IMG/VR virus record: IMGVR_UViG_3300046010_009046
Span: 1-43,757 of that record
Length of the DNA stretch: 43,757 nt
From: a virus
Reading direction: 5' to 3' (one strand)
Below the pieces are notes generated by a model. The model was not told where the DNA came from and searched no databases. It was given only the letters and a program-made list of their open reading frames with translations. Positions within the stretch are counted from its first letter, which is position 1. The number at the start of each line of letters is the position of its first letter. A program made the translations under genes and the position numbers. This document shows positions 1 to 43,757 of the stretch, in pieces.

Positions 1-1223
1 AAATAAATTCTGACGCTGCATTCGAACATCTGATGGATAAAAATAATCTAAACTTTAAAATGCCAGATTCAGAGGAAGAGGCCAGAAATCATCTAAGACA
101 AAAAGCAAAAAATATCGCTGAATTAAAGCAACGTCTTGCTTTCATGGGAAGAAATGGTCTCATTATTAATGGAACAGCCTCAGAGCCACATAAAACCGAA
201 AATATAAAGAAAAAGTTAGAAGAACTCGGCTATGAGACTTCTATGTTAATGGTTAATACAAGAAATGAGGTTTCCCAAGAAAGAAATGTTCAAAGAGGCC
301 AAGGCGGCGGAAGATCTGTTCCTGAAGAGATAAGAAAAAAGATTTGGGACGGAGTTCAAGAGGCTAGACCACAACTTGCAAAAATGTTCGGTCAAAATTA
401 TAGAGAAGTTGACAATTCTGAAGATCTCAGAAGTGCTCATCCAGATATTGTTGAGAAAAAGAAAAAAGAATTTCAATCAATATGGAAAGAACATAAGAAA
501 TTTGTTGATACTCCAGTAAAAAATGATATCGCTAGAAACTGGATAAACCAAGAAATAGAGAAGAAAAAACAAAAACCTCTTCCAATAAAAACAGATGCTC
601 AACCACATCCAGAGTCAAAAGCATTTCAACAGGCTCAATCTTCAAATTTAGAATATTATGGAATGGGTCAATATGGTCAGAATGGAAAAGTTACTCATCA
701 CACTATACATGACAAATTAAAACCTGTTGAAACCACTAAGCCCAAATTAACTCCTCGTCAAGTGGGTAAATTGAATAAAGTCAAAGGTACTTCTAAGTTA
801 CCTAAAGACATAAAAAAAGAAAATATAAACGCAGAATTAAATAACTTCCTGACAGAAAGTTTTTCTGATTCCACAGCTAAAACTCTTCTTCTTTTGGGTA
901 AAGATGTTGGTGAAGAGAATATGCAACAAACCATTTCATATGTTATTAATGAAAAGACTATGAAATATAAGTCTAGACTTATGGCCGCTAAAGAAGCACA
1001 TAGAACTAATGGAAAAGTTGAGAAAGATAAAGATACTGGTGAATATTATGTCATTAAAGAATCGATAGATAAAGGAATAGAAGTTGGAGTTTCAATGGCG
1101 GGTTCAGGTGAAGGCATAGGTAGAGACACAGGGGAGAAGATTAGAAAAAAAGACGGGAAAGTTGCCGTAACTGAAAACAGTAAACTTACTCTTTCCACTT
1201 TTAAACTAAAGGGTAAAAAATGA
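1..1223 (+). CDS. Zeta-toxin/P-loop kinase-like phage protein, 5' end outside window
   Basis: The reading frame is open from base 3, so the gene starts upstream; the first ATG in view (33) is probably internal. The visible part begins INSDAAFEHLM and continues GRNGLIINGT, LGYETSMLMVNTRNEV and RSVPEEIRKKIWDGVQ. This pattern matches the C-terminal half of zeta-toxin-like P-loop kinases carried by T4-like phages; the Walker A motif would lie before the window. After about residue 130 the chain is lysine- and glutamine-rich and I do not recognise it. The next gene overlaps it by ATGA. The substrate is unknown and a role in or near the virion is inferred from position only. Confidence 0.65.
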   Translation, partial: INSDAAFEHLMDKNNLNFKMPDSEEEARNHLRQKAKNIAELKQRLAFMGRNGLIINGTASEPHKTENIKKKLEELGYETSMLMVNTRNEVSQERNVQRGQGGGRSVPEEIRKKIWDGVQEARPQLAKMFGQNYREVDNSEDLRSAHPDIVEKKKKEFQSIWKEHKKFVDTPVKNDIARNWINQEIEKKKQKPLPIKTDAQPHPESKAFQQAQSSNLEYYGMGQYGQNGKVTHHTIHDKLKPVETTKPKLTPRQVGKLNKVKGTSKLPKDIKKENINAELNNFLTESFSDSTAKTLLLLGKDVGEENMQQTISYVINEKTMKYKSRLMAAKEAHRTNGKVEKDKDTGEYYVIKESIDKGIEVGVSMAGSGEGIGRDTGEKIRKKDGKVAVTENSKLTLSTFKLKGKK

Positions 1224-1504
1224 AACCATTTAAAATCTTTATTGATGAAGATTGGCAAAAGGTAAACAAGTCTGATAGAACTGATGGATTATCACAAGCA
1301 GCAGTAAATGCTTACAGAAGAGAAAATCCGGGATCTAAATTACAGACTGCGGTTACAGAAAAAGATCCATCAGGAAAGCGTGCAGAAAGAAGAAAAGCTT
1401 TCTGTAGACGTATGAGTGGAATGAAAAGAAGATTGACTAGTGCTAAAAATGCAAGAGATCCAGATAGTCCAATAAATAAAGCATTAAGACGTTGGAGATG
1501 TTAA
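1220..1504 (+). CDS. Small basic conserved phage protein
   Basis: A 94-residue basic protein whose start overlaps the previous stop (ATGA). It has an AAVNAYRRENPGSKLQTAVT stretch, then KRAERRKAFCRRMSGMKRRL and a tail DPDSPINKALRRWRC. I recall this arrangement (AYRRENPGSKLQTAVT, FCxRMSGM, DPxSxINKALRRW) as a small conserved family in phages and other large DNA viruses with no known function. The two cysteines and many arginines suggest nucleic-acid or metal binding, which is only inference. Confidence 0.7.
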   Translation: MKPFKIFIDEDWQKVNKSDRTDGLSQAAVNAYRRENPGSKLQTAVTEKDPSGKRAERRKAFCRRMSGMKRRLTSAKNARDPDSPINKALRRWRC

Positions 1505-2794
1505 TTGACACAATTTAGTATTAAAACTAATGAATTCTTAAACACTAATAAGACCATTTATGAAGTGGTCATGTTAGCCGATAAGTATGGTAATTTGGCT
1601 GGCGGAACAGGTGGTACTTCAGTTGACAGTTTTGGTCGTTTAAGAGTCGGTGAGCCTTATACTCTGTTTGAATCGTTTCATCGTTATGGATTAGCTAATT
1701 CTAAATGGAGTTATGTGACTACTGGTTCAGGAAACGTATCCTTCTCTAGTAATGAAGGATGCGTTTTAATGACAGTTGGGACTGGTTCAACAGACAGCAT
1801 TTTGTTTGAAACAAAGAAGATTTTCCCCTATCAACCCGGTAAGAGTCTTCTTATAATGATGACTACCACTTTTGACGCTCCAACTGCTAATTTAAATCAA
1901 AGACTTGGGTATTACAGTTCTAATAATGGTGTGTATCTTGAACAATCGAATAGTGAAGCTTTTTTTGTTTTAAGAACAATCAAAACTGGCACTGTTGTAA
2001 ATAATAAAGTAACAAAAAACGATTGGAATGTAGATAGATTTGATGGAAACGGACCAAGTGGTATTACACTAGATTTAACAAAGTCTCAAATATTTTGGAC
2101 AGATCTTGAATGGTTAGGTGTTGGTTCGGTAAGGTGTGGTTTTGTAATAAATGGACAAATGCATATCGGGCACATTTTCCACCACGCTAATATAGACACT
2201 TCGACTTATATGCAAACTGCTTGTTTGCCTTTGAGATACGAAATGTTTAATACTGGCACAACTTCTAAATCCAGCACAATGAGAAAGATATGCTCAACAG
2301 TTTTATCTGAAGGTGGATACAATCAGATAGCGTTGAGTAGATCAGCATCTACTCCAATAACGGGTAAAAATTTGATCAATCAAGCCTTGAATCCCATGGT
2401 TAGTATTAGATTAAAATCTTCCAGACTTGATGCTGTAGTCATTCCTTCTATGGTAGATTTTTATGGTTTACAGTCAAATGCTTTTAAATATTTCATAGTC
2501 AGAAATGCAACTTCTCTCGGTAATGTTAGTTGGACTAGTACAGATTCTGATAGTTCTGTCGAATATGATATTTTTGCAAACACCATAACAGGTGGTGAAA
2601 TAGTACATCAAGGAATTTTTAGAGGTCAAGCTGCTTCTCAGACTATAAGTTTAGTTGATAATTTTAATCATACTTTACAGCTTACTCGTACATTAAATCA
2701 ATCAAATGGTGACATTTTTACCATTGCAGTAGAACCAACAACACAAAATGATGATGCCATTGTTGCATTATCTTGGCAAGAACATACACTTTAA
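1505..2794 (+). CDS. Virion structural protein, T4-like phage family
   Basis: A 429-residue protein. The TTG at 1505 is chosen as start because GGAG lies at 1494-1497 and TTG directly follows the previous TAA; the next ATG is 22 codons in. The sequence contains SVDSFGRLRVGEPYTLFES, IFPYQPGKSLL, LGYYSSNNGVYLEQ, NGPSGITLDLTKSQI and WLGVGSVRCGFVINGQ. I recognise these as a conserved virion protein family of T4-like phages, especially marine ones. It is rich in serine, threonine and glycine and probably mostly beta-sheet. The exact place in the particle is not known to me; fibre or decoration protein is possible. Confidence 0.75.
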   Translation: MTQFSIKTNEFLNTNKTIYEVVMLADKYGNLAGGTGGTSVDSFGRLRVGEPYTLFESFHRYGLANSKWSYVTTGSGNVSFSSNEGCVLMTVGTGSTDSILFETKKIFPYQPGKSLLIMMTTTFDAPTANLNQRLGYYSSNNGVYLEQSNSEAFFVLRTIKTGTVVNNKVTKNDWNVDRFDGNGPSGITLDLTKSQIFWTDLEWLGVGSVRCGFVINGQMHIGHIFHHANIDTSTYMQTACLPLRYEMFNTGTTSKSSTMRKICSTVLSEGGYNQIALSRSASTPITGKNLINQALNPMVSIRLKSSRLDAVVIPSMVDFYGLQSNAFKYFIVRNATSLGNVSWTSTDSDSSVEYDIFANTITGGEIVHQGIFRGQAASQTISLVDNFNHTLQLTRTLNQSNGDIFTIAVEPTTQNDDAIVALSWQEHTL

Positions 2795-2806
2795 GGAGAT
2801 AAATCC

Positions 2807-4081
2807 ATGTCATTCTACGATAAAAAAAATAAATCTGTTTCTGAGGCAGTAAAGAATATTCTTGAATCTAGTGATTCAAAGCAAGAAAATCTTCAAGAAT
2901 ATGAATCAAAAGGCGGTAGTTACAAACATACGGGTAAATATGGTAGTGAATATAAAGAAGGTGAAAGACACGATCCTCGCGGTGATAAAGCTGCAAGCGC
3001 AAGAGGTCCAGTAGCCACTACTAAAACCACTACTACAACTCCCGGACACAGTGATTCAGCCGCTCGCCTTCGTGCTATTCAAGTTAAGGGTGCTCCCGGA
3101 AATAAACAGATTAAAGGTAAAGCCCAAAGCGGAAGTGCCGAATCAAAAAATGAGTCTAACGATCAAGAACAAGAACTTATTGAAATGGAAGATACCATTG
3201 ATAATTTGATTAAAGAATATGAATCTAAAGGTGGCAGTTACAAACATAAAGGTAAATACGGTAGCGAATATAAAGAAGGTGAAAGACACGATCCAAGAGG
3301 CGATAAAGCTTCAGGCGCAAGAGGTCCAGTAGCCACTACTAAAACCACTACTACAACTCCCGGACACAGTGATTCAGCCGCTCGTTTCCGTGCTATTCAA
3401 GTTAAAGGGTCTCCGGGTGGTAAAGTTGTAAAGGGTAAAGCTCAGAGTGGAAGTGCTGACTCAAAAAATGAATCGGTGGAAACGCCTTCTTTCTCAAATC
3501 TTATCAGTAAGTATTACAACGATGGTTTGGCATCTTTAAGTGAATCTTTTGTTCTCAAAGAAGAACCTACCAATAAAGAATTTCATGCTGAAGTTCAAGA
3601 TCAAAAAGAAAAGTTTGAAGGTAAAAAAAAAGGTGCTGATGTAGCCGCTCCTTCTACCGTTGGAACAAAAGAGATCAAAGAAGAAGTTCTGACTGAAGGA
3701 AAAAGATTGATTTCTAAACATGGAGAAGGGCAAGGAGAACACACCGCTAAAGTATATAAAGATACTGAATATAACGAATATCAAGTTCACTTCTTTAAAA
3801 ACGGTAAACATATGGGTGAAGGTCCAGTAAGTTATCATGGTGATGACAAAGATGATGCCCAAAAAACTGCTGAAAGTGCATTAAAAAGATTGAATAAAGC
3901 TCATATGAAAGAAGAAGTTGAACAACTTGATGAAGGAAAAGAACTTACTGCTGACGAAATGAAAGCTCGCGAAAAAGTTGTCAAAGGTATGAAAAAGAAC
4001 CTTGCCAGTTTCAAAGCACGTTACGGTGATAGAGCTAAAGGTGTGATGTACGCAACTGCAACTAAAATGGTGAATAAGTAA
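2807..4081 (+). CDS. Virion-associated protein with internal tandem duplication
   Basis: A 424-residue hydrophilic protein with AAGGAG just before the ATG. Residues about 31-117 and 137-223 are two copies of one unit (YESKGGSYKHxGKYGSEYKE, ...TTTTTPGHSDSAAR...QVKG...). A middle segment reads HTAKVYKDTEYNEYQVHFF, and the C-terminus is KAREKVVKGMKKNLASFKAR followed by YGDRAKGVMYATATKMVNK. That C-terminal motif recurs in structural-region proteins of T4-like aquatic phages. The low-complexity repeats suggest an extended or internal head protein, but the role is not established. Confidence 0.7.
   Translation: MSFYDKKNKSVSEAVKNILESSDSKQENLQEYESKGGSYKHTGKYGSEYKEGERHDPRGDKAASARGPVATTKTTTTTPGHSDSAARLRAIQVKGAPGNKQIKGKAQSGSAESKNESNDQEQELIEMEDTIDNLIKEYESKGGSYKHKGKYGSEYKEGERHDPRGDKASGARGPVATTKTTTTTPGHSDSAARFRAIQVKGSPGGKVVKGKAQSGSADSKNESVETPSFSNLISKYYNDGLASLSESFVLKEEPTNKEFHAEVQDQKEKFEGKKKGADVAAPSTVGTKEIKEEVLTEGKRLISKHGEGQGEHTAKVYKDTEYNEYQVHFFKNGKHMGEGPVSYHGDDKDDAQKTAESALKRLNKAHMKEEVEQLDEGKELTADEMKAREKVVKGMKKNLASFKARYGDRAKGVMYATATKMVNK
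2897..3475 (+). repeat. Tandem 87-codon duplication inside the 2807 gene
   Basis: Copies run 2897-3157 and 3215-3475, offset by 318 bases (106 codons). They are highly similar in DNA, with a perfect block of about 60 bases around GTCCAGTAGCCACTACTAAA (3006 and 3324). A linker of about 19 codons rich in D and E separates them. The strong DNA identity points to a recent duplication or to ongoing gene conversion. Confidence 0.9.
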
Positions 4082-4082
4082 A

Positions 4083-4700
4083 ATGAACAAAGTATCAGAT
4101 GTGTTCAAATCAATTAGATTTGCTAAGGACACCATTCATAGAGATAAGAAACATTCTTCCACAGATGATGAAGAACATTATTCTGTGGGAGAAAAAGAAT
4201 TTCAACAACAGGTAGACCATATTAAAAAAATGGCTATGCAAGAAAGTTCTGAGTTCTTAAAGGAAATGATGGGTGCTGGTATGGATGCACGAAAAATCCA
4301 TAAGCATTTGGTTAAGAATGGATGGCAACTTAGAAAATCTGGCAGTGGGGGTGGGCATGATGTATACACTCATCCTCATTCGCAGGAAAATGTCGCTGTT
4401 CCAAGACATAAAGGCGACATGAGAGCACCAATAGTTCTTGGTATCATGAAAACCATCAATAAAGCAAATGAAAACGCAAAAAAAGTTAATGAAGAAAAAG
4501 ATAAAGATCCCTGTTGGAAGGGGTATGAGATGGTTGGAATGAAAAAGAAGGGTAAAAAAGAGGTTCCAAATTGTGTTCCAATTAAAGAATCTAGAAAAAC
4601 AGAAATTGTCAGAGAAATCATGAAAAAGAAAAAAGCTGACTCTGATAAATTTGTTAAAGACCCTATTCTTTCAAGTCAAATAATGAAAGAAGATAAATAA
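4083..4700 (+). CDS. Protein with embedded HicA-like domain
   Basis: A 205-residue protein. Residues about 68-128 read DARKIHKHLVKNGWQLRKSG, then GGGHDVYTHPHSQENVAVPR and GDMRAPIVLGIMKTI. This follows the HicA mRNA-interferase fold, with a His (residue 92) where HicA has its active His and a VPR/HKG segment like the family's VP-H-K loop. Residues 142-166 (DPCWKGYEMVGMKKKG...VPNCVP) are a second motif I recall from T4-like phage proteins. N- and C-terminal parts are charged and unassigned. No HicB-like partner lies nearby. The domain may be an RNA-binding or structural reuse of the fold rather than a toxin. Confidence 0.65.
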   Translation: MNKVSDVFKSIRFAKDTIHRDKKHSSTDDEEHYSVGEKEFQQQVDHIKKMAMQESSEFLKEMMGAGMDARKIHKHLVKNGWQLRKSGSGGGHDVYTHPHSQENVAVPRHKGDMRAPIVLGIMKTINKANENAKKVNEEKDKDPCWKGYEMVGMKKKGKKEVPNCVPIKESRKTEIVREIMKKKKADSDKFVKDPILSSQIMKEDK

Positions 4701-4726
4701 AAATAAACCTACTCAGGAGAAAATAA

Positions 4727-5068
4727 ATGCCTTTATGGTCTAATATAGATGCTAATACATCTGCCCCAAGATATACTGTTGCTAGCGGATTAGGTGTTGC
4801 TGCCAATGGTTCTCAAATGTATGCGAACACATCACCAAACGCATTTGTCAATGGTGCCAGACTTGGTGTGTTTGGTGTTGACGCTAATGAAATCAGATTA
4901 GCAAATAATAGAGCACAAGCCGCTACACATTCGGGTTGGATTCTAAGAAGAGAAGGTACAGGCGGTCGTGCTGGAAGAATCACTACGGAAGTTTTGGTCG
5001 CTATGGGTTCGATGAGCGCCGATGCTGATCTTACCGCTAATGATAATACAGTTTTTGCTAACACTTAA
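4727..5068 (+). CDS. Conserved small virion-region protein (MPLWS family)
   Basis: A 113-residue protein behind a good ribosome site (AGGAG at about 4716). It begins MPLWSNIDANTSAPRYTVAS, continues NGSQMYANTSPNAFV, and has a central GVFGVDANE and a C-terminal HSGWILRREGTGGRAGRITT, ETLVAMGS-like region. This set is characteristic of a short conserved protein in the structural region of T4-like aquatic phages. Composition (A, N, T, G-rich, no charge clusters) suits a capsid or fibre accessory protein; the role is unknown. Confidence 0.7.
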   Translation: MPLWSNIDANTSAPRYTVASGLGVAANGSQMYANTSPNAFVNGARLGVFGVDANEIRLANNRAQAATHSGWILRREGTGGRAGRITTEVLVAMGSMSADADLTANDNTVFANT

Positions 5069-5070
5069 AA

Positions 5071-5364
5071 ATGCATTCTCCGTTATTCTTTGATGAAGTA
5101 AATAACAAACTTCTTCATATTCTTGAGGCAACTTTCTCTGGCCCATACCATGGTTTAGAAGCTGTTCGTTCAGTTTTACTAGACCATGGTATAGACATTC
5201 CGATGATTTATGATATTGATCAAGAGGATGATGAGTTTACTGTCAAAATAGATGATGATCTATATCTTTATGTTGTTTATGTTACCGTTGAGCTTGGAAT
5301 GGTTCATTTTCACGCAGAAATAACAGACGAAGAAGGATTGCAAGAAATATTAAGCGAAGTATAA
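5071..5364 (+). CDS. Hypothetical acidic protein
   Basis: A 97-residue acidic protein starting two bases after the previous stop. The middle contains a run of D and E (DIDQEDDEFTVKIDDDLYLY) and the end DEEGLQEILSEV. I do not recognise a family. Close packing with the flanking genes suggests it belongs to the virion operon. Confidence 0.6.
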   Translation: MHSPLFFDEVNNKLLHILEATFSGPYHGLEAVRSVLLDHGIDIPMIYDIDQEDDEFTVKIDDDLYLYVVYVTVELGMVHFHAEITDEEGLQEILSEV

Positions 5365-5366
5365 TA

Positions 5367-5759
5367 ATGAATTTTGATAATTTGAATAGTGATAATTATT
5401 TGATTTATGCTATAAAAGCGTATGATAAGCCAAATATGATATTGAGTGAATTTAAAGAAGACATTAAAAGATTCAATTATCTAAAGAGGCTTTTCAGAAG
5501 ATATAAGAAGCATGATGATTTAAAAGAAAGATTGGTTTTAAATCATCTTATAGTTTTGTATAATGTTTTTGGTCCTGAAGCAGCAACTCGATTATTATTT
5601 TTTAAGATATCAAAAGAAGACTATTCGACTTTAAAAACTTACCTGTTATTTTTGAGTTATATGCCTTCTATCATTAAAGGTATAGATGGAAATGATATAA
5701 AATCATCTGATATACCTGTAGATTTAAAAATAGCAAAAACATTAAGGACAATAAAATGA
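5367..5759 (+). CDS. Conserved T4-like phage protein of unknown function
   Basis: A 130-residue, mostly helical protein. The stretch NHLIVLYNVFGPEAATRLLF, followed by LKTYLLFLSYMP, resembles a short conserved protein in the structural cluster of T4-like aquatic phages. No catalytic motif is visible. Its end overlaps the next start by four bases (ATGA), so the two are probably translated together. Confidence 0.65.
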   Translation: MNFDNLNSDNYLIYAIKAYDKPNMILSEFKEDIKRFNYLKRLFRRYKKHDDLKERLVLNHLIVLYNVFGPEAATRLLFFKISKEDYSTLKTYLLFLSYMPSIIKGIDGNDIKSSDIPVDLKIAKTLRTIK

Positions 5760-6085
5760 ATCTTGAAGAAGATTTAGGTATAGAAAAAGCCATCTCTAAA
5801 ATTGTTTTTAGGCACAGATATAAAGCGGCAAATAAAGCTTTGGATGCCGCTGTAAAACGTGACCCATCAAAGAGTAGACTTTCTCATGCAGCAAAAATAT
5901 CAAGAATATTTAATGTCGATGCAAGAAATTTAGCAACCTTTAAAGAAGAAGCCCCAACAAATAGTGTCGGTGGTGGAAACATTGCTGGTCTTGGAATAGG
6001 ATCTCAGGGAGAACCCGGAGTCAACCCAAAAAATAAAAAGAAAGTTGTTCCATTCAAAACTTTCATAAGAAATAGAGTTCAATAA
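5756..6085 (+). CDS. Hypothetical basic virion-region protein
   Basis: A 109-residue basic protein. The N-terminal half is helical (KIVFRHRYKAANKALDAAVK), followed by a Gly/Ser-rich linker (SVGGGNIAGLGIGSQGEPG) and a conserved-looking end KVVPFKTFIRNRVQ. I do not recognise a named family. It closes the virion block; the lysis genes start one base later. Confidence 0.6.
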   Translation: MNLEEDLGIEKAISKIVFRHRYKAANKALDAAVKRDPSKSRLSHAAKISRIFNVDARNLATFKEEAPTNSVGGGNIAGLGIGSQGEPGVNPKNKKKVVPFKTFIRNRVQ

Positions 6086-6086
6086 A

Positions 6087-6575
6087 ATGATTTGGCTTCT
6101 GAGCTTCATTCCATACTACGTTTATATTCTATTGATAGTTTTATCATTAATCGCATACTTCTTTTGTGGTTTAATTAAATTTGATTTAAACATAAAACTT
6201 ATCAGAATAATTTCAGGATGTGTTTTTGTTTTTTCTACTTTCATGTTTGGATACACATATAGTGAAAAAACATGGAAAGAAAAAGTTTCTATTTTAGAAG
6301 AACGAATCAGAATTTCAGAAGAATTATCCAAAAGAGCTAATATTGTAATCCAAGAAAAAATAATTTATAGAGACAAGATAATAAAAGAAAAAGCAGATGA
6401 AATAATTAAATATATAGATAGGTACATTGATAAAGAAGTAATAAAAACTCTTCCACCTGAAGAACAGATTAGATATAAAGAAATAGTTACTTATGTTGAA
6501 AACTGTCCAGTTCCAGTAGAGTTCATAAGACTTCATAATCAAGCGACTAGAATAAATGAGGAGACTAAAAAGTGA
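6087..6575 (+). CDS. Inner-membrane spanin (i-spanin, Rz-like)
   Basis: A 162-residue protein with hydrophobic segments at about residues 3-26 and 38-56, then a long charged coiled-coil region (60-135) and a tail CPVPVEFIRLHNQA. An anchor plus periplasmic helix with a CPVP...LHN end is the usual i-spanin layout. It overlaps a lipoprotein gene directly downstream, which supports a spanin pair acting on outer-membrane disruption in the last step of lysis. Two membrane segments instead of one is slightly unusual. Confidence 0.75.
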   Translation: MIWLLSFIPYYVYILLIVLSLIAYFFCGLIKFDLNIKLIRIISGCVFVFSTFMFGYTYSEKTWKEKVSILEERIRISEELSKRANIVIQEKIIYRDKIIKEKADEIIKYIDRYIDKEVIKTLPPEEQIRYKEIVTYVENCPVPVEFIRLHNQATRINEETKK

Positions 6576-6835
6576 AGTTCGTAATTGTTTTGTTCTTATC
6601 ACTTTTTCTTGTTGGGTGTGCAGTTCCTGTAGAAAGAAAATTTCCAGATGTTCCCCCTAAACTTATGGAACCCTGTACGAAACTCACTCAAATCGATGAG
6701 AAAAATGTTTTAATAACAAACCTCATGAAAGTTGTAGTTACGAATTATAAGCACTATCATGAATGTTCCAATAGAGTTGAACTTTGGCAAGAATGGTATA
6801 AAACCCAAAAACAAATTTTTGAAAGTGTAGAATAA
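6572..6835 (+). CDS. Outer-membrane lipoprotein spanin (o-spanin, Rz1-like)
   Basis: An 87-residue protein starting with GTG at 6572, with GAGGAG upstream and a four-base overlap with the i-spanin gene (GTGA). It has a signal peptide with lipobox (MKFVIVLFLSLFLVGCAVPV; Cys at 16) and a proline-containing mature start (FPDVPPKLMEPC). It is the expected outer-membrane partner of the preceding i-spanin. The pair implies a Gram-negative host. Confidence 0.75.
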   Translation: MKFVIVLFLSLFLVGCAVPVERKFPDVPPKLMEPCTKLTQIDEKNVLITNLMKVVVTNYKHYHECSNRVELWQEWYKTQKQIFESVE

Positions 6836-6836
6836 A

Positions 6837-7484
6837 ATGGAATTAACACTTGAACAATTACAAGAACTTCTTCCAAGAAATCCAGATGTAGAGGAGTGGT
6901 ACGAATCTCTTTCTATTTTTTTACCAAAATATGAAATAGATACTACAGAGAGAATTGCTGCTTTTATTGCTCAATGTTCTCATGAGTCTGGTGGGTTTAC
7001 TGTCTTAAGAGAAAATCTTAATTATCGTTGGCAAACCCTCAGAAAAGTGTTCCCTAAATATTTTTCAACAGATGAACTTGCTCAAAGATATGCGTCACTT
7101 CCTAACAAACAAGAAGCTATTGCAAACCGAGTATATGCTAATAGAATGGGTAATGGTCCGGAGAGTTCTGGAGACGGATTCAGATACAGAGGTCGCGGCT
7201 TAATACAACTTACTGGTTTTAATAACTATAAAAGTTTCTCTGAATATATTGGAATGAGTATTGAAGAAACTGTAGATTATATGGAAACTTTTGATGGTGC
7301 CGTAGAATGTGCCTGTTGGTATTGGAAAATAAATTCCTTGAATCGTTTCGCTGATTCAGGCGATTTCATTTCTTTAACTAGAAGAATAAATGGTGGAACG
7401 ATTGGTCTTGAAGATAGAAAAAAACATTATGAACATGCTCTATTAGTTCTAAATGATTCTGATTCTGAACATGGCATTCTTTAA
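6837..7484 (+). CDS. Endolysin, glycoside hydrolase family 19 (chitinase/lysozyme type)
   Basis: A 215-residue protein of normal length for single-domain GH19 phage lysins. Motifs are FIAQCSHESGGF (Glu50 the likely acid catalyst), LNYRWQTL, ANRMGNGPESSGDGFRYRGR and RGRGLIQLTGFNNY (about 118-130). These are the standard GH19 active-site cleft elements; the reaction is hydrolysis of beta-1,4 bonds in peptidoglycan. There is no signal peptide, so export should need a holin. It sits directly after the spanin pair. Confidence 0.9.
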   Translation: MELTLEQLQELLPRNPDVEEWYESLSIFLPKYEIDTTERIAAFIAQCSHESGGFTVLRENLNYRWQTLRKVFPKYFSTDELAQRYASLPNKQEAIANRVYANRMGNGPESSGDGFRYRGRGLIQLTGFNNYKSFSEYIGMSIEETVDYMETFDGAVECACWYWKINSLNRFADSGDFISLTRRINGGTIGLEDRKKHYEHALLVLNDSDSEHGIL

Positions 7485-7782
7485 AGAATTACTGAGAGAT
7501 GGTGGAGACGGTTCTTGGAGTAGTAAAAGAATAGTAACTTTTTTAGCTTTTGTTTTTTGTTCAATTGCCTTTTTTGCTAATTTGTTTTTTGATCGAAAAA
7601 TAGATGCTAACATTTTTGATGGCATGATGTATATTGCCATTGCTGGGTTAGGTGTTACAGTCACTGAAAAATTTGCATTGAGTAGGACGAAAAATTCATC
7701 TACAGAAGATGATTATGGATATAGAGAAAATCGACGCTCGACTGCAAAACGTCTACCTGAATATCACGACAAAGAAATTTAG
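7471..7782 (+). CDS. Small membrane protein, possible holin
   Basis: A 103-residue protein beginning MAFFKELLRDGGDGSWSSKR, with two hydrophobic segments (about 20-42 and 50-68) and a charged C-terminus. The WSSKR...F layout resembles small membrane proteins common beside phage lysins. ATG at 7471 was chosen because homologues I recall begin near this point; ATG at 7453 is in frame and adds six residues. Neither has a clear ribosome site, and the gene overlaps the endolysin, suggesting coupled translation. Holin function is inferred from position and topology. Confidence 0.6.
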   Translation: MAFFKELLRDGGDGSWSSKRIVTFLAFVFCSIAFFANLFFDRKIDANIFDGMMYIAIAGLGVTVTEKFALSRTKNSSTEDDYGYRENRRSTAKRLPEYHDKEI

Positions 7783-7793
7783 GGAAACTAAAA

Positions 7794-8234
7794 ATGACAG
7801 AAAAAGAACAAGAAATAATTGATATTAAAGTAGATGTTGGGGTTTTAAAAAATCAGGTTAATTCTATCATCATTCTTTGCGATAAAATGGATAAAGTTAT
7901 TGAAAAACTTACTGACAATCAAGATAAGATTGTCGAACAAATATACACGGACATGAGAAAAAGAGAAGAAGAAAAGGATGCTGATGTGAAAGAACTTCAT
8001 TCCAGAATAACTACGATAAGTAGAGAACTTTCAGAAAAAGTGAATGACACTAAAAAAGAAATTATGGAAGAGATAAAAAATCTCCGTGAGGATATAGCAG
8101 AACACAATAAGAAAGAAGATCAAGAACTCAAAAAGATTCTTGAATGGAAGTGGATGATAGTCGGTGCTCTTATTGTCTTAACTTGGGTTTTTTCTCATGT
8201 CAACTTAGAGTTTTTGGGCAAACTTTTTAGCTAA
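7794..8234 (+). CDS. Coiled-coil protein with C-terminal membrane anchor
   Basis: A 146-residue protein: a long charged coiled coil (about 1-115, for example VGVLKNQVNSIIILCDKMDK) and one hydrophobic segment near the end (WMIVGALIVLTWVFSHVNL). The layout resembles hemolysin XhlA-type phage lysis accessories. Position between the putative holin and a terminator supports a lysis role; another membrane-tethered function is possible. Confidence 0.6.
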   Translation: MTEKEQEIIDIKVDVGVLKNQVNSIIILCDKMDKVIEKLTDNQDKIVEQIYTDMRKREEEKDADVKELHSRITTISRELSEKVNDTKKEIMEEIKNLREDIAEHNKKEDQELKKILEWKWMIVGALIVLTWVFSHVNLEFLGKLFS

Positions 8235-8244
8235 TATTGCCTTA

Positions 8245-8288
8245 TTGGGGATGCTGTAGTAGACTATAGCTTCCCCAAACTCTTTTCT
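8245..8288 (+). terminator. Rho-independent terminator of the lysis block
   Basis: An almost continuous hairpin with arms TTGGGGA (8245-8251) and TCCCCAA (8272-8278). The inner part also pairs (GCT/AGC, TAGT/ACTA). It is followed by ACTCTTTTCT. It lies in the 59-base gap between the lysis and replication blocks. Confidence 0.8.
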
Positions 8289-8293
8289 ATATT

Positions 8294-9328
8294 ATGACTT
8301 TATCGATTGACACAAAATATATTCGACTCCTTTCGACTCGTTTGAGAAATTTCAAACAGAAGAAAGAAGGGCTTTATAATTTTTCTTGCCCGATCTGTGG
8401 CGACTCAAAGAAGAATATGACAAAAGCCAGAGGCTATGCATATTCTAAGACAAACGAATTGTTCTACAGGTGTCATAACTGTGGAGCAAGTCTAAATTTC
8501 GGAAACTTCATTAAAACTATCGATCCATACCTACACAAAGAGTATGTTTTCGAAAGATATAAATCTGGAAAAATTAATACCGTAAACGAAAATCTACAGA
8601 AAGTACAGCTATCAAAACCTAAATTTGATACGGTCGAGAAAAAGAAATATTTCGAAGATGCCGAATGGGTAGATAAACTTCCCACAGGTCATTTTTGTTT
8701 AGAGTATGTTAAAGCGAGAAAAATTCCTGCTGAACATTATAATAAATTTCTGTTCACTTCTAATTATGAAAAATTCATTGAAAGTTTAGTTCCTGATCAT
8801 GGGAAAGAGTTTATTCCTAAAGACGCTAGACTAGTTATTCCTTTTTATGACGAATATGGTGATTTAGATGCTGTGTCAGGTAGGTCTCTTGAAAATGGAG
8901 ACTACAAACTTCGATATATGACCATGAGAACCAATGAGTCAAAGAAGAAGCTGATTTATGGTTTGGACAGGGTTGATCTTTCCAAGAAGGTTTTTATCGT
9001 TGAAGGTCCTATTGATAGTTTGTTTTTAGATAATTGTGTAGCTTCATGTGATTCTGATCTCATCAACACCAAGGAACTTCTTAAAACTTCGGATTCTGTT
9101 TTGATTTTTGATAATCAGCCTAGAAACAAAGAACTTTTAAAAATTATGGAAAATGCAGTAAATAAAGGATATGATATTGTCATTTGGCCTAATGACATTG
9201 AAGGAAAAGACATTAATGAAATGGTTATGTCCGGTAAGACAAAAGAGGACATTCAAACAATTATAAGTAAGAATACTTTCAACGGAATAACCGCAGCAAT
9301 GAAATTTAATTTATGGAAAAGGATTTAA
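8294..9328 (+). CDS. 61: DNA primase, T4 gp61-like
   Basis: A 344-residue protein, close to the 342 of T4 gp61. An N-terminal zinc-binding domain has CPICGDSKK (Cys32, Cys35) and FYRCHNCGA (Cys60, Cys63). KARGYAYSK, YVKARKIP, RLVIPFYDEYG and the TOPRIM-like FIVEGPIDSLFLDN (about 231-244) align with gp61 from memory. It should make RNA primers for lagging-strand synthesis with a gp41-type helicase, which is not in the window. I see no ribosome site before the ATG, which lies 15 bases past the terminator stem. Confidence 0.88.
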   Translation: MTLSIDTKYIRLLSTRLRNFKQKKEGLYNFSCPICGDSKKNMTKARGYAYSKTNELFYRCHNCGASLNFGNFIKTIDPYLHKEYVFERYKSGKINTVNENLQKVQLSKPKFDTVEKKKYFEDAEWVDKLPTGHFCLEYVKARKIPAEHYNKFLFTSNYEKFIESLVPDHGKEFIPKDARLVIPFYDEYGDLDAVSGRSLENGDYKLRYMTMRTNESKKKLIYGLDRVDLSKKVFIVEGPIDSLFLDNCVASCDSDLINTKELLKTSDSVLIFDNQPRNKELLKIMENAVNKGYDIVIWPNDIEGKDINEMVMSGKTKEDIQTIISKNTFNGITAAMKFNLWKRI

Positions 9329-9329
9329 T

Positions 9330-10016
9330 ATGAAAGTTGATATAATTAGTTATTCACAGCCTTATAAGAAATTTTATGACGAAACTAACTTGTCCACAAT
9401 GACGGATTTGATTAGTTACTGTGCTAGAGTTTCTAATCCAAAAAATCAAGGAAACAAGGATACGGCAGAAAAACTAATTCGTTATTTGGTTAGTAATAAG
9501 CATTGGAGTCCGCTTGAAATGGTAAGCCTGTGTCTTGAGATTGAAACGACAAGAGATATCGCTCGTCAAATTTTGAGGCATCGTTCGTTTTCTTTTCAAG
9601 AATACAGTCAAAGATATGCAGACCCAACAAAAGATCTTTCTTTCATTCTAAGAGAGTGTAGATTTCAAGACCCAAAAAATCGACAGAACAGCGTAGAAAA
9701 AAATGGCACTTTGGGTCATGCTATGATTGAAGAAGAATGGATGAATAAACAGAAAGAACTTATTGTCCACGCAAATGAGATTTATTCGTGGGCTATCGCA
9801 AATGGAATTGCAAAGGAACAAGCTAGATCAGTATTACCCGAAGGTAATATTGTATCTCGCCTATATGTGAACGGAACACTTCGCTCATGGATTCATTTTA
9901 TCGAACTGAGAAGCGGGAATGGAACTCAGAAAGAACATAAAGAAGTAGCCTTAGCTTGTGCTAAAGTTATTTCTGAAGTTTTCCCAATGGCAGATGAATT
10001 TGTATCAAAAGAATAA
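9330..10016 (+). CDS. thyX: FAD-dependent thymidylate synthase ThyX
   Basis: A 228-residue protein with RHRSFSFQEYSQRY at 83-96, a form of the ThyX signature RHRxxSxxxxSxR. Other family elements are HWSPLEMVSLCLEIETTRDI and WIHFIELRSGNGTQKEHKEV near the C-terminus. The enzyme makes dTMP from dUMP using methylene-tetrahydrofolate and NADPH through FAD. It sits between primase and ribonucleotide reductase genes, as expected for phage dNTP supply. T4 itself uses a ThyA-type enzyme (td), so ThyX is a difference from T4. Confidence 0.93.
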   Translation: MKVDIISYSQPYKKFYDETNLSTMTDLISYCARVSNPKNQGNKDTAEKLIRYLVSNKHWSPLEMVSLCLEIETTRDIARQILRHRSFSFQEYSQRYADPTKDLSFILRECRFQDPKNRQNSVEKNGTLGHAMIEEEWMNKQKELIVHANEIYSWAIANGIAKEQARSVLPEGNIVSRLYVNGTLRSWIHFIELRSGNGTQKEHKEVALACAKVISEVFPMADEFVSKE

Positions 10017-10032
10017 AACGGAGAAAAAATTA

Positions 10033-11988
10033 ATGGATACACCACACAATATTAAGATAGATTACTCAAGAGACAGTTTATTTGATGAATTGGGTATAAA
10101 AAGACTTAAAGAAAGTTATATGAGAGAAGAAGAAAAATCTCCTCAAGAAAGGTTTGCGTATGTTTCAAATAAATTCTCAAGTAATTCTGAACATGCTCAA
10201 AGATTGTATGAATATAGCAGCAAGCATTGGCTTTCTTATTCTACTCCTATTCTTTCTTTTGGTCGCACTAAGCGTGGGATGCCTATTAGTTGTTTCTTGC
10301 CTTATCTTGATGATTCCGCAGAGGGTCTTGTCGACACTCTTTCCGAAGTAAATTGGCTTTCGATGTTGGGTGGTGGGATTGGAATTGGAGTCGGTATTCG
10401 TTCATCTGATGAAAAATCGGTAGGTGTAATGCCCCATCTGAAAACTTACGATGCTTCTTCTTTGGCATATAGACAGGGGACTACTCGTAGGGGTTCTTAT
10501 GCAGCATATCTTGATATTAGTCATCCTGATATCGAAATCTTTCTTGATATGCGTAAACCAACTGGCGACCAAAACATGAAAGCTTTGAATCTGCATCATG
10601 GAATCAACATTACAGACGATTTTATGCAGATTATTGAAAATTGTATGAGAGATCCACAAGCAGATGATTCTTGGCATTTGAGAGATCCACATTCCGGTGT
10701 AATCAAGGATACTGTTTCTGCAAGGGAACTTTGGCAAAGAATTCTAGAAATTCGAATTCAAACAGGAGAGCCTTATCTTCATTTTATTGATACAAGCAAT
10801 AAATATTTGCCTGAATTTCAGAAAAAATTAGGATTGTCGGTTAAACAATCGAATCTTTGTTCTGAGATCGTTCTTCCCACAGACAAATATAGAACAGCGG
10901 TTTGTTGTTTGTCTTCAGTGAATATTGAGTATTACGATGAATGGAAAGACAATCCCCTATTCCTACAAGACATAGCAGAGATGTTGGACAACGTTCTTGA
11001 GTATTTCATCAATAATGCTCCAGACACTATTCAAAGAGCAAAGTATTCCGCATATAGAGAAAGAAGTATTGGAATCGGTGCTTTAGGGTTTCATGCATAC
11101 CTTCAGAAAAAAGGTGTGCCATTTGAATCTGCTATCGCCAAATCTATAAATATGAAAATATTCAAAAATATTAGAAAGGCATTAGATGAAGCTAATAGAA
11201 AATTGGGATTGGAAAGAGGTGAAGCGCCGGATATACAAAGTGATATTATTATCGAGAATGGTTCTGGTGATACCTTTAAGTATAATTCTTCTGATATTAT
11301 TTCTATTATTAGAGACGGTGAAAAAATTGATATCCGCGCTTTTTCCGTGATTGAAGGGGATATTCTAAACGAGGTAAATGTAGTAAAAGTCACTAAACAA
11401 GAATTCTCTGGTAGACGTTTTTCCCATCTTACGGCGATAGCACCTAACGCATCAAGTAGTATTATCATGGGCAATACTTCTCCTTCTGTTGAACCTTATC
11501 GCGCCAATGCTTATCGTCAAGACACTCTTTCGGGTTTTTACTTGAATAAAAATAAGTATTTGGATGCCATTATTACAAAAAAAGCCGAAGAAAAAGGTGT
11601 ACGATGGTATGATGAAGTTTGGTCGTCGATTATCGCGAATGATGGCTCTGTACAGCATTTGGATTTTCTTGACGAATACACTAAAGATGTTTTTAAAACC
11701 TCCATGGAAATCGATCAGCGATGGGTTGTAGAACACGCTGCTGATAGACAAGAATACATTGATCAAGCTCAGTCTATTAATTTGTTTTTTAGACCTGATG
11801 CGAATGTTTCCTATCTTCATGCCTGTCATTTCTTGGCATGGAAAAGGGGCTTGAAGACTCTCTACTATTGCCGAAGCGAAAAGTTAGCTAAAGCAGATAA
11901 AATTTCTAGAAAAATAGAAAGAAAAATTATTGAAGAATTGGATATGAAATCCATTGCTGACGGCGACGAATGTTTAGCCTGTCAGTAA
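10033..11988 (+). CDS. nrdA: Ribonucleotide reductase class I, large subunit
   Basis: A 651-residue protein; ATG at 10033 has GGAG nine bases upstream. Active-site elements are NLCSEI (Asn274, Cys276, Glu278), the cysteines in TAVCCLSSVN (291-292) and SCFLP (Cys87), plus GMPISCF, QGTTRRGSYAAYLDISHPDI and PNASSSIIMGNTSPSVEPYR. The C-terminus ends ECLACQ, a reducible Cys pair. Only about 65 residues precede the core, so no ATP-cone activity domain fits. Between GEAPD and RRFSHL there are 60 residues (11233-11412) where relatives I recall have a few. NrdB follows after one small gene. It reduces ribonucleoside diphosphates to deoxy forms. Confidence 0.92.
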   Translation: MDTPHNIKIDYSRDSLFDELGIKRLKESYMREEEKSPQERFAYVSNKFSSNSEHAQRLYEYSSKHWLSYSTPILSFGRTKRGMPISCFLPYLDDSAEGLVDTLSEVNWLSMLGGGIGIGVGIRSSDEKSVGVMPHLKTYDASSLAYRQGTTRRGSYAAYLDISHPDIEIFLDMRKPTGDQNMKALNLHHGINITDDFMQIIENCMRDPQADDSWHLRDPHSGVIKDTVSARELWQRILEIRIQTGEPYLHFIDTSNKYLPEFQKKLGLSVKQSNLCSEIVLPTDKYRTAVCCLSSVNIEYYDEWKDNPLFLQDIAEMLDNVLEYFINNAPDTIQRAKYSAYRERSIGIGALGFHAYLQKKGVPFESAIAKSINMKIFKNIRKALDEANRKLGLERGEAPDIQSDIIIENGSGDTFKYNSSDIISIIRDGEKIDIRAFSVIEGDILNEVNVVKVTKQEFSGRRFSHLTAIAPNASSSIIMGNTSPSVEPYRANAYRQDTLSGFYLNKNKYLDAIITKKAEEKGVRWYDEVWSSIIANDGSVQHLDFLDEYTKDVFKTSMEIDQRWVVEHAADRQEYIDQAQSINLFFRPDANVSYLHACHFLAWKRGLKTLYYCRSEKLAKADKISRKIERKIIEELDMKSIADGDECLACQ

Positions 11989-12015
11989 TTTAAATTGAAA
12001 ATAGAGGTTTATAAT

Positions 12016-12198
12016 ATGGACTTTTTGGATACATTTGCATTTTTTTCGTTATACCCAAAAGATTTAAATTTATTGTCATTCATGATTGGTATGTTATTTG
12101 GATCGACTATGTGGAGACACCAATCCGCTAGATGGGCCGCTATATACTTCATCATCATTGCAACATATTATTTCACGAAACACACTTATAACTTGTAA
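12016..12198 (+). CDS. Small membrane protein between nrdA and nrdB
   Basis: A 60-residue protein; ATG at 12016 has AGAGG eight bases upstream and is preferred to an in-frame TTG at 11995. It has hydrophobic segments at about 13-27 and 40-56 (WAAIYFIIIATYYF). No family recognised. It lies inside the nucleotide operon, but nothing in its sequence ties it to nucleotide metabolism. Confidence 0.6.
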   Translation: MDFLDTFAFFSLYPKDLNLLSFMIGMLFGSTMWRHQSARWAAIYFIIIATYYFTKHTYNL

Positions 12199-12211
12199 AG
12201 AGAACAGATAT

Positions 12212-13207
12212 ATGACTAGAAAGAAAAATTTAAATTTGATGGATGAAAGAATGGAATTTAGACCATTCAGTTATCCGTGGGCATATGAAGCATGGTTGAA
12301 ACATGAGCAGATTCATTGGCTACACACAGAAATTCCTATGTTGGAAGATATCAAAGACTGGAAGAATAGATTAACTAAAGAAGAAAAACAGTTTCTGACT
12401 CATATTTTCCGTTTCTTTACTCAAGGCGACATTGACGTTGCCGGGGGATATGTAAAGAATTATCTCCCCCACTTCAAACAACCAGAAGTTCGTATGATGC
12501 TTCTCGGATTTGCTGCTAGAGAAGCTTTACATATTGCTGCTTATTCGCATCTGATTGAAACTCTCGGATTACCCGACACTATGTACAATCAATTTGTCGA
12601 ATATGAAGCCATGAAGCATAAGCATGAGTATGTTACAAGCATCTCAGAGGAAAACACCACAAAGGAAGATACAGCTAAACATATTGCTGTGTTTTCTGCT
12701 TTTACTGAAGGTATGCAACTCTTTAGTTCTTTTATTATGCTTCTCAATTTTCCTAGAAATGGCCTGATGAAAGCTATGGGGCAATATATCACTTGGTCGA
12801 TTGTTGACGAAACTATTCACGCAGTGTCGATGATTAAACTTTTCCGAACATACATCGAAGAGAATAAAGAAATTTGGAATGACCAATTGAAATCTCAACT
12901 CTATATCATAGCCGAAGAGATGGTAAAATTGGAGGATAAATTTATTGATTTGGCTTTCGAAATGGGTGATCAAAAAAATCTATCCAAAGAAGATGTAAAG
13001 AAGTACATCAGATATATTGCTGACAGACGATTGATTAGTCTTGGTTTGAAAGGTATTTTTAAAGTTAAGACCAATCCGCTTCCTTGGGTCGAAGAAATGG
13101 TCAATTCTCCTGTGCATGGTAATTTCTTTGAAAACCGAGTTACTGATTATGCAAAGGGAGCACTTAGCGGATCTTGGGACGATGTGTGGAGTAAAAGTAA
13201 AACTTAA
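12212..13207 (+). CDS. nrdB: Ribonucleotide reductase class Ia, small subunit
   Basis: A 331-residue protein with the full di-iron ligand set: Asp73 (TQGDIDV), Glu104 and His107 (AREALHIAAY), Glu166 (AFTEGMQ), Glu200 and His203 (VDETIHAV). The spacing matches E. coli NrdB. Tyr111 is in the radical tyrosine position, so this is the standard tyrosyl-radical type. ATG at 12212 is chosen because conserved sequence begins soon after it; the upstream extension is read from the membrane-protein gene in another frame. It should pair with NrdA. The stop overlaps the next start (TAATG). Confidence 0.93.
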   Translation: MTRKKNLNLMDERMEFRPFSYPWAYEAWLKHEQIHWLHTEIPMLEDIKDWKNRLTKEEKQFLTHIFRFFTQGDIDVAGGYVKNYLPHFKQPEVRMMLLGFAAREALHIAAYSHLIETLGLPDTMYNQFVEYEAMKHKHEYVTSISEENTTKEDTAKHIAVFSAFTEGMQLFSSFIMLLNFPRNGLMKAMGQYITWSIVDETIHAVSMIKLFRTYIEENKEIWNDQLKSQLYIIAEEMVKLEDKFIDLAFEMGDQKNLSKEDVKKYIRYIADRRLISLGLKGIFKVKTNPLPWVEEMVNSPVHGNFFENRVTDYAKGALSGSWDDVWSKSKT

Positions 13208-13608
13208 TGTGGTTCTATCAAAATAAAGAACTTTCAGAGGAACAAACAGAAGGTTATGTTGGATTTGTTTATCTAATAACAAATCTTCAAAGTGGTAGAA
13301 AATATATTGGGAAGAAACTTTTCACCAAAGCTGGTTATAAAACAGTTAAAGGTAAGAAGAAAAAAATAAGAAAAGTTTCTGATTGGGCTTCATACTATGG
13401 TTCTAATGAAGAATTAAAAAACGAAGTTAAGCTTTTTGGAGAATCTCTTTTCAGGAGAGAGATTCTCCATCTTTGCAAATCAAAAGCTGAATGTTCCTAT
13501 AAAGAAACCTTTGAGATTTTTAATCGTGAATGTCTTCTTTCTAACGATTACTATAATTCATGGGTTTCTGCTAGGATACACAAATCTCATGTGATTAATC
13601 GGTTTTAG
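13207..13608 (+). CDS. GIY-YIG endonuclease of T4-like phages
   Basis: A 133-residue single-domain nuclease. The GIY-YIG elements are GFVYLITN (about 19-26) and KYIGKKLF (32-39); further conserved parts are DWASYYGSNEEL, FRREILHLCKSKAEC and YYNSWVSARIHKSH. This form is common in T4-like aquatic phages and often lies near nucleotide genes; T4 has its GIY-YIG endonuclease II (denA) beside nrdB, though the sequence is not close. Possible roles are host DNA degradation or a former homing enzyme. No separate DNA-binding domain is seen. It overlaps the stop of nrdB by one base and the convergent gene by 14. Confidence 0.8.
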   Translation: MWFYQNKELSEEQTEGYVGFVYLITNLQSGRKYIGKKLFTKAGYKTVKGKKKKIRKVSDWASYYGSNEELKNEVKLFGESLFRREILHLCKSKAECSYKETFEIFNRECLLSNDYYNSWVSARIHKSHVINRF

Positions 13609-14032
13609 AATGATGTACTCTAGACTTTGCTGAATATATGTTTGCATGAGTTCTACAGCAAAACTTTGTAATAGAAGAATTAATATATCTTCCACACCCT
13701 TCCAGTTTACAATATAGATTTATTTCTACTGGCTTTTTCTCTCTAACCTTTTCTTTTTTGTGTTTGAAAGAATTTATTTGTAGATCACTTTTAGTTTCAT
13801 TTATCATTTTTTTCTCGTATTCAAAGGCTTCTTTTTTAGTTTCAAATTCGCCTAGTATTTCATATTTAAACTTTTCGAAATTGTTTTTGACGTATTCGTT
13901 TGATGTGAAGTATAGTTTACCGAAATCTTCTGTTGCCGGGAGATAATTTTTATATCTATATCCTATATAGAACCTTCCTGTTTTTTTCTCAACACACTTG
14001 TAGACATAGGGTAGGGCTTTTGATTCTTGCAT
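13595..14032 (-). CDS. GIY-YIG nuclease with C-terminal zinc-finger-like segment
   Basis: The only minus-strand gene in the window, 145 residues. ATG at 14032 is preceded on its own strand by AAAAGGAGC with nine-base spacing. The N-terminus has the nuclease motifs PYVYKCVEKKTGRFYIGYRY. The C-terminus, CKLEGCGRYINSSITKFCCR followed by THA, looks like a CCCH/C4 zinc element. A nuclease domain plus DNA-binding tail is typical of phage homing endonucleases such as Seg proteins. AATAAATA at 14055-14062 (minus strand) is a one-mismatch T4-type late box. Opposite orientation and convergent overlap suggest a mobile insertion. Confidence 0.75.
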   Translation of the reverse strand: MQESKALPYVYKCVEKKTGRFYIGYRYKNYLPATEDFGKLYFTSNEYVKNNFEKFKYEILGEFETKKEAFEYEKKMINETKSDLQINSFKHKKEKVREKKPVEINLYCKLEGCGRYINSSITKFCCRTHANIYSAKSRVHHSKTD

Positions 14033-14083
14033 ACATCTTTGCTCCTTTTCTTTGTATTTATTTGCGGTCGCAGCATAAAAACT

Positions 14084-14091
14084 TATAAATA
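14084..14091 (+). promoter_or_regulatory. T4-type late promoter box
   Basis: A perfect TATAAATA, the T4 late -10 consensus, 31 bases before the ATG at 14122 and outside any gene. It is the only perfect copy I noticed in the window. It suggests that the 14122 gene group is expressed late with a gp55-like sigma factor. Confidence 0.6.
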
Positions 14092-14121
14092 AAGGTATAC
14101 GAACAACTATTGGAGGCAATA

Positions 14122-14337
14122 ATGCAACAGTCTATCTTTTCCCCAACTTACTTTATTAACTATTGGGTTGACCAAATTCAGAACACCAAACTCGATTCAT
14201 TGGAATATCTTGTTAATGATAAAGAATTTCAGAAGATCGCCAAAAAAGGCATTGAAACACAAACTAAATTCATCAAAGACAATATGCAGTTATTTGATGA
14301 ATACTTATCTTACTCTAAATCTATCTTGAAATTTTAA
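14122..14337 (+). CDS. Small hypothetical helical protein
   Basis: A 71-residue protein with GGAGG at 14112-14116 and five-base spacing to ATG. It is mostly helical and contains FINYWVDQIQNTKL and QTKFIKDNMQLFDEYL. No family recognised; the layout faintly recalls phasin-like helical proteins, but that is weak. It follows a perfect late promoter box, so late and possibly abundant expression is likely. Confidence 0.65.
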   Translation: MQQSIFSPTYFINYWVDQIQNTKLDSLEYLVNDKEFQKIAKKGIETQTKFIKDNMQLFDEYLSYSKSILKF

Positions 14338-14339
14338 TC

Positions 14340-14495
14340 ATGAGAACTCTATTTAATAAATTTAAAACTCTTTTTTTAAAACCATCAAGAGTAAACGGTG
14401 TTGAAAGAGTCGTGAAGGATTATTTGGATAAATCTATAGATATTGTAGATCTAAAAAGACGAATGGAAATTCTAAAATCTAAAGGTATTTTGTGA
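14340..14495 (+). CDS. DUF3563-like micro-protein
   Basis: A 51-residue protein (MRTLFNKFKTLFLKPS... DYLDKSIDIVDLKRRMEIL). The segment YL-D-S-D--DL-RRM matches the short DUF3563 proteins of proteobacteria (consensus about YLA-A-D--DLERRMR). Function unknown. It starts two bases after the previous stop and overlaps the next ATG (TGATG). Confidence 0.55.
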   Translation: MRTLFNKFKTLFLKPSRVNGVERVVKDYLDKSIDIVDLKRRMEILKSKGIL

Positions 14496-14566
14496 TGACT
14501 CTATTTAATTTTATTATGGAAGTTATAAAGGAATACAGAAATACTAGACGTTCTGATTGGTCATGA
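14495..14566 (+). CDS. Possible 23-residue micro-protein
   Basis: An ATG overlapping the previous stop opens a 23-codon frame (MTLFNFIMEVIKEYRNTRRS, then DWS). It begins like the preceding protein (M-TLFN-). It is basic at the end and precedes a terminator. Too short to judge coding status. Confidence 0.35.
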   Translation: MTLFNFIMEVIKEYRNTRRSDWS

Positions 14567-14600
14567 TATCTAAATATAATTAGATTGATCTAATTAAGAC

Positions 14601-14636
14601 AAAAGGCAATCTTTGAAAGAGGGTTGCCTTTTTATT
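14601..14636 (+). terminator. Rho-independent terminator
   Basis: Arms AAAAGGCAA (14601-14609) and TTGCCTTTTT (14624-14633) enclose a 14-base loop and end in a T-rich run. It closes the late mini-operon that starts at 14122. Confidence 0.85.
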
Positions 14637-14654
14637 TGAACGGGAGAGGTTTCT

Positions 14655-14717
14655 ATGAAAAGAGGTAAAACAACTAAACAAAACTTTACCTTGCATACAT
14701 ACCCATATGCAAAGTAG
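14655..14717 (+). CDS. 20-codon leader frame overlapping the next gene
   Basis: ATG follows a strong site (GGGAGAGG at 14643-14649) and encodes MKRGKTTKQNFTLHTYPYAK before TAG. The next frame starts inside it at 14707 without its own ribosome site. Either this is a leader peptide that couples translation, or the two frames form one gene joined by a -1 shift around TATGCAAAGTAG. Confidence 0.45.
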   Translation: MKRGKTTKQNFTLHTYPYAK

Positions 14718-14940
14718 AAAATACACAAAAATTCAAAAGAAAGTCAAAACTTGGAAACCAGTCGTGAAAAATGGTTGGTATATAAAATTTTCACTTTTTC
14801 AGGATGACATTCTAATCTTTTTTATATCAATTTACACTGGTCAGACAATAATAAGATTTTTTTCAAATGAACCTTCTGCTGTAGATTTTGTGAACTACGT
14901 CATCGAACAAGATCCGACCGAAGACTTGACTAAATTCTAA
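14707..14940 (+). CDS. Hypothetical protein, probably the body of the 14655 gene
   Basis: A 77-residue frame reading MQSRKYTKIQKKVKTWKPVV and on to GWYIKFS, IFFISIYTGQTIIRFF and AVDFVNYVIEQDPTEDL. It is probably a small beta/alpha protein; no family name. It has no ribosome site and overlaps the upstream 20-codon frame by 11 bases. A fused reading ...TLHTYPYA-SRKYTKIQ... would look natural, so a frameshift (programmed or a sequence error) is possible. Confidence 0.55.
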   Translation: MQSRKYTKIQKKVKTWKPVVKNGWYIKFSLFQDDILIFFISIYTGQTIIRFFSNEPSAVDFVNYVIEQDPTEDLTKF

Positions 14941-15011
14941 AAAGTTTGCCCAAATGAATGGGCCTCTGTGATAGAATCCTCCATAGGTCAACAAAGGAGG
15001 ATTTTTTTATT

Positions 15012-15596
15012 ATGTTTAGTGAAACCGAGAAAAAAATAATTTTAGAAACAAAAGAGATAATTAAAGAAAAAGTTTCTAAGGAAGTTCTTTTTGAAAAAGA
15101 ATATTTTTCAGAGATGAAACTTTATAACGCAGTATTGAATAAAACTAAAATTTATCTGAGTGGTGGTGCTATATCTTCTATTATTCAAAATACAACTCCT
15201 AAAGATTGGGATCTCTACTTCAGTGATACTCCCTATAGAGATTTGTTGGTTAAACGAACTAATGATAAATTTTATCATTTAGTTAAAATAGAAGAGAATC
15301 ATTATTCTGACGATGTTAATGCAAAAAATCCAAATGCTATTACTATGACAGATGATATTTCTTTCGTATTAATTCACTCAGGAGCAATTGAAGAAATTAA
15401 GAAGACATTCGACTATGTTCATTGTACAAGCCATTATGACATCATGGAAGATAAGCTTTTTATCTCACCTTTACAATTTAGGTGTATGAAGGAAAAACTT
15501 CTTGTTCCAAATAAACCAGAAGAACAAATCAAAGAATGGAGACGAGCTAAGTTTCTGAGTAAAGGCTATAAAGAAGCTAGTTTGGAACAACTGTGA
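15012..15596 (+). CDS. Nucleotidyltransferase-like phage protein
   Basis: A 194-residue protein; AAAGGAGG lies 11 bases before ATG at 15012. The segment IYLSGGAISSIIQNTTPKDW, followed by DLYF, has the GG...DWDLYF arrangement of the pol-beta-like nucleotidyltransferase fold (GG loop and DxD metal pair). Downstream, DDISFVLIHSG and FDYVHCTSHYD suggest the third acidic residue region. Such proteins are frequent in large phages. The substrate is unknown; nucleotide transfer to a tRNA, protein or small molecule is possible. A small GCCC/GGGC hairpin (14948-14963) lies between the previous stop and this gene. Confidence 0.65.
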   Translation: MFSETEKKIILETKEIIKEKVSKEVLFEKEYFSEMKLYNAVLNKTKIYLSGGAISSIIQNTTPKDWDLYFSDTPYRDLLVKRTNDKFYHLVKIEENHYSDDVNAKNPNAITMTDDISFVLIHSGAIEEIKKTFDYVHCTSHYDIMEDKLFISPLQFRCMKEKLLVPNKPEEQIKEWRRAKFLSKGYKEASLEQL

Positions 15597-15820
15597 AAAA
15601 TTCTTTATCAAACTATATACCCGTATTTGAGAAAAGAGTTGACTACATTAAAAAGAGAATAAAAGAGGAATTACAGAAAAACAAAAATGATAGAAATAGG
15701 AAACTTCTTAAACACCTTTTTGCAGAAATCAAAAAACTGAAAAAGACTGTTAAAGAAGTGAAAAAAGAACATGCTAAAAAATGTCCTCATTGTGGAAAGG
15801 AAATAGAAAATGAACTTTGA
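15593..15820 (+). CDS. Lysine-rich coiled-coil protein with C-terminal CxxC
   Basis: A 75-residue, strongly basic, helical protein starting with GTG in a four-base overlap with the previous stop (GTGA). The C-terminus KKCPHCGKEIENEL has one CxxC pair, half of a zinc ribbon, so dimeric zinc binding is possible. No family recognised. Confidence 0.6.
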   Translation: MKNSLSNYIPVFEKRVDYIKKRIKEELQKNKNDRNRKLLKHLFAEIKKLKKTVKEVKKEHAKKCPHCGKEIENEL

Positions 15821-16295
15821 AGAACAAAACAGTAGTCTCATAAGACACGCAAGAGCCGAATTTCGCGCTGCTGGGTGGACCGATGATGATGATGAATTTA
15901 AAGACGATATGCAAAAAATGATTTGTGATGATGTTCTCGATCTTTTGGTAGCCTTTTCGATACAGGGGCATTCAGGCACTACAGCATCTTACGCTATTAA
16001 TCTTTTTAAAACACTTGCGAGTTTTGAGCCTATCGTTCCCCTCACAGGCGAAGATTGGGAATGGGTTAATGTTGCAGATGGTGTATTTCAAAACAAACGA
16101 TGCAGTCGCGTATTTAAGCAAACTGGCCGATTTAACGGGCAGGCATATGATATTGAAGGTATTGTTTTTTATGAATGGTGTAAAGACGAAAATGGAGTTC
16201 CTTACAAATCACATTTCACTTCAAAAGAAAGTCAAGTTCCAGTAACTTTCCCTTACATACCAAAAACCCAATACAAGGAGTATGTAGATGAATAA
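15810..16295 (+). CDS. Conserved phage protein of unknown function
   Basis: A 161-residue acidic protein. Conserved-looking parts are LIRHARAEFRAAGW, DVLDLLVAFSIQGHSGTTAS, IVPLTGEDWEW and QNKRCSRVFK. I recall this combination (QGHSG..., PLTGEDWEW, NKRCSxVFK) from unrelated phages of many hosts, always unassigned. It overlaps both neighbours by a few bases, so it is part of one translation unit. Confidence 0.7.
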   Translation: MNFEEQNSSLIRHARAEFRAAGWTDDDDEFKDDMQKMICDDVLDLLVAFSIQGHSGTTASYAINLFKTLASFEPIVPLTGEDWEWVNVADGVFQNKRCSRVFKQTGRFNGQAYDIEGIVFYEWCKDENGVPYKSHFTSKESQVPVTFPYIPKTQYKEYVDE

Positions 16296-16722
16296 TGATT
16301 ACACAAATTTCACAATTCAGTATGATAATGTGATAAACGCAAAATGGTGTCTTGAATCTACTACAAATCTTGCAAAAAAGATCAAGAATCAGGGTTATAT
16401 CCTTACTTCTGAATACATTAAACAACTGTCTGAGGAAGACATCAGTCATTTGATGAATCTGACGAAAAATCAGAATAGTAGTGATTTTTCCGAACTTGTT
16501 ATCATCTCTGAGATGTTGTGTAATGCCGAAGGTCTTGAGTTTTCGGCTTCAGATGAACAGGCGGCTAATAGGCTTAATATTTTTCTTGGATTCCTAACTC
16601 TGGAAACTCTTTTCAGAAAAGGACTGATTGAGCTTTATTATGAGAATATGTCTTTTGGAGATGAATACAAGCAACTTAAAATCGCAAACCTTATAAAAAG
16701 AGATTATGATGGAAGCGTATGA
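16288..16722 (+). CDS. Hypothetical protein
   Basis: A 144-residue, mainly helical acidic protein starting inside the last codons of the previous gene, with ribosome site AAGGAG at 16275. No motif recognised. Its last codons overlap the next start. Confidence 0.6.
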   Translation: MNNDYTNFTIQYDNVINAKWCLESTTNLAKKIKNQGYILTSEYIKQLSEEDISHLMNLTKNQNSSDFSELVIISEMLCNAEGLEFSASDEQAANRLNIFLGFLTLETLFRKGLIELYYENMSFGDEYKQLKIANLIKRDYDGSV

Positions 16723-17122
16723 TAATGATTTGATACACAGGCTTAGAAAGAGGGCTGAAATTCGAAGATCTATTAAAGACCGAAAATCGGTTCAGGAAGG
16801 AAAGCCTGATAGAATTTCGGATTTATTGGAAGAAGCTGCCGATTCCCTTGAGGTGTATCAATCATTTTCTGTTCATGTGCAGAAAAATGAGACAGATGAA
16901 GACCTTAGAAAAAAAGTCCTTGACATTTGGGATAGGGTTGAGGGAAAATCTAACTCTTCGGTTGTAACTCACACTAGACAGGTGATCGTTGATAGAATTC
17001 TTCCAATTCTAAAAACCACAATCAACGAATGCTCTGCTAAGGTGTCTGATTTTTCAGATAGAAGAATTCCCGCTTCTGAGTATTCGGATAGACTAAGAAA
17101 ATTTTTCGGTGTGAAAGAATAA
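16709..17122 (+). CDS. Conserved phage protein (RKSVQEGKPDRI motif)
   Basis: A 137-residue helical protein. The N-terminal part DLIHRLRKRAEIRRSIKDRK, then SVQEGKPDRISDLLEEAADS, is a motif seen in many small phage proteins of unknown role. ATG at 16706 directly before is an equal alternative start. The end KFFGVKE recalls the HFGVE end of the MNERI family, which may be chance. Confidence 0.65.
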   Translation: MEAYDNDLIHRLRKRAEIRRSIKDRKSVQEGKPDRISDLLEEAADSLEVYQSFSVHVQKNETDEDLRKKVLDIWDRVEGKSNSSVVTHTRQVIVDRILPILKTTINECSAKVSDFSDRRIPASEYSDRLRKFFGVKE

Positions 17123-17138
17123 AAATAGGAGACTATAA

Positions 17139-17516
17139 ATGTCAAAAATTGTTGATGCTATTATGTATTTTGATACAGGTGAAAGGAGAGTTTTAAATAA
17201 ACGATTTGGTACTCCTTTGTTCCATGAAACTGTAGATATTAAATCTGACTATTCAGACTATTCAACTAATGATTACATACAAAAAGTATATAGAATTGAA
17301 GTAAAGCTTGGTAATACTTGTTTGCTGAATGAAGAACAATTAGACTATATTAACGAAGCGGTAAAGAGAACAAAGAACCAAGTTGTTGAAGCTATTTTTG
17401 GTGAATTTCGTGAAGATTTTCGTATGATTGAAAGAGCAATTTACGAACATGATTTCAATAAAGCAGGACAACTTCTCTATAAATTTGAATATAAAATGTT
17501 TAATGTAGGAGAATGA
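17139..17516 (+). CDS. Hypothetical protein
   Basis: A 125-residue protein with ATAGGAG upstream. It contains YSDYSTNDYIQKVYRIEVKL and a helical C-terminal half. No family recognised. Confidence 0.6.
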   Translation: MSKIVDAIMYFDTGERRVLNKRFGTPLFHETVDIKSDYSDYSTNDYIQKVYRIEVKLGNTCLLNEEQLDYINEAVKRTKNQVVEAIFGEFREDFRMIERAIYEHDFNKAGQLLYKFEYKMFNVGE

Positions 17517-17518
17517 CA

Positions 17519-17749
17519 ATGGATGGTGTTGAAATGATCAAGCGAGAAAATTTTGAATCGATGGTTCTGGATAACTTTAGGATTAAGAATTTGGAATTAA
17601 ATCATCGTGGAGAGTATCAAGAACCAGAAATCGAAGACCACTGGCAAACATTTCAAGAGGGTTGGGATTTTGCCATTAGCTTTATTCGTAATAGAACCAA
17701 TCCACAATATACTGACATCAAAAGTGATGGAAAAAGAGATCCAAGATGA
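17519..17749 (+). CDS. Hypothetical protein
   Basis: A 76-residue protein. ATG at 17519 is chosen because AGGAG (17507-17511) is seven bases away; ATG at 17513 would leave only one base. The segment EDHWQTFQEGWDFAISFIRN resembles short phage proteins with an F-EGWD-A sequence, but I cannot name it. Four-base overlap with the next gene. Confidence 0.55.
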   Translation: MDGVEMIKRENFESMVLDNFRIKNLELNHRGEYQEPEIEDHWQTFQEGWDFAISFIRNRTNPQYTDIKSDGKRDPR

Positions 17750-17955
17750 CTGACGAAGAAGAAGATTATGATGCTGTCGTTGATGTTCTCACCAAACATA
17801 AAGAAAAGCTTTGGGAAATGACTAAGCGAAATCTAGAAAATGAATTTATAGGATTCAACATCATGGACGACATTAGACTCAAACAGATTGGTGAGATGGA
17901 AGAATGTATCGCTATGTGGAAAGATCACAAAAAGAGTTCTGCTTCAGATGGTTGA
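17746..17955 (+). CDS. Hypothetical acidic protein
   Basis: A 69-residue acidic helical protein (EEDYDAVVDVLTKHKEKLWE). No family recognised. Overlaps by ATGA with the previous gene and by eight bases with the next. Confidence 0.55.
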   Translation: MTDEEEDYDAVVDVLTKHKEKLWEMTKRNLENEFIGFNIMDDIRLKQIGEMEECIAMWKDHKKSSASDG

Positions 17956-18148
17956 AATTACTTCATATATTCTTTACGTTTGGACTGCTATTTTCATTTC
18001 AGCCGCAGAAGTCAGATATGAATGGAAACCTATCGGAGAATTTCACTCAACTTCTTCTGATAAAGTTTCAGCTAAAATGAAATGTGAAAATGCAGCTAAA
18101 AGATTGGAAATTCCTCCTATTATCTATGAGTGCATTCGATCTCGTTGA
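17948..18148 (+). CDS. Hypothetical exported or membrane-anchored protein
   Basis: A 66-residue protein with a hydrophobic start (MVEITSYILYVWTAIFISAA) that could be a signal peptide or anchor, followed by a charged part with two Cys. ATG at 17948 sits just before the previous stop. No ribosome site is obvious, so coupling is likely. Confidence 0.5.
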   Translation: MVEITSYILYVWTAIFISAAEVRYEWKPIGEFHSTSSDKVSAKMKCENAAKRLEIPPIIYECIRSR

Positions 18149-18150
18149 AT

Positions 18151-18199
18151 GTTGTTTTTAAGCAACACTCTTGACTTTTGATTCTGAGAGGGTTAGAAT
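18151..18199 (+). promoter_or_regulatory. A-block element and sigma70-like promoter
   Basis: GTTGTTTTTAAGCAAC (18151-18166), then ACTC and -35 TTGACT (18171), 17-base spacer, -10 TAGAAT (18194). It drives the 18226 gene. The first of the recurring gene-boundary promoters. Confidence 0.75.
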
Positions 18200-18225
18200 C
18201 TAGTCTACTTCTTCAGGGAGATTAA

Positions 18226-18408
18226 ATGATTAAAGCTATTGTGTTTTTTTGCCTAATTTGTTGGGTGGTTGGAATTGTTTACTTTGGATTTCATCATCTT
18301 TACGATAAAAAAGATCAAATGATGAAAATCCTTAAAGTGGCACTACTTTCATTCTTTATCATTTTGGTTGGATTGATCGTTACCTATTTCTTTACTGAAA
18401 TATTTTAG
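18226..18408 (+). CDS. Small two-pass membrane protein
   Basis: A 60-residue protein with hydrophobic segments at about 3-22 and 38-58 separated by a charged loop (HHLYDKKDQMMK). Good site AGGGAG before ATG and its own promoter. No family recognised. Confidence 0.65.
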   Translation: MIKAIVFFCLICWVVGIVYFGFHHLYDKKDQMMKILKVALLSFFIILVGLIVTYFFTEIF

Positions 18409-18424
18409 GAGACGTTAAATGTAG
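18407..18424 (+). other. Start-stop minigene (ATG TAG) behind a strong ribosome site
   Basis: AGGAG (18407-18411) is followed at ideal seven-base spacing by ATG (18419) and immediately TAG. A second ATG-TGA lies at 18430. No longer frame can start here. It may be a deletion scar, or a minigene like those known in lambda that tie up peptidyl-tRNA. Confidence 0.4.
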
Positions 18425-18480
18425 TAATATGTGATTTTTTTCAAAACTTGATATTCTCAACTTAAAAATGGAGCTAAAAT

Positions 18481-19326
18481 ATGTTCAATAAAACTGTCAC
18501 TAAACCCAATCCTTTCAATAAAATCTTTTACGCAACTGCTGCAATCGCGACTATTGCATTTATTGCTAGTGTGGTATCTCTTGGCTTCACTCGTATCGAA
18601 ACTGGCGAGGTCGGTGTTCGTGTTGGATGGGATAAACAAATCAAACCGGGCGAACTTAAACCGGGAAGCTTTAATCAAAGCTTTATCGGAAGCGTTCTGT
18701 CTTTCCCTGTTAAAGATGTCAATGTTCAGATCGAAAACATGACTCCTGTTGCAAAAGATAATTCTACAATGAAGGATCTTGATGTTACAGTTGTTTATAA
18801 TCTGAATCCCGATCAAGTCGCCGAGCTTTACAGCACGAAAAATCGAGCCTTTCACGCTGAAACTAAAGGTGACATTTATCTGATGTATAATTACGTCGTT
18901 CAAAATACTCGAAATGCTCTGTATAAAGCCGCTCGAAAATACGACGCACTTGACATGGCAGATAATCGTTCTGATATGGAGAATTTCGTAAAAGAAGAAA
19001 TCACTCGAAATCTTGCAGAAGAGAAACTTGACGGTTCGATTACAATTAGCCAAGTTCTGATTCGAAACGTTGTTCCGGCTGATTCGGTTGTTGCTAGCGC
19101 AAATGAGCTTGTTCGTGCTAAAAATGAGCTGAAGCAGAAAGAGATTGAAGTTAAAACTGCCGAAGCTGAAGCTCGTCGTATGGCCGCTCTTGCGAACAAT
19201 AGCGCAAGTTCGATTGCCTTCATGCAAGCTCAAGCAGCACTTAACATCTCTGAAGGTATCAAGAACGGTAAGGTTCAAACTATCGTCGTTCCCGCTAACT
19301 TCAATGCTCTCATGATGTCGAAATAA
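18481..19326 (+). CDS. SPFH / prohibitin-like (Band 7) membrane protein
   Basis: A 281-residue protein. A transmembrane segment at about 15-37 is followed by an SPFH domain: TRIETGEVGVRVGWDKQI, SFPVKDVNVQIENM, DLDVTVVYNLNPDQVAELYS, then a helical stalk with EANELVRAKNEL-type heptads rich in A, E and K (about 205-260). Cellular relatives form membrane-bound ring assemblies that scaffold proteases and respiratory complexes. In phages such proteins occur without settled function; membrane protection or superinfection exclusion is a guess. GGAGC precedes the ATG. Codon use is more GC-rich than its neighbours. Confidence 0.88.
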   Translation: MFNKTVTKPNPFNKIFYATAAIATIAFIASVVSLGFTRIETGEVGVRVGWDKQIKPGELKPGSFNQSFIGSVLSFPVKDVNVQIENMTPVAKDNSTMKDLDVTVVYNLNPDQVAELYSTKNRAFHAETKGDIYLMYNYVVQNTRNALYKAARKYDALDMADNRSDMENFVKEEITRNLAEEKLDGSITISQVLIRNVVPADSVVASANELVRAKNELKQKEIEVKTAEAEARRMAALANNSASSIAFMQAQAALNISEGIKNGKVQTIVVPANFNALMMSK

Positions 19327-19685
19327 TGAAACCATTTCTCCACAGTAGGATTCACGCAAAGAAGTACGGTGGAACACCCGACGACTATGCGGATATTGAT
19401 GACTTTATCGATTCTTCAAAGCAAGCAGTAGCAGATGTAAGGCACCGAACTCTTCTTCATTCTGCATTTGGTTGTTTTATTGTTGAGAAAGTCTTTGGTC
19501 GAACGCGAACTAATTCCGAAGGTAAAGTTTACTCTCCAAGAGATATCGCTGAAGACCATATCATTCAAGATCTGGGGTTTATTCCTACTGTGGAGAAATA
19601 TCTTAATAACATGACAATTCAGCCTTGGATGTCTGGGACTGAAAAAAAGAAAGTAACCCGTAAATCTATTAAACTTGAGGATTAA
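19326..19685 (+). CDS. DUF6915-like protein
   Basis: A 119-residue protein starting in the stop of the SPFH gene (TAATG). It reads HSRIHAKKYGGTPDDYADID, then DFIDSSKQAVADVRHRTLLH, FGCFIVEKVFG, AEDHIIQDLGFIPTVEKYL and PWMSG. This matches small conserved proteins I know as DUF6915 (H...KWGG..DDY..I...D.SK....D.RHR...H). The His and Asp cluster suggests a metal site. Function unknown. Confidence 0.75.
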   Translation: MKPFLHSRIHAKKYGGTPDDYADIDDFIDSSKQAVADVRHRTLLHSAFGCFIVEKVFGRTRTNSEGKVYSPRDIAEDHIIQDLGFIPTVEKYLNNMTIQPWMSGTEKKKVTRKSIKLED

Positions 19686-19692
19686 AAATATC

Positions 19693-20193
19693 ATGGACGA
19701 AACTATCATTCAAAAAATTGATGATCTGCAAAATGAATTTGCCGAACAAAAGCAAAAATTTACCGAAAAGATGAAATCTGCTTTTAAGGAATATACTGCC
19801 GAATTTTTCAAAGCAAATCCCTCTATCAAATGTGTTGTATGGGGACAATACACTCCATATTTTAATGACGGTGAAGAATGCATCTTTTCAGTACACGAAC
19901 CACACTTCTCTAATGCCACCGGAGAAGAGATTGATAACGTCACTTTTTACGGTGGATACGAAGGTGAAGATGATGGTGTTTGGTCCTTTTCTACATATGA
20001 GCTTGGGCGAACTAAACTAAAAGGATTTGATTTTATGAGTGGTCTTGACATTAACAAGGGATCGATCATCAATTTCGCTTCTCTGATTCAAAGCGACTAT
20101 ATGAGTGAAATTATGCTTCAAACTTTCGGTGATCATTGTAAAGTGATTGCAACAGAGGATGGGTTTGAAATCGAAGAACATGAGCACGATTGA
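19693..20193 (+). CDS. Conserved phage protein of unknown function
   Basis: A 166-residue acidic protein. An N-terminal coiled coil (IIQKIDDLQNEFAEQKQKFT) precedes a domain with CVVWGQYTPYFNDGEECIFS and VHEPHF. The WxQYTPYFNDGxxC segment recurs in phage proteins of unknown role. The end is rich in E, D and H. Confidence 0.65.
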   Translation: MDETIIQKIDDLQNEFAEQKQKFTEKMKSAFKEYTAEFFKANPSIKCVVWGQYTPYFNDGEECIFSVHEPHFSNATGEEIDNVTFYGGYEGEDDGVWSFSTYELGRTKLKGFDFMSGLDINKGSIINFASLIQSDYMSEIMLQTFGDHCKVIATEDGFEIEEHEHD

Positions 20194-20213
20194 TAAAGAA
20201 AAGGGGAATTCAA

Positions 20214-20405
20214 ATGGGAACCAAGTTTGAAATTGATCAAGAAACTGCCGATAGGATTACAGTTCTAAATCTCAAACAATATCTTAAATTTCTTGAGAAT
20301 GAATTGGTTGAACATCATAAAGGCGATACTCTGCATCCTGAAGACGTAGTATCTTCCATTAAAGCTATTGATTGTCTAAAATTTATCATTTCTCATTATG
20401 AATGA
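20214..20405 (+). CDS. Conserved small T4-like phage protein
   Basis: A 63-residue helical protein. ATG at 20214 has AGGGG about eight bases upstream and is preferred to an in-frame alternative at 20190. ITVLNLKQYLKFLENELVEH and HPEDVVSSIKAIDCLK match a short protein type I recall in T4-like aquatic phages. Function unknown. Confidence 0.6.
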   Translation: MGTKFEIDQETADRITVLNLKQYLKFLENELVEHHKGDTLHPEDVVSSIKAIDCLKFIISHYE

Positions 20406-20736
20406 AAAACCCAAAGCCCTGCGGCTGGCTGATCAAATGCTGCATTATTGGGACGAGCGCGGCCCAGATGCGACAGAGGTCGCAGCCGAACTGCGCCGGT
20501 TACACGAGGAACATATTGAAGACCAGAACGTCATCAATGTCTGGCGCGGAAGGACGTTGCGTGCAGAACAGCAGCGCGACGAACTGCTGAAGGCGTTGGA
20601 AGATCTTGTCGAAATAGTTGAAGACGCAATTTCGCAACGGAGCGCGAAAGATCTCGACAGCTTCACGCTTCAGCCCGCCCGCGCCGTCTGCGACAACCTA
20701 ATCATCCGCATCCGAGCGAGAGGAGAGAAAAAATGA
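20398..20736 (+). CDS. Foreign-looking GC-rich helical protein
   Basis: A 112-residue protein (PKALRLADQMLHYW, TEVAAELRRLHEEH, AEQQRDELLKALEDLVEIVE). The LADQL...AAELRRLH arrangement is common in small phage proteins of high-GC proteobacterial phages, of unknown role. From about 20405 to 20725 the DNA is clearly richer in G and C than everything around it, with codons such as CGC, GCG and CTG. It is probably a recent acquisition. Four-base overlaps link it to both neighbours. Confidence 0.7.
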   Translation: MNEKPKALRLADQMLHYWDERGPDATEVAAELRRLHEEHIEDQNVINVWRGRTLRAEQQRDELLKALEDLVEIVEDAISQRSAKDLDSFTLQPARAVCDNLIIRIRARGEKK

Positions 20737-21008
20737 CAAGAATGGACATTATTAAGTTGGCGCAGATGATTTATGGAACCAAAGCAACTGAGCAGGAAAT
20801 ACGCTTCGCCACTCTCATTGCCGAAGCGGTTCGTGAGGAGTGTATAGAGAAAACAGGAGAATTTGCAAGAAAGTGGTGGTCAATTCATTGTGCCACTAAT
20901 AAGAATTTGGAAATTACACGCAAAGCACATGACGATTTCTGTATTTTACAAATCGAAATCCGAAAAATGGTACGGATTCCTCTAGACGATGAAAATCTAA
21001 AAAAATAG
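20733..21008 (+). CDS. Hypothetical phage protein
   Basis: A 91-residue protein. The segment TEQEIRFATLIAEAVREECI resembles the -EIERFAALVAAAERE-C- motif of many small phage proteins. Function unknown. It ends just before an A-block promoter. Confidence 0.6.
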   Translation: MTRMDIIKLAQMIYGTKATEQEIRFATLIAEAVREECIEKTGEFARKWWSIHCATNKNLEITRKAHDDFCILQIEIRKMVRIPLDDENLKK

Positions 21009-21015
21009 TTTCGTT

Positions 21016-21064
21016 GTTGTAAAAAAACAACAGGATTGACAGGTCATATAAGTCACTTTATAAT
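21016..21064 (+). promoter_or_regulatory. A-block element and sigma70-like promoter
   Basis: GTTGTAAAAAAACAAC (21016-21031) forms a perfect five-base-pair stem with an A loop; then AGGA, TTGACA (21036), 17-base spacer, TATAAT (21059). Both hexamers are consensus. It drives the 21095 gene. Confidence 0.85.
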
Positions 21065-21094
21065 ACCAACATACAAAATCAAAAGGGGTGTGTT

Positions 21095-21529
21095 ATGCCA
21101 GATTTTACTGTGAAAATTAATGTTCCTGAAAATTTCATTAAAATGATTGCTTCGGACTTTTTTCATCATTTGTTTAATATCATTATTAATGATCATGATT
21201 TTAAAGTTTATTCTTTGTCTGGTCTACGCAAAGAAGAGCTTATTGAAGCTTTGGTTAATAATGAAATTTTTCAAAACAAAATTCTTATGGAAGTTTTCCA
21301 TAGAGGAAACTCAGTCATCGAAAGCGATGAATTTTGGGAGCATACTGATGTCGTTGTTTTTAATGACACCCTTTGCTCTGATATCCCCGAATATGCGAGT
21401 CTCTTTGAATGGCTAAAAGAGTGCGAAAAAATTGTCGATGACAGTGTAAAAACTGACATTGATTGCGCCCAAGCTATGCAAATTCTTAAGAACGCCGGAT
21501 TCAAAATCATTCGTGAAGAGGCTGTTTAA
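21095..21529 (+). CDS. Hypothetical protein
   Basis: A 144-residue acidic protein with AAAGGGG before ATG. It begins PDFTVKINVPENFIKMIASD and has a helical C-terminus. It is the first gene behind the promoter at 21036. No family recognised. Confidence 0.6.
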   Translation: MPDFTVKINVPENFIKMIASDFFHHLFNIIINDHDFKVYSLSGLRKEELIEALVNNEIFQNKILMEVFHRGNSVIESDEFWEHTDVVVFNDTLCSDIPEYASLFEWLKECEKIVDDSVKTDIDCAQAMQILKNAGFKIIREEAV

Positions 21530-21531
21530 TA

Positions 21532-21699
21532 ATGGTTCTAATTCATCTTATCTTTGCTGTAACTTGCATATATATTGCCGGTCAAGAAAGTGAACAATAC
21601 AAAAACACCAAACAGAAAAAATCACTATATTGGTCTATCTTTAGTTTGATGGTTGGTTTGGTTCATATACTTGCAATGATAGAATTAGCATCAAAATAA
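21532..21699 (+). CDS. Small two-pass membrane protein
   Basis: A 55-residue protein with two hydrophobic segments (VLIHLIFAVTCIYIAG and IFSLMVGLVHILAMI) and a lysine-rich loop. The ATG directly follows the previous stop. No family recognised. Confidence 0.55.
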   Translation: MVLIHLIFAVTCIYIAGQESEQYKNTKQKKSLYWSIFSLMVGLVHILAMIELASK

Positions 21700-21716
21700 A
21701 CTTTTGGAATTTAATA

Positions 21717-21875
21717 ATGAAATATTTCTTTAAGTCCCAATTCAATTTTTTTGATATGATACTTGTTGTTCTATCAGTACCACTTTCAGAAGTTCTAGGG
21801 TGGTGGACTCTCCTTTTTATGGTTCTCGGTGCTGCATTAAGTGCTGTAGTTAGCCAAAAGCTGGGAGTTCTTTAA
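21717..21875 (+). CDS. Small membrane protein
   Basis: A 52-residue protein, hydrophobic through most of its length (DMILVVLSVPLSEVLGWW, LLFMVLGAALSAVVS). ATG has weak GGAAT upstream. The stop overlaps the next start (TAATG). No family recognised. Confidence 0.55.
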   Translation: MKYFFKSQFNFFDMILVVLSVPLSEVLGWWTLLFMVLGAALSAVVSQKLGVL

Positions 21876-22102
21876 TGACTCATTATCTGTACGTTCCTAT
21901 TATGCCTTATGGTTCCGCCCGTCGAAAGATCATCATGGATTGGTTTAACACCCACCCTGATGGCGAATACTATGTGAATTGTAAGCATCGACCACAAATG
22001 AAAGACGATCCTGATTTGCGGCGACTTGTTCGTGTTGGGTTTCTTAAGGTAAAACGAACTGGAACACGAACAAGCAGAAAAACTTATTTGGTGAAGGCAT
22101 AA
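21875..22102 (+). CDS. Small basic protein, possibly DNA-binding
   Basis: A 75-residue basic protein. The C-terminal half (LRRLVRVGFLKVKRTGTRTS) looks like the recognition helix and wing of a winged-helix fold, and RKIIMDWFNTHPDG could be its first helices. This is suggestive only. Confidence 0.55.
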   Translation: MTHYLYVPIMPYGSARRKIIMDWFNTHPDGEYYVNCKHRPQMKDDPDLRRLVRVGFLKVKRTGTRTSRKTYLVKA

Positions 22103-22103
22103 T

Positions 22104-22310
22104 ATGAACAAACGAATTCAAGAACTTAAAATTCAGGCTTGTAAATGGGCAAGCAAAAATGTATCATCTGCTGAATATGAAAACGCCGCTGACCAAAAGT
22201 TCGTCGAGTTGATTGTAGAAGAATGTTCTACAATTTGGGCTACTTCAAACTACAATGATGATCTGGACATTATGTTCAAACAGCATTTCGGAATTAATTG
22301 TGATGACTAA
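22104..22310 (+). CDS. MNERI-family protein
   Basis: A 68-residue member of the dispersed family: MNKRIQELKIQAC, a variable middle, QKFVELIVEECSTIW and the end FKQHFGINCDD. The family plan is a short N-terminal helix, a variable linker, KFAELIVREC, and HFGVE. The function is not known; the conserved Cys and acidic residues are constant across copies. This copy is among the most diverged. Confidence 0.65.
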   Translation: MNKRIQELKIQACKWASKNVSSAEYENAADQKFVELIVEECSTIWATSNYNDDLDIMFKQHFGINCDD

Positions 22311-22518
22311 AATTATAATAGATCGCAAAGTGATAGAGGACGCTTTAGATGCATTAGTATGGATTTCGAATTGCTATGTCGGAGACGATGACGATGTGGG
22401 TGAATGCGCCTCTTGCGGTGAACGTAGCTATAAACCTCATGCCCCTGACTGTAAAAAGCAAAATTCCATCATTGCGTTGCGAACCACACTAGAACAAGCA
22501 GAAAAATTTATTTGGTAA
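22303..22518 (+). CDS. Small protein with a CxxC...H...C zinc-type motif
   Basis: A 71-residue protein starting in the end of the previous gene (ATGA overlap region). GECASCGERSYKPHAPDCKK has the CxxC-x-HxPDC pattern found in many small phage proteins, likely a zinc knuckle; the rest is helical. Function unknown. Confidence 0.65.
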   Translation: MTKIIIDRKVIEDALDALVWISNCYVGDDDDVGECASCGERSYKPHAPDCKKQNSIIALRTTLEQAEKFIW

Positions 22519-22527
22519 AGGCATAAT

Positions 22528-22578
22528 ATGAACGAACGAATCCAAGAACTTGCTGAACAGGAAATTGAAGATATATGA
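22528..22578 (+). pseudogene. Truncated MNERI-family remnant
   Basis: A 16-codon frame (MNERIQELAEQEIEDI) that begins exactly like the family and stops. The core and HFGVE end are missing. Its last bases hold the start of the next gene, so it may survive as a translational leader. Confidence 0.65.
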
Positions 22579-22712
22579 CTGTAATACAACTAATCGAGTT
22601 ACTTCAAAAACAAGACCCAAATGCTAGGGTATTCTTTATGAGTCCATATGATCCCGAGGAACATTCAGTTGATGAAGTAGTTGATAATGACGGATCAGTT
22701 CTTTTACTATAA
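22575..22712 (+). CDS. Small hypothetical protein
   Basis: A 45-residue protein (MTVIQLIELLQKQDPNARVF, then FMSPYDPEEHSVDEVV). The LIELLQKxDPNARV start is common in small phage proteins of unknown function. ATGA overlap with the preceding remnant. Confidence 0.6.
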   Translation: MTVIQLIELLQKQDPNARVFFMSPYDPEEHSVDEVVDNDGSVLLL

Positions 22713-22731
22713 GAAACTTTGGAGTTGAATA

Positions 22732-23097
22732 ATGAATGATACACTCTGGCTAATGTTGGCACTGTTTAGCAAACATTTCATTATAGATTTTCCTTTGCAG
22801 AATAGGTTTCAGTGGAGCAATAAAGGCACCTACGGACATCCGGGTGGTATTCTTCACGCAGGTCTTCATGGACTGGGAACATATCTGTGTTTTGTTTGGT
22901 ATACTCCTGTCGCGGCAATCTATTTCTTCTTAGCAGATATGTTTATCCACTATCATATTGATTGGGCCAAGATGAATTTCAACAAACGGTTAGGTTGGGG
23001 ACCAAATACGCACGAACAGTTTTGGTGGCTGTTGGGATTGGATCAATTCTTACACGCTCTTACATACATTGGATTGGTGGCATTGGTGACAACATGA
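22732..23097 (+). CDS. DUF3307-like membrane protein
   Basis: A 121-residue protein with several hydrophobic segments and conserved His, Asp and Trp residues: FSKHFIIDFPLQNRFQWSNK, GGILHAGLHGLGTYL, DMFIHYHIDWAKM and LLGLDQFLHALTYIG. This is the DUF3307 pattern (H--DF-LQ, H---H, H--ID, D---H). In bacteria and phages this family is a membrane protein of unknown function. The Hxx arrangement suggests metal binding within the membrane. Confidence 0.78.
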   Translation: MNDTLWLMLALFSKHFIIDFPLQNRFQWSNKGTYGHPGGILHAGLHGLGTYLCFVWYTPVAAIYFFLADMFIHYHIDWAKMNFNKRLGWGPNTHEQFWWLLGLDQFLHALTYIGLVALVTT

Positions 23098-23393
23098 ACG
23101 AACGAATTCAAGAATCAGATCGTAAATTACTTGAATACGCCGCGAAGGCGGCGGGTGAGTGGCCCAGCCCAGAGCCGTTTGAGCATGTACTTGCTAGGTG
23201 GAACCCCCTCACCGACGACGGCGCTGCGCTGCGGTTGGCGGTGCGCTGCGCTCAACGGTTCGGGTTCTACCGATTCATGCGGGCTTGGTTGATTGCTATG
23301 GCGACCGAACAGGGTGATCCATCCGACCCCCTTGCCGCCACCCGCCGCGCCATCACCCGTGCAGCGGCTGAGATTGGAAGGAATATGAAATGA
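23094..23393 (+). CDS. Chimera: MNERI start fused to DUF2591/NinX-like body
   Basis: A 99-residue protein. The first seven or so residues (MNERIQE) are the MNERI family start; then SDRKLLEYAAKAAG, WNPLTDDGAALRLAVRCAQR and ATRRAITRAAAEIGRNMK follow the DUF2591/NinX plan. The body DNA (about 23140-23380) is much richer in G and C than its surroundings and has CGC/GCC codons. Function unknown. It overlaps by ATGA at both ends. Confidence 0.7.
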   Translation: MNERIQESDRKLLEYAAKAAGEWPSPEPFEHVLARWNPLTDDGAALRLAVRCAQRFGFYRFMRAWLIAMATEQGDPSDPLAATRRAITRAAAEIGRNMK

Positions 23394-23740
23394 ATGAACG
23401 AATCCAAGAACTTGCTAATCAAGCAGAAGAAGTTGTATTCTATAGTCCTAGCACTGGTAAAGAAACCAAACAACTAAATTTGGAAAAATTCGCCGAATTG
23501 ATTGTTCGTGAATTGGTGTCAAAATTTGAAGTTGAAGGTAATAGTGATTATATCTACCATAACGAGGCTAACAATTGGGGTGTTATTACGATAAGACACT
23601 TCGTTGACGGCGATCCGAAACAAATGTGTGGCGAAGAGGTTCAAGCGGAGTACACCGATAAAATTTGTGGCACTGGTCGCTATCGACTGAACGAAAAGTT
23701 TGTTGAGCATCTTATGAAAGAATATTTTGGAGTTGAATGA
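23390..23740 (+). CDS. MNERI-family protein with long insertion
   Basis: A 116-residue member: MNERIQELANQAEEVVF, LEKFAELIVRELVSKF and the end LMKEYFGVE. The usual Cys after RE is replaced by Leu, and about 40 extra residues (SDYIYHNEANNWGVITIRHF onward) lie before the end. Overlaps the chimera gene by ATGA. Confidence 0.65.
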   Translation: MNERIQELANQAEEVVFYSPSTGKETKQLNLEKFAELIVRELVSKFEVEGNSDYIYHNEANNWGVITIRHFVDGDPKQMCGEEVQAEYTDKICGTGRYRLNEKFVEHLMKEYFGVE

Positions 23741-23743
23741 ATA

Positions 23744-23983
23744 ATGGAAATCAAAAAAGTTTACGCTACCAGTAGAGGTTTTTTCTGGAGCGAACAAGAA
23801 GCACTAAAGCCGAAAAATCGTGCTCGCGATAATGCTATGAGAACTGGTGGAGACGGTTACGAACCAGTGCGTGAAGCCTATGTGCTAATGGCTGACGTTG
23901 AAGTAGATCAAGGAGTGCGCGGAATCGGGACTGTTACCAAAGTTTTTAAACTAAGTGAATTGGTATGGTACGAGATTCGATGA
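23744..23983 (+). CDS. Hypothetical protein
   Basis: A 79-residue protein (MEIKKVYATSRGFFWSEQEA, then ADVEVDQGVRGIGTVTKVFK). Mixed beta; no family recognised. Its last codons overlap the next start. Confidence 0.6.
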   Translation: MEIKKVYATSRGFFWSEQEALKPKNRARDNAMRTGGDGYEPVREAYVLMADVEVDQGVRGIGTVTKVFKLSELVWYEIR

Positions 23984-24345
23984 TGAACAAACGAAGTCAA
24001 GAATCAGATCGTGAATTACTTGAATACGCTGCGAAAGCGGCTGGGCTGCGTGTTGGCTTTGAGCCAAATGGAGTAGAACGTGGACGTTACGATCTATTCT
24101 GGAGTTATGCTCATAATCAACTTTATTGGCATCACAAGACAGCAGGATCTGAATATCCTAGATTAGTTTCTTGGAACCCCCTCACCAATTCTGGTGATGC
24201 CTTTGAGTTGGCGGTTAAGTGTCTGCCATTCTACACCCTGCGCTACTCAAGAGAAGATTGGGAAGAGTGTAACGAAGATGGACTCTCCGCCACCCGCCGC
24301 GCCATCGTCAAGGCTGCGGCTGAGATTGGAAGGAATATGAAATGA
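23983..24345 (+). CDS. Second MNERI/DUF2591-type chimera
   Basis: A 120-residue protein. MNKRSQE resembles the MNERI start, followed by SDRELLEYAAKAAGLRVGFE, SWNPLTNSGDAFELAVKC and ATRRAIVKAAAEIGRNMK, the DUF2591/NinX plan. Parts of the end (24180-24340) share long DNA identity with the 23094 gene, yet the middle is AT-rich, so this copy looks older or partly replaced. ATG at 23980 is an equal start. Confidence 0.68.
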   Translation: MNKRSQESDRELLEYAAKAAGLRVGFEPNGVERGRYDLFWSYAHNQLYWHHKTAGSEYPRLVSWNPLTNSGDAFELAVKCLPFYTLRYSREDWEECNEDGLSATRRAIVKAAAEIGRNMK

Positions 24346-24437
24346 ACGAACGAATTAGAGAACTTGCTGTTGTGGCGCGAATCATTGAAAACCAATCTCA
24401 TAAAGTAGTAGATTTTTTCGAAAAGAATGTCAACTAA
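24342..24437 (+). pseudogene. Short MNERI-family remnant
   Basis: A 31-codon frame starting MNERIRELAVVARIIENQSH. It has the family start but no KFAELIVREC core and no HFGVE end. It overlaps both neighbours. Probably a truncated copy; expression as a micro-protein is possible. Confidence 0.55.
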
Positions 24438-24759
24438 TATCTCAAAATTTAAGAGCAAAAAGCCTTCTCGTAAAGATTTGTATGGTTTTAGTCCAAGTGA
24501 ATTTAAAACACTTCTAAAAAAGAATAATTACAAAATTCCCCGAAATTTTTACAAGATTGGATCTGTTGCAAAATATAAAAATCGACTTTTTCGTTTTCGG
24601 TGGTGGTCTGCTGATTACTCGGTTGATATCAGTTGTTCAATTTCTGATTTTGATCGATGGGCGAACAGTACAGAAAAAACTCTGCATTATCAACAATGGT
24701 CAAGGCGAAAGAAAGATGTTTCTGATCTGTTGTTTTTAAGCAACACTCTTGACGAATAG
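24427..24759 (+). CDS. Hypothetical basic protein whose end encodes a promoter
   Basis: A 110-residue, basic protein (SRKDLYGFSPSEFKTLLKKN; RFRWWSADYSVDISC). No family recognised. Its last codons (LLFLSNTLDE) are read from the A-block element and the -35 box of the next promoter, so gene end and promoter are one piece of DNA. Confidence 0.6.
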   Translation: MSTNISKFKSKKPSRKDLYGFSPSEFKTLLKKNNYKIPRNFYKIGSVAKYKNRLFRFRWWSADYSVDISCSISDFDRWANSTEKTLHYQQWSRRKKDVSDLLFLSNTLDE

Positions 24760-24777
24760 GCCCGAAGCCCCTATACT
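24729..24777 (+). promoter_or_regulatory. A-block element and sigma70-like promoter inside a gene end
   Basis: GTTGTTTTTAAGCAAC (24729-24744), ACTC, TTGACG (24749), 17-base spacer, TATACT (24772). The element and spacer after it match the one at 18151 for 25 bases through TTGAC. Drives 24807. Confidence 0.8.
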
Positions 24778-24806
24778 TCACATATCAACAGCGCGGAGCA
24801 GACAAC

Positions 24807-25004
24807 ATGGCGGATCTTAAAGAAATCATTAACGACGTTTGGTATCATCAACTATCCATAAACGGAGGGACTGATGAAATCTGTGGCTTATATTGCCATG
24901 GAGTGTATCGGGATAGGGATGAGATTGATGAGATTCTTATTGATGTTTATCATCATCGTATGTCTGTCGATGATGCAGTTGAACTCATTGAAGAATTTAT
25001 GTAA
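24807..25004 (+). CDS. Hypothetical acidic protein
   Basis: A 65-residue acidic protein with GCGGAGC before ATG (MADLKEIINDVWYHQLSING). The C-terminus VDDAVELIEEFM is helical. No family recognised. Own promoter at 24749. Confidence 0.6.
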   Translation: MADLKEIINDVWYHQLSINGGTDEICGLYCHGVYRDRDEIDEILIDVYHHRMSVDDAVELIEEFM

Positions 25005-25015
25005 GGAATGCTAAC

Positions 25016-25045
25016 ATGACCTATCAAGAAGCTGAATCTGCTTGA
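25016..25045 (+). other. Nine-codon frame ending in a promoter
   Basis: AAGGA precedes ATG, which opens MTYQEAESA and stops at the TGA of the following TTGACA box. It is probably a scar of a deleted gene; only the start and the cassette boundary remain. Confidence 0.3.
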
Positions 25046-25070
25046 CACCAGTCTCTAATCCATGTACACT
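25042..25070 (+). promoter_or_regulatory. Sigma70-like promoter
   Basis: TTGACA (25042), 17-base spacer, TACACT (25065). It drives 25097. The A-block is absent. Confidence 0.75.
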
Positions 25071-25096
25071 CTCTTCATATCAATCGAGGAGTTGCA

Positions 25097-25441
25097 ATGA
25101 ACTCAGTTAGCATCCGTTATAAAGATCTTCAAAAGCGCGAACTTTGTGACATTGCTCGCGCTTTGAAAATGACTAAAGTTTGTCCTGTATGTGATGGACA
25201 CGGAAAGTGGGTTGAAAAAGCAGATTGTTATTCTCTTCCCAATGGAGTAAAAGACACTCCTGAAAATCAATGGTACAAACACTTTCTCTGTTCCTGTTCT
25301 CAATGTAACGGTTGGGGATATGTCAATGAAGAGGAAGAATGTATTCATGAGTGGGAGCGAACTAAAAATCTGGGCCACTGTTTGAATTTGTGGACCTGTA
25401 TTCATTGTAAGAAAAATTGGGAAGTGGACTCTTCCGATTGA
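25097..25441 (+). CDS. DnaJ-type zinc-finger protein
   Basis: A 114-residue protein with CPVCDGHGKW and CSQCNGWGYV, which form a CxxCxGxG pair as in the DnaJ zinc centre, and a further TCIHCKKNWEVDSSD end. No J domain is present. The gene at 35600 shares the CPVC, C--C and TCIHC...DSSD plan, so these are paralogues. Likely a small RNA- or protein-binding zinc protein; function unknown. AGGAG precedes ATG. Confidence 0.7.
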   Translation: MNSVSIRYKDLQKRELCDIARALKMTKVCPVCDGHGKWVEKADCYSLPNGVKDTPENQWYKHFLCSCSQCNGWGYVNEEEECIHEWERTKNLGHCLNLWTCIHCKKNWEVDSSD

Positions 25442-25455
25442 TTAAAGGAATTAAA

Positions 25456-25671
25456 ATGAAATTCAACACTATCAAGAAAAAACTCGAAAAAGAAGGTCTT
25501 GAACCTTTTTCTTATTCGGGTAGGTTCATGTGCGGAAAAAGATGTGTTGCAGTCTCTGTTGATTATCCCGGTTACCATACTCTTCCGAAAGGCTACAGGA
25601 CCGATAGTCTAGGTCTTGGTTATGTTGTTTATTGGCCTAACGTTGAATGGGTTGATTCTATCTCTAAATGA
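25456..25671 (+). CDS. Hypothetical basic protein
   Basis: A 71-residue protein; AAAGGA lies seven bases before ATG at 25456. It reads NTIKKKLEKEGLEPFSYSGR, then CGKRCVAVSVDYPGY and YVVYWPNVEW. Mixed beta; no family recognised. Confidence 0.6.
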   Translation: MKFNTIKKKLEKEGLEPFSYSGRFMCGKRCVAVSVDYPGYHTLPKGYRTDSLGLGYVVYWPNVEWVDSISK

Positions 25672-25687
25672 AAGGAATGGTGATATA

Positions 25688-25861
25688 ATGGATCGATATG
25701 AAAAATTGGCATTGGAATATCTGAGAATGACTGGACAAGATCCCGAAGAACGAATTGAAATTATCGAAGGGAAGGCAGTAATCTCAAGGACTAAACTTTC
25801 GCACACTCAAAAAGAACTTCAAAAGTTTGATACCTTCAATACTCTTCTGGGTCTGAAATGA
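25688..25861 (+). CDS. Small hypothetical protein
   Basis: A 57-residue charged protein (MDRYEKLALEYLRMTGQDPE). AAAGGA lies some 11 bases upstream. No family recognised. ATGA overlap with the next gene. Confidence 0.55.
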   Translation: MDRYEKLALEYLRMTGQDPEERIEIIEGKAVISRTKLSHTQKELQKFDTFNTLLGLK

Positions 25862-26001
25862 ACATTTACGATTACATGATGATTCTGAACTCCATCTTTG
25901 TTGGTGTAGTATCTCTTTTGTTTGGTGCTTGGGCATTTGTTGGTGTAATCGCTGGACAGATTCTTTTTTATCTGGCGATTAAACCTTTGTTTTTTAGTTA
26001 A
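25858..26001 (+). CDS. Small hydrophobic membrane protein
   Basis: A 47-residue protein (MNIYDYMMILNSIFVGVVSL, then LFGAWAFVGVIAGQILFYLA), nearly all hydrophobic with one or two membrane spans. Starts inside the previous stop. No family recognised. Confidence 0.55.
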   Translation: MNIYDYMMILNSIFVGVVSLLFGAWAFVGVIAGQILFYLAIKPLFFS

Positions 26002-26027
26002 TGTTTAACACTTGTATGGAGTAAAGT

Positions 26028-26363
26028 ATGCCTTGTCGTGATCAAGATATTGTTGAAGTGTCTGAATCATATATTTCTGATTTGAAGGAACGAAACGATT
26101 ATCTGGCCCGAATCGCCTGTAAAGTAATGAATGAACTGGTTAACGCGGGTGCTGCTGGTCTTCTTTTACTCAAGGATGATGAAGTATGCCAATGGTGGAA
26201 AAAACATCAAGAAGCAGATCGTAAGGCTCGCAAAGAAGAAGAACGTAGACTTAAAATCGCTGAAGAACAAAATCGTAAGAAACGAATTCGTGATGAGGTT
26301 ATGTCGAAACTCACACCAGAAGAACGCGAAGCTTTGGATATTAGGATCAAAAAGAGGACCTGA
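26028..26363 (+). CDS. Coiled-coil protein, MPCRD family
   Basis: A 111-residue protein with GGAG upstream. It begins MPCRDQDIVEV, a start seen in small phage proteins of unknown function, and has a helical middle and a very charged coiled coil (RKARKEEERRLKIAEEQNRK). The end SKLTPEEREALDI is shared in form with the genes at 27556 and 31184. Confidence 0.65.
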   Translation: MPCRDQDIVEVSESYISDLKERNDYLARIACKVMNELVNAGAAGLLLLKDDEVCQWWKKHQEADRKARKEEERRLKIAEEQNRKKRIRDEVMSKLTPEEREALDIRIKKRT

Positions 26364-26366
26364 CAC

Positions 26367-26395
26367 TTGACAGGCATCGAATAGAGTGTTATACT
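26367..26395 (+). promoter_or_regulatory. Sigma70-like promoter
   Basis: TTGACA (26367), 17-base spacer, TATACT (26390), followed by GCACA as at 27227 and 31314. Drives 26429. Confidence 0.85.
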
Positions 26396-26428
26396 GCACA
26401 CTCTAAAACACAGGGAAGTGAGGTGGTT

Positions 26429-26689
26429 ATGCGATTGGTTCTCAAATACATTGTTGGTGATGGTTATACTTGGTGGGGTGAAATGGTACGGCCTGTTGAG
26501 TATGAGTCGGCTGAAGCACTTCTTGTTGATTTCGAAGCAGCAGTACGATCAGCACAAGCACGAGGTTGGCGTGAGTATCGGTTTGAGTTTGCCGGGCATA
26601 CGTTTGATGCCGATGACTTTATTCAAGGGGATAACTATGTGCCCCCAGAGATTCTCACCGTGGATGAGTGGTTTCAGCAACACTCTTGA
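26429..26689 (+). CDS. Hypothetical conserved protein
   Basis: An 86-residue acidic protein; ATG at 26429 has GAGG five bases away and is preferred to in-frame GTG at 26423. It contains GDGYTWWGEMVRPVEYESAE, VDFEAAVRSAQARGW and FEFAGHTFDADDF, which looks like a small conserved alpha/beta protein family. The last codons (FQQHS) overlap the next -35 box. Confidence 0.6.
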   Translation: MRLVLKYIVGDGYTWWGEMVRPVEYESAEALLVDFEAAVRSAQARGWREYRFEFAGHTFDADDFIQGDNYVPPEILTVDEWFQQHS

Positions 26690-26714
26690 CAAACACTTCC
26701 ACTGCTGCTATGAT
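26686..26714 (+). promoter_or_regulatory. Sigma70-like promoter overlapping a stop codon
   Basis: CAGCAACACTC leads to TTGACA (26686), 17-base spacer, TATGAT (26709). The TGA of the previous gene is part of the -35 box. Drives 26748. Confidence 0.8.
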
Positions 26715-26747
26715 GGTGTCATAGTTAGATAACGGAGCAACATTGAT

Positions 26748-26957
26748 ATGTTCTACATTTTTGGTATGAATATTTTTGCACTGTTGTTTGTGTTCAGCAT
26801 TACTAGCTTTGCTCTGTATAGTCTCGATCTTATTCAGGGTCATGTAACACGATTCACACGTTGGAGTGAACTTACCGTTGAACAGTGGATTTATTCTATC
26901 GGCATTTTGACAGCGCCGATATGGATCGTTTGTATGATGCTTACGGTTGACATTTAA
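26748..26957 (+). CDS. Small two-pass membrane protein
   Basis: A 69-residue protein with CGGAGC before ATG and hydrophobic segments at about 3-25 and 48-68 (IYSIGILTAPIWIVCMMLTV). No family recognised. Its final codons (LTVDI) are read from the next -35 box. Confidence 0.6.
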   Translation: MFYIFGMNIFALLFVFSITSFALYSLDLIQGHVTRFTRWSELTVEQWIYSIGILTAPIWIVCMMLTVDI

Positions 26958-26975
26958 TCCCAGTGTTGATATAAT
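26947..26975 (+). promoter_or_regulatory. Sigma70-like promoter overlapping a gene end
   Basis: TTGACA (26947), 17-base spacer, TATAAT (26970), both perfect. Drives 27003. Confidence 0.88.
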
Positions 26976-27002
26976 AGCAGCATAAACAGCTAGGAGAATA
27001 AC

Positions 27003-27212
27003 ATGAAGTTCGGCAAAATACTCGTCACATTCACTCTGCGTAGTGGAAAAGAAGTCAAGGTCAAATGTACGGACATCTCGATCAACAAGAACGGCAATGA
27101 TCTTGTGTCCTACAAGATTGAAGGAATGGTCAGATCTCGTGATGAAGATCCTTTGTTCTATATTCGTCTTGACAGTATTGATCACATTTCCCTTCGTCGT
27201 GTGTTTTGGTGA
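27003..27212 (+). CDS. Small beta-rich hypothetical protein
   Basis: A 69-residue protein with AGGAG before ATG (KFGKILVTFTLRSGKEVKVK; DPLFYIRLDSIDHISLRRVF). Predicted as a small beta barrel from alternating residues. No family recognised. Single-gene unit between two promoters. Confidence 0.6.
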   Translation: MKFGKILVTFTLRSGKEVKVKCTDISINKNGNDLVSYKIEGMVRSRDEDPLFYIRLDSIDHISLRRVFW

Positions 27213-27226
27213 TATAAATTAATCGG

Positions 27227-27255
27227 TTGACAGGCCCTCTTATCCCTGTTATACT
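27227..27255 (+). promoter_or_regulatory. Sigma70-like promoter
   Basis: TTGACA (27227), 17-base spacer, TATACT (27250), then GCACACATCAACAGC and AAGGAGC. Drives 27283. Confidence 0.88.
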
Positions 27256-27282
27256 GCACACATCAACAGCAAGGAGCAGAAC

Positions 27283-27519
27283 ATGAAACACAAGCTCACT
27301 GAACACGATCAAATTTTTGATGGCTTCGCCCATCGTAACTTCAATCCCCAATTCGATGGTTGGCGGAACGAACTTCCTGACCCGGAACTGTATCCTTCCC
27401 TTCAAATGGCTAGGGATATCGTTGCTATGTTCGATGAACTCAGTGCGGCCCGTCGCAAGATTTGGGATCTTGAACAAGAACTTAAACTGTGGAAGAAAGT
27501 TGACATTCCCCTTGTTTAA
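27283..27519 (+). CDS. Hypothetical protein
   Basis: A 78-residue protein with AAGGAGC upstream. N-terminal part rich in N, F and H (FDGFAHRNFNPQFDGWRNEL), C-terminal helix (ARRKIWDLEQELKLW). Last codons (VDIPLV) are read from the next -35 region. No family recognised. Confidence 0.6.
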   Translation: MKHKLTEHDQIFDGFAHRNFNPQFDGWRNELPDPELYPSLQMARDIVAMFDELSAARRKIWDLEQELKLWKKVDIPLV

Positions 27520-27528
27520 GTGCATAAT
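27500..27528 (+). promoter_or_regulatory. Sigma70-like promoter starting inside a gene
   Basis: TTGACA (27500) lies seven codons before the stop of the 27283 gene; 17-base spacer; CATAAT (27523). Drives 27556. Confidence 0.8.
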
Positions 27529-27555
27529 ACACACATAGAAACTAAGGAGCAAGAG

Positions 27556-27945
27556 ATGGCACACGAAACCAAAGCAGAACGACTGGCCCGTGAGGCAAAT
27601 GAGCGTTTTCTTCGGGAGCAAGAACTCAAGGACTCTTACCCGGAACGACTGATGGTCATGCTGGAGCGTGCCATCAAAAGCAATTTCGAACTCACTGTCA
27701 AGGACGCCATGTTCGTCCTATCCGACCGCGACGACCGCGACGACACCGCAATCATCCTCTCGCTGGAATACAGCCAAGAGAATGAGCGAATGCTGGAGAA
27801 ATTAGAGTGGCGTGTGGATGCGAAAGAAGAGGAATCGCGTGAAGCGGAGCGTCAACGCAATCTGCGCCGGCAAGCATTCAACAAACTCACCAAAGAAGAG
27901 CAGCAGGCTCTGGGGCTTAACAGCGAGTTCATCTCGTATTGGTAG
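27556..27945 (+). CDS. Charged helical protein with LTKEEQQALGL end
   Basis: A 129-residue protein; AAGGAGC precedes ATG at 27556. Mostly charged helix (LAREANERFLREQELKDSYP; DAKEEESREAERQRNLRRQA). The tail KLTKEEQQALGL parallels 26028 and 31184. DNA from 27590 to 27930 is richer in G and C (CGC, GAC, CTG codons) than most neighbours, suggesting transfer. Function unknown. Confidence 0.65.
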   Translation: MAHETKAERLAREANERFLREQELKDSYPERLMVMLERAIKSNFELTVKDAMFVLSDRDDRDDTAIILSLEYSQENERMLEKLEWRVDAKEEESREAERQRNLRRQAFNKLTKEEQQALGLNSEFISYW

Positions 27946-27946
27946 G

Positions 27947-27975
27947 TTGACAAGGCCCCTGTGTGAGCGTATAAT
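27947..27975 (+). promoter_or_regulatory. Sigma70-like promoter
   Basis: TTGACA (27947), 17-base spacer, TATAAT (27970), directly after the previous TAG. Drives the HNH gene. Confidence 0.88.
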
Positions 27976-28005
27976 ACACATTAAAAAGAAATTTGTGTGG
28001 TGTGA

Positions 28006-28359
28006 ATGAATTTATCCATCTTGCGTTATCTCCAGAATAACAAGTGCTACTATTGTAAATGTGAAATGGGTGGACCGCAAAGTTCACCTCATCAAGCAAC
28101 AATCGAACATCTTCTTGATAAGTGGTCTAGTCCAAAACATGAAAAAATTCAAGATCACTCTAATCTAGTTGCATCCTGTCATAAGTGTAACAATGAACGA
28201 GGAGCAATTCGCAACAGAATCGCTCGAAACTATTACAAAAATGAAGCTGCAAAGAAGAGTATGAAATTGGCTGTTAATTCTACTTCAAGTAAAACCTTGT
28301 ATAAGCTATTCGGCCCGGTTCCACAGCATCTTTTCAAAAATGAGTTTAAAGGAGAATAG
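28006..28359 (+). CDS. HNH endonuclease
   Basis: A 117-residue protein with the HNH plan: NKCYYCKCEM (CxxC), TIEHLLDKWS (the EH metal site), HSNLVASCHKCNNERG (N...CxxCN) and a basic tail RNRIARNYYKN. The Cys pairs hold a structural zinc. Small free-standing HNH proteins in phages are usually homing enzymes or packaging-linked nucleases; no terminase is near, so homing or host DNA attack is more likely. It heads a long run of MNERI-type genes that lacks internal promoters. Confidence 0.85.
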   Translation: MNLSILRYLQNNKCYYCKCEMGGPQSSPHQATIEHLLDKWSSPKHEKIQDHSNLVASCHKCNNERGAIRNRIARNYYKNEAAKKSMKLAVNSTSSKTLYKLFGPVPQHLFKNEFKGE

Positions 28360-28360
28360 T

Positions 28361-28645
28361 ATGAACGAACGAATTCGCGAACTATCTAAACAGGCTAACG
28401 CATGGTATCCAGAAGGATATCCTAGTGCCGAAGGCAGTAATGCTGAATGGGAAAATCTTGTGATTTTTGACAAAGAAGATTTGGAAAAGTTTGCCGAGTT
28501 GATTGTGCGGGAATGTGCTTGGATTTGTGAGCGTGAAGGGTATAGACTTTCGATGGATGACACAACTGAAAATCATCGTGATTTGGCAAAACAATGTCAC
28601 AAGATCGGTATCATCTTAACGGAACAATTCGGAGTTAAAGAATGA
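28361..28645 (+). CDS. MNERI-family protein
   Basis: A 94-residue member: MNERIRELSKQANAWYPEGY, LEKFAELIVRECAWICEREG and end LTEQFGVKE. AAAGGAG lies six bases before ATG. Complete family plan with longer C-terminal part. Confidence 0.7.
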   Translation: MNERIRELSKQANAWYPEGYPSAEGSNAEWENLVIFDKEDLEKFAELIVRECAWICEREGYRLSMDDTTENHRDLAKQCHKIGIILTEQFGVKE

Positions 28646-28953
28646 ATAAAATAAAAATTGAAATTGATTTAGATGATTTTTTGATTGATCATTTGAAAAT
28701 GTGGAAAGACGAAGGAATTCCCGCACCAGCAAACGAGCTTCAGAGCATTGCGACTTGGCTGAGAGAGTCTAGCTATGGTTTAAAACAAATGCAAGATAAA
28801 ATGCGAATGCGAATGTTGCTTTTGATGAAAACTGCCAACGCACTAGATGAACAGCACAATATTGATGGTGCGGTATTGGCTGGCATATACGCGAATAGAC
28901 CTGATTTGGAAATTGAAGCTAGAGCAGAATTAGCAAAAGTAATGGAAAAATAA
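28642..28953 (+). CDS. Hypothetical helical protein
   Basis: A 103-residue protein starting by ATGA overlap. KIKIEIDLDDFLIDHLKMWK, then helices rich in M (MQDKMRMRMLLLMKTANALD). No family recognised. Confidence 0.6.
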   Translation: MNKIKIEIDLDDFLIDHLKMWKDEGIPAPANELQSIATWLRESSYGLKQMQDKMRMRMLLLMKTANALDEQHNIDGAVLAGIYANRPDLEIEARAELAKVMEK

Positions 28954-28954
28954 A

Positions 28955-29194
28955 ATGAACGAACGAATTCGCAAACTCATGGAACAATCCATGGTTGAAG
29001 TACGCAGCCATGGAGCATTTGGTGAGTCTGAACGATACAAAAAATTGGATCCAGAAAAGTTTGCCCTGTTGATTGTCAATGAATGTGCTAATCATTGTGA
29101 TTTATTGTCGGATCATAAAATAAGTTCAGAATGGGTAAGAGGCACACATGATTGCTCAAAAGCAATTAGGGAACAATTCGGAGTTCGTGAATGA
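28955..29194 (+). CDS. MNERI-family protein
   Basis: A 79-residue member: MNERIRKLMEQSMVEVRSHG, PEKFALLIVNECANHCDLLS and end AIREQFGVRE. Starts one base after the previous stop. Confidence 0.7.
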   Translation: MNERIRKLMEQSMVEVRSHGAFGESERYKKLDPEKFALLIVNECANHCDLLSDHKISSEWVRGTHDCSKAIREQFGVRE

Positions 29195-29529
29195 TCACTT
29201 TACAGCTACTTGAATCTGATGATCGAGTTAGCCCAGAAGATTGGTGTCGTCCGTTAAGGATTGTATCAATGAATGGTGGACACAGCGACTATTATAGTTT
29301 TCAAAGTGAATATACCGGCGCTCCTGAAAACAATGTCAAATGGGTCAAGGTAAAATACATTCTTGGTAAAGTATGGCATGGAAAGACTGTAGCAGAGATT
29401 GATGCTGAGTTGGGTAAGTATGTTAAGTATGAATTTGTACGAGGTGATATCCCAACGCGAAGCAAGCTAAATTTGAGTGATTACAATATCACTGACCACA
29501 CAAAGATTTTTCATGGTGAGGATGACTAA
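29191..29529 (+). CDS. Hypothetical beta-rich protein
   Basis: A 112-residue protein starting by ATGA overlap (ITLQLLESDDRVSPEDWCRP; WVKVKYILGKVWHGKTVAEI). No family recognised. Ends in TAATG overlap with the next start. Confidence 0.6.
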   Translation: MITLQLLESDDRVSPEDWCRPLRIVSMNGGHSDYYSFQSEYTGAPENNVKWVKVKYILGKVWHGKTVAEIDAELGKYVKYEFVRGDIPTRSKLNLSDYNITDHTKIFHGEDD

Positions 29530-29723
29530 TGAACGAACGAATCAAGGAATTATTGAGTAAGGGCTATTCACCCGAGGCAATTTCTATGGATTGTGGCGGT
29601 CCTGTTGGCACTGTAGAATACTATAAAGTTCTCAATGAGTTAGAGCCAAATCGTTCCAGAGGTTGTCCATATTGCGGAGAATTGTGTTTTGGTACTGGTG
29701 ATTGTAATTGTAAGGATAAATGA
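29529..29723 (+). CDS. MNERI start joined to a zinc-ribbon protein
   Basis: A 64-residue protein. The start MNERIKELL matches the family, but the body is GYSPEAISMDCGGPVGTVEY and the end CPYCGELCFGTGDCNCKDK, a Cys cluster likely to bind zinc. No KFAELIVREC core. Probably the family start captured by another small gene, like 23094. Confidence 0.62.
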   Translation: MNERIKELLSKGYSPEAISMDCGGPVGTVEYYKVLNELEPNRSRGCPYCGELCFGTGDCNCKDK

Positions 29724-29724
29724 C

Positions 29725-29970
29725 ATGAACGAACGAATTAAGGAACTGTATAATCAAGCACTGGAGCCAACAGGCGTTGAAGGGCTGGGCGGATCTTACA
29801 TGGAACTTAACTACAAAAAATTCGCCGAACTGATTGTTCAAGAATGTACGGGGATTGCAAAAGAAATTGCATTCAAACATCAAGTCAAGGAAGACACATA
29901 TTCGGCTGGTAAAAAAGCAGGTGCGTTTGAAGTTGCAGAAGGTATAAAACAACATTTTGGAGTTGAGTAA
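29725..29970 (+). CDS. MNERI-family protein
   Basis: An 81-residue member: MNERIKELYNQALEPTGVEG, KKFAELIVQECTGIAKEIAF and end GIKQHFGVE. ATG at 29725 chosen to match the family start. TAATG overlap with the next member. Confidence 0.7.
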   Translation: MNERIKELYNQALEPTGVEGLGGSYMELNYKKFAELIVQECTGIAKEIAFKHQVKEDTYSAGKKAGAFEVAEGIKQHFGVE

Positions 29971-30191
29971 TGAACGAACGAATTCGAGAATTAGCTGAAC
30001 AGGCTGGATTTCAGTGGTCAAAGTTTGGGCTGGTGGCTACTCCGGATTCCGACGCAGAAAAGTTCGCCGAGTTATTGATTCGGGAATGTGCCAATATTGT
30101 AGAGTCTAGCTCATTACCAGATGCATATAGCGAGGCTTGTTTATTGAATATTGCAGATGAAATCAAAGAACATTTTGGAGTTGAAGAATGA
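29970..30191 (+). CDS. MNERI-family protein
   Basis: A 73-residue typical member: MNERIRELAEQAGFQWSKFG, AEKFAELLIRECANIVESSS and end EIKEHFGVEE. It directly follows another member, a head-to-tail pair. Confidence 0.72.
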   Translation: MNERIRELAEQAGFQWSKFGLVATPDSDAEKFAELLIRECANIVESSSLPDAYSEACLLNIADEIKEHFGVEE

Positions 30192-30460
30192 GTAGCGGCA
30201 GAATATCCCCAGATCATAAAACAATATCATTTGAATTGAATAGTCATGATATGGTTGGCCATTTTACATTAGCACATATAGATGGCGATGATCTAAATCC
30301 AGATAAGATTTATATGAGATTAGACACTCAAATCATTCATAATACTACCTCGGTTAACAACACAAACAGCATCATGATTAACAAACAATATGCAAAAGTT
30401 TTATCTCATTGGTTCAAACACGCTGCCGAATTAATGGATGAATGGTATGCTGAAGATTAA
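30188..30460 (+). CDS. Hypothetical protein
   Basis: A 90-residue protein starting by ATGA overlap (ISFELNSHDMVGHFTLAHID; SHWFKHAAELMDEWYAED). No family recognised. A fragment of a MNERI copy overlaps its end in another frame. Confidence 0.6.
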   Translation: MSSGRISPDHKTISFELNSHDMVGHFTLAHIDGDDLNPDKIYMRLDTQIIHNTTSVNNTNSIMINKQYAKVLSHWFKHAAELMDEWYAED

Positions 30461-30482
30461 AGAACATTTCGGGGTTGAATGA
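30447..30482 (+). pseudogene. C-terminal scrap of a MNERI-family gene
   Basis: The frame ATG...TGA reads MLKIKEHFGVE, identical to the family end (IKEHFGVE). No start part or core is present. A family copy was probably overwritten by the 30188 gene, leaving only its end. Confidence 0.65.
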
Positions 30483-30670
30483 TGTTTGGTAAGTTTAAGT
30501 TTGTCTGTAAAGATTTAAATAATCTCACAGCAAAAGAAAAGGCACAGTTGCTTAGAATTTATGCTGGTAAAGACCGTGAGAAGATACTTACCAAAGAGCA
30601 AATTGATAAGGCAAAAGAAATTTCTAAAGAATCAAACGAACGATACAATGGTCGGGACGGCTATGAATAA
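30482..30670 (+). CDS. Hypothetical basic protein
   Basis: A 62-residue lysine-rich protein (MFGKFKFVCKDLNNLTAKEK). ATG at 30479 directly before is an alternative. No family recognised. Confidence 0.5.
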   Translation: MFGKFKFVCKDLNNLTAKEKAQLLRIYAGKDREKILTKEQIDKAKEISKESNERYNGRDGYE

Positions 30671-30734
30671 CAATCTCTTCAGAAATACCCAAATGAGCGG
30701 CTATTATCTTCACCAAGGAAACCATGATGAATGA
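30663..30734 (+). CDS. Possible 23-residue micro-protein
   Basis: A frame overlapping both neighbours (MNNNLFRNTQMSGYYLHQGN, then HDE). It fills the gap before the next family member. Coding status uncertain. Confidence 0.3.
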   Translation: MNNNLFRNTQMSGYYLHQGNHDE

Positions 30735-30972
30735 ACAAATTCGTGAGCTTGTAAGAAAAGCAGGCGGTCATTTCTCTACTCGCAATTTGATGAGTAATCC
30801 TCCGCAACAGGTTGAGTTCATAGAGTTGTGGGACGATCGGATTGAAAAGTTCGCCGAATTGATTGTTCGGGAATGTGCCGAACTTAACTTTCGTTCAACT
30901 GGTCACGTTAACGCAGACGGCGAAATTGCGATAGGTGACATGATACGAAAACATTTTGGAATTGAAGAATGA
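30727..30972 (+). CDS. MNERI-family protein
   Basis: An 81-residue member: MNEQIRELVRKAGGHFSTRN, IEKFAELIVRECAELNFRST and end MIRKHFGIEE. AAGGAA precedes ATG; the codon before is also ATG. Confidence 0.7.
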   Translation: MNEQIRELVRKAGGHFSTRNLMSNPPQQVEFIELWDDRIEKFAELIVRECAELNFRSTGHVNADGEIAIGDMIRKHFGIEE

Positions 30973-31184
30973 ACGAAAAAATTCGTGAACTCGCTGAACA
31001 AGCTGAAATTAAATTTGAAGCACATCTGCAACATGCTTGGATTGATACTGCGGTCATTACTCCAGCAGACTTGAAAAAGTTCGCCGAGTTGATTGTCAGA
31101 GAATGTGCTGACATTTCTGATAATATTGGTGAACATGGATATATTGCTTCTCAAGAAATGAAGCAACTTTTTGGGATTGAATAA
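30969..31184 (+). CDS. MNERI-family protein
   Basis: A 71-residue member: MNEKIRELAEQAEIKFEAHL, LKKFAELIVRECADISDNIG and end MKQLFGIE. Starts by ATGA overlap with the previous member. Confidence 0.72.
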   Translation: MNEKIRELAEQAEIKFEAHLQHAWIDTAVITPADLKKFAELIVRECADISDNIGEHGYIASQEMKQLFGIE

Positions 31185-31297
31185 TGACAGCTAAAGTTTT
31201 AAAACTCTATTCCATTCAAAGTTGGGAAAGTGGTAAACTCAAAGAAGGGGCGCTATCCAAGTTGACCCTAGAAGAACGCAGGATTTTAGGTCTATAA
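31184..31297 (+). CDS. Micro-protein with LTLEERRILGL end
   Basis: A 37-residue protein (MTAKVLKLYSIQSWESGKLK) starting in TAATG overlap. The end SKLTLEERRILGL has the same form as those of 26028 and 27556, so the tail may be a small shared module. Confidence 0.5.
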   Translation: MTAKVLKLYSIQSWESGKLKEGALSKLTLEERRILGL

Positions 31298-31313
31298 ACA
31301 ACAAAATAGGGGC

Positions 31314-31342
31314 TTGACAGGGACTCGATCCTCTGCTATACT
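31314..31342 (+). promoter_or_regulatory. Sigma70-like promoter
   Basis: TTGACA (31314), 17-base spacer, TATACT (31337). Identical through both boxes to the promoter at 31904. Drives 31389. Confidence 0.9.
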
Positions 31343-31388
31343 GCACTCATACTGCAATGATGTAGTGGTGTTAAGAAGGAGAGGGAAA

Positions 31389-31661
31389 ATGACCAGAATC
31401 ACAGCAGCAGAAGCACGAGAACTTGCCGGTCCCATTGTTCAGGAACGAGTAGAAGCGGTCTACCCTTTGATTCGTGAGGCCGCAGAGAAGAAGCAGCGTA
31501 GGCTTGCTCTTCACAGTGCCTTTTGGGTCAATGGTGGATATAGTGAATCCAAAGAGTGGAAAGAAGCCTGTGAACTACTACGCAAGGATGGTTTCACAGT
31601 GAGTTTTTTCTACTATGAGGAACGTCAGTTCGTGGATATGTATACCATTGTAGAGTGGTAG
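31389..31661 (+). CDS. Hypothetical helical protein
   Basis: A 90-residue protein with AAGGAGAGGG before ATG (TRITAAEARELAGPIVQERV; EACELLRKDGFTVSFFYYEE). Start ITAxEARELAG is common in small phage proteins of unknown function. Confidence 0.65.
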   Translation: MTRITAAEARELAGPIVQERVEAVYPLIREAAEKKQRRLALHSAFWVNGGYSESKEWKEACELLRKDGFTVSFFYYEERQFVDMYTIVEW

Positions 31662-31673
31662 CAGATAGTTTGC

Positions 31674-31702
31674 TTGACAATTGATTCGGGTAGTGCTACA
31701 AT
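31674..31702 (+). promoter_or_regulatory. Sigma70-like promoter
   Basis: TTGACA (31674), 17-base spacer, TACAAT (31697). Drives 31728. Confidence 0.85.
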
Positions 31703-31727
31703 ACTGATACTCAAACAAGGACGAAAT

Positions 31728-31907
31728 ATGACTACTGTTGATCTTGTGTTTACTATTTTGTGCCTGATGCTTGCCATCTGGAATACTTACATGGCAGCAA
31801 CAACACCAACGGCCCCGCCTCAACTGCGAATTCTTTTCTGGAGTGCAGTGCTGTTGCCGGCTCTTGCGGTGGTCAATCGGCTTGTCGTTGTCTATATGAA
31901 CACTTGA
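31728..31907 (+). CDS. Small two-pass membrane protein
   Basis: A 59-residue protein with hydrophobic segments at about 4-24 and 35-56 (FWSAVLLPALAVVNRLVVVY) and a TTPTAPP loop. AAGGA upstream. Its TGA is part of the next -35 box. No family recognised. Confidence 0.6.
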   Translation: MTTVDLVFTILCLMLAIWNTYMAATTPTAPPQLRILFWSAVLLPALAVVNRLVVVYMNT

Positions 31908-31932
31908 CAGGGACTCGATCCTCTGCTATACT
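31904..31932 (+). promoter_or_regulatory. Sigma70-like promoter overlapping a stop codon
   Basis: TTGACA (31904), 17-base spacer, TATACT (31927). Same sequence as at 31314. Drives 31962. Confidence 0.9.
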
Positions 31933-31961
31933 GCTTGCATACTGAATGAACGGAGATAGAA

Positions 31962-32192
31962 ATGAGCTACACGATCCGAGACAGAGAAGGTATCATGTTG
32001 ATGCAAATCGACAATGAGAAGGCTCAATGGATCATGAAAAATTCCGTGGGCCACTTCAGGAACTATTGGTCTGAAGGTTCCAAGACCAGTCAGATGATCT
32101 TTGAGACACTTGAGGATTGTGCTTGGACATATCAAACGATCAAGATTTTTCTGTGGAGAGGCACCAAGCTGATTCCCAATGTGGACTACTGA
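31962..32192 (+). CDS. Hypothetical protein
   Basis: A 76-residue protein with CGGAGA upstream (SYTIRDREGIMLMQIDNEKA; TIKIFLWRGTKLIPN). Mixed alpha/beta; no family recognised. Confidence 0.6.
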   Translation: MSYTIRDREGIMLMQIDNEKAQWIMKNSVGHFRNYWSEGSKTSQMIFETLEDCAWTYQTIKIFLWRGTKLIPNVDY

Positions 32193-32208
32193 TTTCAAGG
32201 AGAACTAA

Positions 32209-32718
32209 ATGTATCTTTCGCACACCATTTCCGCCAAACAACTTTCTGGCATTCACAATGGTCTAAGCAAACTTCATTTTGTGATTGAAGATCTTGAGAA
32301 TATTGTCAGTCCTGTAATAGTGGAAAGGCTCAAACAATCATTTGAGTCTATTCAGGAATCCGTCGAAGAAGCACTAAAAAAAGAGGATGAGGCTTTCGAA
32401 AATCGTAGGAAACACTTTCAAGAAATGGCTAATTTGCATAACATCAATAATTCTATTTGGTCCATTTTTGAAGTCGAGAATCTGAATAATCCTCACAATT
32501 TCAAGAATTTCACCAATATCGTATACATTCCTCAACGAGGAATGAATGAAATCAAAATTAATAAGATTCTTACTCCAAAACAAGCTCCTCTTTGGATTCA
32601 TTTGTTTAAGGCCGCTGATCACCTAATTCAACTTTCTGGTGACAATCATCATGTTTTCATCGAGTCTTTCGCGTTTAACGAAAACACTGGCGCTCTTGAA
32701 CTTCAGACTGGCTCTTAA
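32209..32718 (+). CDS. Hypothetical protein
   Basis: A 169-residue protein with AAGGAG before ATG. N-terminal helix-rich part (IHNGLSKLHFVIEDLENIVS; ESVEEALKKEDEAFENRRKH) and a mixed C-terminal part. No family recognised. Probably cotranscribed with 31962 and 32739. Confidence 0.62.
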   Translation: MYLSHTISAKQLSGIHNGLSKLHFVIEDLENIVSPVIVERLKQSFESIQESVEEALKKEDEAFENRRKHFQEMANLHNINNSIWSIFEVENLNNPHNFKNFTNIVYIPQRGMNEIKINKILTPKQAPLWIHLFKAADHLIQLSGDNHHVFIESFAFNENTGALELQTGS

Positions 32719-32738
32719 TTGATTGAAAGGGGTTATTA

Positions 32739-33212
32739 ATGGGACTTGATATGTATTTGACTGCGAAAAAATGGCTTTCCTCTTATGATGAGGAAGATGA
32801 AAAAATCGCAAAGGCCATTCAAAATCTTCTACCTGAACTTTCGGGAATGTATGGTTATCACAAACAAGAATCTTCTGTCATTGATGAAATTTCGGTGAAT
32901 ATTGGATATTGGAGGAAAGCCAACGCAATCCATTTTTGGTTTGTGAAAAATGTTCAAGAAATGAACGATGATTGTAACACATATTTTGTCTCTTCAGAAA
33001 AACTTAAAGATCTGAAAAAGACAGTCAATCAGGTTCTTGAAGATCCATCAAAGGCCAATGATCTTCTTCCTACAAAAGAAGGGTTTTTCTTTGGTTCTTG
33101 TGATTATGATCATTTCTATTTCTATAATTTGAAGCAAACTCTCGAAATTATTCAGAAAGCTCAAAAGCTATCAAAACTTGATTACATCATTGAGTATCGT
33201 TCATCATGGTAA
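32739..33212 (+). CDS. Conserved phage protein (MGLDMYL family)
   Basis: A 157-residue protein. It begins MGLDMYLTAKKWL and has VNIGYWRKANAIHFWFVKNV, DDCNTYFVSSEKLKDL, LLPTKEGFFFGSCDYDHFYF and a final YIIEYRSSW. This set is a widespread phage and bacterial protein type of unknown function that I recognise by its GLDMYL start, YWRKANAIHxWFV and FFFGSxxYD. AAAGGGG precedes ATG. Confidence 0.75.
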   Translation: MGLDMYLTAKKWLSSYDEEDEKIAKAIQNLLPELSGMYGYHKQESSVIDEISVNIGYWRKANAIHFWFVKNVQEMNDDCNTYFVSSEKLKDLKKTVNQVLEDPSKANDLLPTKEGFFFGSCDYDHFYFYNLKQTLEIIQKAQKLSKLDYIIEYRSSW

Positions 33213-33313
33213 AACCAAAACCTAATCTAAAACAAAGACTTTGGTTGCTCAGGAGAAAAAATATCTCTCGATGCACTCTTCCATACTATCGGATGTGGAT
33301 GAAAAAACTTTAA
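33206..33313 (+). CDS. Possible basic micro-protein
   Basis: A 35-residue frame (MVKPKPNLKQRLWLLRRKNI), very rich in K and R, overlapping the previous gene by seven bases and filling the gap to the next promoter. Plausible, not certain. Confidence 0.45.
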   Translation: MVKPKPNLKQRLWLLRRKNISRCTLPYYRMWMKKL

Positions 33314-33322
33314 ACCATCCTC

Positions 33323-33351
33323 TTGACATCTGACTCTGGCTGTGATATGAT
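33323..33351 (+). promoter_or_regulatory. Sigma70-like promoter
   Basis: TTGACA (33323), 17-base spacer, TATGAT (33346). Drives 33388. Confidence 0.85.
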
Positions 33352-33387
33352 TCCCCCATAAACTTGAACAACGAGAGGATCATAAAA

Positions 33388-33576
33388 ATGAATTCCCCCT
33401 ACATTTTCTTTATTGAGTATTTTTCCGGTGAACGAGTTGAAATCGGTTTTAATACGCAAAAATTTGCCGAAAAAGCGTATCTTCTCTATTCCAAAGAAGC
33501 AGAAAAACATGCAAAAAGCTGGGGTTACGAAAAAAACTGGAATTTTTCCGAAGAAAACAACACTCCTGACTTTTGA
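33388..33576 (+). CDS. Small hypothetical protein
   Basis: A 62-residue protein; GAGAGGA lies before ATG at 33388. It reads NSPYIFFIEYFSGERVEIGF and ends FSEENNTPDF. Its last codons read through an AACAACACTCCTGAC element related to the gene-end promoters at 18151 and 24729. No family recognised. Confidence 0.58.
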   Translation: MNSPYIFFIEYFSGERVEIGFNTQKFAEKAYLLYSKEAEKHAKSWGYEKNWNFSEENNTPDF

Positions 33577-33595
33577 TTAGATTGTGCGCTAAAAT
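33566..33595 (+). promoter_or_regulatory. Weaker sigma70-like promoter at a gene end
   Basis: ACAACACTC precedes CTGACT (33566), 18-base spacer, TAAAAT (33590). The -35 differs from consensus, but the upstream sequence matches the 18151 element over CAACACTC-TGACTTTTGATT. Drives 33634. Confidence 0.55.
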
Positions 33596-33633
33596 GGCCT
33601 CTATAGTTAAATTTCCAAAGGAATTATAATAAT

Positions 33634-34146
33634 ATGAAAAATCTGTACATTGACATGGATGGTGTTCTTTGCGATTTTGAAAAAAAATACTTTGAACTAT
33701 TCAATAGTACCGCAAAGGAAAATCGAAGCAATAAGCAATGGTCTTCCAATTGGACTAAATTTGTTGAACTTATGTCGTTCAAAGATTTGGATAAACACTC
33801 TGGTTGTGATCGACTTCTCAATGCTGTTCGTGAATACAAAAGTAAAGGTCTTTTGAATAGGGTTGAGATTCTTTCTTCCTCTGGTGGTGAAAAATATCAT
33901 CAAGAAGTCACAACTCAAAAAATGATTTGGCTTTTGAAAAACGGAATTGACTACAAGCCGAATATTGTTTCAGGAAGGAAACTGAAAAGGGAATGGGCCG
34001 ACGAAAATTCGATTCTCATCGATGATACCGAAGATGTAATCGATTCATTCAACGAAGCAGGCGGAATCGGTATTCTTCACAAAGATGTTGAAGTGACACT
34101 TGAGAGGCTTAAGTCTATTCTTGAAGAAAACAAAAAGGTAATCTGA
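33634..34146 (+). CDS. 5'(3')-deoxyribonucleotidase (NT5C type)
   Basis: A 170-residue HAD-fold protein. Motif I is YIDMDGVLCDFEKKYFELF (Asp7 nucleophile, Asp9 acid); ILSSSGG is motif II; the late SILIDDTEDVIDSF is motif IV. The order and the DGV-xDF start match the NT5C/deoxyribonucleotidase family, which removes phosphate from dNMPs. In phages these may balance dNTP pools or break down host nucleotides. AAAGGA precedes the ATG. It heads the MORN-like gene run. Confidence 0.8.
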   Translation: MKNLYIDMDGVLCDFEKKYFELFNSTAKENRSNKQWSSNWTKFVELMSFKDLDKHSGCDRLLNAVREYKSKGLLNRVEILSSSGGEKYHQEVTTQKMIWLLKNGIDYKPNIVSGRKLKREWADENSILIDDTEDVIDSFNEAGGIGILHKDVEVTLERLKSILEENKKVI

Positions 34147-34147
34147 A

Positions 34148-34597
34148 ATGACCAAAGAATACACAGTTAAAATTGACGATTTTGGTACCAAAGAATGGTT
34201 TCTGGACGATATGCGTCATCGGGAAGATGGTCCTGCGGTAGAATATGTTTGTGGTGACAAATTTTGGTATCTCAATGACCGTCTTCATCGGGAAGATGGT
34301 CCTGCCATTGAATTTGCTAATGGTGATATTTCATGGCATATCAAAGGTAAACGTCACCGCGAAGGTGGTCCTGCTGTAGAATGTTCTAATGGTACGAAAT
34401 ATTGGTATCTCAATGATAAACTTCACCGCGAAGATGGTCCTGCGGTAGAATTGGCTAGAGGAATCAAAGAATGGTTTATTCATGGTGTACAGTATACCGA
34501 AGAGGAATTCAATAAGAAGATGAACAAGAATTCAGGTTCTAATAAAATCGTGGAAATCGATGGAATCAAATATCGTCTAGTTCCGGTGGAGGAATAA
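34148..34597 (+). CDS. MORN-like repeat protein, four repeats
   Basis: A 149-residue protein made of 23-residue units (HREDGPAVEYVCGDKFWYLN type) at about residues 23, 46, 69 and 92 after a start MTKEYTVKIDDFGTKEWFLD. The end holds YTEEEFNKKM and VEIDGIKYRLVPVEE, shared with paralogues. MORN-like repeats form beta-hairpin solenoids and often bind membranes or proteins; this HREDGPA variant occurs in phages and bacteria with no settled role. First of eight related genes. Confidence 0.75.
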   Translation: MTKEYTVKIDDFGTKEWFLDDMRHREDGPAVEYVCGDKFWYLNDRLHREDGPAIEFANGDISWHIKGKRHREGGPAVECSNGTKYWYLNDKLHREDGPAVELARGIKEWFIHGVQYTEEEFNKKMNKNSGSNKIVEIDGIKYRLVPVEE

Positions 34598-34598
34598 G

Positions 34599-35051
34599 AT
34601 GGTAAAAGAATACACAGTTATAGTTGGTGAAGACGGTACCAAAAAATGGTTTCTGAATAATACTCTACATCGAGAAGACGGACCGGCTATTGAATATTCT
34701 AATGGTGACAAATATTGGTATATCAACGGTAAATGTCATCGAGAAGACGGTCCCGCCATTGAATATTCTAATGGCAACAAAGAATGGTTTCTCAATGGTG
34801 AGCGTCATCGGGAAGGTGGTCCTGCGGTACAATATGTTTGTGGTGGCAAATATTGGTTTCTCAATGGCAAATTACATCGGGAAGACGGTCCCGCCATTGA
34901 ATATTCTAATGGCGGCAAATCGTGGTATCTTCATGGTGAGCGATATACCGAAGAAGAATTCAATGAGAAAATGAAGAACAAGAATTCAGGTTCTAATAAA
35001 ATCGTGGAAATCGATGGAGTTAAGTATAAGCTAACTCCGGTGGAGGAATAA
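34599..35051 (+). CDS. MORN-like repeat protein, four repeats
   Basis: A 150-residue paralogue starting one base after the previous stop, with GGAGG in the end of the gene before. Start MVKEYTVIVGEDGTKKWFLN, four HREDGPA units, end VEIDGVKYKLTPVEE. Long DNA stretches match the 34148 gene, such as the segment coding NKNSGSNKIVEIDG. Confidence 0.75.
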   Translation: MVKEYTVIVGEDGTKKWFLNNTLHREDGPAIEYSNGDKYWYINGKCHREDGPAIEYSNGNKEWFLNGERHREGGPAVQYVCGGKYWFLNGKLHREDGPAIEYSNGGKSWYLHGERYTEEEFNEKMKNKNSGSNKIVEIDGVKYKLTPVEE

Positions 35052-35052
35052 A

Positions 35053-35493
35053 ATGGTAAGAGAATATACAGTTATCGTAAGAACGGACGGTACTAAAGAG
35101 TGGTATGATGAGAGCAAGCTACACCGGGAGGATGGACCTGCTGTAGAGCATGCTGATGGAGCAATGTTCTGGTATCGAAATGGTAAACGTCATCGGGAGG
35201 ACGGTCCAGCTTGCGAGTGGTCTGATGGTAGTAAATCCTGGTATCTTAATGGCGTAGAATATACCGAAAAAGAGTTTAACAGGAGAACAATGAATTCAGG
35301 TTCCAACAAAACTCTTTTTCAACAACGAATTGAAAAACTTGCAAAACAAGCCATCGTACCATTCAAAGACGAGAATGATATTGTTTGCTATCATTTCTCC
35401 AAAGAAATATTCGCTGAGTTGATTGTACGAGAATGTTCTCCGTTGGCATATGATGGCCCCAGAGGTATTTTGGAACATTTCGGATTGCGTTAG
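35053..35493 (+). CDS. Fusion: two MORN-like repeats plus MNERI-family body
   Basis: A 146-residue protein. Residues 1-80 are a short MORN-like part (MVREYTVIVRTDGTKEWYDE, two HREDGPA units, GVEYTEKEFN). After a NSGSNK linker, residues about 90-146 are a MNERI-type protein: QQRIEKLAKQAI, KEIFAELIVRECSPLAY and ILEHFGLR. The two accessory families are joined in one reading frame. Whether the fusion acts as one protein is unknown. Confidence 0.72.
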   Translation: MVREYTVIVRTDGTKEWYDESKLHREDGPAVEHADGAMFWYRNGKRHREDGPACEWSDGSKSWYLNGVEYTEKEFNRRTMNSGSNKTLFQQRIEKLAKQAIVPFKDENDIVCYHFSKEIFAELIVRECSPLAYDGPRGILEHFGLR

Positions 35494-35516
35494 ATAATCT
35501 TGGTGATCGCCGGGTG

Positions 35517-35564
35517 TCGTAAAAAAGCAACAGGGTTGACATAGAACTTCAACTGCTATAAACT
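35517..35564 (+). promoter_or_regulatory. A-block element and promoter
   Basis: GTCGTAAAAAAGCAAC (35517-35532), AGGG, TTGACA (35536). The -10 is TATAAA with 15-base spacing or TAAACT with 17. Drives 35600. Confidence 0.75.
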
Positions 35565-35599
35565 TCGATGGTGTTGAAGTTAAAGATCAAGGAATCATT

Positions 35600-35905
35600 A
35601 TGAATAAAGTCGAATGCGTCTGTCCCGTCTGCAATGGAACGAAAAGGATGCCCACTCCCGATCATCTGCGAAAATATGCAGAAGCATATGGATGGTATGG
35701 CTATCAAAAAGACGATGATTGCTGCACCTGTACGAATTGTGGTGGTCAGACAATGTACGGAGAAGCAACAGGAAAAAGCTTTCTTCGAAGTGATGGAATT
35801 ACACCTTGTACTCATGAATACAAAATAGAAAGTCGAGGAAGGTGTTATACCGTTTATACTTGTATTCATTGTGAGTACAGTTATGGAATCGACAGTTCTG
35901 ATTAA
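35600..35905 (+). CDS. Zinc-finger protein, paralogue of the 25097 gene
   Basis: A 101-residue protein with CVCPVCNGTKRMPTP, CCTCTNCGGQTMYG and the end YTCIHCEYSYGIDSSD. The CPVCNGT and TCIHC...DSSD parts match 25097, while the spacing differs. Probably binds two zinc ions. Function unknown. Confidence 0.7.
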   Translation: MNKVECVCPVCNGTKRMPTPDHLRKYAEAYGWYGYQKDDDCCTCTNCGGQTMYGEATGKSFLRSDGITPCTHEYKIESRGRCYTVYTCIHCEYSYGIDSSD

Positions 35906-35929
35906 TTGAGCTAATACGGGAATAAAAAC

Positions 35930-36463
35930 ATGGTAAAAGAATACACAGTTAAAATTGACGATGATGGTACCAAAGAATGGTTTCTGGACGATATGCGTCA
36001 TCGGGAAGATGGTCCTGCGGTAGAATATGTTTGTGGTGACAAATATTGGTTTCTGAATAATATTCTACATCGAGAAGATGGTCCTGCTATGGAATTTGCT
36101 AGTGGTGACGAATTTTGGTATTTTAATGGAAAGCGCCACCGCGAAGATGGTCCTGCTATCGAATATGCTGATGGCGAGAAATTCTGGTTTCTTCATGGCG
36201 AGCGTCATCGGGAAGACGGTCCTGCATTAGAATATGCTAATGGTGACAAATATTGGTATCTCAATGGCCTTCTTCACCGCAAAGATGGCCCTGCGGTAGA
36301 ATATGCTGATGGCGGCAAAGAATGGTATCTCAATGGCGTAGAATATACCGAAGAGCAATTCAATGCCAAAACTTGTTCTTGTGCATTTACGGTAATTGAC
36401 GGAGTCCAATATAAATTGACTGAAATTGATGGTATCAGATATCGTCTAGTTCCTGTGTCGTAG
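35930..36463 (+). CDS. MORN-like repeat protein, five repeats
   Basis: A 177-residue paralogue. Its first ~110 bases are nearly the same as those of 34148 and 38223. Five units (the last HRKDGPA), YTEEQFN and an end with two related copies, VIDGVQYKLTEIDGIRYRLV. TAG of the stop lies in the next A-block. Confidence 0.75.
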   Translation: MVKEYTVKIDDDGTKEWFLDDMRHREDGPAVEYVCGDKYWFLNNILHREDGPAMEFASGDEFWYFNGKRHREDGPAIEYADGEKFWFLHGERHREDGPALEYANGDKYWYLNGLLHRKDGPAVEYADGGKEWYLNGVEYTEEQFNAKTCSCAFTVIDGVQYKLTEIDGIRYRLVPVS

Positions 36464-36508
36464 CAAAAAAACAACAGACTTGACTCAAGCCTCTGTTGGC
36501 GCTATACT
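36460..36508 (+). promoter_or_regulatory. A-block element and sigma70-like promoter
   Basis: GTAGCAAAAAAACAAC (36460-36475), AGAC, TTGACT (36480), 17-base spacer, TATACT (36503). The block contains the upstream stop codon. Drives 36549. Confidence 0.85.
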
Positions 36509-36548
36509 TTCTCTATCGTGATCGAAACAAGAGAATGGAGCAAAGAAG

Positions 36549-36782
36549 ATGGGTTTTGAAAAGAAAGTTCTGAATCTGGTCAAAAAAGTCACCGACACTC
36601 CTGCCTATTTCTATGAAGGAACGTTGTTTCTTTCAACCATCGATGGAGAAGAAGCGGCAGATGTTTACAACGAAATCTACACTTTGATTACTCCATGCGT
36701 AACTTACATAAAAGTAGGAGATGAGATTGCCTTTGATTTTGTTACTAATTATCAAAAGCCTCCTCTCTCAAAGAGAAAGTGA
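36549..36782 (+). CDS. Hypothetical protein
   Basis: A 77-residue protein with ATGGAGC upstream (MGFEKKVLNLVKKVTDTPAY; EAADVYNEIYTLITPCVTYI). No family recognised. Own promoter. Confidence 0.6.
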   Translation: MGFEKKVLNLVKKVTDTPAYFYEGTLFLSTIDGEEAADVYNEIYTLITPCVTYIKVGDEIAFDFVTNYQKPPLSKRK

Positions 36783-36785
36783 AAA

Positions 36786-37031
36786 ATGACTGAAAAAAGT
36801 GTAGTTAAGACTGATCATCTGACTGGAAATATCCGATATCGTAATCAGCGTAGGTGGTTTGGTTCTGACATGCTGGTACTACAGGTAGAGGTCAAGCGTG
36901 ATGACGGTCCGCCAGATTATCATGATATGCCCATGTATCTGGGTGGTCTTGTTTGGCGTGATGCCATTGTCGAGGATCTACTTGAACTTGGCCTCATTCA
37001 GCGTATGAACAGTGAGACTGGAAGAAAGTGA
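36786..37031 (+). CDS. Hypothetical protein sharing its start with 37035
   Basis: An 81-residue protein. The first 11 residues (MTEKSVVKTDH, then LTG) and the preceding bases equal those of the 37035 gene over about 45 bases; the rest is different (YRNQRRWFGSDMLVLQVEVK; DDGPPDYHDMPMYLGGLVWR). No family recognised. Confidence 0.6.
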   Translation: MTEKSVVKTDHLTGNIRYRNQRRWFGSDMLVLQVEVKRDDGPPDYHDMPMYLGGLVWRDAIVEDLLELGLIQRMNSETGRK

Positions 37032-37034
37032 AAA

Positions 37035-37610
37035 ATGACTGAAAAAAGTGTAGTTAAGACTGATCATCTTGGCACTAAACGTTGGTTTCTCAATGGCAAA
37101 TTACATCGGGAAGATGGTCCTGCGGTAGAATATATTGGTGGTGACAAATTCTGGTATCTCAATGACCGTCTTCATCGGGAAGACGGTCCCGCCATTGAAT
37201 ACGCTGATGGTACCAAATATTGGTATATCAATGGCAAACGTCATCGGGAAGACGGTCCTGCGGTAGAATGGGCTGATGGCGACAAAATGTGGTATCTTCA
37301 TGGTGAACGATATACCGAAGAAGAATTCAATGAGAAAACAAAAGGAAATCGAAACATGATTAGTTTTAAAGAAAATCGTAATTCTCTTAAAAACCTTCAA
37401 GTTACCATTGATGCCTTGGAAACCATCGATAATTTGATTTCTTACTATGAAGATAAACTTCTAGGTCGAGCGTTTATTCAAATTCGTAATACACTGGTGG
37501 GCGAACCTATTCTTCAACTTGACGCTAAAATTATGGTAAATGCTCTGAAAGCTCAAAAACAAGTTATAGCCGATCATTTGGCTAGTCTTGGAATTGACGT
37601 AAACTCTTAA
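37035..37610 (+). CDS. MORN-like protein fused to an unrelated helical part
   Basis: A 191-residue protein: MTEKSVVKTDHLGT start, three HREDGPA units, YTEEEFNEKT, then from about residue 108 MISFKENRNSLKNLQVTIDA and helices to the end (ALKAQKQVIADHLASLGIDV). The Met at 37356 has AGGA upstream, so the helical part may once have been, or may still be, a separate gene. Confidence 0.68.
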   Translation: MTEKSVVKTDHLGTKRWFLNGKLHREDGPAVEYIGGDKFWYLNDRLHREDGPAIEYADGTKYWYINGKRHREDGPAVEWADGDKMWYLHGERYTEEEFNEKTKGNRNMISFKENRNSLKNLQVTIDALETIDNLISYYEDKLLGRAFIQIRNTLVGEPILQLDAKIMVNALKAQKQVIADHLASLGIDVNS

Positions 37611-37621
37611 GAGATAAAAGC

Positions 37622-38140
37622 ATGGTAAAAGAATACACAGTTATAGTTGATGAAGACGGTACCAAAAAATGGTTTCTGGACGATATGCGTCACCGCGAAG
37701 ATGGTCCTGCTATAGAATATTCTAATGGTACCAAAGCATGGTATCTCAATGATAAACGTCATCGGGAAGACGGTCCTGCGGTGGAATATGCTAGTGGCGG
37801 CAAAGAATGGTTTCTCAATGATAAACTTCACCGCGAAGATGGTCCTGCATTAGAATTTGCTCATGGCGGCAAAGAATGGTTTCTCAATGATAAACTTCAC
37901 CGCGAAGACGGTCCTGCGGTAGAATATTCTAATGGCGACAAAGAATGGTATCTCAATGGCAAACGTCATCGGGAAGGTGGTCCCGCCATTGAATATGCTG
38001 ATGGCGGCAAAGAATGGTATCTCAATGGTGTGCAATACACTGAAGAGAAATTCAATGAGAAAATGAACAAAAATACTTGTTCCGGTAAAATCGTGGTAGA
38101 AATTGATGGAATCAAATATCGTCTAGTTCCTTTGGTGTAG
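37622..38140 (+). CDS. MORN-like repeat protein, five repeats
   Basis: A 172-residue paralogue: MVKEYTVIVDEDGTKKWFLD, five units, two of them neighbouring and almost identical (KEWFLNDKLHREDGPA), VQYTEEKFN and end VEIDGIKYRLVPLV. The TAG stop lies in the next A-block. Confidence 0.75.
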   Translation: MVKEYTVIVDEDGTKKWFLDDMRHREDGPAIEYSNGTKAWYLNDKRHREDGPAVEYASGGKEWFLNDKLHREDGPALEFAHGGKEWFLNDKLHREDGPAVEYSNGDKEWYLNGKRHREGGPAIEYADGGKEWYLNGVQYTEEKFNEKMNKNTCSGKIVVEIDGIKYRLVPLV

Positions 38141-38185
38141 CAAAAAAACAACAGACTTGACACGAATCTCTGTTGGCGCTATAGT
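38137..38185 (+). promoter_or_regulatory. A-block element and sigma70-like promoter
   Basis: GTAGCAAAAAAACAAC (38137-38152), AGAC, TTGACA (38157), 17-base spacer, TATAGT (38180). The leader then has four CAC-like triplets and AAGGAAA. Drives 38223. Confidence 0.85.
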
Positions 38186-38222
38186 TACGTCATCGAACAC
38201 CACCACCACCAAGGAAAAAAAC

Positions 38223-38624
38223 ATGACCAAAGAATACACAGTTAAAATTGACGATGATGGTACCAAAGAATGGTTTCTGGACGATATGCGTCATCGGGAA
38301 GACGGTCCTGCGGTGGAATATTCTAATGGCGGCAAATATTGGTATCTCAATGATAAACTTCACCGCGAAGATGGTCCTGCGGTAGAATGGGCTAATGGTG
38401 ACAAATATTGGTATTTCAATGGCGAGTATTGGTATCAGAATGGCCTTCTTCACCGCGAAGATGGTCCTGCGGTAGAATTGACTGATGGAACTAAACGTTG
38501 GTATCTCGATGGTGAACGATATACCGAAGAAGAATTCAACGAGAAAATGAAGAACAAGAATTCATGTTCTGATAAAATCGTGGTAGAAATCGACGGGGTT
38601 AAGTATAAACTGACTCCGGTATAG
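38223..38624 (+). CDS. MORN-like repeat protein, three repeats with a slipped unit
   Basis: A 133-residue paralogue starting at ATG 38223 behind AAGGAAA. Units at MRHRED, KLHRED and LLHRED; between the last two the WY-NG part is doubled (YWYFNGEYWYQNGLLHRED), an in-frame slip of seven residues. End VEIDGVKYKLTPV. Confidence 0.75.
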   Translation: MTKEYTVKIDDDGTKEWFLDDMRHREDGPAVEYSNGGKYWYLNDKLHREDGPAVEWANGDKYWYFNGEYWYQNGLLHREDGPAVELTDGTKRWYLDGERYTEEEFNEKMKNKNSCSDKIVVEIDGVKYKLTPV

Positions 38625-38628
38625 TGTC

Positions 38629-38677
38629 GTAGCAAAAAAACAACAGACTTGACACGAATCTCCATTGGCGCTATAGT
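38629..38677 (+). promoter_or_regulatory. A-block element and sigma70-like promoter
   Basis: GTAGCAAAAAAACAAC (38629-38644), AGAC, TTGACA (38649), 17-base spacer, TATAGT (38672). Nearly a copy of the unit at 38137. Drives 38713. Confidence 0.85.
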
Positions 38678-38712
38678 TACGTCATCGAACAAAAAGAATC
38701 AAGGAAAAAAAC

Positions 38713-38964
38713 ATGACCAAACGAATCGAAGAACTTGTTGAGAAATTCGCCCAAGATTTTTTCAATCGATCAGTAGTTGACTTGCGAAAATATGAACCTT
38801 TCCTTGAAGAAAGTCGAATTTTCGCCGAAACGATTGTGAAAGAATGTATGGGTATCTGTATCAATATTCAAGAAAATCATATTCAAGAATTTGGTGATTA
38901 TCTTGGAAATACCTATGCTGTTATCTGTCGTGATGCGATCAAAGAATATTTCGAAGTCGAGTAG
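38713..38964 (+). CDS. Diverged MNERI-family protein
   Basis: An 83-residue protein with AAGGAAA before ATG. MTKRIEELVEKFAQDFFNRS, SRIFAETIVKECMGICINIQ and end AIKEYFEVE follow the family plan with several changes (FAETIVKEC; YFEVE). It has its own promoter. Confidence 0.65.
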   Translation: MTKRIEELVEKFAQDFFNRSVVDLRKYEPFLEESRIFAETIVKECMGICINIQENHIQEFGDYLGNTYAVICRDAIKEYFEVE

Positions 38965-38971
38965 AATAAAC

Positions 38972-39121
38972 ATGGTAAAAGAATATACGGTTAAAATTGA
39001 CGGGTTTAACACTAAACGGTGGTATCAGAATGGCCTTCTTCACCGCGAAGGTGGTCCTGCCATTGAATGTTCTAATGTCATCGAACAAAACCACCACCAC
39101 CACCACCACCACACGGTATGA
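38972..39121 (+). CDS. Truncated MORN-like gene ending in a His run
   Basis: A 49-residue protein. MVKEYTVKIDGFNTKRWYQN and one unit (LLHREGGPAIECSN) are followed by VIEQN, seven His and TV. The bases from 39076 (GTCATCGAACAAAACCACCA) resemble the leaders after the promoters at 38157 and 38649, so the gene body seems to be fused into a former leader by deletion. The repeats and the usual VEIDG end are lost. Confidence 0.65.
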   Translation: MVKEYTVKIDGFNTKRWYQNGLLHREGGPAIECSNVIEQNHHHHHHHTV

Positions 39122-39408
39122 AACTGACATATATTTCTGATCCGGGACATGGTTGGATTCGTGTTCCTGTTTCTCTGATTTTTGATCTTGGAATCGAAAA
39201 TCAAATTTCAAATTATTCTTTCGTTTCTCCATCCAAAAAGAGGTGGGCATATCTGGAAGAAGACAAAGACGCACAAATATTGATTTCTGAACTCCAAAAA
39301 CAAGGAATTCGATATTATGTAAAGTTTCCGTTGTCCTCCTCCACCAATAAATATTCACCTATTCGAAACTATCCTCGTTGGATGGACGATGAGGTGGGTA
39401 GTAACTGA
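39118..39408 (+). CDS. Hypothetical protein
   Basis: A 96-residue protein starting in ATGA overlap with the truncated gene, with no own ribosome site. It reads DPGHGWIRVPVSLIFDLGIE and SSTNKYSPIRNYPRWM; no family name. It has probably lost its promoter to the deletion noted upstream and is now read through from 38649. Confidence 0.62.
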   Translation: MKLTYISDPGHGWIRVPVSLIFDLGIENQISNYSFVSPSKKRWAYLEEDKDAQILISELQKQGIRYYVKFPLSSSTNKYSPIRNYPRWMDDEVGSN

Positions 39409-39429
39409 AACATACCCCATTCCGTACCT

Positions 39430-39771
39430 ATGCCCGGTGTTTATAGAGAAAAAGAATGTCCTGTTTGTGAGAAAAAACACAGAAAACGTGGTATTTTCTG
39501 TGGTCAATCATGCGCCAATAAACAGCGGGAATATACGGAGGAAACAAAAGAAAAGATATCAAAAAGTGTAGGTGAGCATTTTCTTTCTCCAGAGGGTATA
39601 ACATCTGCTATATGGAATAATCGGAGAGTTCATGCATTACGGGAAGGAAAAGAAATACCTGTAAATGGTGAAGAATATGTGGTGGATATTCCGACGATTC
39701 ATGACATACCAAAAGAATACATGCCAAATGATCTGTGGCATGAAAACAACGATATTGACGACAACTTCTGA
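39430..39771 (+). CDS. Cys-rich protein with NUMOD3-like motif
   Basis: A 113-residue protein. ECPVCEKKHRKRGIFCGQSC forms a CxxC...CxxxC zinc element, then EYTEETKEKISKSVGEHFLS is close to the NUMOD3 DNA-binding repeat of homing endonucleases. No nuclease domain is present. The end EYVVDIPTIHD... is conserved-looking in phage proteins of this type. Last codons run through the next promoter. No clear ribosome site. Confidence 0.62.
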   Translation: MPGVYREKECPVCEKKHRKRGIFCGQSCANKQREYTEETKEKISKSVGEHFLSPEGITSAIWNNRRVHALREGKEIPVNGEEYVVDIPTIHDIPKEYMPNDLWHENNDIDDNF

Positions 39772-39783
39772 ACATGGCATAAT
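39755..39783 (+). promoter_or_regulatory. Sigma70-like promoter inside a gene end
   Basis: AAAACAACGATA leads to TTGACG (39755), 17-base spacer, CATAAT (39778). The -35 and an A-block-like piece code for the last residues (NNDIDDNF). Drives 39816. Confidence 0.75.
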
Positions 39784-39815
39784 TCATTCCATCGAAACAC
39801 TCCGAAAGAAAAGAA

Positions 39816-40025
39816 ATGCCCCGAAAAAAAGAATCGACTTCTGTAGTAGCGGAAATCAAGTATGGCCCACGAAAAGGTCTGGAGGGTCCGTTTACTCTTC
39901 TCAGCGGATATGTGGTATACTATGATCCGAAAGAAGGTAAGTATTACGATCCGACCACTGACTTCTATTTGGCGAATGATGAGTTGTACCACCTACTTCT
40001 TGATCCACCCCGACAAATAAAGTGA
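39816..40025 (+). CDS. Small hypothetical protein
   Basis: A 69-residue protein (ESTSVVAEIKYGPRKGLEGP; YYDPKEGKYYDPTTDFYL). Tyrosine-rich middle. No family recognised. Single-gene unit. Confidence 0.6.
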   Translation: MPRKKESTSVVAEIKYGPRKGLEGPFTLLSGYVVYYDPKEGKYYDPTTDFYLANDELYHLLLDPPRQIK

Positions 40026-40050
40026 AGTGTGTTGTATAAAAGACACATCA

Positions 40051-40079
40051 TTGACATTCGGTAAGAAACACGGCATAAT
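40051..40079 (+). promoter_or_regulatory. Sigma70-like promoter
   Basis: A GTGT...ACAC hairpin (40027-40046, A-rich loop) precedes TTGACA (40051), 17-base spacer, CATAAT (40074). Drives 40130. Confidence 0.82.
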
Positions 40080-40129
40080 TCATTTCGTGATGATGAACAA
40101 CACCACGAAACCTCCAAGGAAACGGAAAC

Positions 40130-40411
40130 ATGACTCGTGAACAAAAGTGGAATCTGAAAGTGTACAAAATCGATGGTCGCCGAAAAGATAGTCTCTGTCA
40201 TATTGAAACGATCACGATTCCTGCAATGACTGAAGAAGAAGCAAGAAGTATCGCACACTTCATGATGAACGTTGCAATGTCGAAAATTCATGTTACCGTG
40301 ACTCCTGCAACAAAAATCGTCAAAAATCTCATGACTGGAAATGACATTGAGATTGACTATGACACTCCGCGCTCCTGTGATCCTTCGACTGAGCTATACT
40401 GGACAATGTAG
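40130..40411 (+). CDS. Hypothetical protein
   Basis: A 93-residue protein with AAGGAAACGG before ATG (TREQKWNLKVYKIDGRRKDS; MTEEEARSIAHFMMNVAMSK). No family recognised. Stop TAG lies in the next A-block. Confidence 0.6.
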   Translation: MTREQKWNLKVYKIDGRRKDSLCHIETITIPAMTEEEARSIAHFMMNVAMSKIHVTVTPATKIVKNLMTGNDIEIDYDTPRSCDPSTELYWTM

Positions 40412-40457
40412 CAAAAAAGCAACGGACTTGACGAACCACGGAATGGTGATGTATAAT
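40408..40457 (+). promoter_or_regulatory. A-block element and sigma70-like promoter
   Basis: GTAGCAAAAAAGCAAC (40408-40423), GGAC, TTGACG (40428), 18-base spacer, TATAAT (40452). Drives 40496. Confidence 0.82.
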
Positions 40458-40495
40458 TCGTTTCGTGGTAATGATGAACAAAACAAAGGAAAGAC

Positions 40496-40753
40496 ATGAA
40501 CTACAATATTCCCGAAAACACTATGGCGGCTCTGCATCGATATGTTTATTATCGAGTCTTGCCGGGGAGTTTTCTGACTTCTGTTCTTACCAATGATCTT
40601 TTCGGAGCATATGGAAGGGCAGATACTGAGAATCTGGCGGCAATGAAAGACATTCTCAGTTACGTCTACATGGAAATTCCCTCTGTTTCTTGGGGAAATC
40701 AAGAGAAAGTCAATCAATGGGTTTCGGGTCCTGCTCATCCTCCTGAGTTGTAA
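40496..40753 (+). CDS. Hypothetical protein
   Basis: An 85-residue protein with AAAGGAAAG before ATG (NYNIPENTMAALHRYVYYRV; YMEIPSVSWGNQEKVNQWVS). No family recognised. Stop TAA begins the next A run. Confidence 0.6.
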   Translation: MNYNIPENTMAALHRYVYYRVLPGSFLTSVLTNDLFGAYGRADTENLAAMKDILSYVYMEIPSVSWGNQEKVNQWVSGPAHPPEL

Positions 40754-40795
40754 AAAAACAACGGACTTGACAAAATCACAGAATCGATGCATAAT
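40747..40795 (+). promoter_or_regulatory. A-block element and sigma70-like promoter
   Basis: GTTGTAAAAAAACAAC (40747-40762), GGAC, TTGACA (40767), 17-base spacer, CATAAT (40790). Same A-block as at 21016. Drives 40832. Confidence 0.85.
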
Positions 40796-40831
40796 TGATT
40801 CTGTGAGGTGAACGAAACGAAGCGAGAAAAA

Positions 40832-41050
40832 ATGCAATACTCAAAGAACATACTAATTCTGATTCTGGCTGAAAAGATCGCCGAGAATTACGGTGACATA
40901 AACTGGTTTCGAGAGCACTATGTTCTGCTCCGTGAAAATCATGGAATCGCTGAAAGTGCTTTGCGTGCTCTGGATGCTCAAGATCTTCGAAAACATCTTG
41001 AGAGTGTTGTAAAAGGGATACAAGATCAACTAACAGTGAATAAACTGTGA
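40832..41050 (+). CDS. Hypothetical helical protein
   Basis: A 72-residue protein (MQYSKNILILILAEKIAENY; ALDAQDLRKHLESVV). ATG at 40832 fits the leader length of the other units; in-frame GTG at 40808 would lie about six bases from the transcript start. Ribosome site weak (GCGAG). No family recognised. Confidence 0.55.
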   Translation: MQYSKNILILILAEKIAENYGDINWFREHYVLLRENHGIAESALRALDAQDLRKHLESVVKGIQDQLTVNKL

Positions 41051-41051
41051 T

Positions 41052-41441
41052 ATGATGGGATTCGGTGTCATGAACTACTTTCTTATCAAACCCGATGGTG
41101 AAGTGAACGGTTTCTATGTTCTGGAATGTGCTAAAGTATACCAGAACATACACGGTGGCACGATACACAATTGGGCAAATATGATACGGGAGGGGCTTGA
41201 CATGAATTCAGAAATCGCCTATGATCTCTGTGTTGGGAATGATGATACTCTAGTAAATAAGGAACTTGATATGATTGCTGATGAATTCCATGAGTCGGTT
41301 GTGACTGTGATGCACGAGAGTATGGAAGACGAAATCATCAACAGCGTATCGAAGCTTATCAGTGAGTATGCCTTCAGTGACTACTACGTTACTGAGTATG
41401 AAATGGAAACACGGAATCTTGGAGGAAAAGAGATGTCGTAA
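41052..41441 (+). CDS. Hypothetical acidic protein
   Basis: A 129-residue protein starting one base after the previous stop; ATG at 41055 is an equal start. FGVMNYFLIKPDGEVNGFYV, then helices with many acidic residues (MIADEFHESVVTVMHESMED). No family recognised. Stop TAA begins the next A run. Confidence 0.6.
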   Translation: MMGFGVMNYFLIKPDGEVNGFYVLECAKVYQNIHGGTIHNWANMIREGLDMNSEIAYDLCVGNDDTLVNKELDMIADEFHESVVTVMHESMEDEIINSVSKLISEYAFSDYYVTEYEMETRNLGGKEMS

Positions 41442-41483
41442 AAAAGCAACAGGGTTGACAGAAACGAGTGAATGACCTACAAT
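41437..41483 (+). promoter_or_regulatory. A-block element and sigma70-like promoter
   Basis: TCGTAAAAAAGCAAC (41437-41451), AGGG, TTGACA (41455), 17-base spacer, TACAAT (41478). Drives 41535. Confidence 0.85.
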
Positions 41484-41534
41484 GACGTTGTGCTGATCGA
41501 GAAACAAAACCTCTGAACCGAAAGGAACTACAAA

Positions 41535-41957
41535 ATGGAAAACGTGAACATGACTCTTGCCGATACTCTCAACACCACTGAGGAGAACACCACCATGGAA
41601 AACACCACTCCCGAGGCTCCCGTGACCAAAACGATCAAAGAGATGAAAGCCGATCTCGCTCTCGCCAAAGAGACTTACGCCGATCTTAAAGCGGCTCTCT
41701 ATCTCACCAAAGAAGAGATCGAGACTCTCAAAGTGGCGATTCGCTCCACTCGCTCGGCCACTAAGTCGGCTCTGATCGAGAAACGTGCAGCGAAACGTGC
41801 GGCATCCATCGCTAAGGTGGAGGCTCGACTCGCTAAGCTTCGCGAGAAACTCAATCCGGTTGGTGCAGCGGCCAACAAAGCGGCAAAGAAAGCCGGTCCT
41901 GTGATCGACGTTACTGCTGATTACGTCGCGGGTACTGAGATGGCCGAAGCTGCCTAA
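41535..41957 (+). CDS. Alanine/lysine-rich coiled-coil protein
   Basis: A 140-residue protein with AAAGGA before ATG. A Thr/Asn-rich start (TEENTTMENTTPEA) leads to a long charged helix (ALAKETYADLKAALYLTKEE; EKRAAKRAASIAKVEARLAK). The A/K-rich end recalls small DNA-binding or histone-like proteins. Codons are GC-rich and uniform (CTC, GCC, AAG), unlike most neighbours, which suggests strong expression or transfer. Confidence 0.62.
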   Translation: MENVNMTLADTLNTTEENTTMENTTPEAPVTKTIKEMKADLALAKETYADLKAALYLTKEEIETLKVAIRSTRSATKSALIEKRAAKRAASIAKVEARLAKLREKLNPVGAAANKAAKKAGPVIDVTADYVAGTEMAEAA

Positions 41958-42003
41958 CCCTGAAGACGAAGAGCAGGGTGTTGTGTAAAAGCGACACCCT
42001 GTG

Positions 42004-42034
42004 TTGACTCGGTGATGGTGAATTGCAGTATAAT
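42004..42034 (+). promoter_or_regulatory. Sigma70-like promoter with hairpin upstream
   Basis: GTGTTGTGTAAAAGCGACAC (41978-41997) forms a GTGT/ACAC stem; then TTGACT (42004), 19-base spacer, TATAAT (42029). Drives 42073. Confidence 0.75.
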
Positions 42035-42072
42035 TTCTCTGTGTGATGACAAAAGACCAAGGGAACGAAGCT

Positions 42073-42165
42073 GTGGACAAACTGATCTTCTGGGTTGCGC
42101 TTCTTGGTGTAATCCTTGTTGTTTCTCTGGAATACTTTGACATTGTTGTTGCCTATCCTTGGTGA
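42073..42165 (+). CDS. 30-residue membrane micro-protein, GTG start
   Basis: VDKLIFWVALLGVILVVSLE, then YFDIVVAYPW: one membrane span and a short tail. GTG at 42073 stands right after AAGGGAACGAAG, the same leader end as before ATG 43258 (AAGGGAACGAAA). An in-frame ATG at 42046 would be only about five bases from the expected transcript start. Confidence 0.55.
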   Translation: MDKLIFWVALLGVILVVSLEYFDIVVAYPW

Positions 42166-42176
42166 GTGATTCGGTG

Positions 42177-42344
42177 ATGAAAGAAATGAAAATCAACGGA
42201 AAGGAAGTTTGTTTCGATACACTCTTCTTTGATACAGAGAACAATCAATATATCGGCGGAAAGTTTGCCGATGGTTCTTCTCTGAATGATGCAGAGTTGA
42301 ACTTTCTAACTGAATATCGAAAAGTGATGCCAAATGATCGATGA
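42177..42344 (+). CDS. Small hypothetical protein
   Basis: A 55-residue protein (MKEMKINGKEVCFDTLFFDT; FADGSSLNDAELNFLTEYRK). In-frame GTG at 42162, overlapping the previous stop, is an alternative start. No family recognised. Overlaps the next start. Confidence 0.55.
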   Translation: MKEMKINGKEVCFDTLFFDTENNQYIGGKFADGSSLNDAELNFLTEYRKVMPNDR

Positions 42345-42531
42345 ATATGAACAACAGTCTATTCAACGATTCGAAGAACTGGTAAAATCATTCAACGGTA
42401 ACTGGATTGCTGCAAAGGAATGGCAGCATGAGATCTACAAAACAAACGGTGATGATTCCTACCTTGAATTTTCACTTGGTCTTCCTTTGGGCTATCTTAT
42501 GCCTGATGTGGTGAAAAAACAACGGGGTTGA
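42334..42531 (+). CDS. Small hypothetical protein ending in a promoter
   Basis: A 65-residue protein (QSIQRFEELVKSFNGNWIAA). Its last codons (VVKKQRG) are read from an A-block, and its TGA is part of the next -35 box. No family recognised. Confidence 0.58.
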   Translation: MIDEYEQQSIQRFEELVKSFNGNWIAAKEWQHEIYKTNGDDSYLEFSLGLPLGYLMPDVVKKQRG

Positions 42532-42556
42532 CATGAGCACTTCTTGGCGATATAAT
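42509..42556 (+). promoter_or_regulatory. A-block element and sigma70-like promoter inside a gene end
   Basis: GTGGTGAAAAAACAAC (42509-42524), GGGG, TTGACA (42528; actual -35), 17-base spacer, TATAAT (42551). Drives 42590. Confidence 0.85.
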
Positions 42557-42589
42557 TCTTCCATGGTCAACAAACAAGAGAACAGCGGA

Positions 42590-42784
42590 ATGGACAAAGA
42601 ACCTCTGCGTTATCGAGTCATCTTCAGTTGGTATGATGGTGGCGGATCTTCTAAACTGTCTCTTCATGATCGAACGTTGGAAGAGGCCATGGAAGTCGCA
42701 AAGTCTTTCGGATACAAAGAATCACGATGGTACAAGCCGAGTACATGGAGCAATCACTTTCTGTATTGGGTGGAGGACAAATAA
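42590..42784 (+). CDS. Small hypothetical protein
   Basis: A 64-residue protein starting at ATG 42590, where the leader ends as in other units (AACAAGAGAACAGCGGA). EPLRYRVIFSWYDGGGSSKL, EEAMEVAKSFGYKESRWY and HFLYWVEDK. Mixed alpha/beta; no family recognised. Confidence 0.58.
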   Translation: MDKEPLRYRVIFSWYDGGGSSKLSLHDRTLEEAMEVAKSFGYKESRWYKPSTWSNHFLYWVEDK

Positions 42785-42948
42785 TGAATCTTGACGAAAT
42801 TCTTCGAAAACATCTTGACAAAGAGTACAGTCTAGTCTGTCCCGATTGTGGTTGTCGTGAAATCGAATCAAATAACTTGACTGAATATCGATGCGTTGAA
42901 TGTGACCATCGATGGGGATTCGATAACGGAGAACCATACGGATTCTGA
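42784..42948 (+). CDS. Small zinc-ribbon protein
   Basis: A 54-residue protein starting in TAATG overlap. CPDCGCREIESNN and YRCVECDHRWGFDNGEP form a two-CxxC zinc ribbon. Such ribbons occur in transcription factors, but this is too small to assign. Last gene before the gene-free stretch. Confidence 0.68.
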   Translation: MNLDEILRKHLDKEYSLVCPDCGCREIESNNLTEYRCVECDHRWGFDNGEPYGF

Positions 42949-42964
42949 TAGATTCTTTCGGCTG

Positions 42965-43058
42965 TACAAGCAGCGCCGGAAAGCGTAACCGGCAACGGCT
43001 GTGTACTACTCCTGATTTGTGGAGACTACAAGCAGCGCCGGAAAGCGTAACCGGCAAC
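42965..43058 (+). repeat. Two direct copies of a 32-base hairpin repeat
   Basis: Identical copies at 42965-42996 and 43027-43058, separated by 30 bases. Each holds GCCGG AAAGCGTAA CCGGC, a five-pair stem with nine-base loop. The spacer has its own small hairpin (ACTCC/GGAG). No third copy and no protein link seen. Confidence 0.9.
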
Positions 43059-43066
43059 CATATAAA

Positions 43067-43160
43067 GAAACATACTAGCGTACAAAATTAAACGCCCATT
43101 AACTAAACATTGCCGGGATGGGGCGGAAGGCAAGGAAGCAACATCCAGCTAGTGTGTTTC
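43067..43160 (+). ncRNA. Candidate structured RNA closed by a 13-pair stem
   Basis: GAAACATACTAGC (43067-43079) pairs fully with GCTAGTGTGTTTC (43148-43160), including one G-U pair; A43066 and T43161 add one more. Inside, TTGCC/GGCAA (43110/43129) form a hairpin whose loop can pair with CGCCC (43093) through GGGCG (43121) or with CATCC (43142) through GGATG (43116), both pseudoknot-like. The G-U pair favours + strand RNA. Matches no RNA family I can recall. An inverted-repeat protein site is the alternative. Confidence 0.45.
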
Positions 43161-43172
43161 TCTATATGGTAG

Positions 43173-43222
43173 TGTAGCAAAAAAACAACAGGATTGACAA
43201 GAATCAATCCCGGTGTCATAAT
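43173..43222 (+). promoter_or_regulatory. A-block element and sigma70-like promoter
   Basis: TGTAGCAAAAAAACAAC (43173-43189), AGGA, TTGACA (43194), 17-base spacer, CATAAT (43217). Drives 43258. Confidence 0.88.
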
Positions 43223-43257
43223 TCTCTTCGTGGTGATCAACAAACAAGGGAACGAAA

Positions 43258-43449
43258 ATGACCAAAATCGAACAAGCCACTGCCGGCATCGTCTCGGCCG
43301 CTCGGGAGAATCCCTGTATCACCGTTGCGGGCCTTTGGGATGAAGTGGAGCGCGGTGATGTTTGGATTGACCTTGCCGTGAGTCTCCGTCTCACTCACTC
43401 CGATTGGACTGCCGCCATGGTTCGCGCTATCGAGATTCTGTCGGTCTGA
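43258..43449 (+). CDS. Small hypothetical protein
   Basis: A 63-residue protein with AAGGGAACGAAA before ATG (TKIEQATAGIVSAARENPCI; LWDEVERGDVWIDLAVSLRL). Helical, more GC-rich than its surroundings. No family recognised. Confidence 0.6.
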   Translation: MTKIEQATAGIVSAARENPCITVAGLWDEVERGDVWIDLAVSLRLTHSDWTAAMVRAIEILSV

Positions 43450-43458
43450 TCGAGGGTG

Positions 43459-43506
43459 TTGCGGGAAAACAACGGGATTGACTTCGATCCTGATGTTCGC
43501 TATAAT
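43459..43506 (+). promoter_or_regulatory. A-block element and sigma70-like promoter
   Basis: GTTGCGGGAAAACAAC (43458-43473), GGGA, TTGACT (43478), 17-base spacer, TATAAT (43501). Leader TCTTCGTGGTGATCAACAA matches the one after 43194. Drives 43540. Confidence 0.85.
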
Positions 43507-43539
43507 TCTCTTCGTGGTGATCAACAAGGAAAGCAAATC

Positions 43540-43757
43540 ATGAACGGTTGGACGAATCGCGCTACTTGGCTTGTGAATGTCTGGTTCAGTCCCGAGAGCC
43601 GAGATGATGTTGAAAGGGCGCGTGGAGTGATCGAGGAAGCCGAAGACAATCTTCCCGACTTTCTGAAAGACTTTCTCTGCACTTCCGAAATCAATTGGGA
43701 AGAGCTTCTAAGTCACTTCGAAGACGAGGAAAAAGAAGACGAGGGAGAGTGTTCTTC
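43540..43757 (+). CDS. NGWTN-family protein, 3' end outside window
   Basis: At least 72 residues, still open at the window end. MNGWTNRATWLVNVWFS is close to the YNGWTNYETWNV start of a small phage and bacterial family (I recall it as DUF7249-like). The later INWEELLSHF also fits, and an acidic tail follows. ATG has AAGGAAAG upstream. Function unknown. Confidence 0.65.
   Translation, partial: MNGWTNRATWLVNVWFSPESRDDVERARGVIEEAEDNLPDFLKDFLCTSEINWEELLSHFEDEEKEDEGECS

Follow-up and report, generated by a model that had tools for sequence, protein, structure and literature searches.

Why should a phage carry eight neighbouring copies of a small repeat gene, and what keeps those copies different from one another? 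The question is raised by positions 34148-39121 of an IMG/VR virus record that was analysed in its entirety (43,757 bases, hereafter 'the window'). The record is classed as linear and so is possibly a fragment. Elsewhere in the window are genes for a DNA primase, NrdA, a ThyX-like protein recognised by eye and a virion structural protein (phrog_1645) with relatives in cyanophage and Puniceispirillum phage. This gene content points to a tailed phage from an aquatic setting, probably a T4-like one. An Rfam scan detected no RNA.

The array and its fold

All eight genes lie on the plus strand and they carry, in order, 4, 4, 2, 5, 3, 5, 3 and 1 units with the signature HRE[D/G]GPA, each unit comprising 23 residues or 69 bases. 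These ORFs and counts, including the total of 27 units, confirm what had been proposed in a sequence-only reading of the DNA, and a period of 69 was recovered independently by Tandem Repeats Finder. The consensus of 26 aligned units is GxKxWxxNGxxHRxDGPA. The genes, together with the promoters and the exact repeat that accompany them, are as follows.

34148-34597, plus strand: gene 1, N-cap, four units, helical C-cap and tail KIVEIDGIKYRLVPV
34599-35051, plus strand: gene 2, four units, caps and tail as in gene 1
35053-35493, plus strand: gene 3, two units joined to an 'ELAxQA...FAELIVREC...FGxx' domain
35930-36463, plus strand: gene 4, five units, doubled tail motif (VIDGVQYKLTEIDGIRYRLVPVS)
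36460-36508, plus strand: A-rich block and sigma-70-like promoter TTGACT-17-TATACT, after gene 4
36774-36820, plus strand: 47-bp exact repeat at the start of ORF 36786, with its second copy (100% identity) at 37023-37069, where gene 5 starts
37035-37610, plus strand: gene 5, three units, start as in ORF 36786, other C-terminal domain
37622-38140, plus strand: gene 6, five units, protein modelled (pLDDT 91.8)
38137-38185, plus strand: promoter cassette like that after gene 4, TTGACA-17-TATAGT, before gene 7
38223-38624, plus strand: gene 7, three units, 7-residue insertion after unit 2 (FNGEYWYQNG)
38629-38677, plus strand: promoter cassette like that before gene 7, after gene 7
38972-39121, plus strand: gene 8, 49 amino acids, one unit, truncated remnant

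Four ORFs from outside the family interrupt the cluster (35600-35905, 36549-36782, 36786-37031 and 38713-38964). Starts and ends had been described as shared between the genes, which is not true of gene 3, with its different C-terminus, or of gene 5, in which both the start and the C-terminus are different. The FAELIVREC domain of gene 3 belongs to a family that is multi-copy elsewhere in the window phage; this fused domain was modelled with a pLDDT of about 90, and a Foldseek search with the model of the fusion returned no match. Past 'IECSN', after the first half of a unit, gene 8 passes directly into GTCATCGAACA, a leader that also follows the promoters (38157, 38649), with copies at 38190 and 38682; the breakpoint looks like a deletion joint. 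The gene ends in out-of-family sequence finishing in poly-His encoded by (CAC)n. Known anti-phage defence profiles (PADLOC) produced a single match at chance level (E 0.066), and no toxin gene adjoining the array was recognised on inspection of the window ORFs.

The description of these proteins as MORN-like is borne out by structure prediction for the gene 6 product. The AF2 model, with a mean pLDDT of 91.8, has a repeated strand pattern and a C-terminal helix. Its best PDB matches by Foldseek are the MORN1 proteins of T. brucei, T. gondii and P. falciparum (E 2e-6 to 5e-6, probability 1.0), a MORN1 match being recorded at E 1.8e-6, probability 1.0 and TM 0.46; next come radial-spoke MORN proteins, junctophilin-2 and SET7/9. 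TM-scores against MORN structures are only 0.3-0.5, values that can be attained with long twisted sheets. The extended single-layer antiparallel sheet and the period of around 23 residues that characterise MORN proteins are both present.

In common with the eukaryotic MORN proteins (MORN1, radial-spoke head, junctophilin, SET7/9) the phage unit has the approximately 23-residue period, the antiparallel sheet and key residues in a similar W..G..H order. Unlike them, it has a turn longer by one residue (W-x-x-N-G-x-x-H) and H-R-E-D-G-P-A in place of H-G-x-G, and it occurs in diversifying gene arrays. The canonical MORN motif, YxGxWxxGxxHGxG, is absent from the units, and Pfam MORN profiles miss them, with no match at the gathering score among the window proteins. 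MORN_2 (PF07661) or YwqK-type, a variant known from bacteria whose units are about as long, matches one of 15 family proteins (E 0.0027). A domain of unknown function, DUF6745 (PF20530), which unlike the phage units is not modelled as a repeat, matches 14 of the 15 at E <= 0.01, in some cases passing the gathering score, over a short hairpin of only some 18-40 of its 206 profile positions. Genes 4 and 6, for example, score 29.4 and 29.5 bits (gathering score 27) over only 25-40 of the 206 positions. The part common to DUF6745 and the phage units is the stretch around HxxDGPA with the hairpin that follows.

Searches of PHROGs, NCBIfam, PADLOC and PDB sequences gave no real family for the repeat proteins, and no solved structure was found by sequence search; in the literature searched, HREDGPA does not occur as a string in any paper, nor is DUF6745 named in one. 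The HREDGPA unit belongs to no curated family. In BFVD the best models come from uncultured Caudovirales and from giant viruses, Mimivirus R871 included, the HREDGPA-like or MORN proteins of Mimivirus (R871), Powai lake megavirus and Harvfovirus being among the closest. The MORN2 expansions of Fusobacterium, in which paralogous MORN-variant proteins are found in one bacterium, are alike by description in their expansion of paralogues but are cellular.

Recombination among units and genes

Single units had also been described as almost the same in DNA. This is so for a few pairs, the best being 1.1/5.1 (95.7%) followed by 6.2/7.1 (92.8%), but not overall, the mean pairwise identity being 72%. 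Exact DNA matches shared by different genes reach 80, 74, 55, 45 and 43 bp for the five longest, with gene 4 sharing the 80-bp match with gene 1 and the 74-bp match with gene 7. As a control, codons were shuffled synonymously 60 times, leaving all proteins unchanged: the longest match then averaged 13.7 bp, with a maximum of 44, and matches of at least 40 bp, of which five are observed, occurred at a mean of 0.03 and never more than once per shuffle. The tracts therefore exceed what chance or protein similarity would produce.

Within the window, linkage measured as r2 at synonymous sites declines from 0.40 (<=6 bp) through 0.18 (7-20 bp) to a chance-level 0.07 at distances above 20 bp, all based on few site pairs. 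Such decay would fit conversion and crossing-over inside units, with recurrent substitution as the alternative. Linkage between sites was at around chance level within 1-2 codons, as against an r2 of 0.34-0.48 on simulated recombination-free trees; recurrent substitution under selection could be responsible for part of this low linkage.

Two window genes used as queries, the NT5C-like 33634 and ORF 32739, retrieved no relatives of the window phage among viral contigs, and a search of phages at the DNA level gave nothing beyond short matches at 70%, in Celeribacter phage P12053L. The ThyX-like gene led to 80 loci, none with an HREDGPA unit inside the fetched flanks, a null result that is weakly informative because the array sits 24 kb from that gene. 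Since no close relative was found, the case for diversification in the window phage itself rests on its own paralogues.

Near-identical contig pairs from the wider family capture several kinds of change. L020 and L024 differ by one 69-bp unit, with flanks 99.85-99.90% identical over 20.6 kb; L208 and L315 have nine and six units with flanks at 99.4-99.96%, unit 7 of L208 being an exact copy of its unit 2; the difference between L323 and L325 is one whole four-unit gene; and L376 and L384 carry two and four units beside a flank at 99.0%. The pair L207/L214 has nine and eight reshuffled units and one unit indel. Here the upstream flank is identical at 6273 of 6277 positions (99.94%) and the downstream flank at 61 of 61, against 612 of 675 (91%) in the repeat gene, a local excess of change of around 150-fold. 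Of the codon changes in the gene, 33 are nonsynonymous and 15 synonymous, and unit positions 8, 10 and 16 account for 18 of the nonsynonymous ones. A given residue at a position mostly has a single codon, indicating reshuffled old alleles. About a dozen other near-identical pairs are unchanged, so turnover is not always fast. Across two metagenomes, L214 and L215/L340 are 99.97% identical over 7,009 bp including the repeat gene.

Repeat number was predicted to vary by recombination, and at the level of the family it does so, through gain or loss of units or of a whole gene and through reshuffling. Related phages differ in both the number and the order of their units; the constancy of both that had been named as counting against the idea is not seen. 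These sequence comparisons support recombination as a main source of new unit combinations in the family.

Distribution and selection in the family

Two profile scans of viral contigs gave at least 558 and at least 508 confirmed stretches. Among the loci newly fetched from these scans, a redundant set picked for high scores, 103 of 140 have at least two such genes. The largest array seen has 23 genes in 20 kb, and records of 128.5 kb and 402 kb contain 90 and 67 matches, respectively. By tblastn, the only named phages with matches, and the sources of the closest named phage proteins, are Celeribacter phage P12053L (one match) and Agrobacterium phage Atu_ph07 (six in 490 kb), where no array like that of the window is described. 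Caps tend to be contig-specific. Two C-terminal tails recur, (C)xGKIVEIDGKKYKL and LTLDEIAxKFGVxVxxLKIKK, with 45 and 51 occurrences on HREDGPA proteins in the fetched loci; other proteins there have practically none (1 and 2).

In bacterial genomes single-gene loci predominate (55 of 77). Judged by eye, the inspected neighbours of these homologues look like relaxase, methylase and helix-turn-helix genes and not like toxins, and those in beta-proteobacteria resemble conjugative elements; some homologues lie on plasmids and others in giant eukaryotic viruses. Given homologues in chromosomes, plasmids, conjugative-like loci and giant viruses, the fold is not specific to conflict between phage and host. 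The units also occur fused to other domains: L285 has in-frame fusions to DUF3310 (E 7.8e-21) and MazG (E 3.6e-9), the FAELIVREC fusion is found twice independently (window gene 3 and L236), and gene 6 of L002 has an N-terminus that is NrdB-like by eye, for which Pfam made no call. From these fusions the unit array is seen to be a free-standing module tolerant of joined domains.

Selection was assessed on 34 arrays containing 708 units, in which H1, G5, P6 and A7 are invariant and R2 and W17 nearly so. Variable positions (8, 10, 11, 14, 16, 18, 19, 22 and 23) were set on the 24 older arrays and tested on the 10 younger ones, where pN at these positions is 0.357 and pS 0.171. The ratio of dN at variable positions to dS at all codons is 1.99 in the young arrays (bootstrap 95% CI 1.74-2.30) and at least 1.3 in every one of the 10, while scaffold positions have a pN/pS of 0.06. 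For the window alone the variable sites give a pN/pS of 0.87, an uninformative figure because synonymous sites are near saturation (pS 0.43). Neutral decay of the copies, the other outcome that the sequence-only reading had named as telling against its interpretation, does not describe the family. The ratios support strong purifying selection on the scaffold together with diversifying change at set positions, for the family as sampled in these sequences. Positions 8/10 and 14/16/18, all variable, alternate with the conserved 7, 9, 15 and 17, suggesting that the variable positions would lie on one face of the modelled sheet, a picture qualified by a strand break at W17.

Proposed role and competing explanations

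The reading that we prefer, and to which we assign a probability of about one half, is that the proteins are non-virion, probably early, MORN-like intracellular binders, kept variable by recombination and in conflict with host proteins. Each 23-residue unit would add strands to one extended sheet, built by the fixed residues H-R-x-D-G-P-A, E9, G13, K15, W17, N20 and G21, and the variable positions would constitute most of the surface accessible to a partner. Unequal crossing-over, gene conversion and deletion between units and genes would alter the number of units; exchange between units or genes would mix existing residues, swap ends and fuse units to neighbouring domains; and selection would preserve the scaffold while favouring change at the variable positions. 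The result would be a set of proteins that act inside the cell by binding host proteins and so holding or blocking them, defence proteins being among the candidates. Early expression is suggested by the sigma-70-like cassettes; the non-virion role, the intracellular protein binding and the host partners we infer. A surface structure, the other target mentioned earlier, seems less likely because no N-terminal hydrophobic segment is visible by eye and the ORFs nearby are small accessory ones, not virion genes.

The MORN-like fold is known; a phage array with combinatorial diversification appears to be undescribed in the literature searched. An unnamed, uncurated and widespread phage family thereby becomes a testable case of a constrained scaffold with recombining variable residues, which change under apparent positive selection in phages that are otherwise nearly identical. 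Should the partners be host proteins, the arrays would flag host factors that phages must track, possibly new defence proteins among them, and would amount to a naturally occurring collection of small binders built from a single sheet. More tentatively, phages of many kinds might keep libraries of MORN-like binders, the exposed residues of which are recombined from unit to unit, leaving each phage population with many combinations to set against changing host proteins. Such libraries might then be compared in principle, just as tentatively, with the ankyrin and leucine-rich repeat repertoires of parasites and immune systems.

The main rival is an adaptor internal to the phage, in which the units gather phage enzymes or other phage proteins and each paralogue has its own phage partner. 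The in-frame fusions to MazG, DUF3310 and, twice, FAELIVREC, as well as the near confinement of the two recurrent tails to HREDGPA proteins, sit well with such a role. Inner partners should, however, evolve slowly, and the roughly 150-fold excess of change in L207/L214 and the dN/dS of around 2 favour an external partner; we therefore regard an internal adaptor as possible though rather doubtful. It is unlikely that the array is a by-product of mechanism, a recombination-prone unit that grows and shrinks of its own accord while encoding proteins of little or no function. Frequent unit indels, the truncation of gene 8 and fusions that look accidental (genes 3 and 5; gene 6 of L002) have that appearance, yet the combination of scaffold pN/pS of 0.06 with variable dN/dS of about 2 is not neutral decay, and reading frames are open over most matches in 17 records. 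More unlikely still is immunity of the YwqK kind, guarding phage or host against polymorphic toxins. YwqK-type antitoxins are MORN_2 proteins, and tandem immunity paralogues could resemble the array; against this, MORN_2 reaches just one of the 15 proteins, no toxin partner is seen beside the window array and the bacterial neighbours are of other kinds. The ywqJ-ywqK genes are a toxin-antitoxin pair (PMC8321402), and the available portion of a polymorphic-toxin review makes no mention of MORN.

The two remaining explanations concern the origin of the variation. Targeted mutagenesis, whether by a diversity-generating retroelement or by other means, would account for variation concentrated at set unit positions, but is the least probable of all. 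In L207/L214 linked synonymous states (CAC CGG AAA versus CAT CGT GAA) travel together, the changes affect all bases and not just A, and L207/L215, which are short contigs, have no ORF with a YxDD motif; the idea was dropped because the L207/L214 codons show reshuffled existing alleles. It is very improbable that the contig differences are artefacts of short-read assembly over the repeats. Misassembly would explain neither the dN/dS of around 2 nor reshuffling with one codon per residue, and L214 and L215/L340 agree across two metagenomes. Nevertheless, short reads have difficulty with a 69-bp period whose exact self-matches extend to 82-127 bp, and in marine viral DNA MORN repeats are 37 times commoner in long reads than in assemblies (PMC9238414), an enrichment that agrees with the loss of HREDGPA-type genes in assemblies.

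Extreme arrays and fusions of the HREDGPA unit

Two other records carry extreme arrays of genes built from the 23-residue HREDGPA unit: 23 such genes, with a 62-residue N-terminal domain, lie in a 20-kb stretch of a 402-kb record (L229), and a 128.5-kb record (L252) yields 90 matches, its HREDGPA genes being spread along the entire length. Elsewhere, in-frame fusions join the units to DUF3310 and to the nucleotide pyrophosphohydrolase domain MazG.

HREDGPA fusions to DUF3310 or MazG
L285:1871-2284, fusion gene
L285:2946-3692, fusion gene
L302:9986-10645, fusion gene, by sequence likeness only

The first 65 residues of an array gene in a further locus (L002:2394-3053) resemble the N-terminus of a small subunit of ribonucleotide reductase; it looks as though the array had expanded into the gene for that subunit.

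A second expanded family and other paralogues

The window phage contains a second expanded family, 'MNERIxELAxQA...FAELIVREC...IKEHFGVEE', present in about ten copies; the two scanned against Pfam gave no match.

FAELIVREC family copies
22104, 22528, 23390, 24342, 28361, 28955, 29725, 29970, 30969 and 38713 (+)

One copy forms the C-terminal domain of the third HREDGPA gene (35053-35493, +), and this same type of fusion is present independently in locus L236. In a further duplicated family (23094-23416 and 23983-24368; 'RxQESDRxLLEYAAKAAG'), the DNA of the copies is 88-90% similar at each end. The proteins at 25097-25441 and 35600-35905 are paralogues that have a C-terminus in common and contain CxxC pairs (CPVC...CxxC...CIHC); they are possibly small zinc-binding proteins. 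Near the structural genes, an internal stretch of the longer 4083-4700 protein matches phrog_353 (toxin; E 7.7e-11).

Repeated intergenic sequences

The sequence 'GTAGCAAAAAAACAACAGACTTGACA' recurs as an intergenic cassette, followed about 17 bp further on by TATA-like boxes.

'GTAGCAAAAAAACAACAGACTTGACA' cassettes
21016, 36460, 38137, 38629, 40408, 40747, 41435, 42508 and 43174 (+)

Scattered across the accessory region, these are probably strong phage promoters. Another sequence, 'caagcagcgccggaaagcgtaaccggcaac', occurs twice at 42968-43058, with a spacing of about 61 bp, where no gene is obvious.
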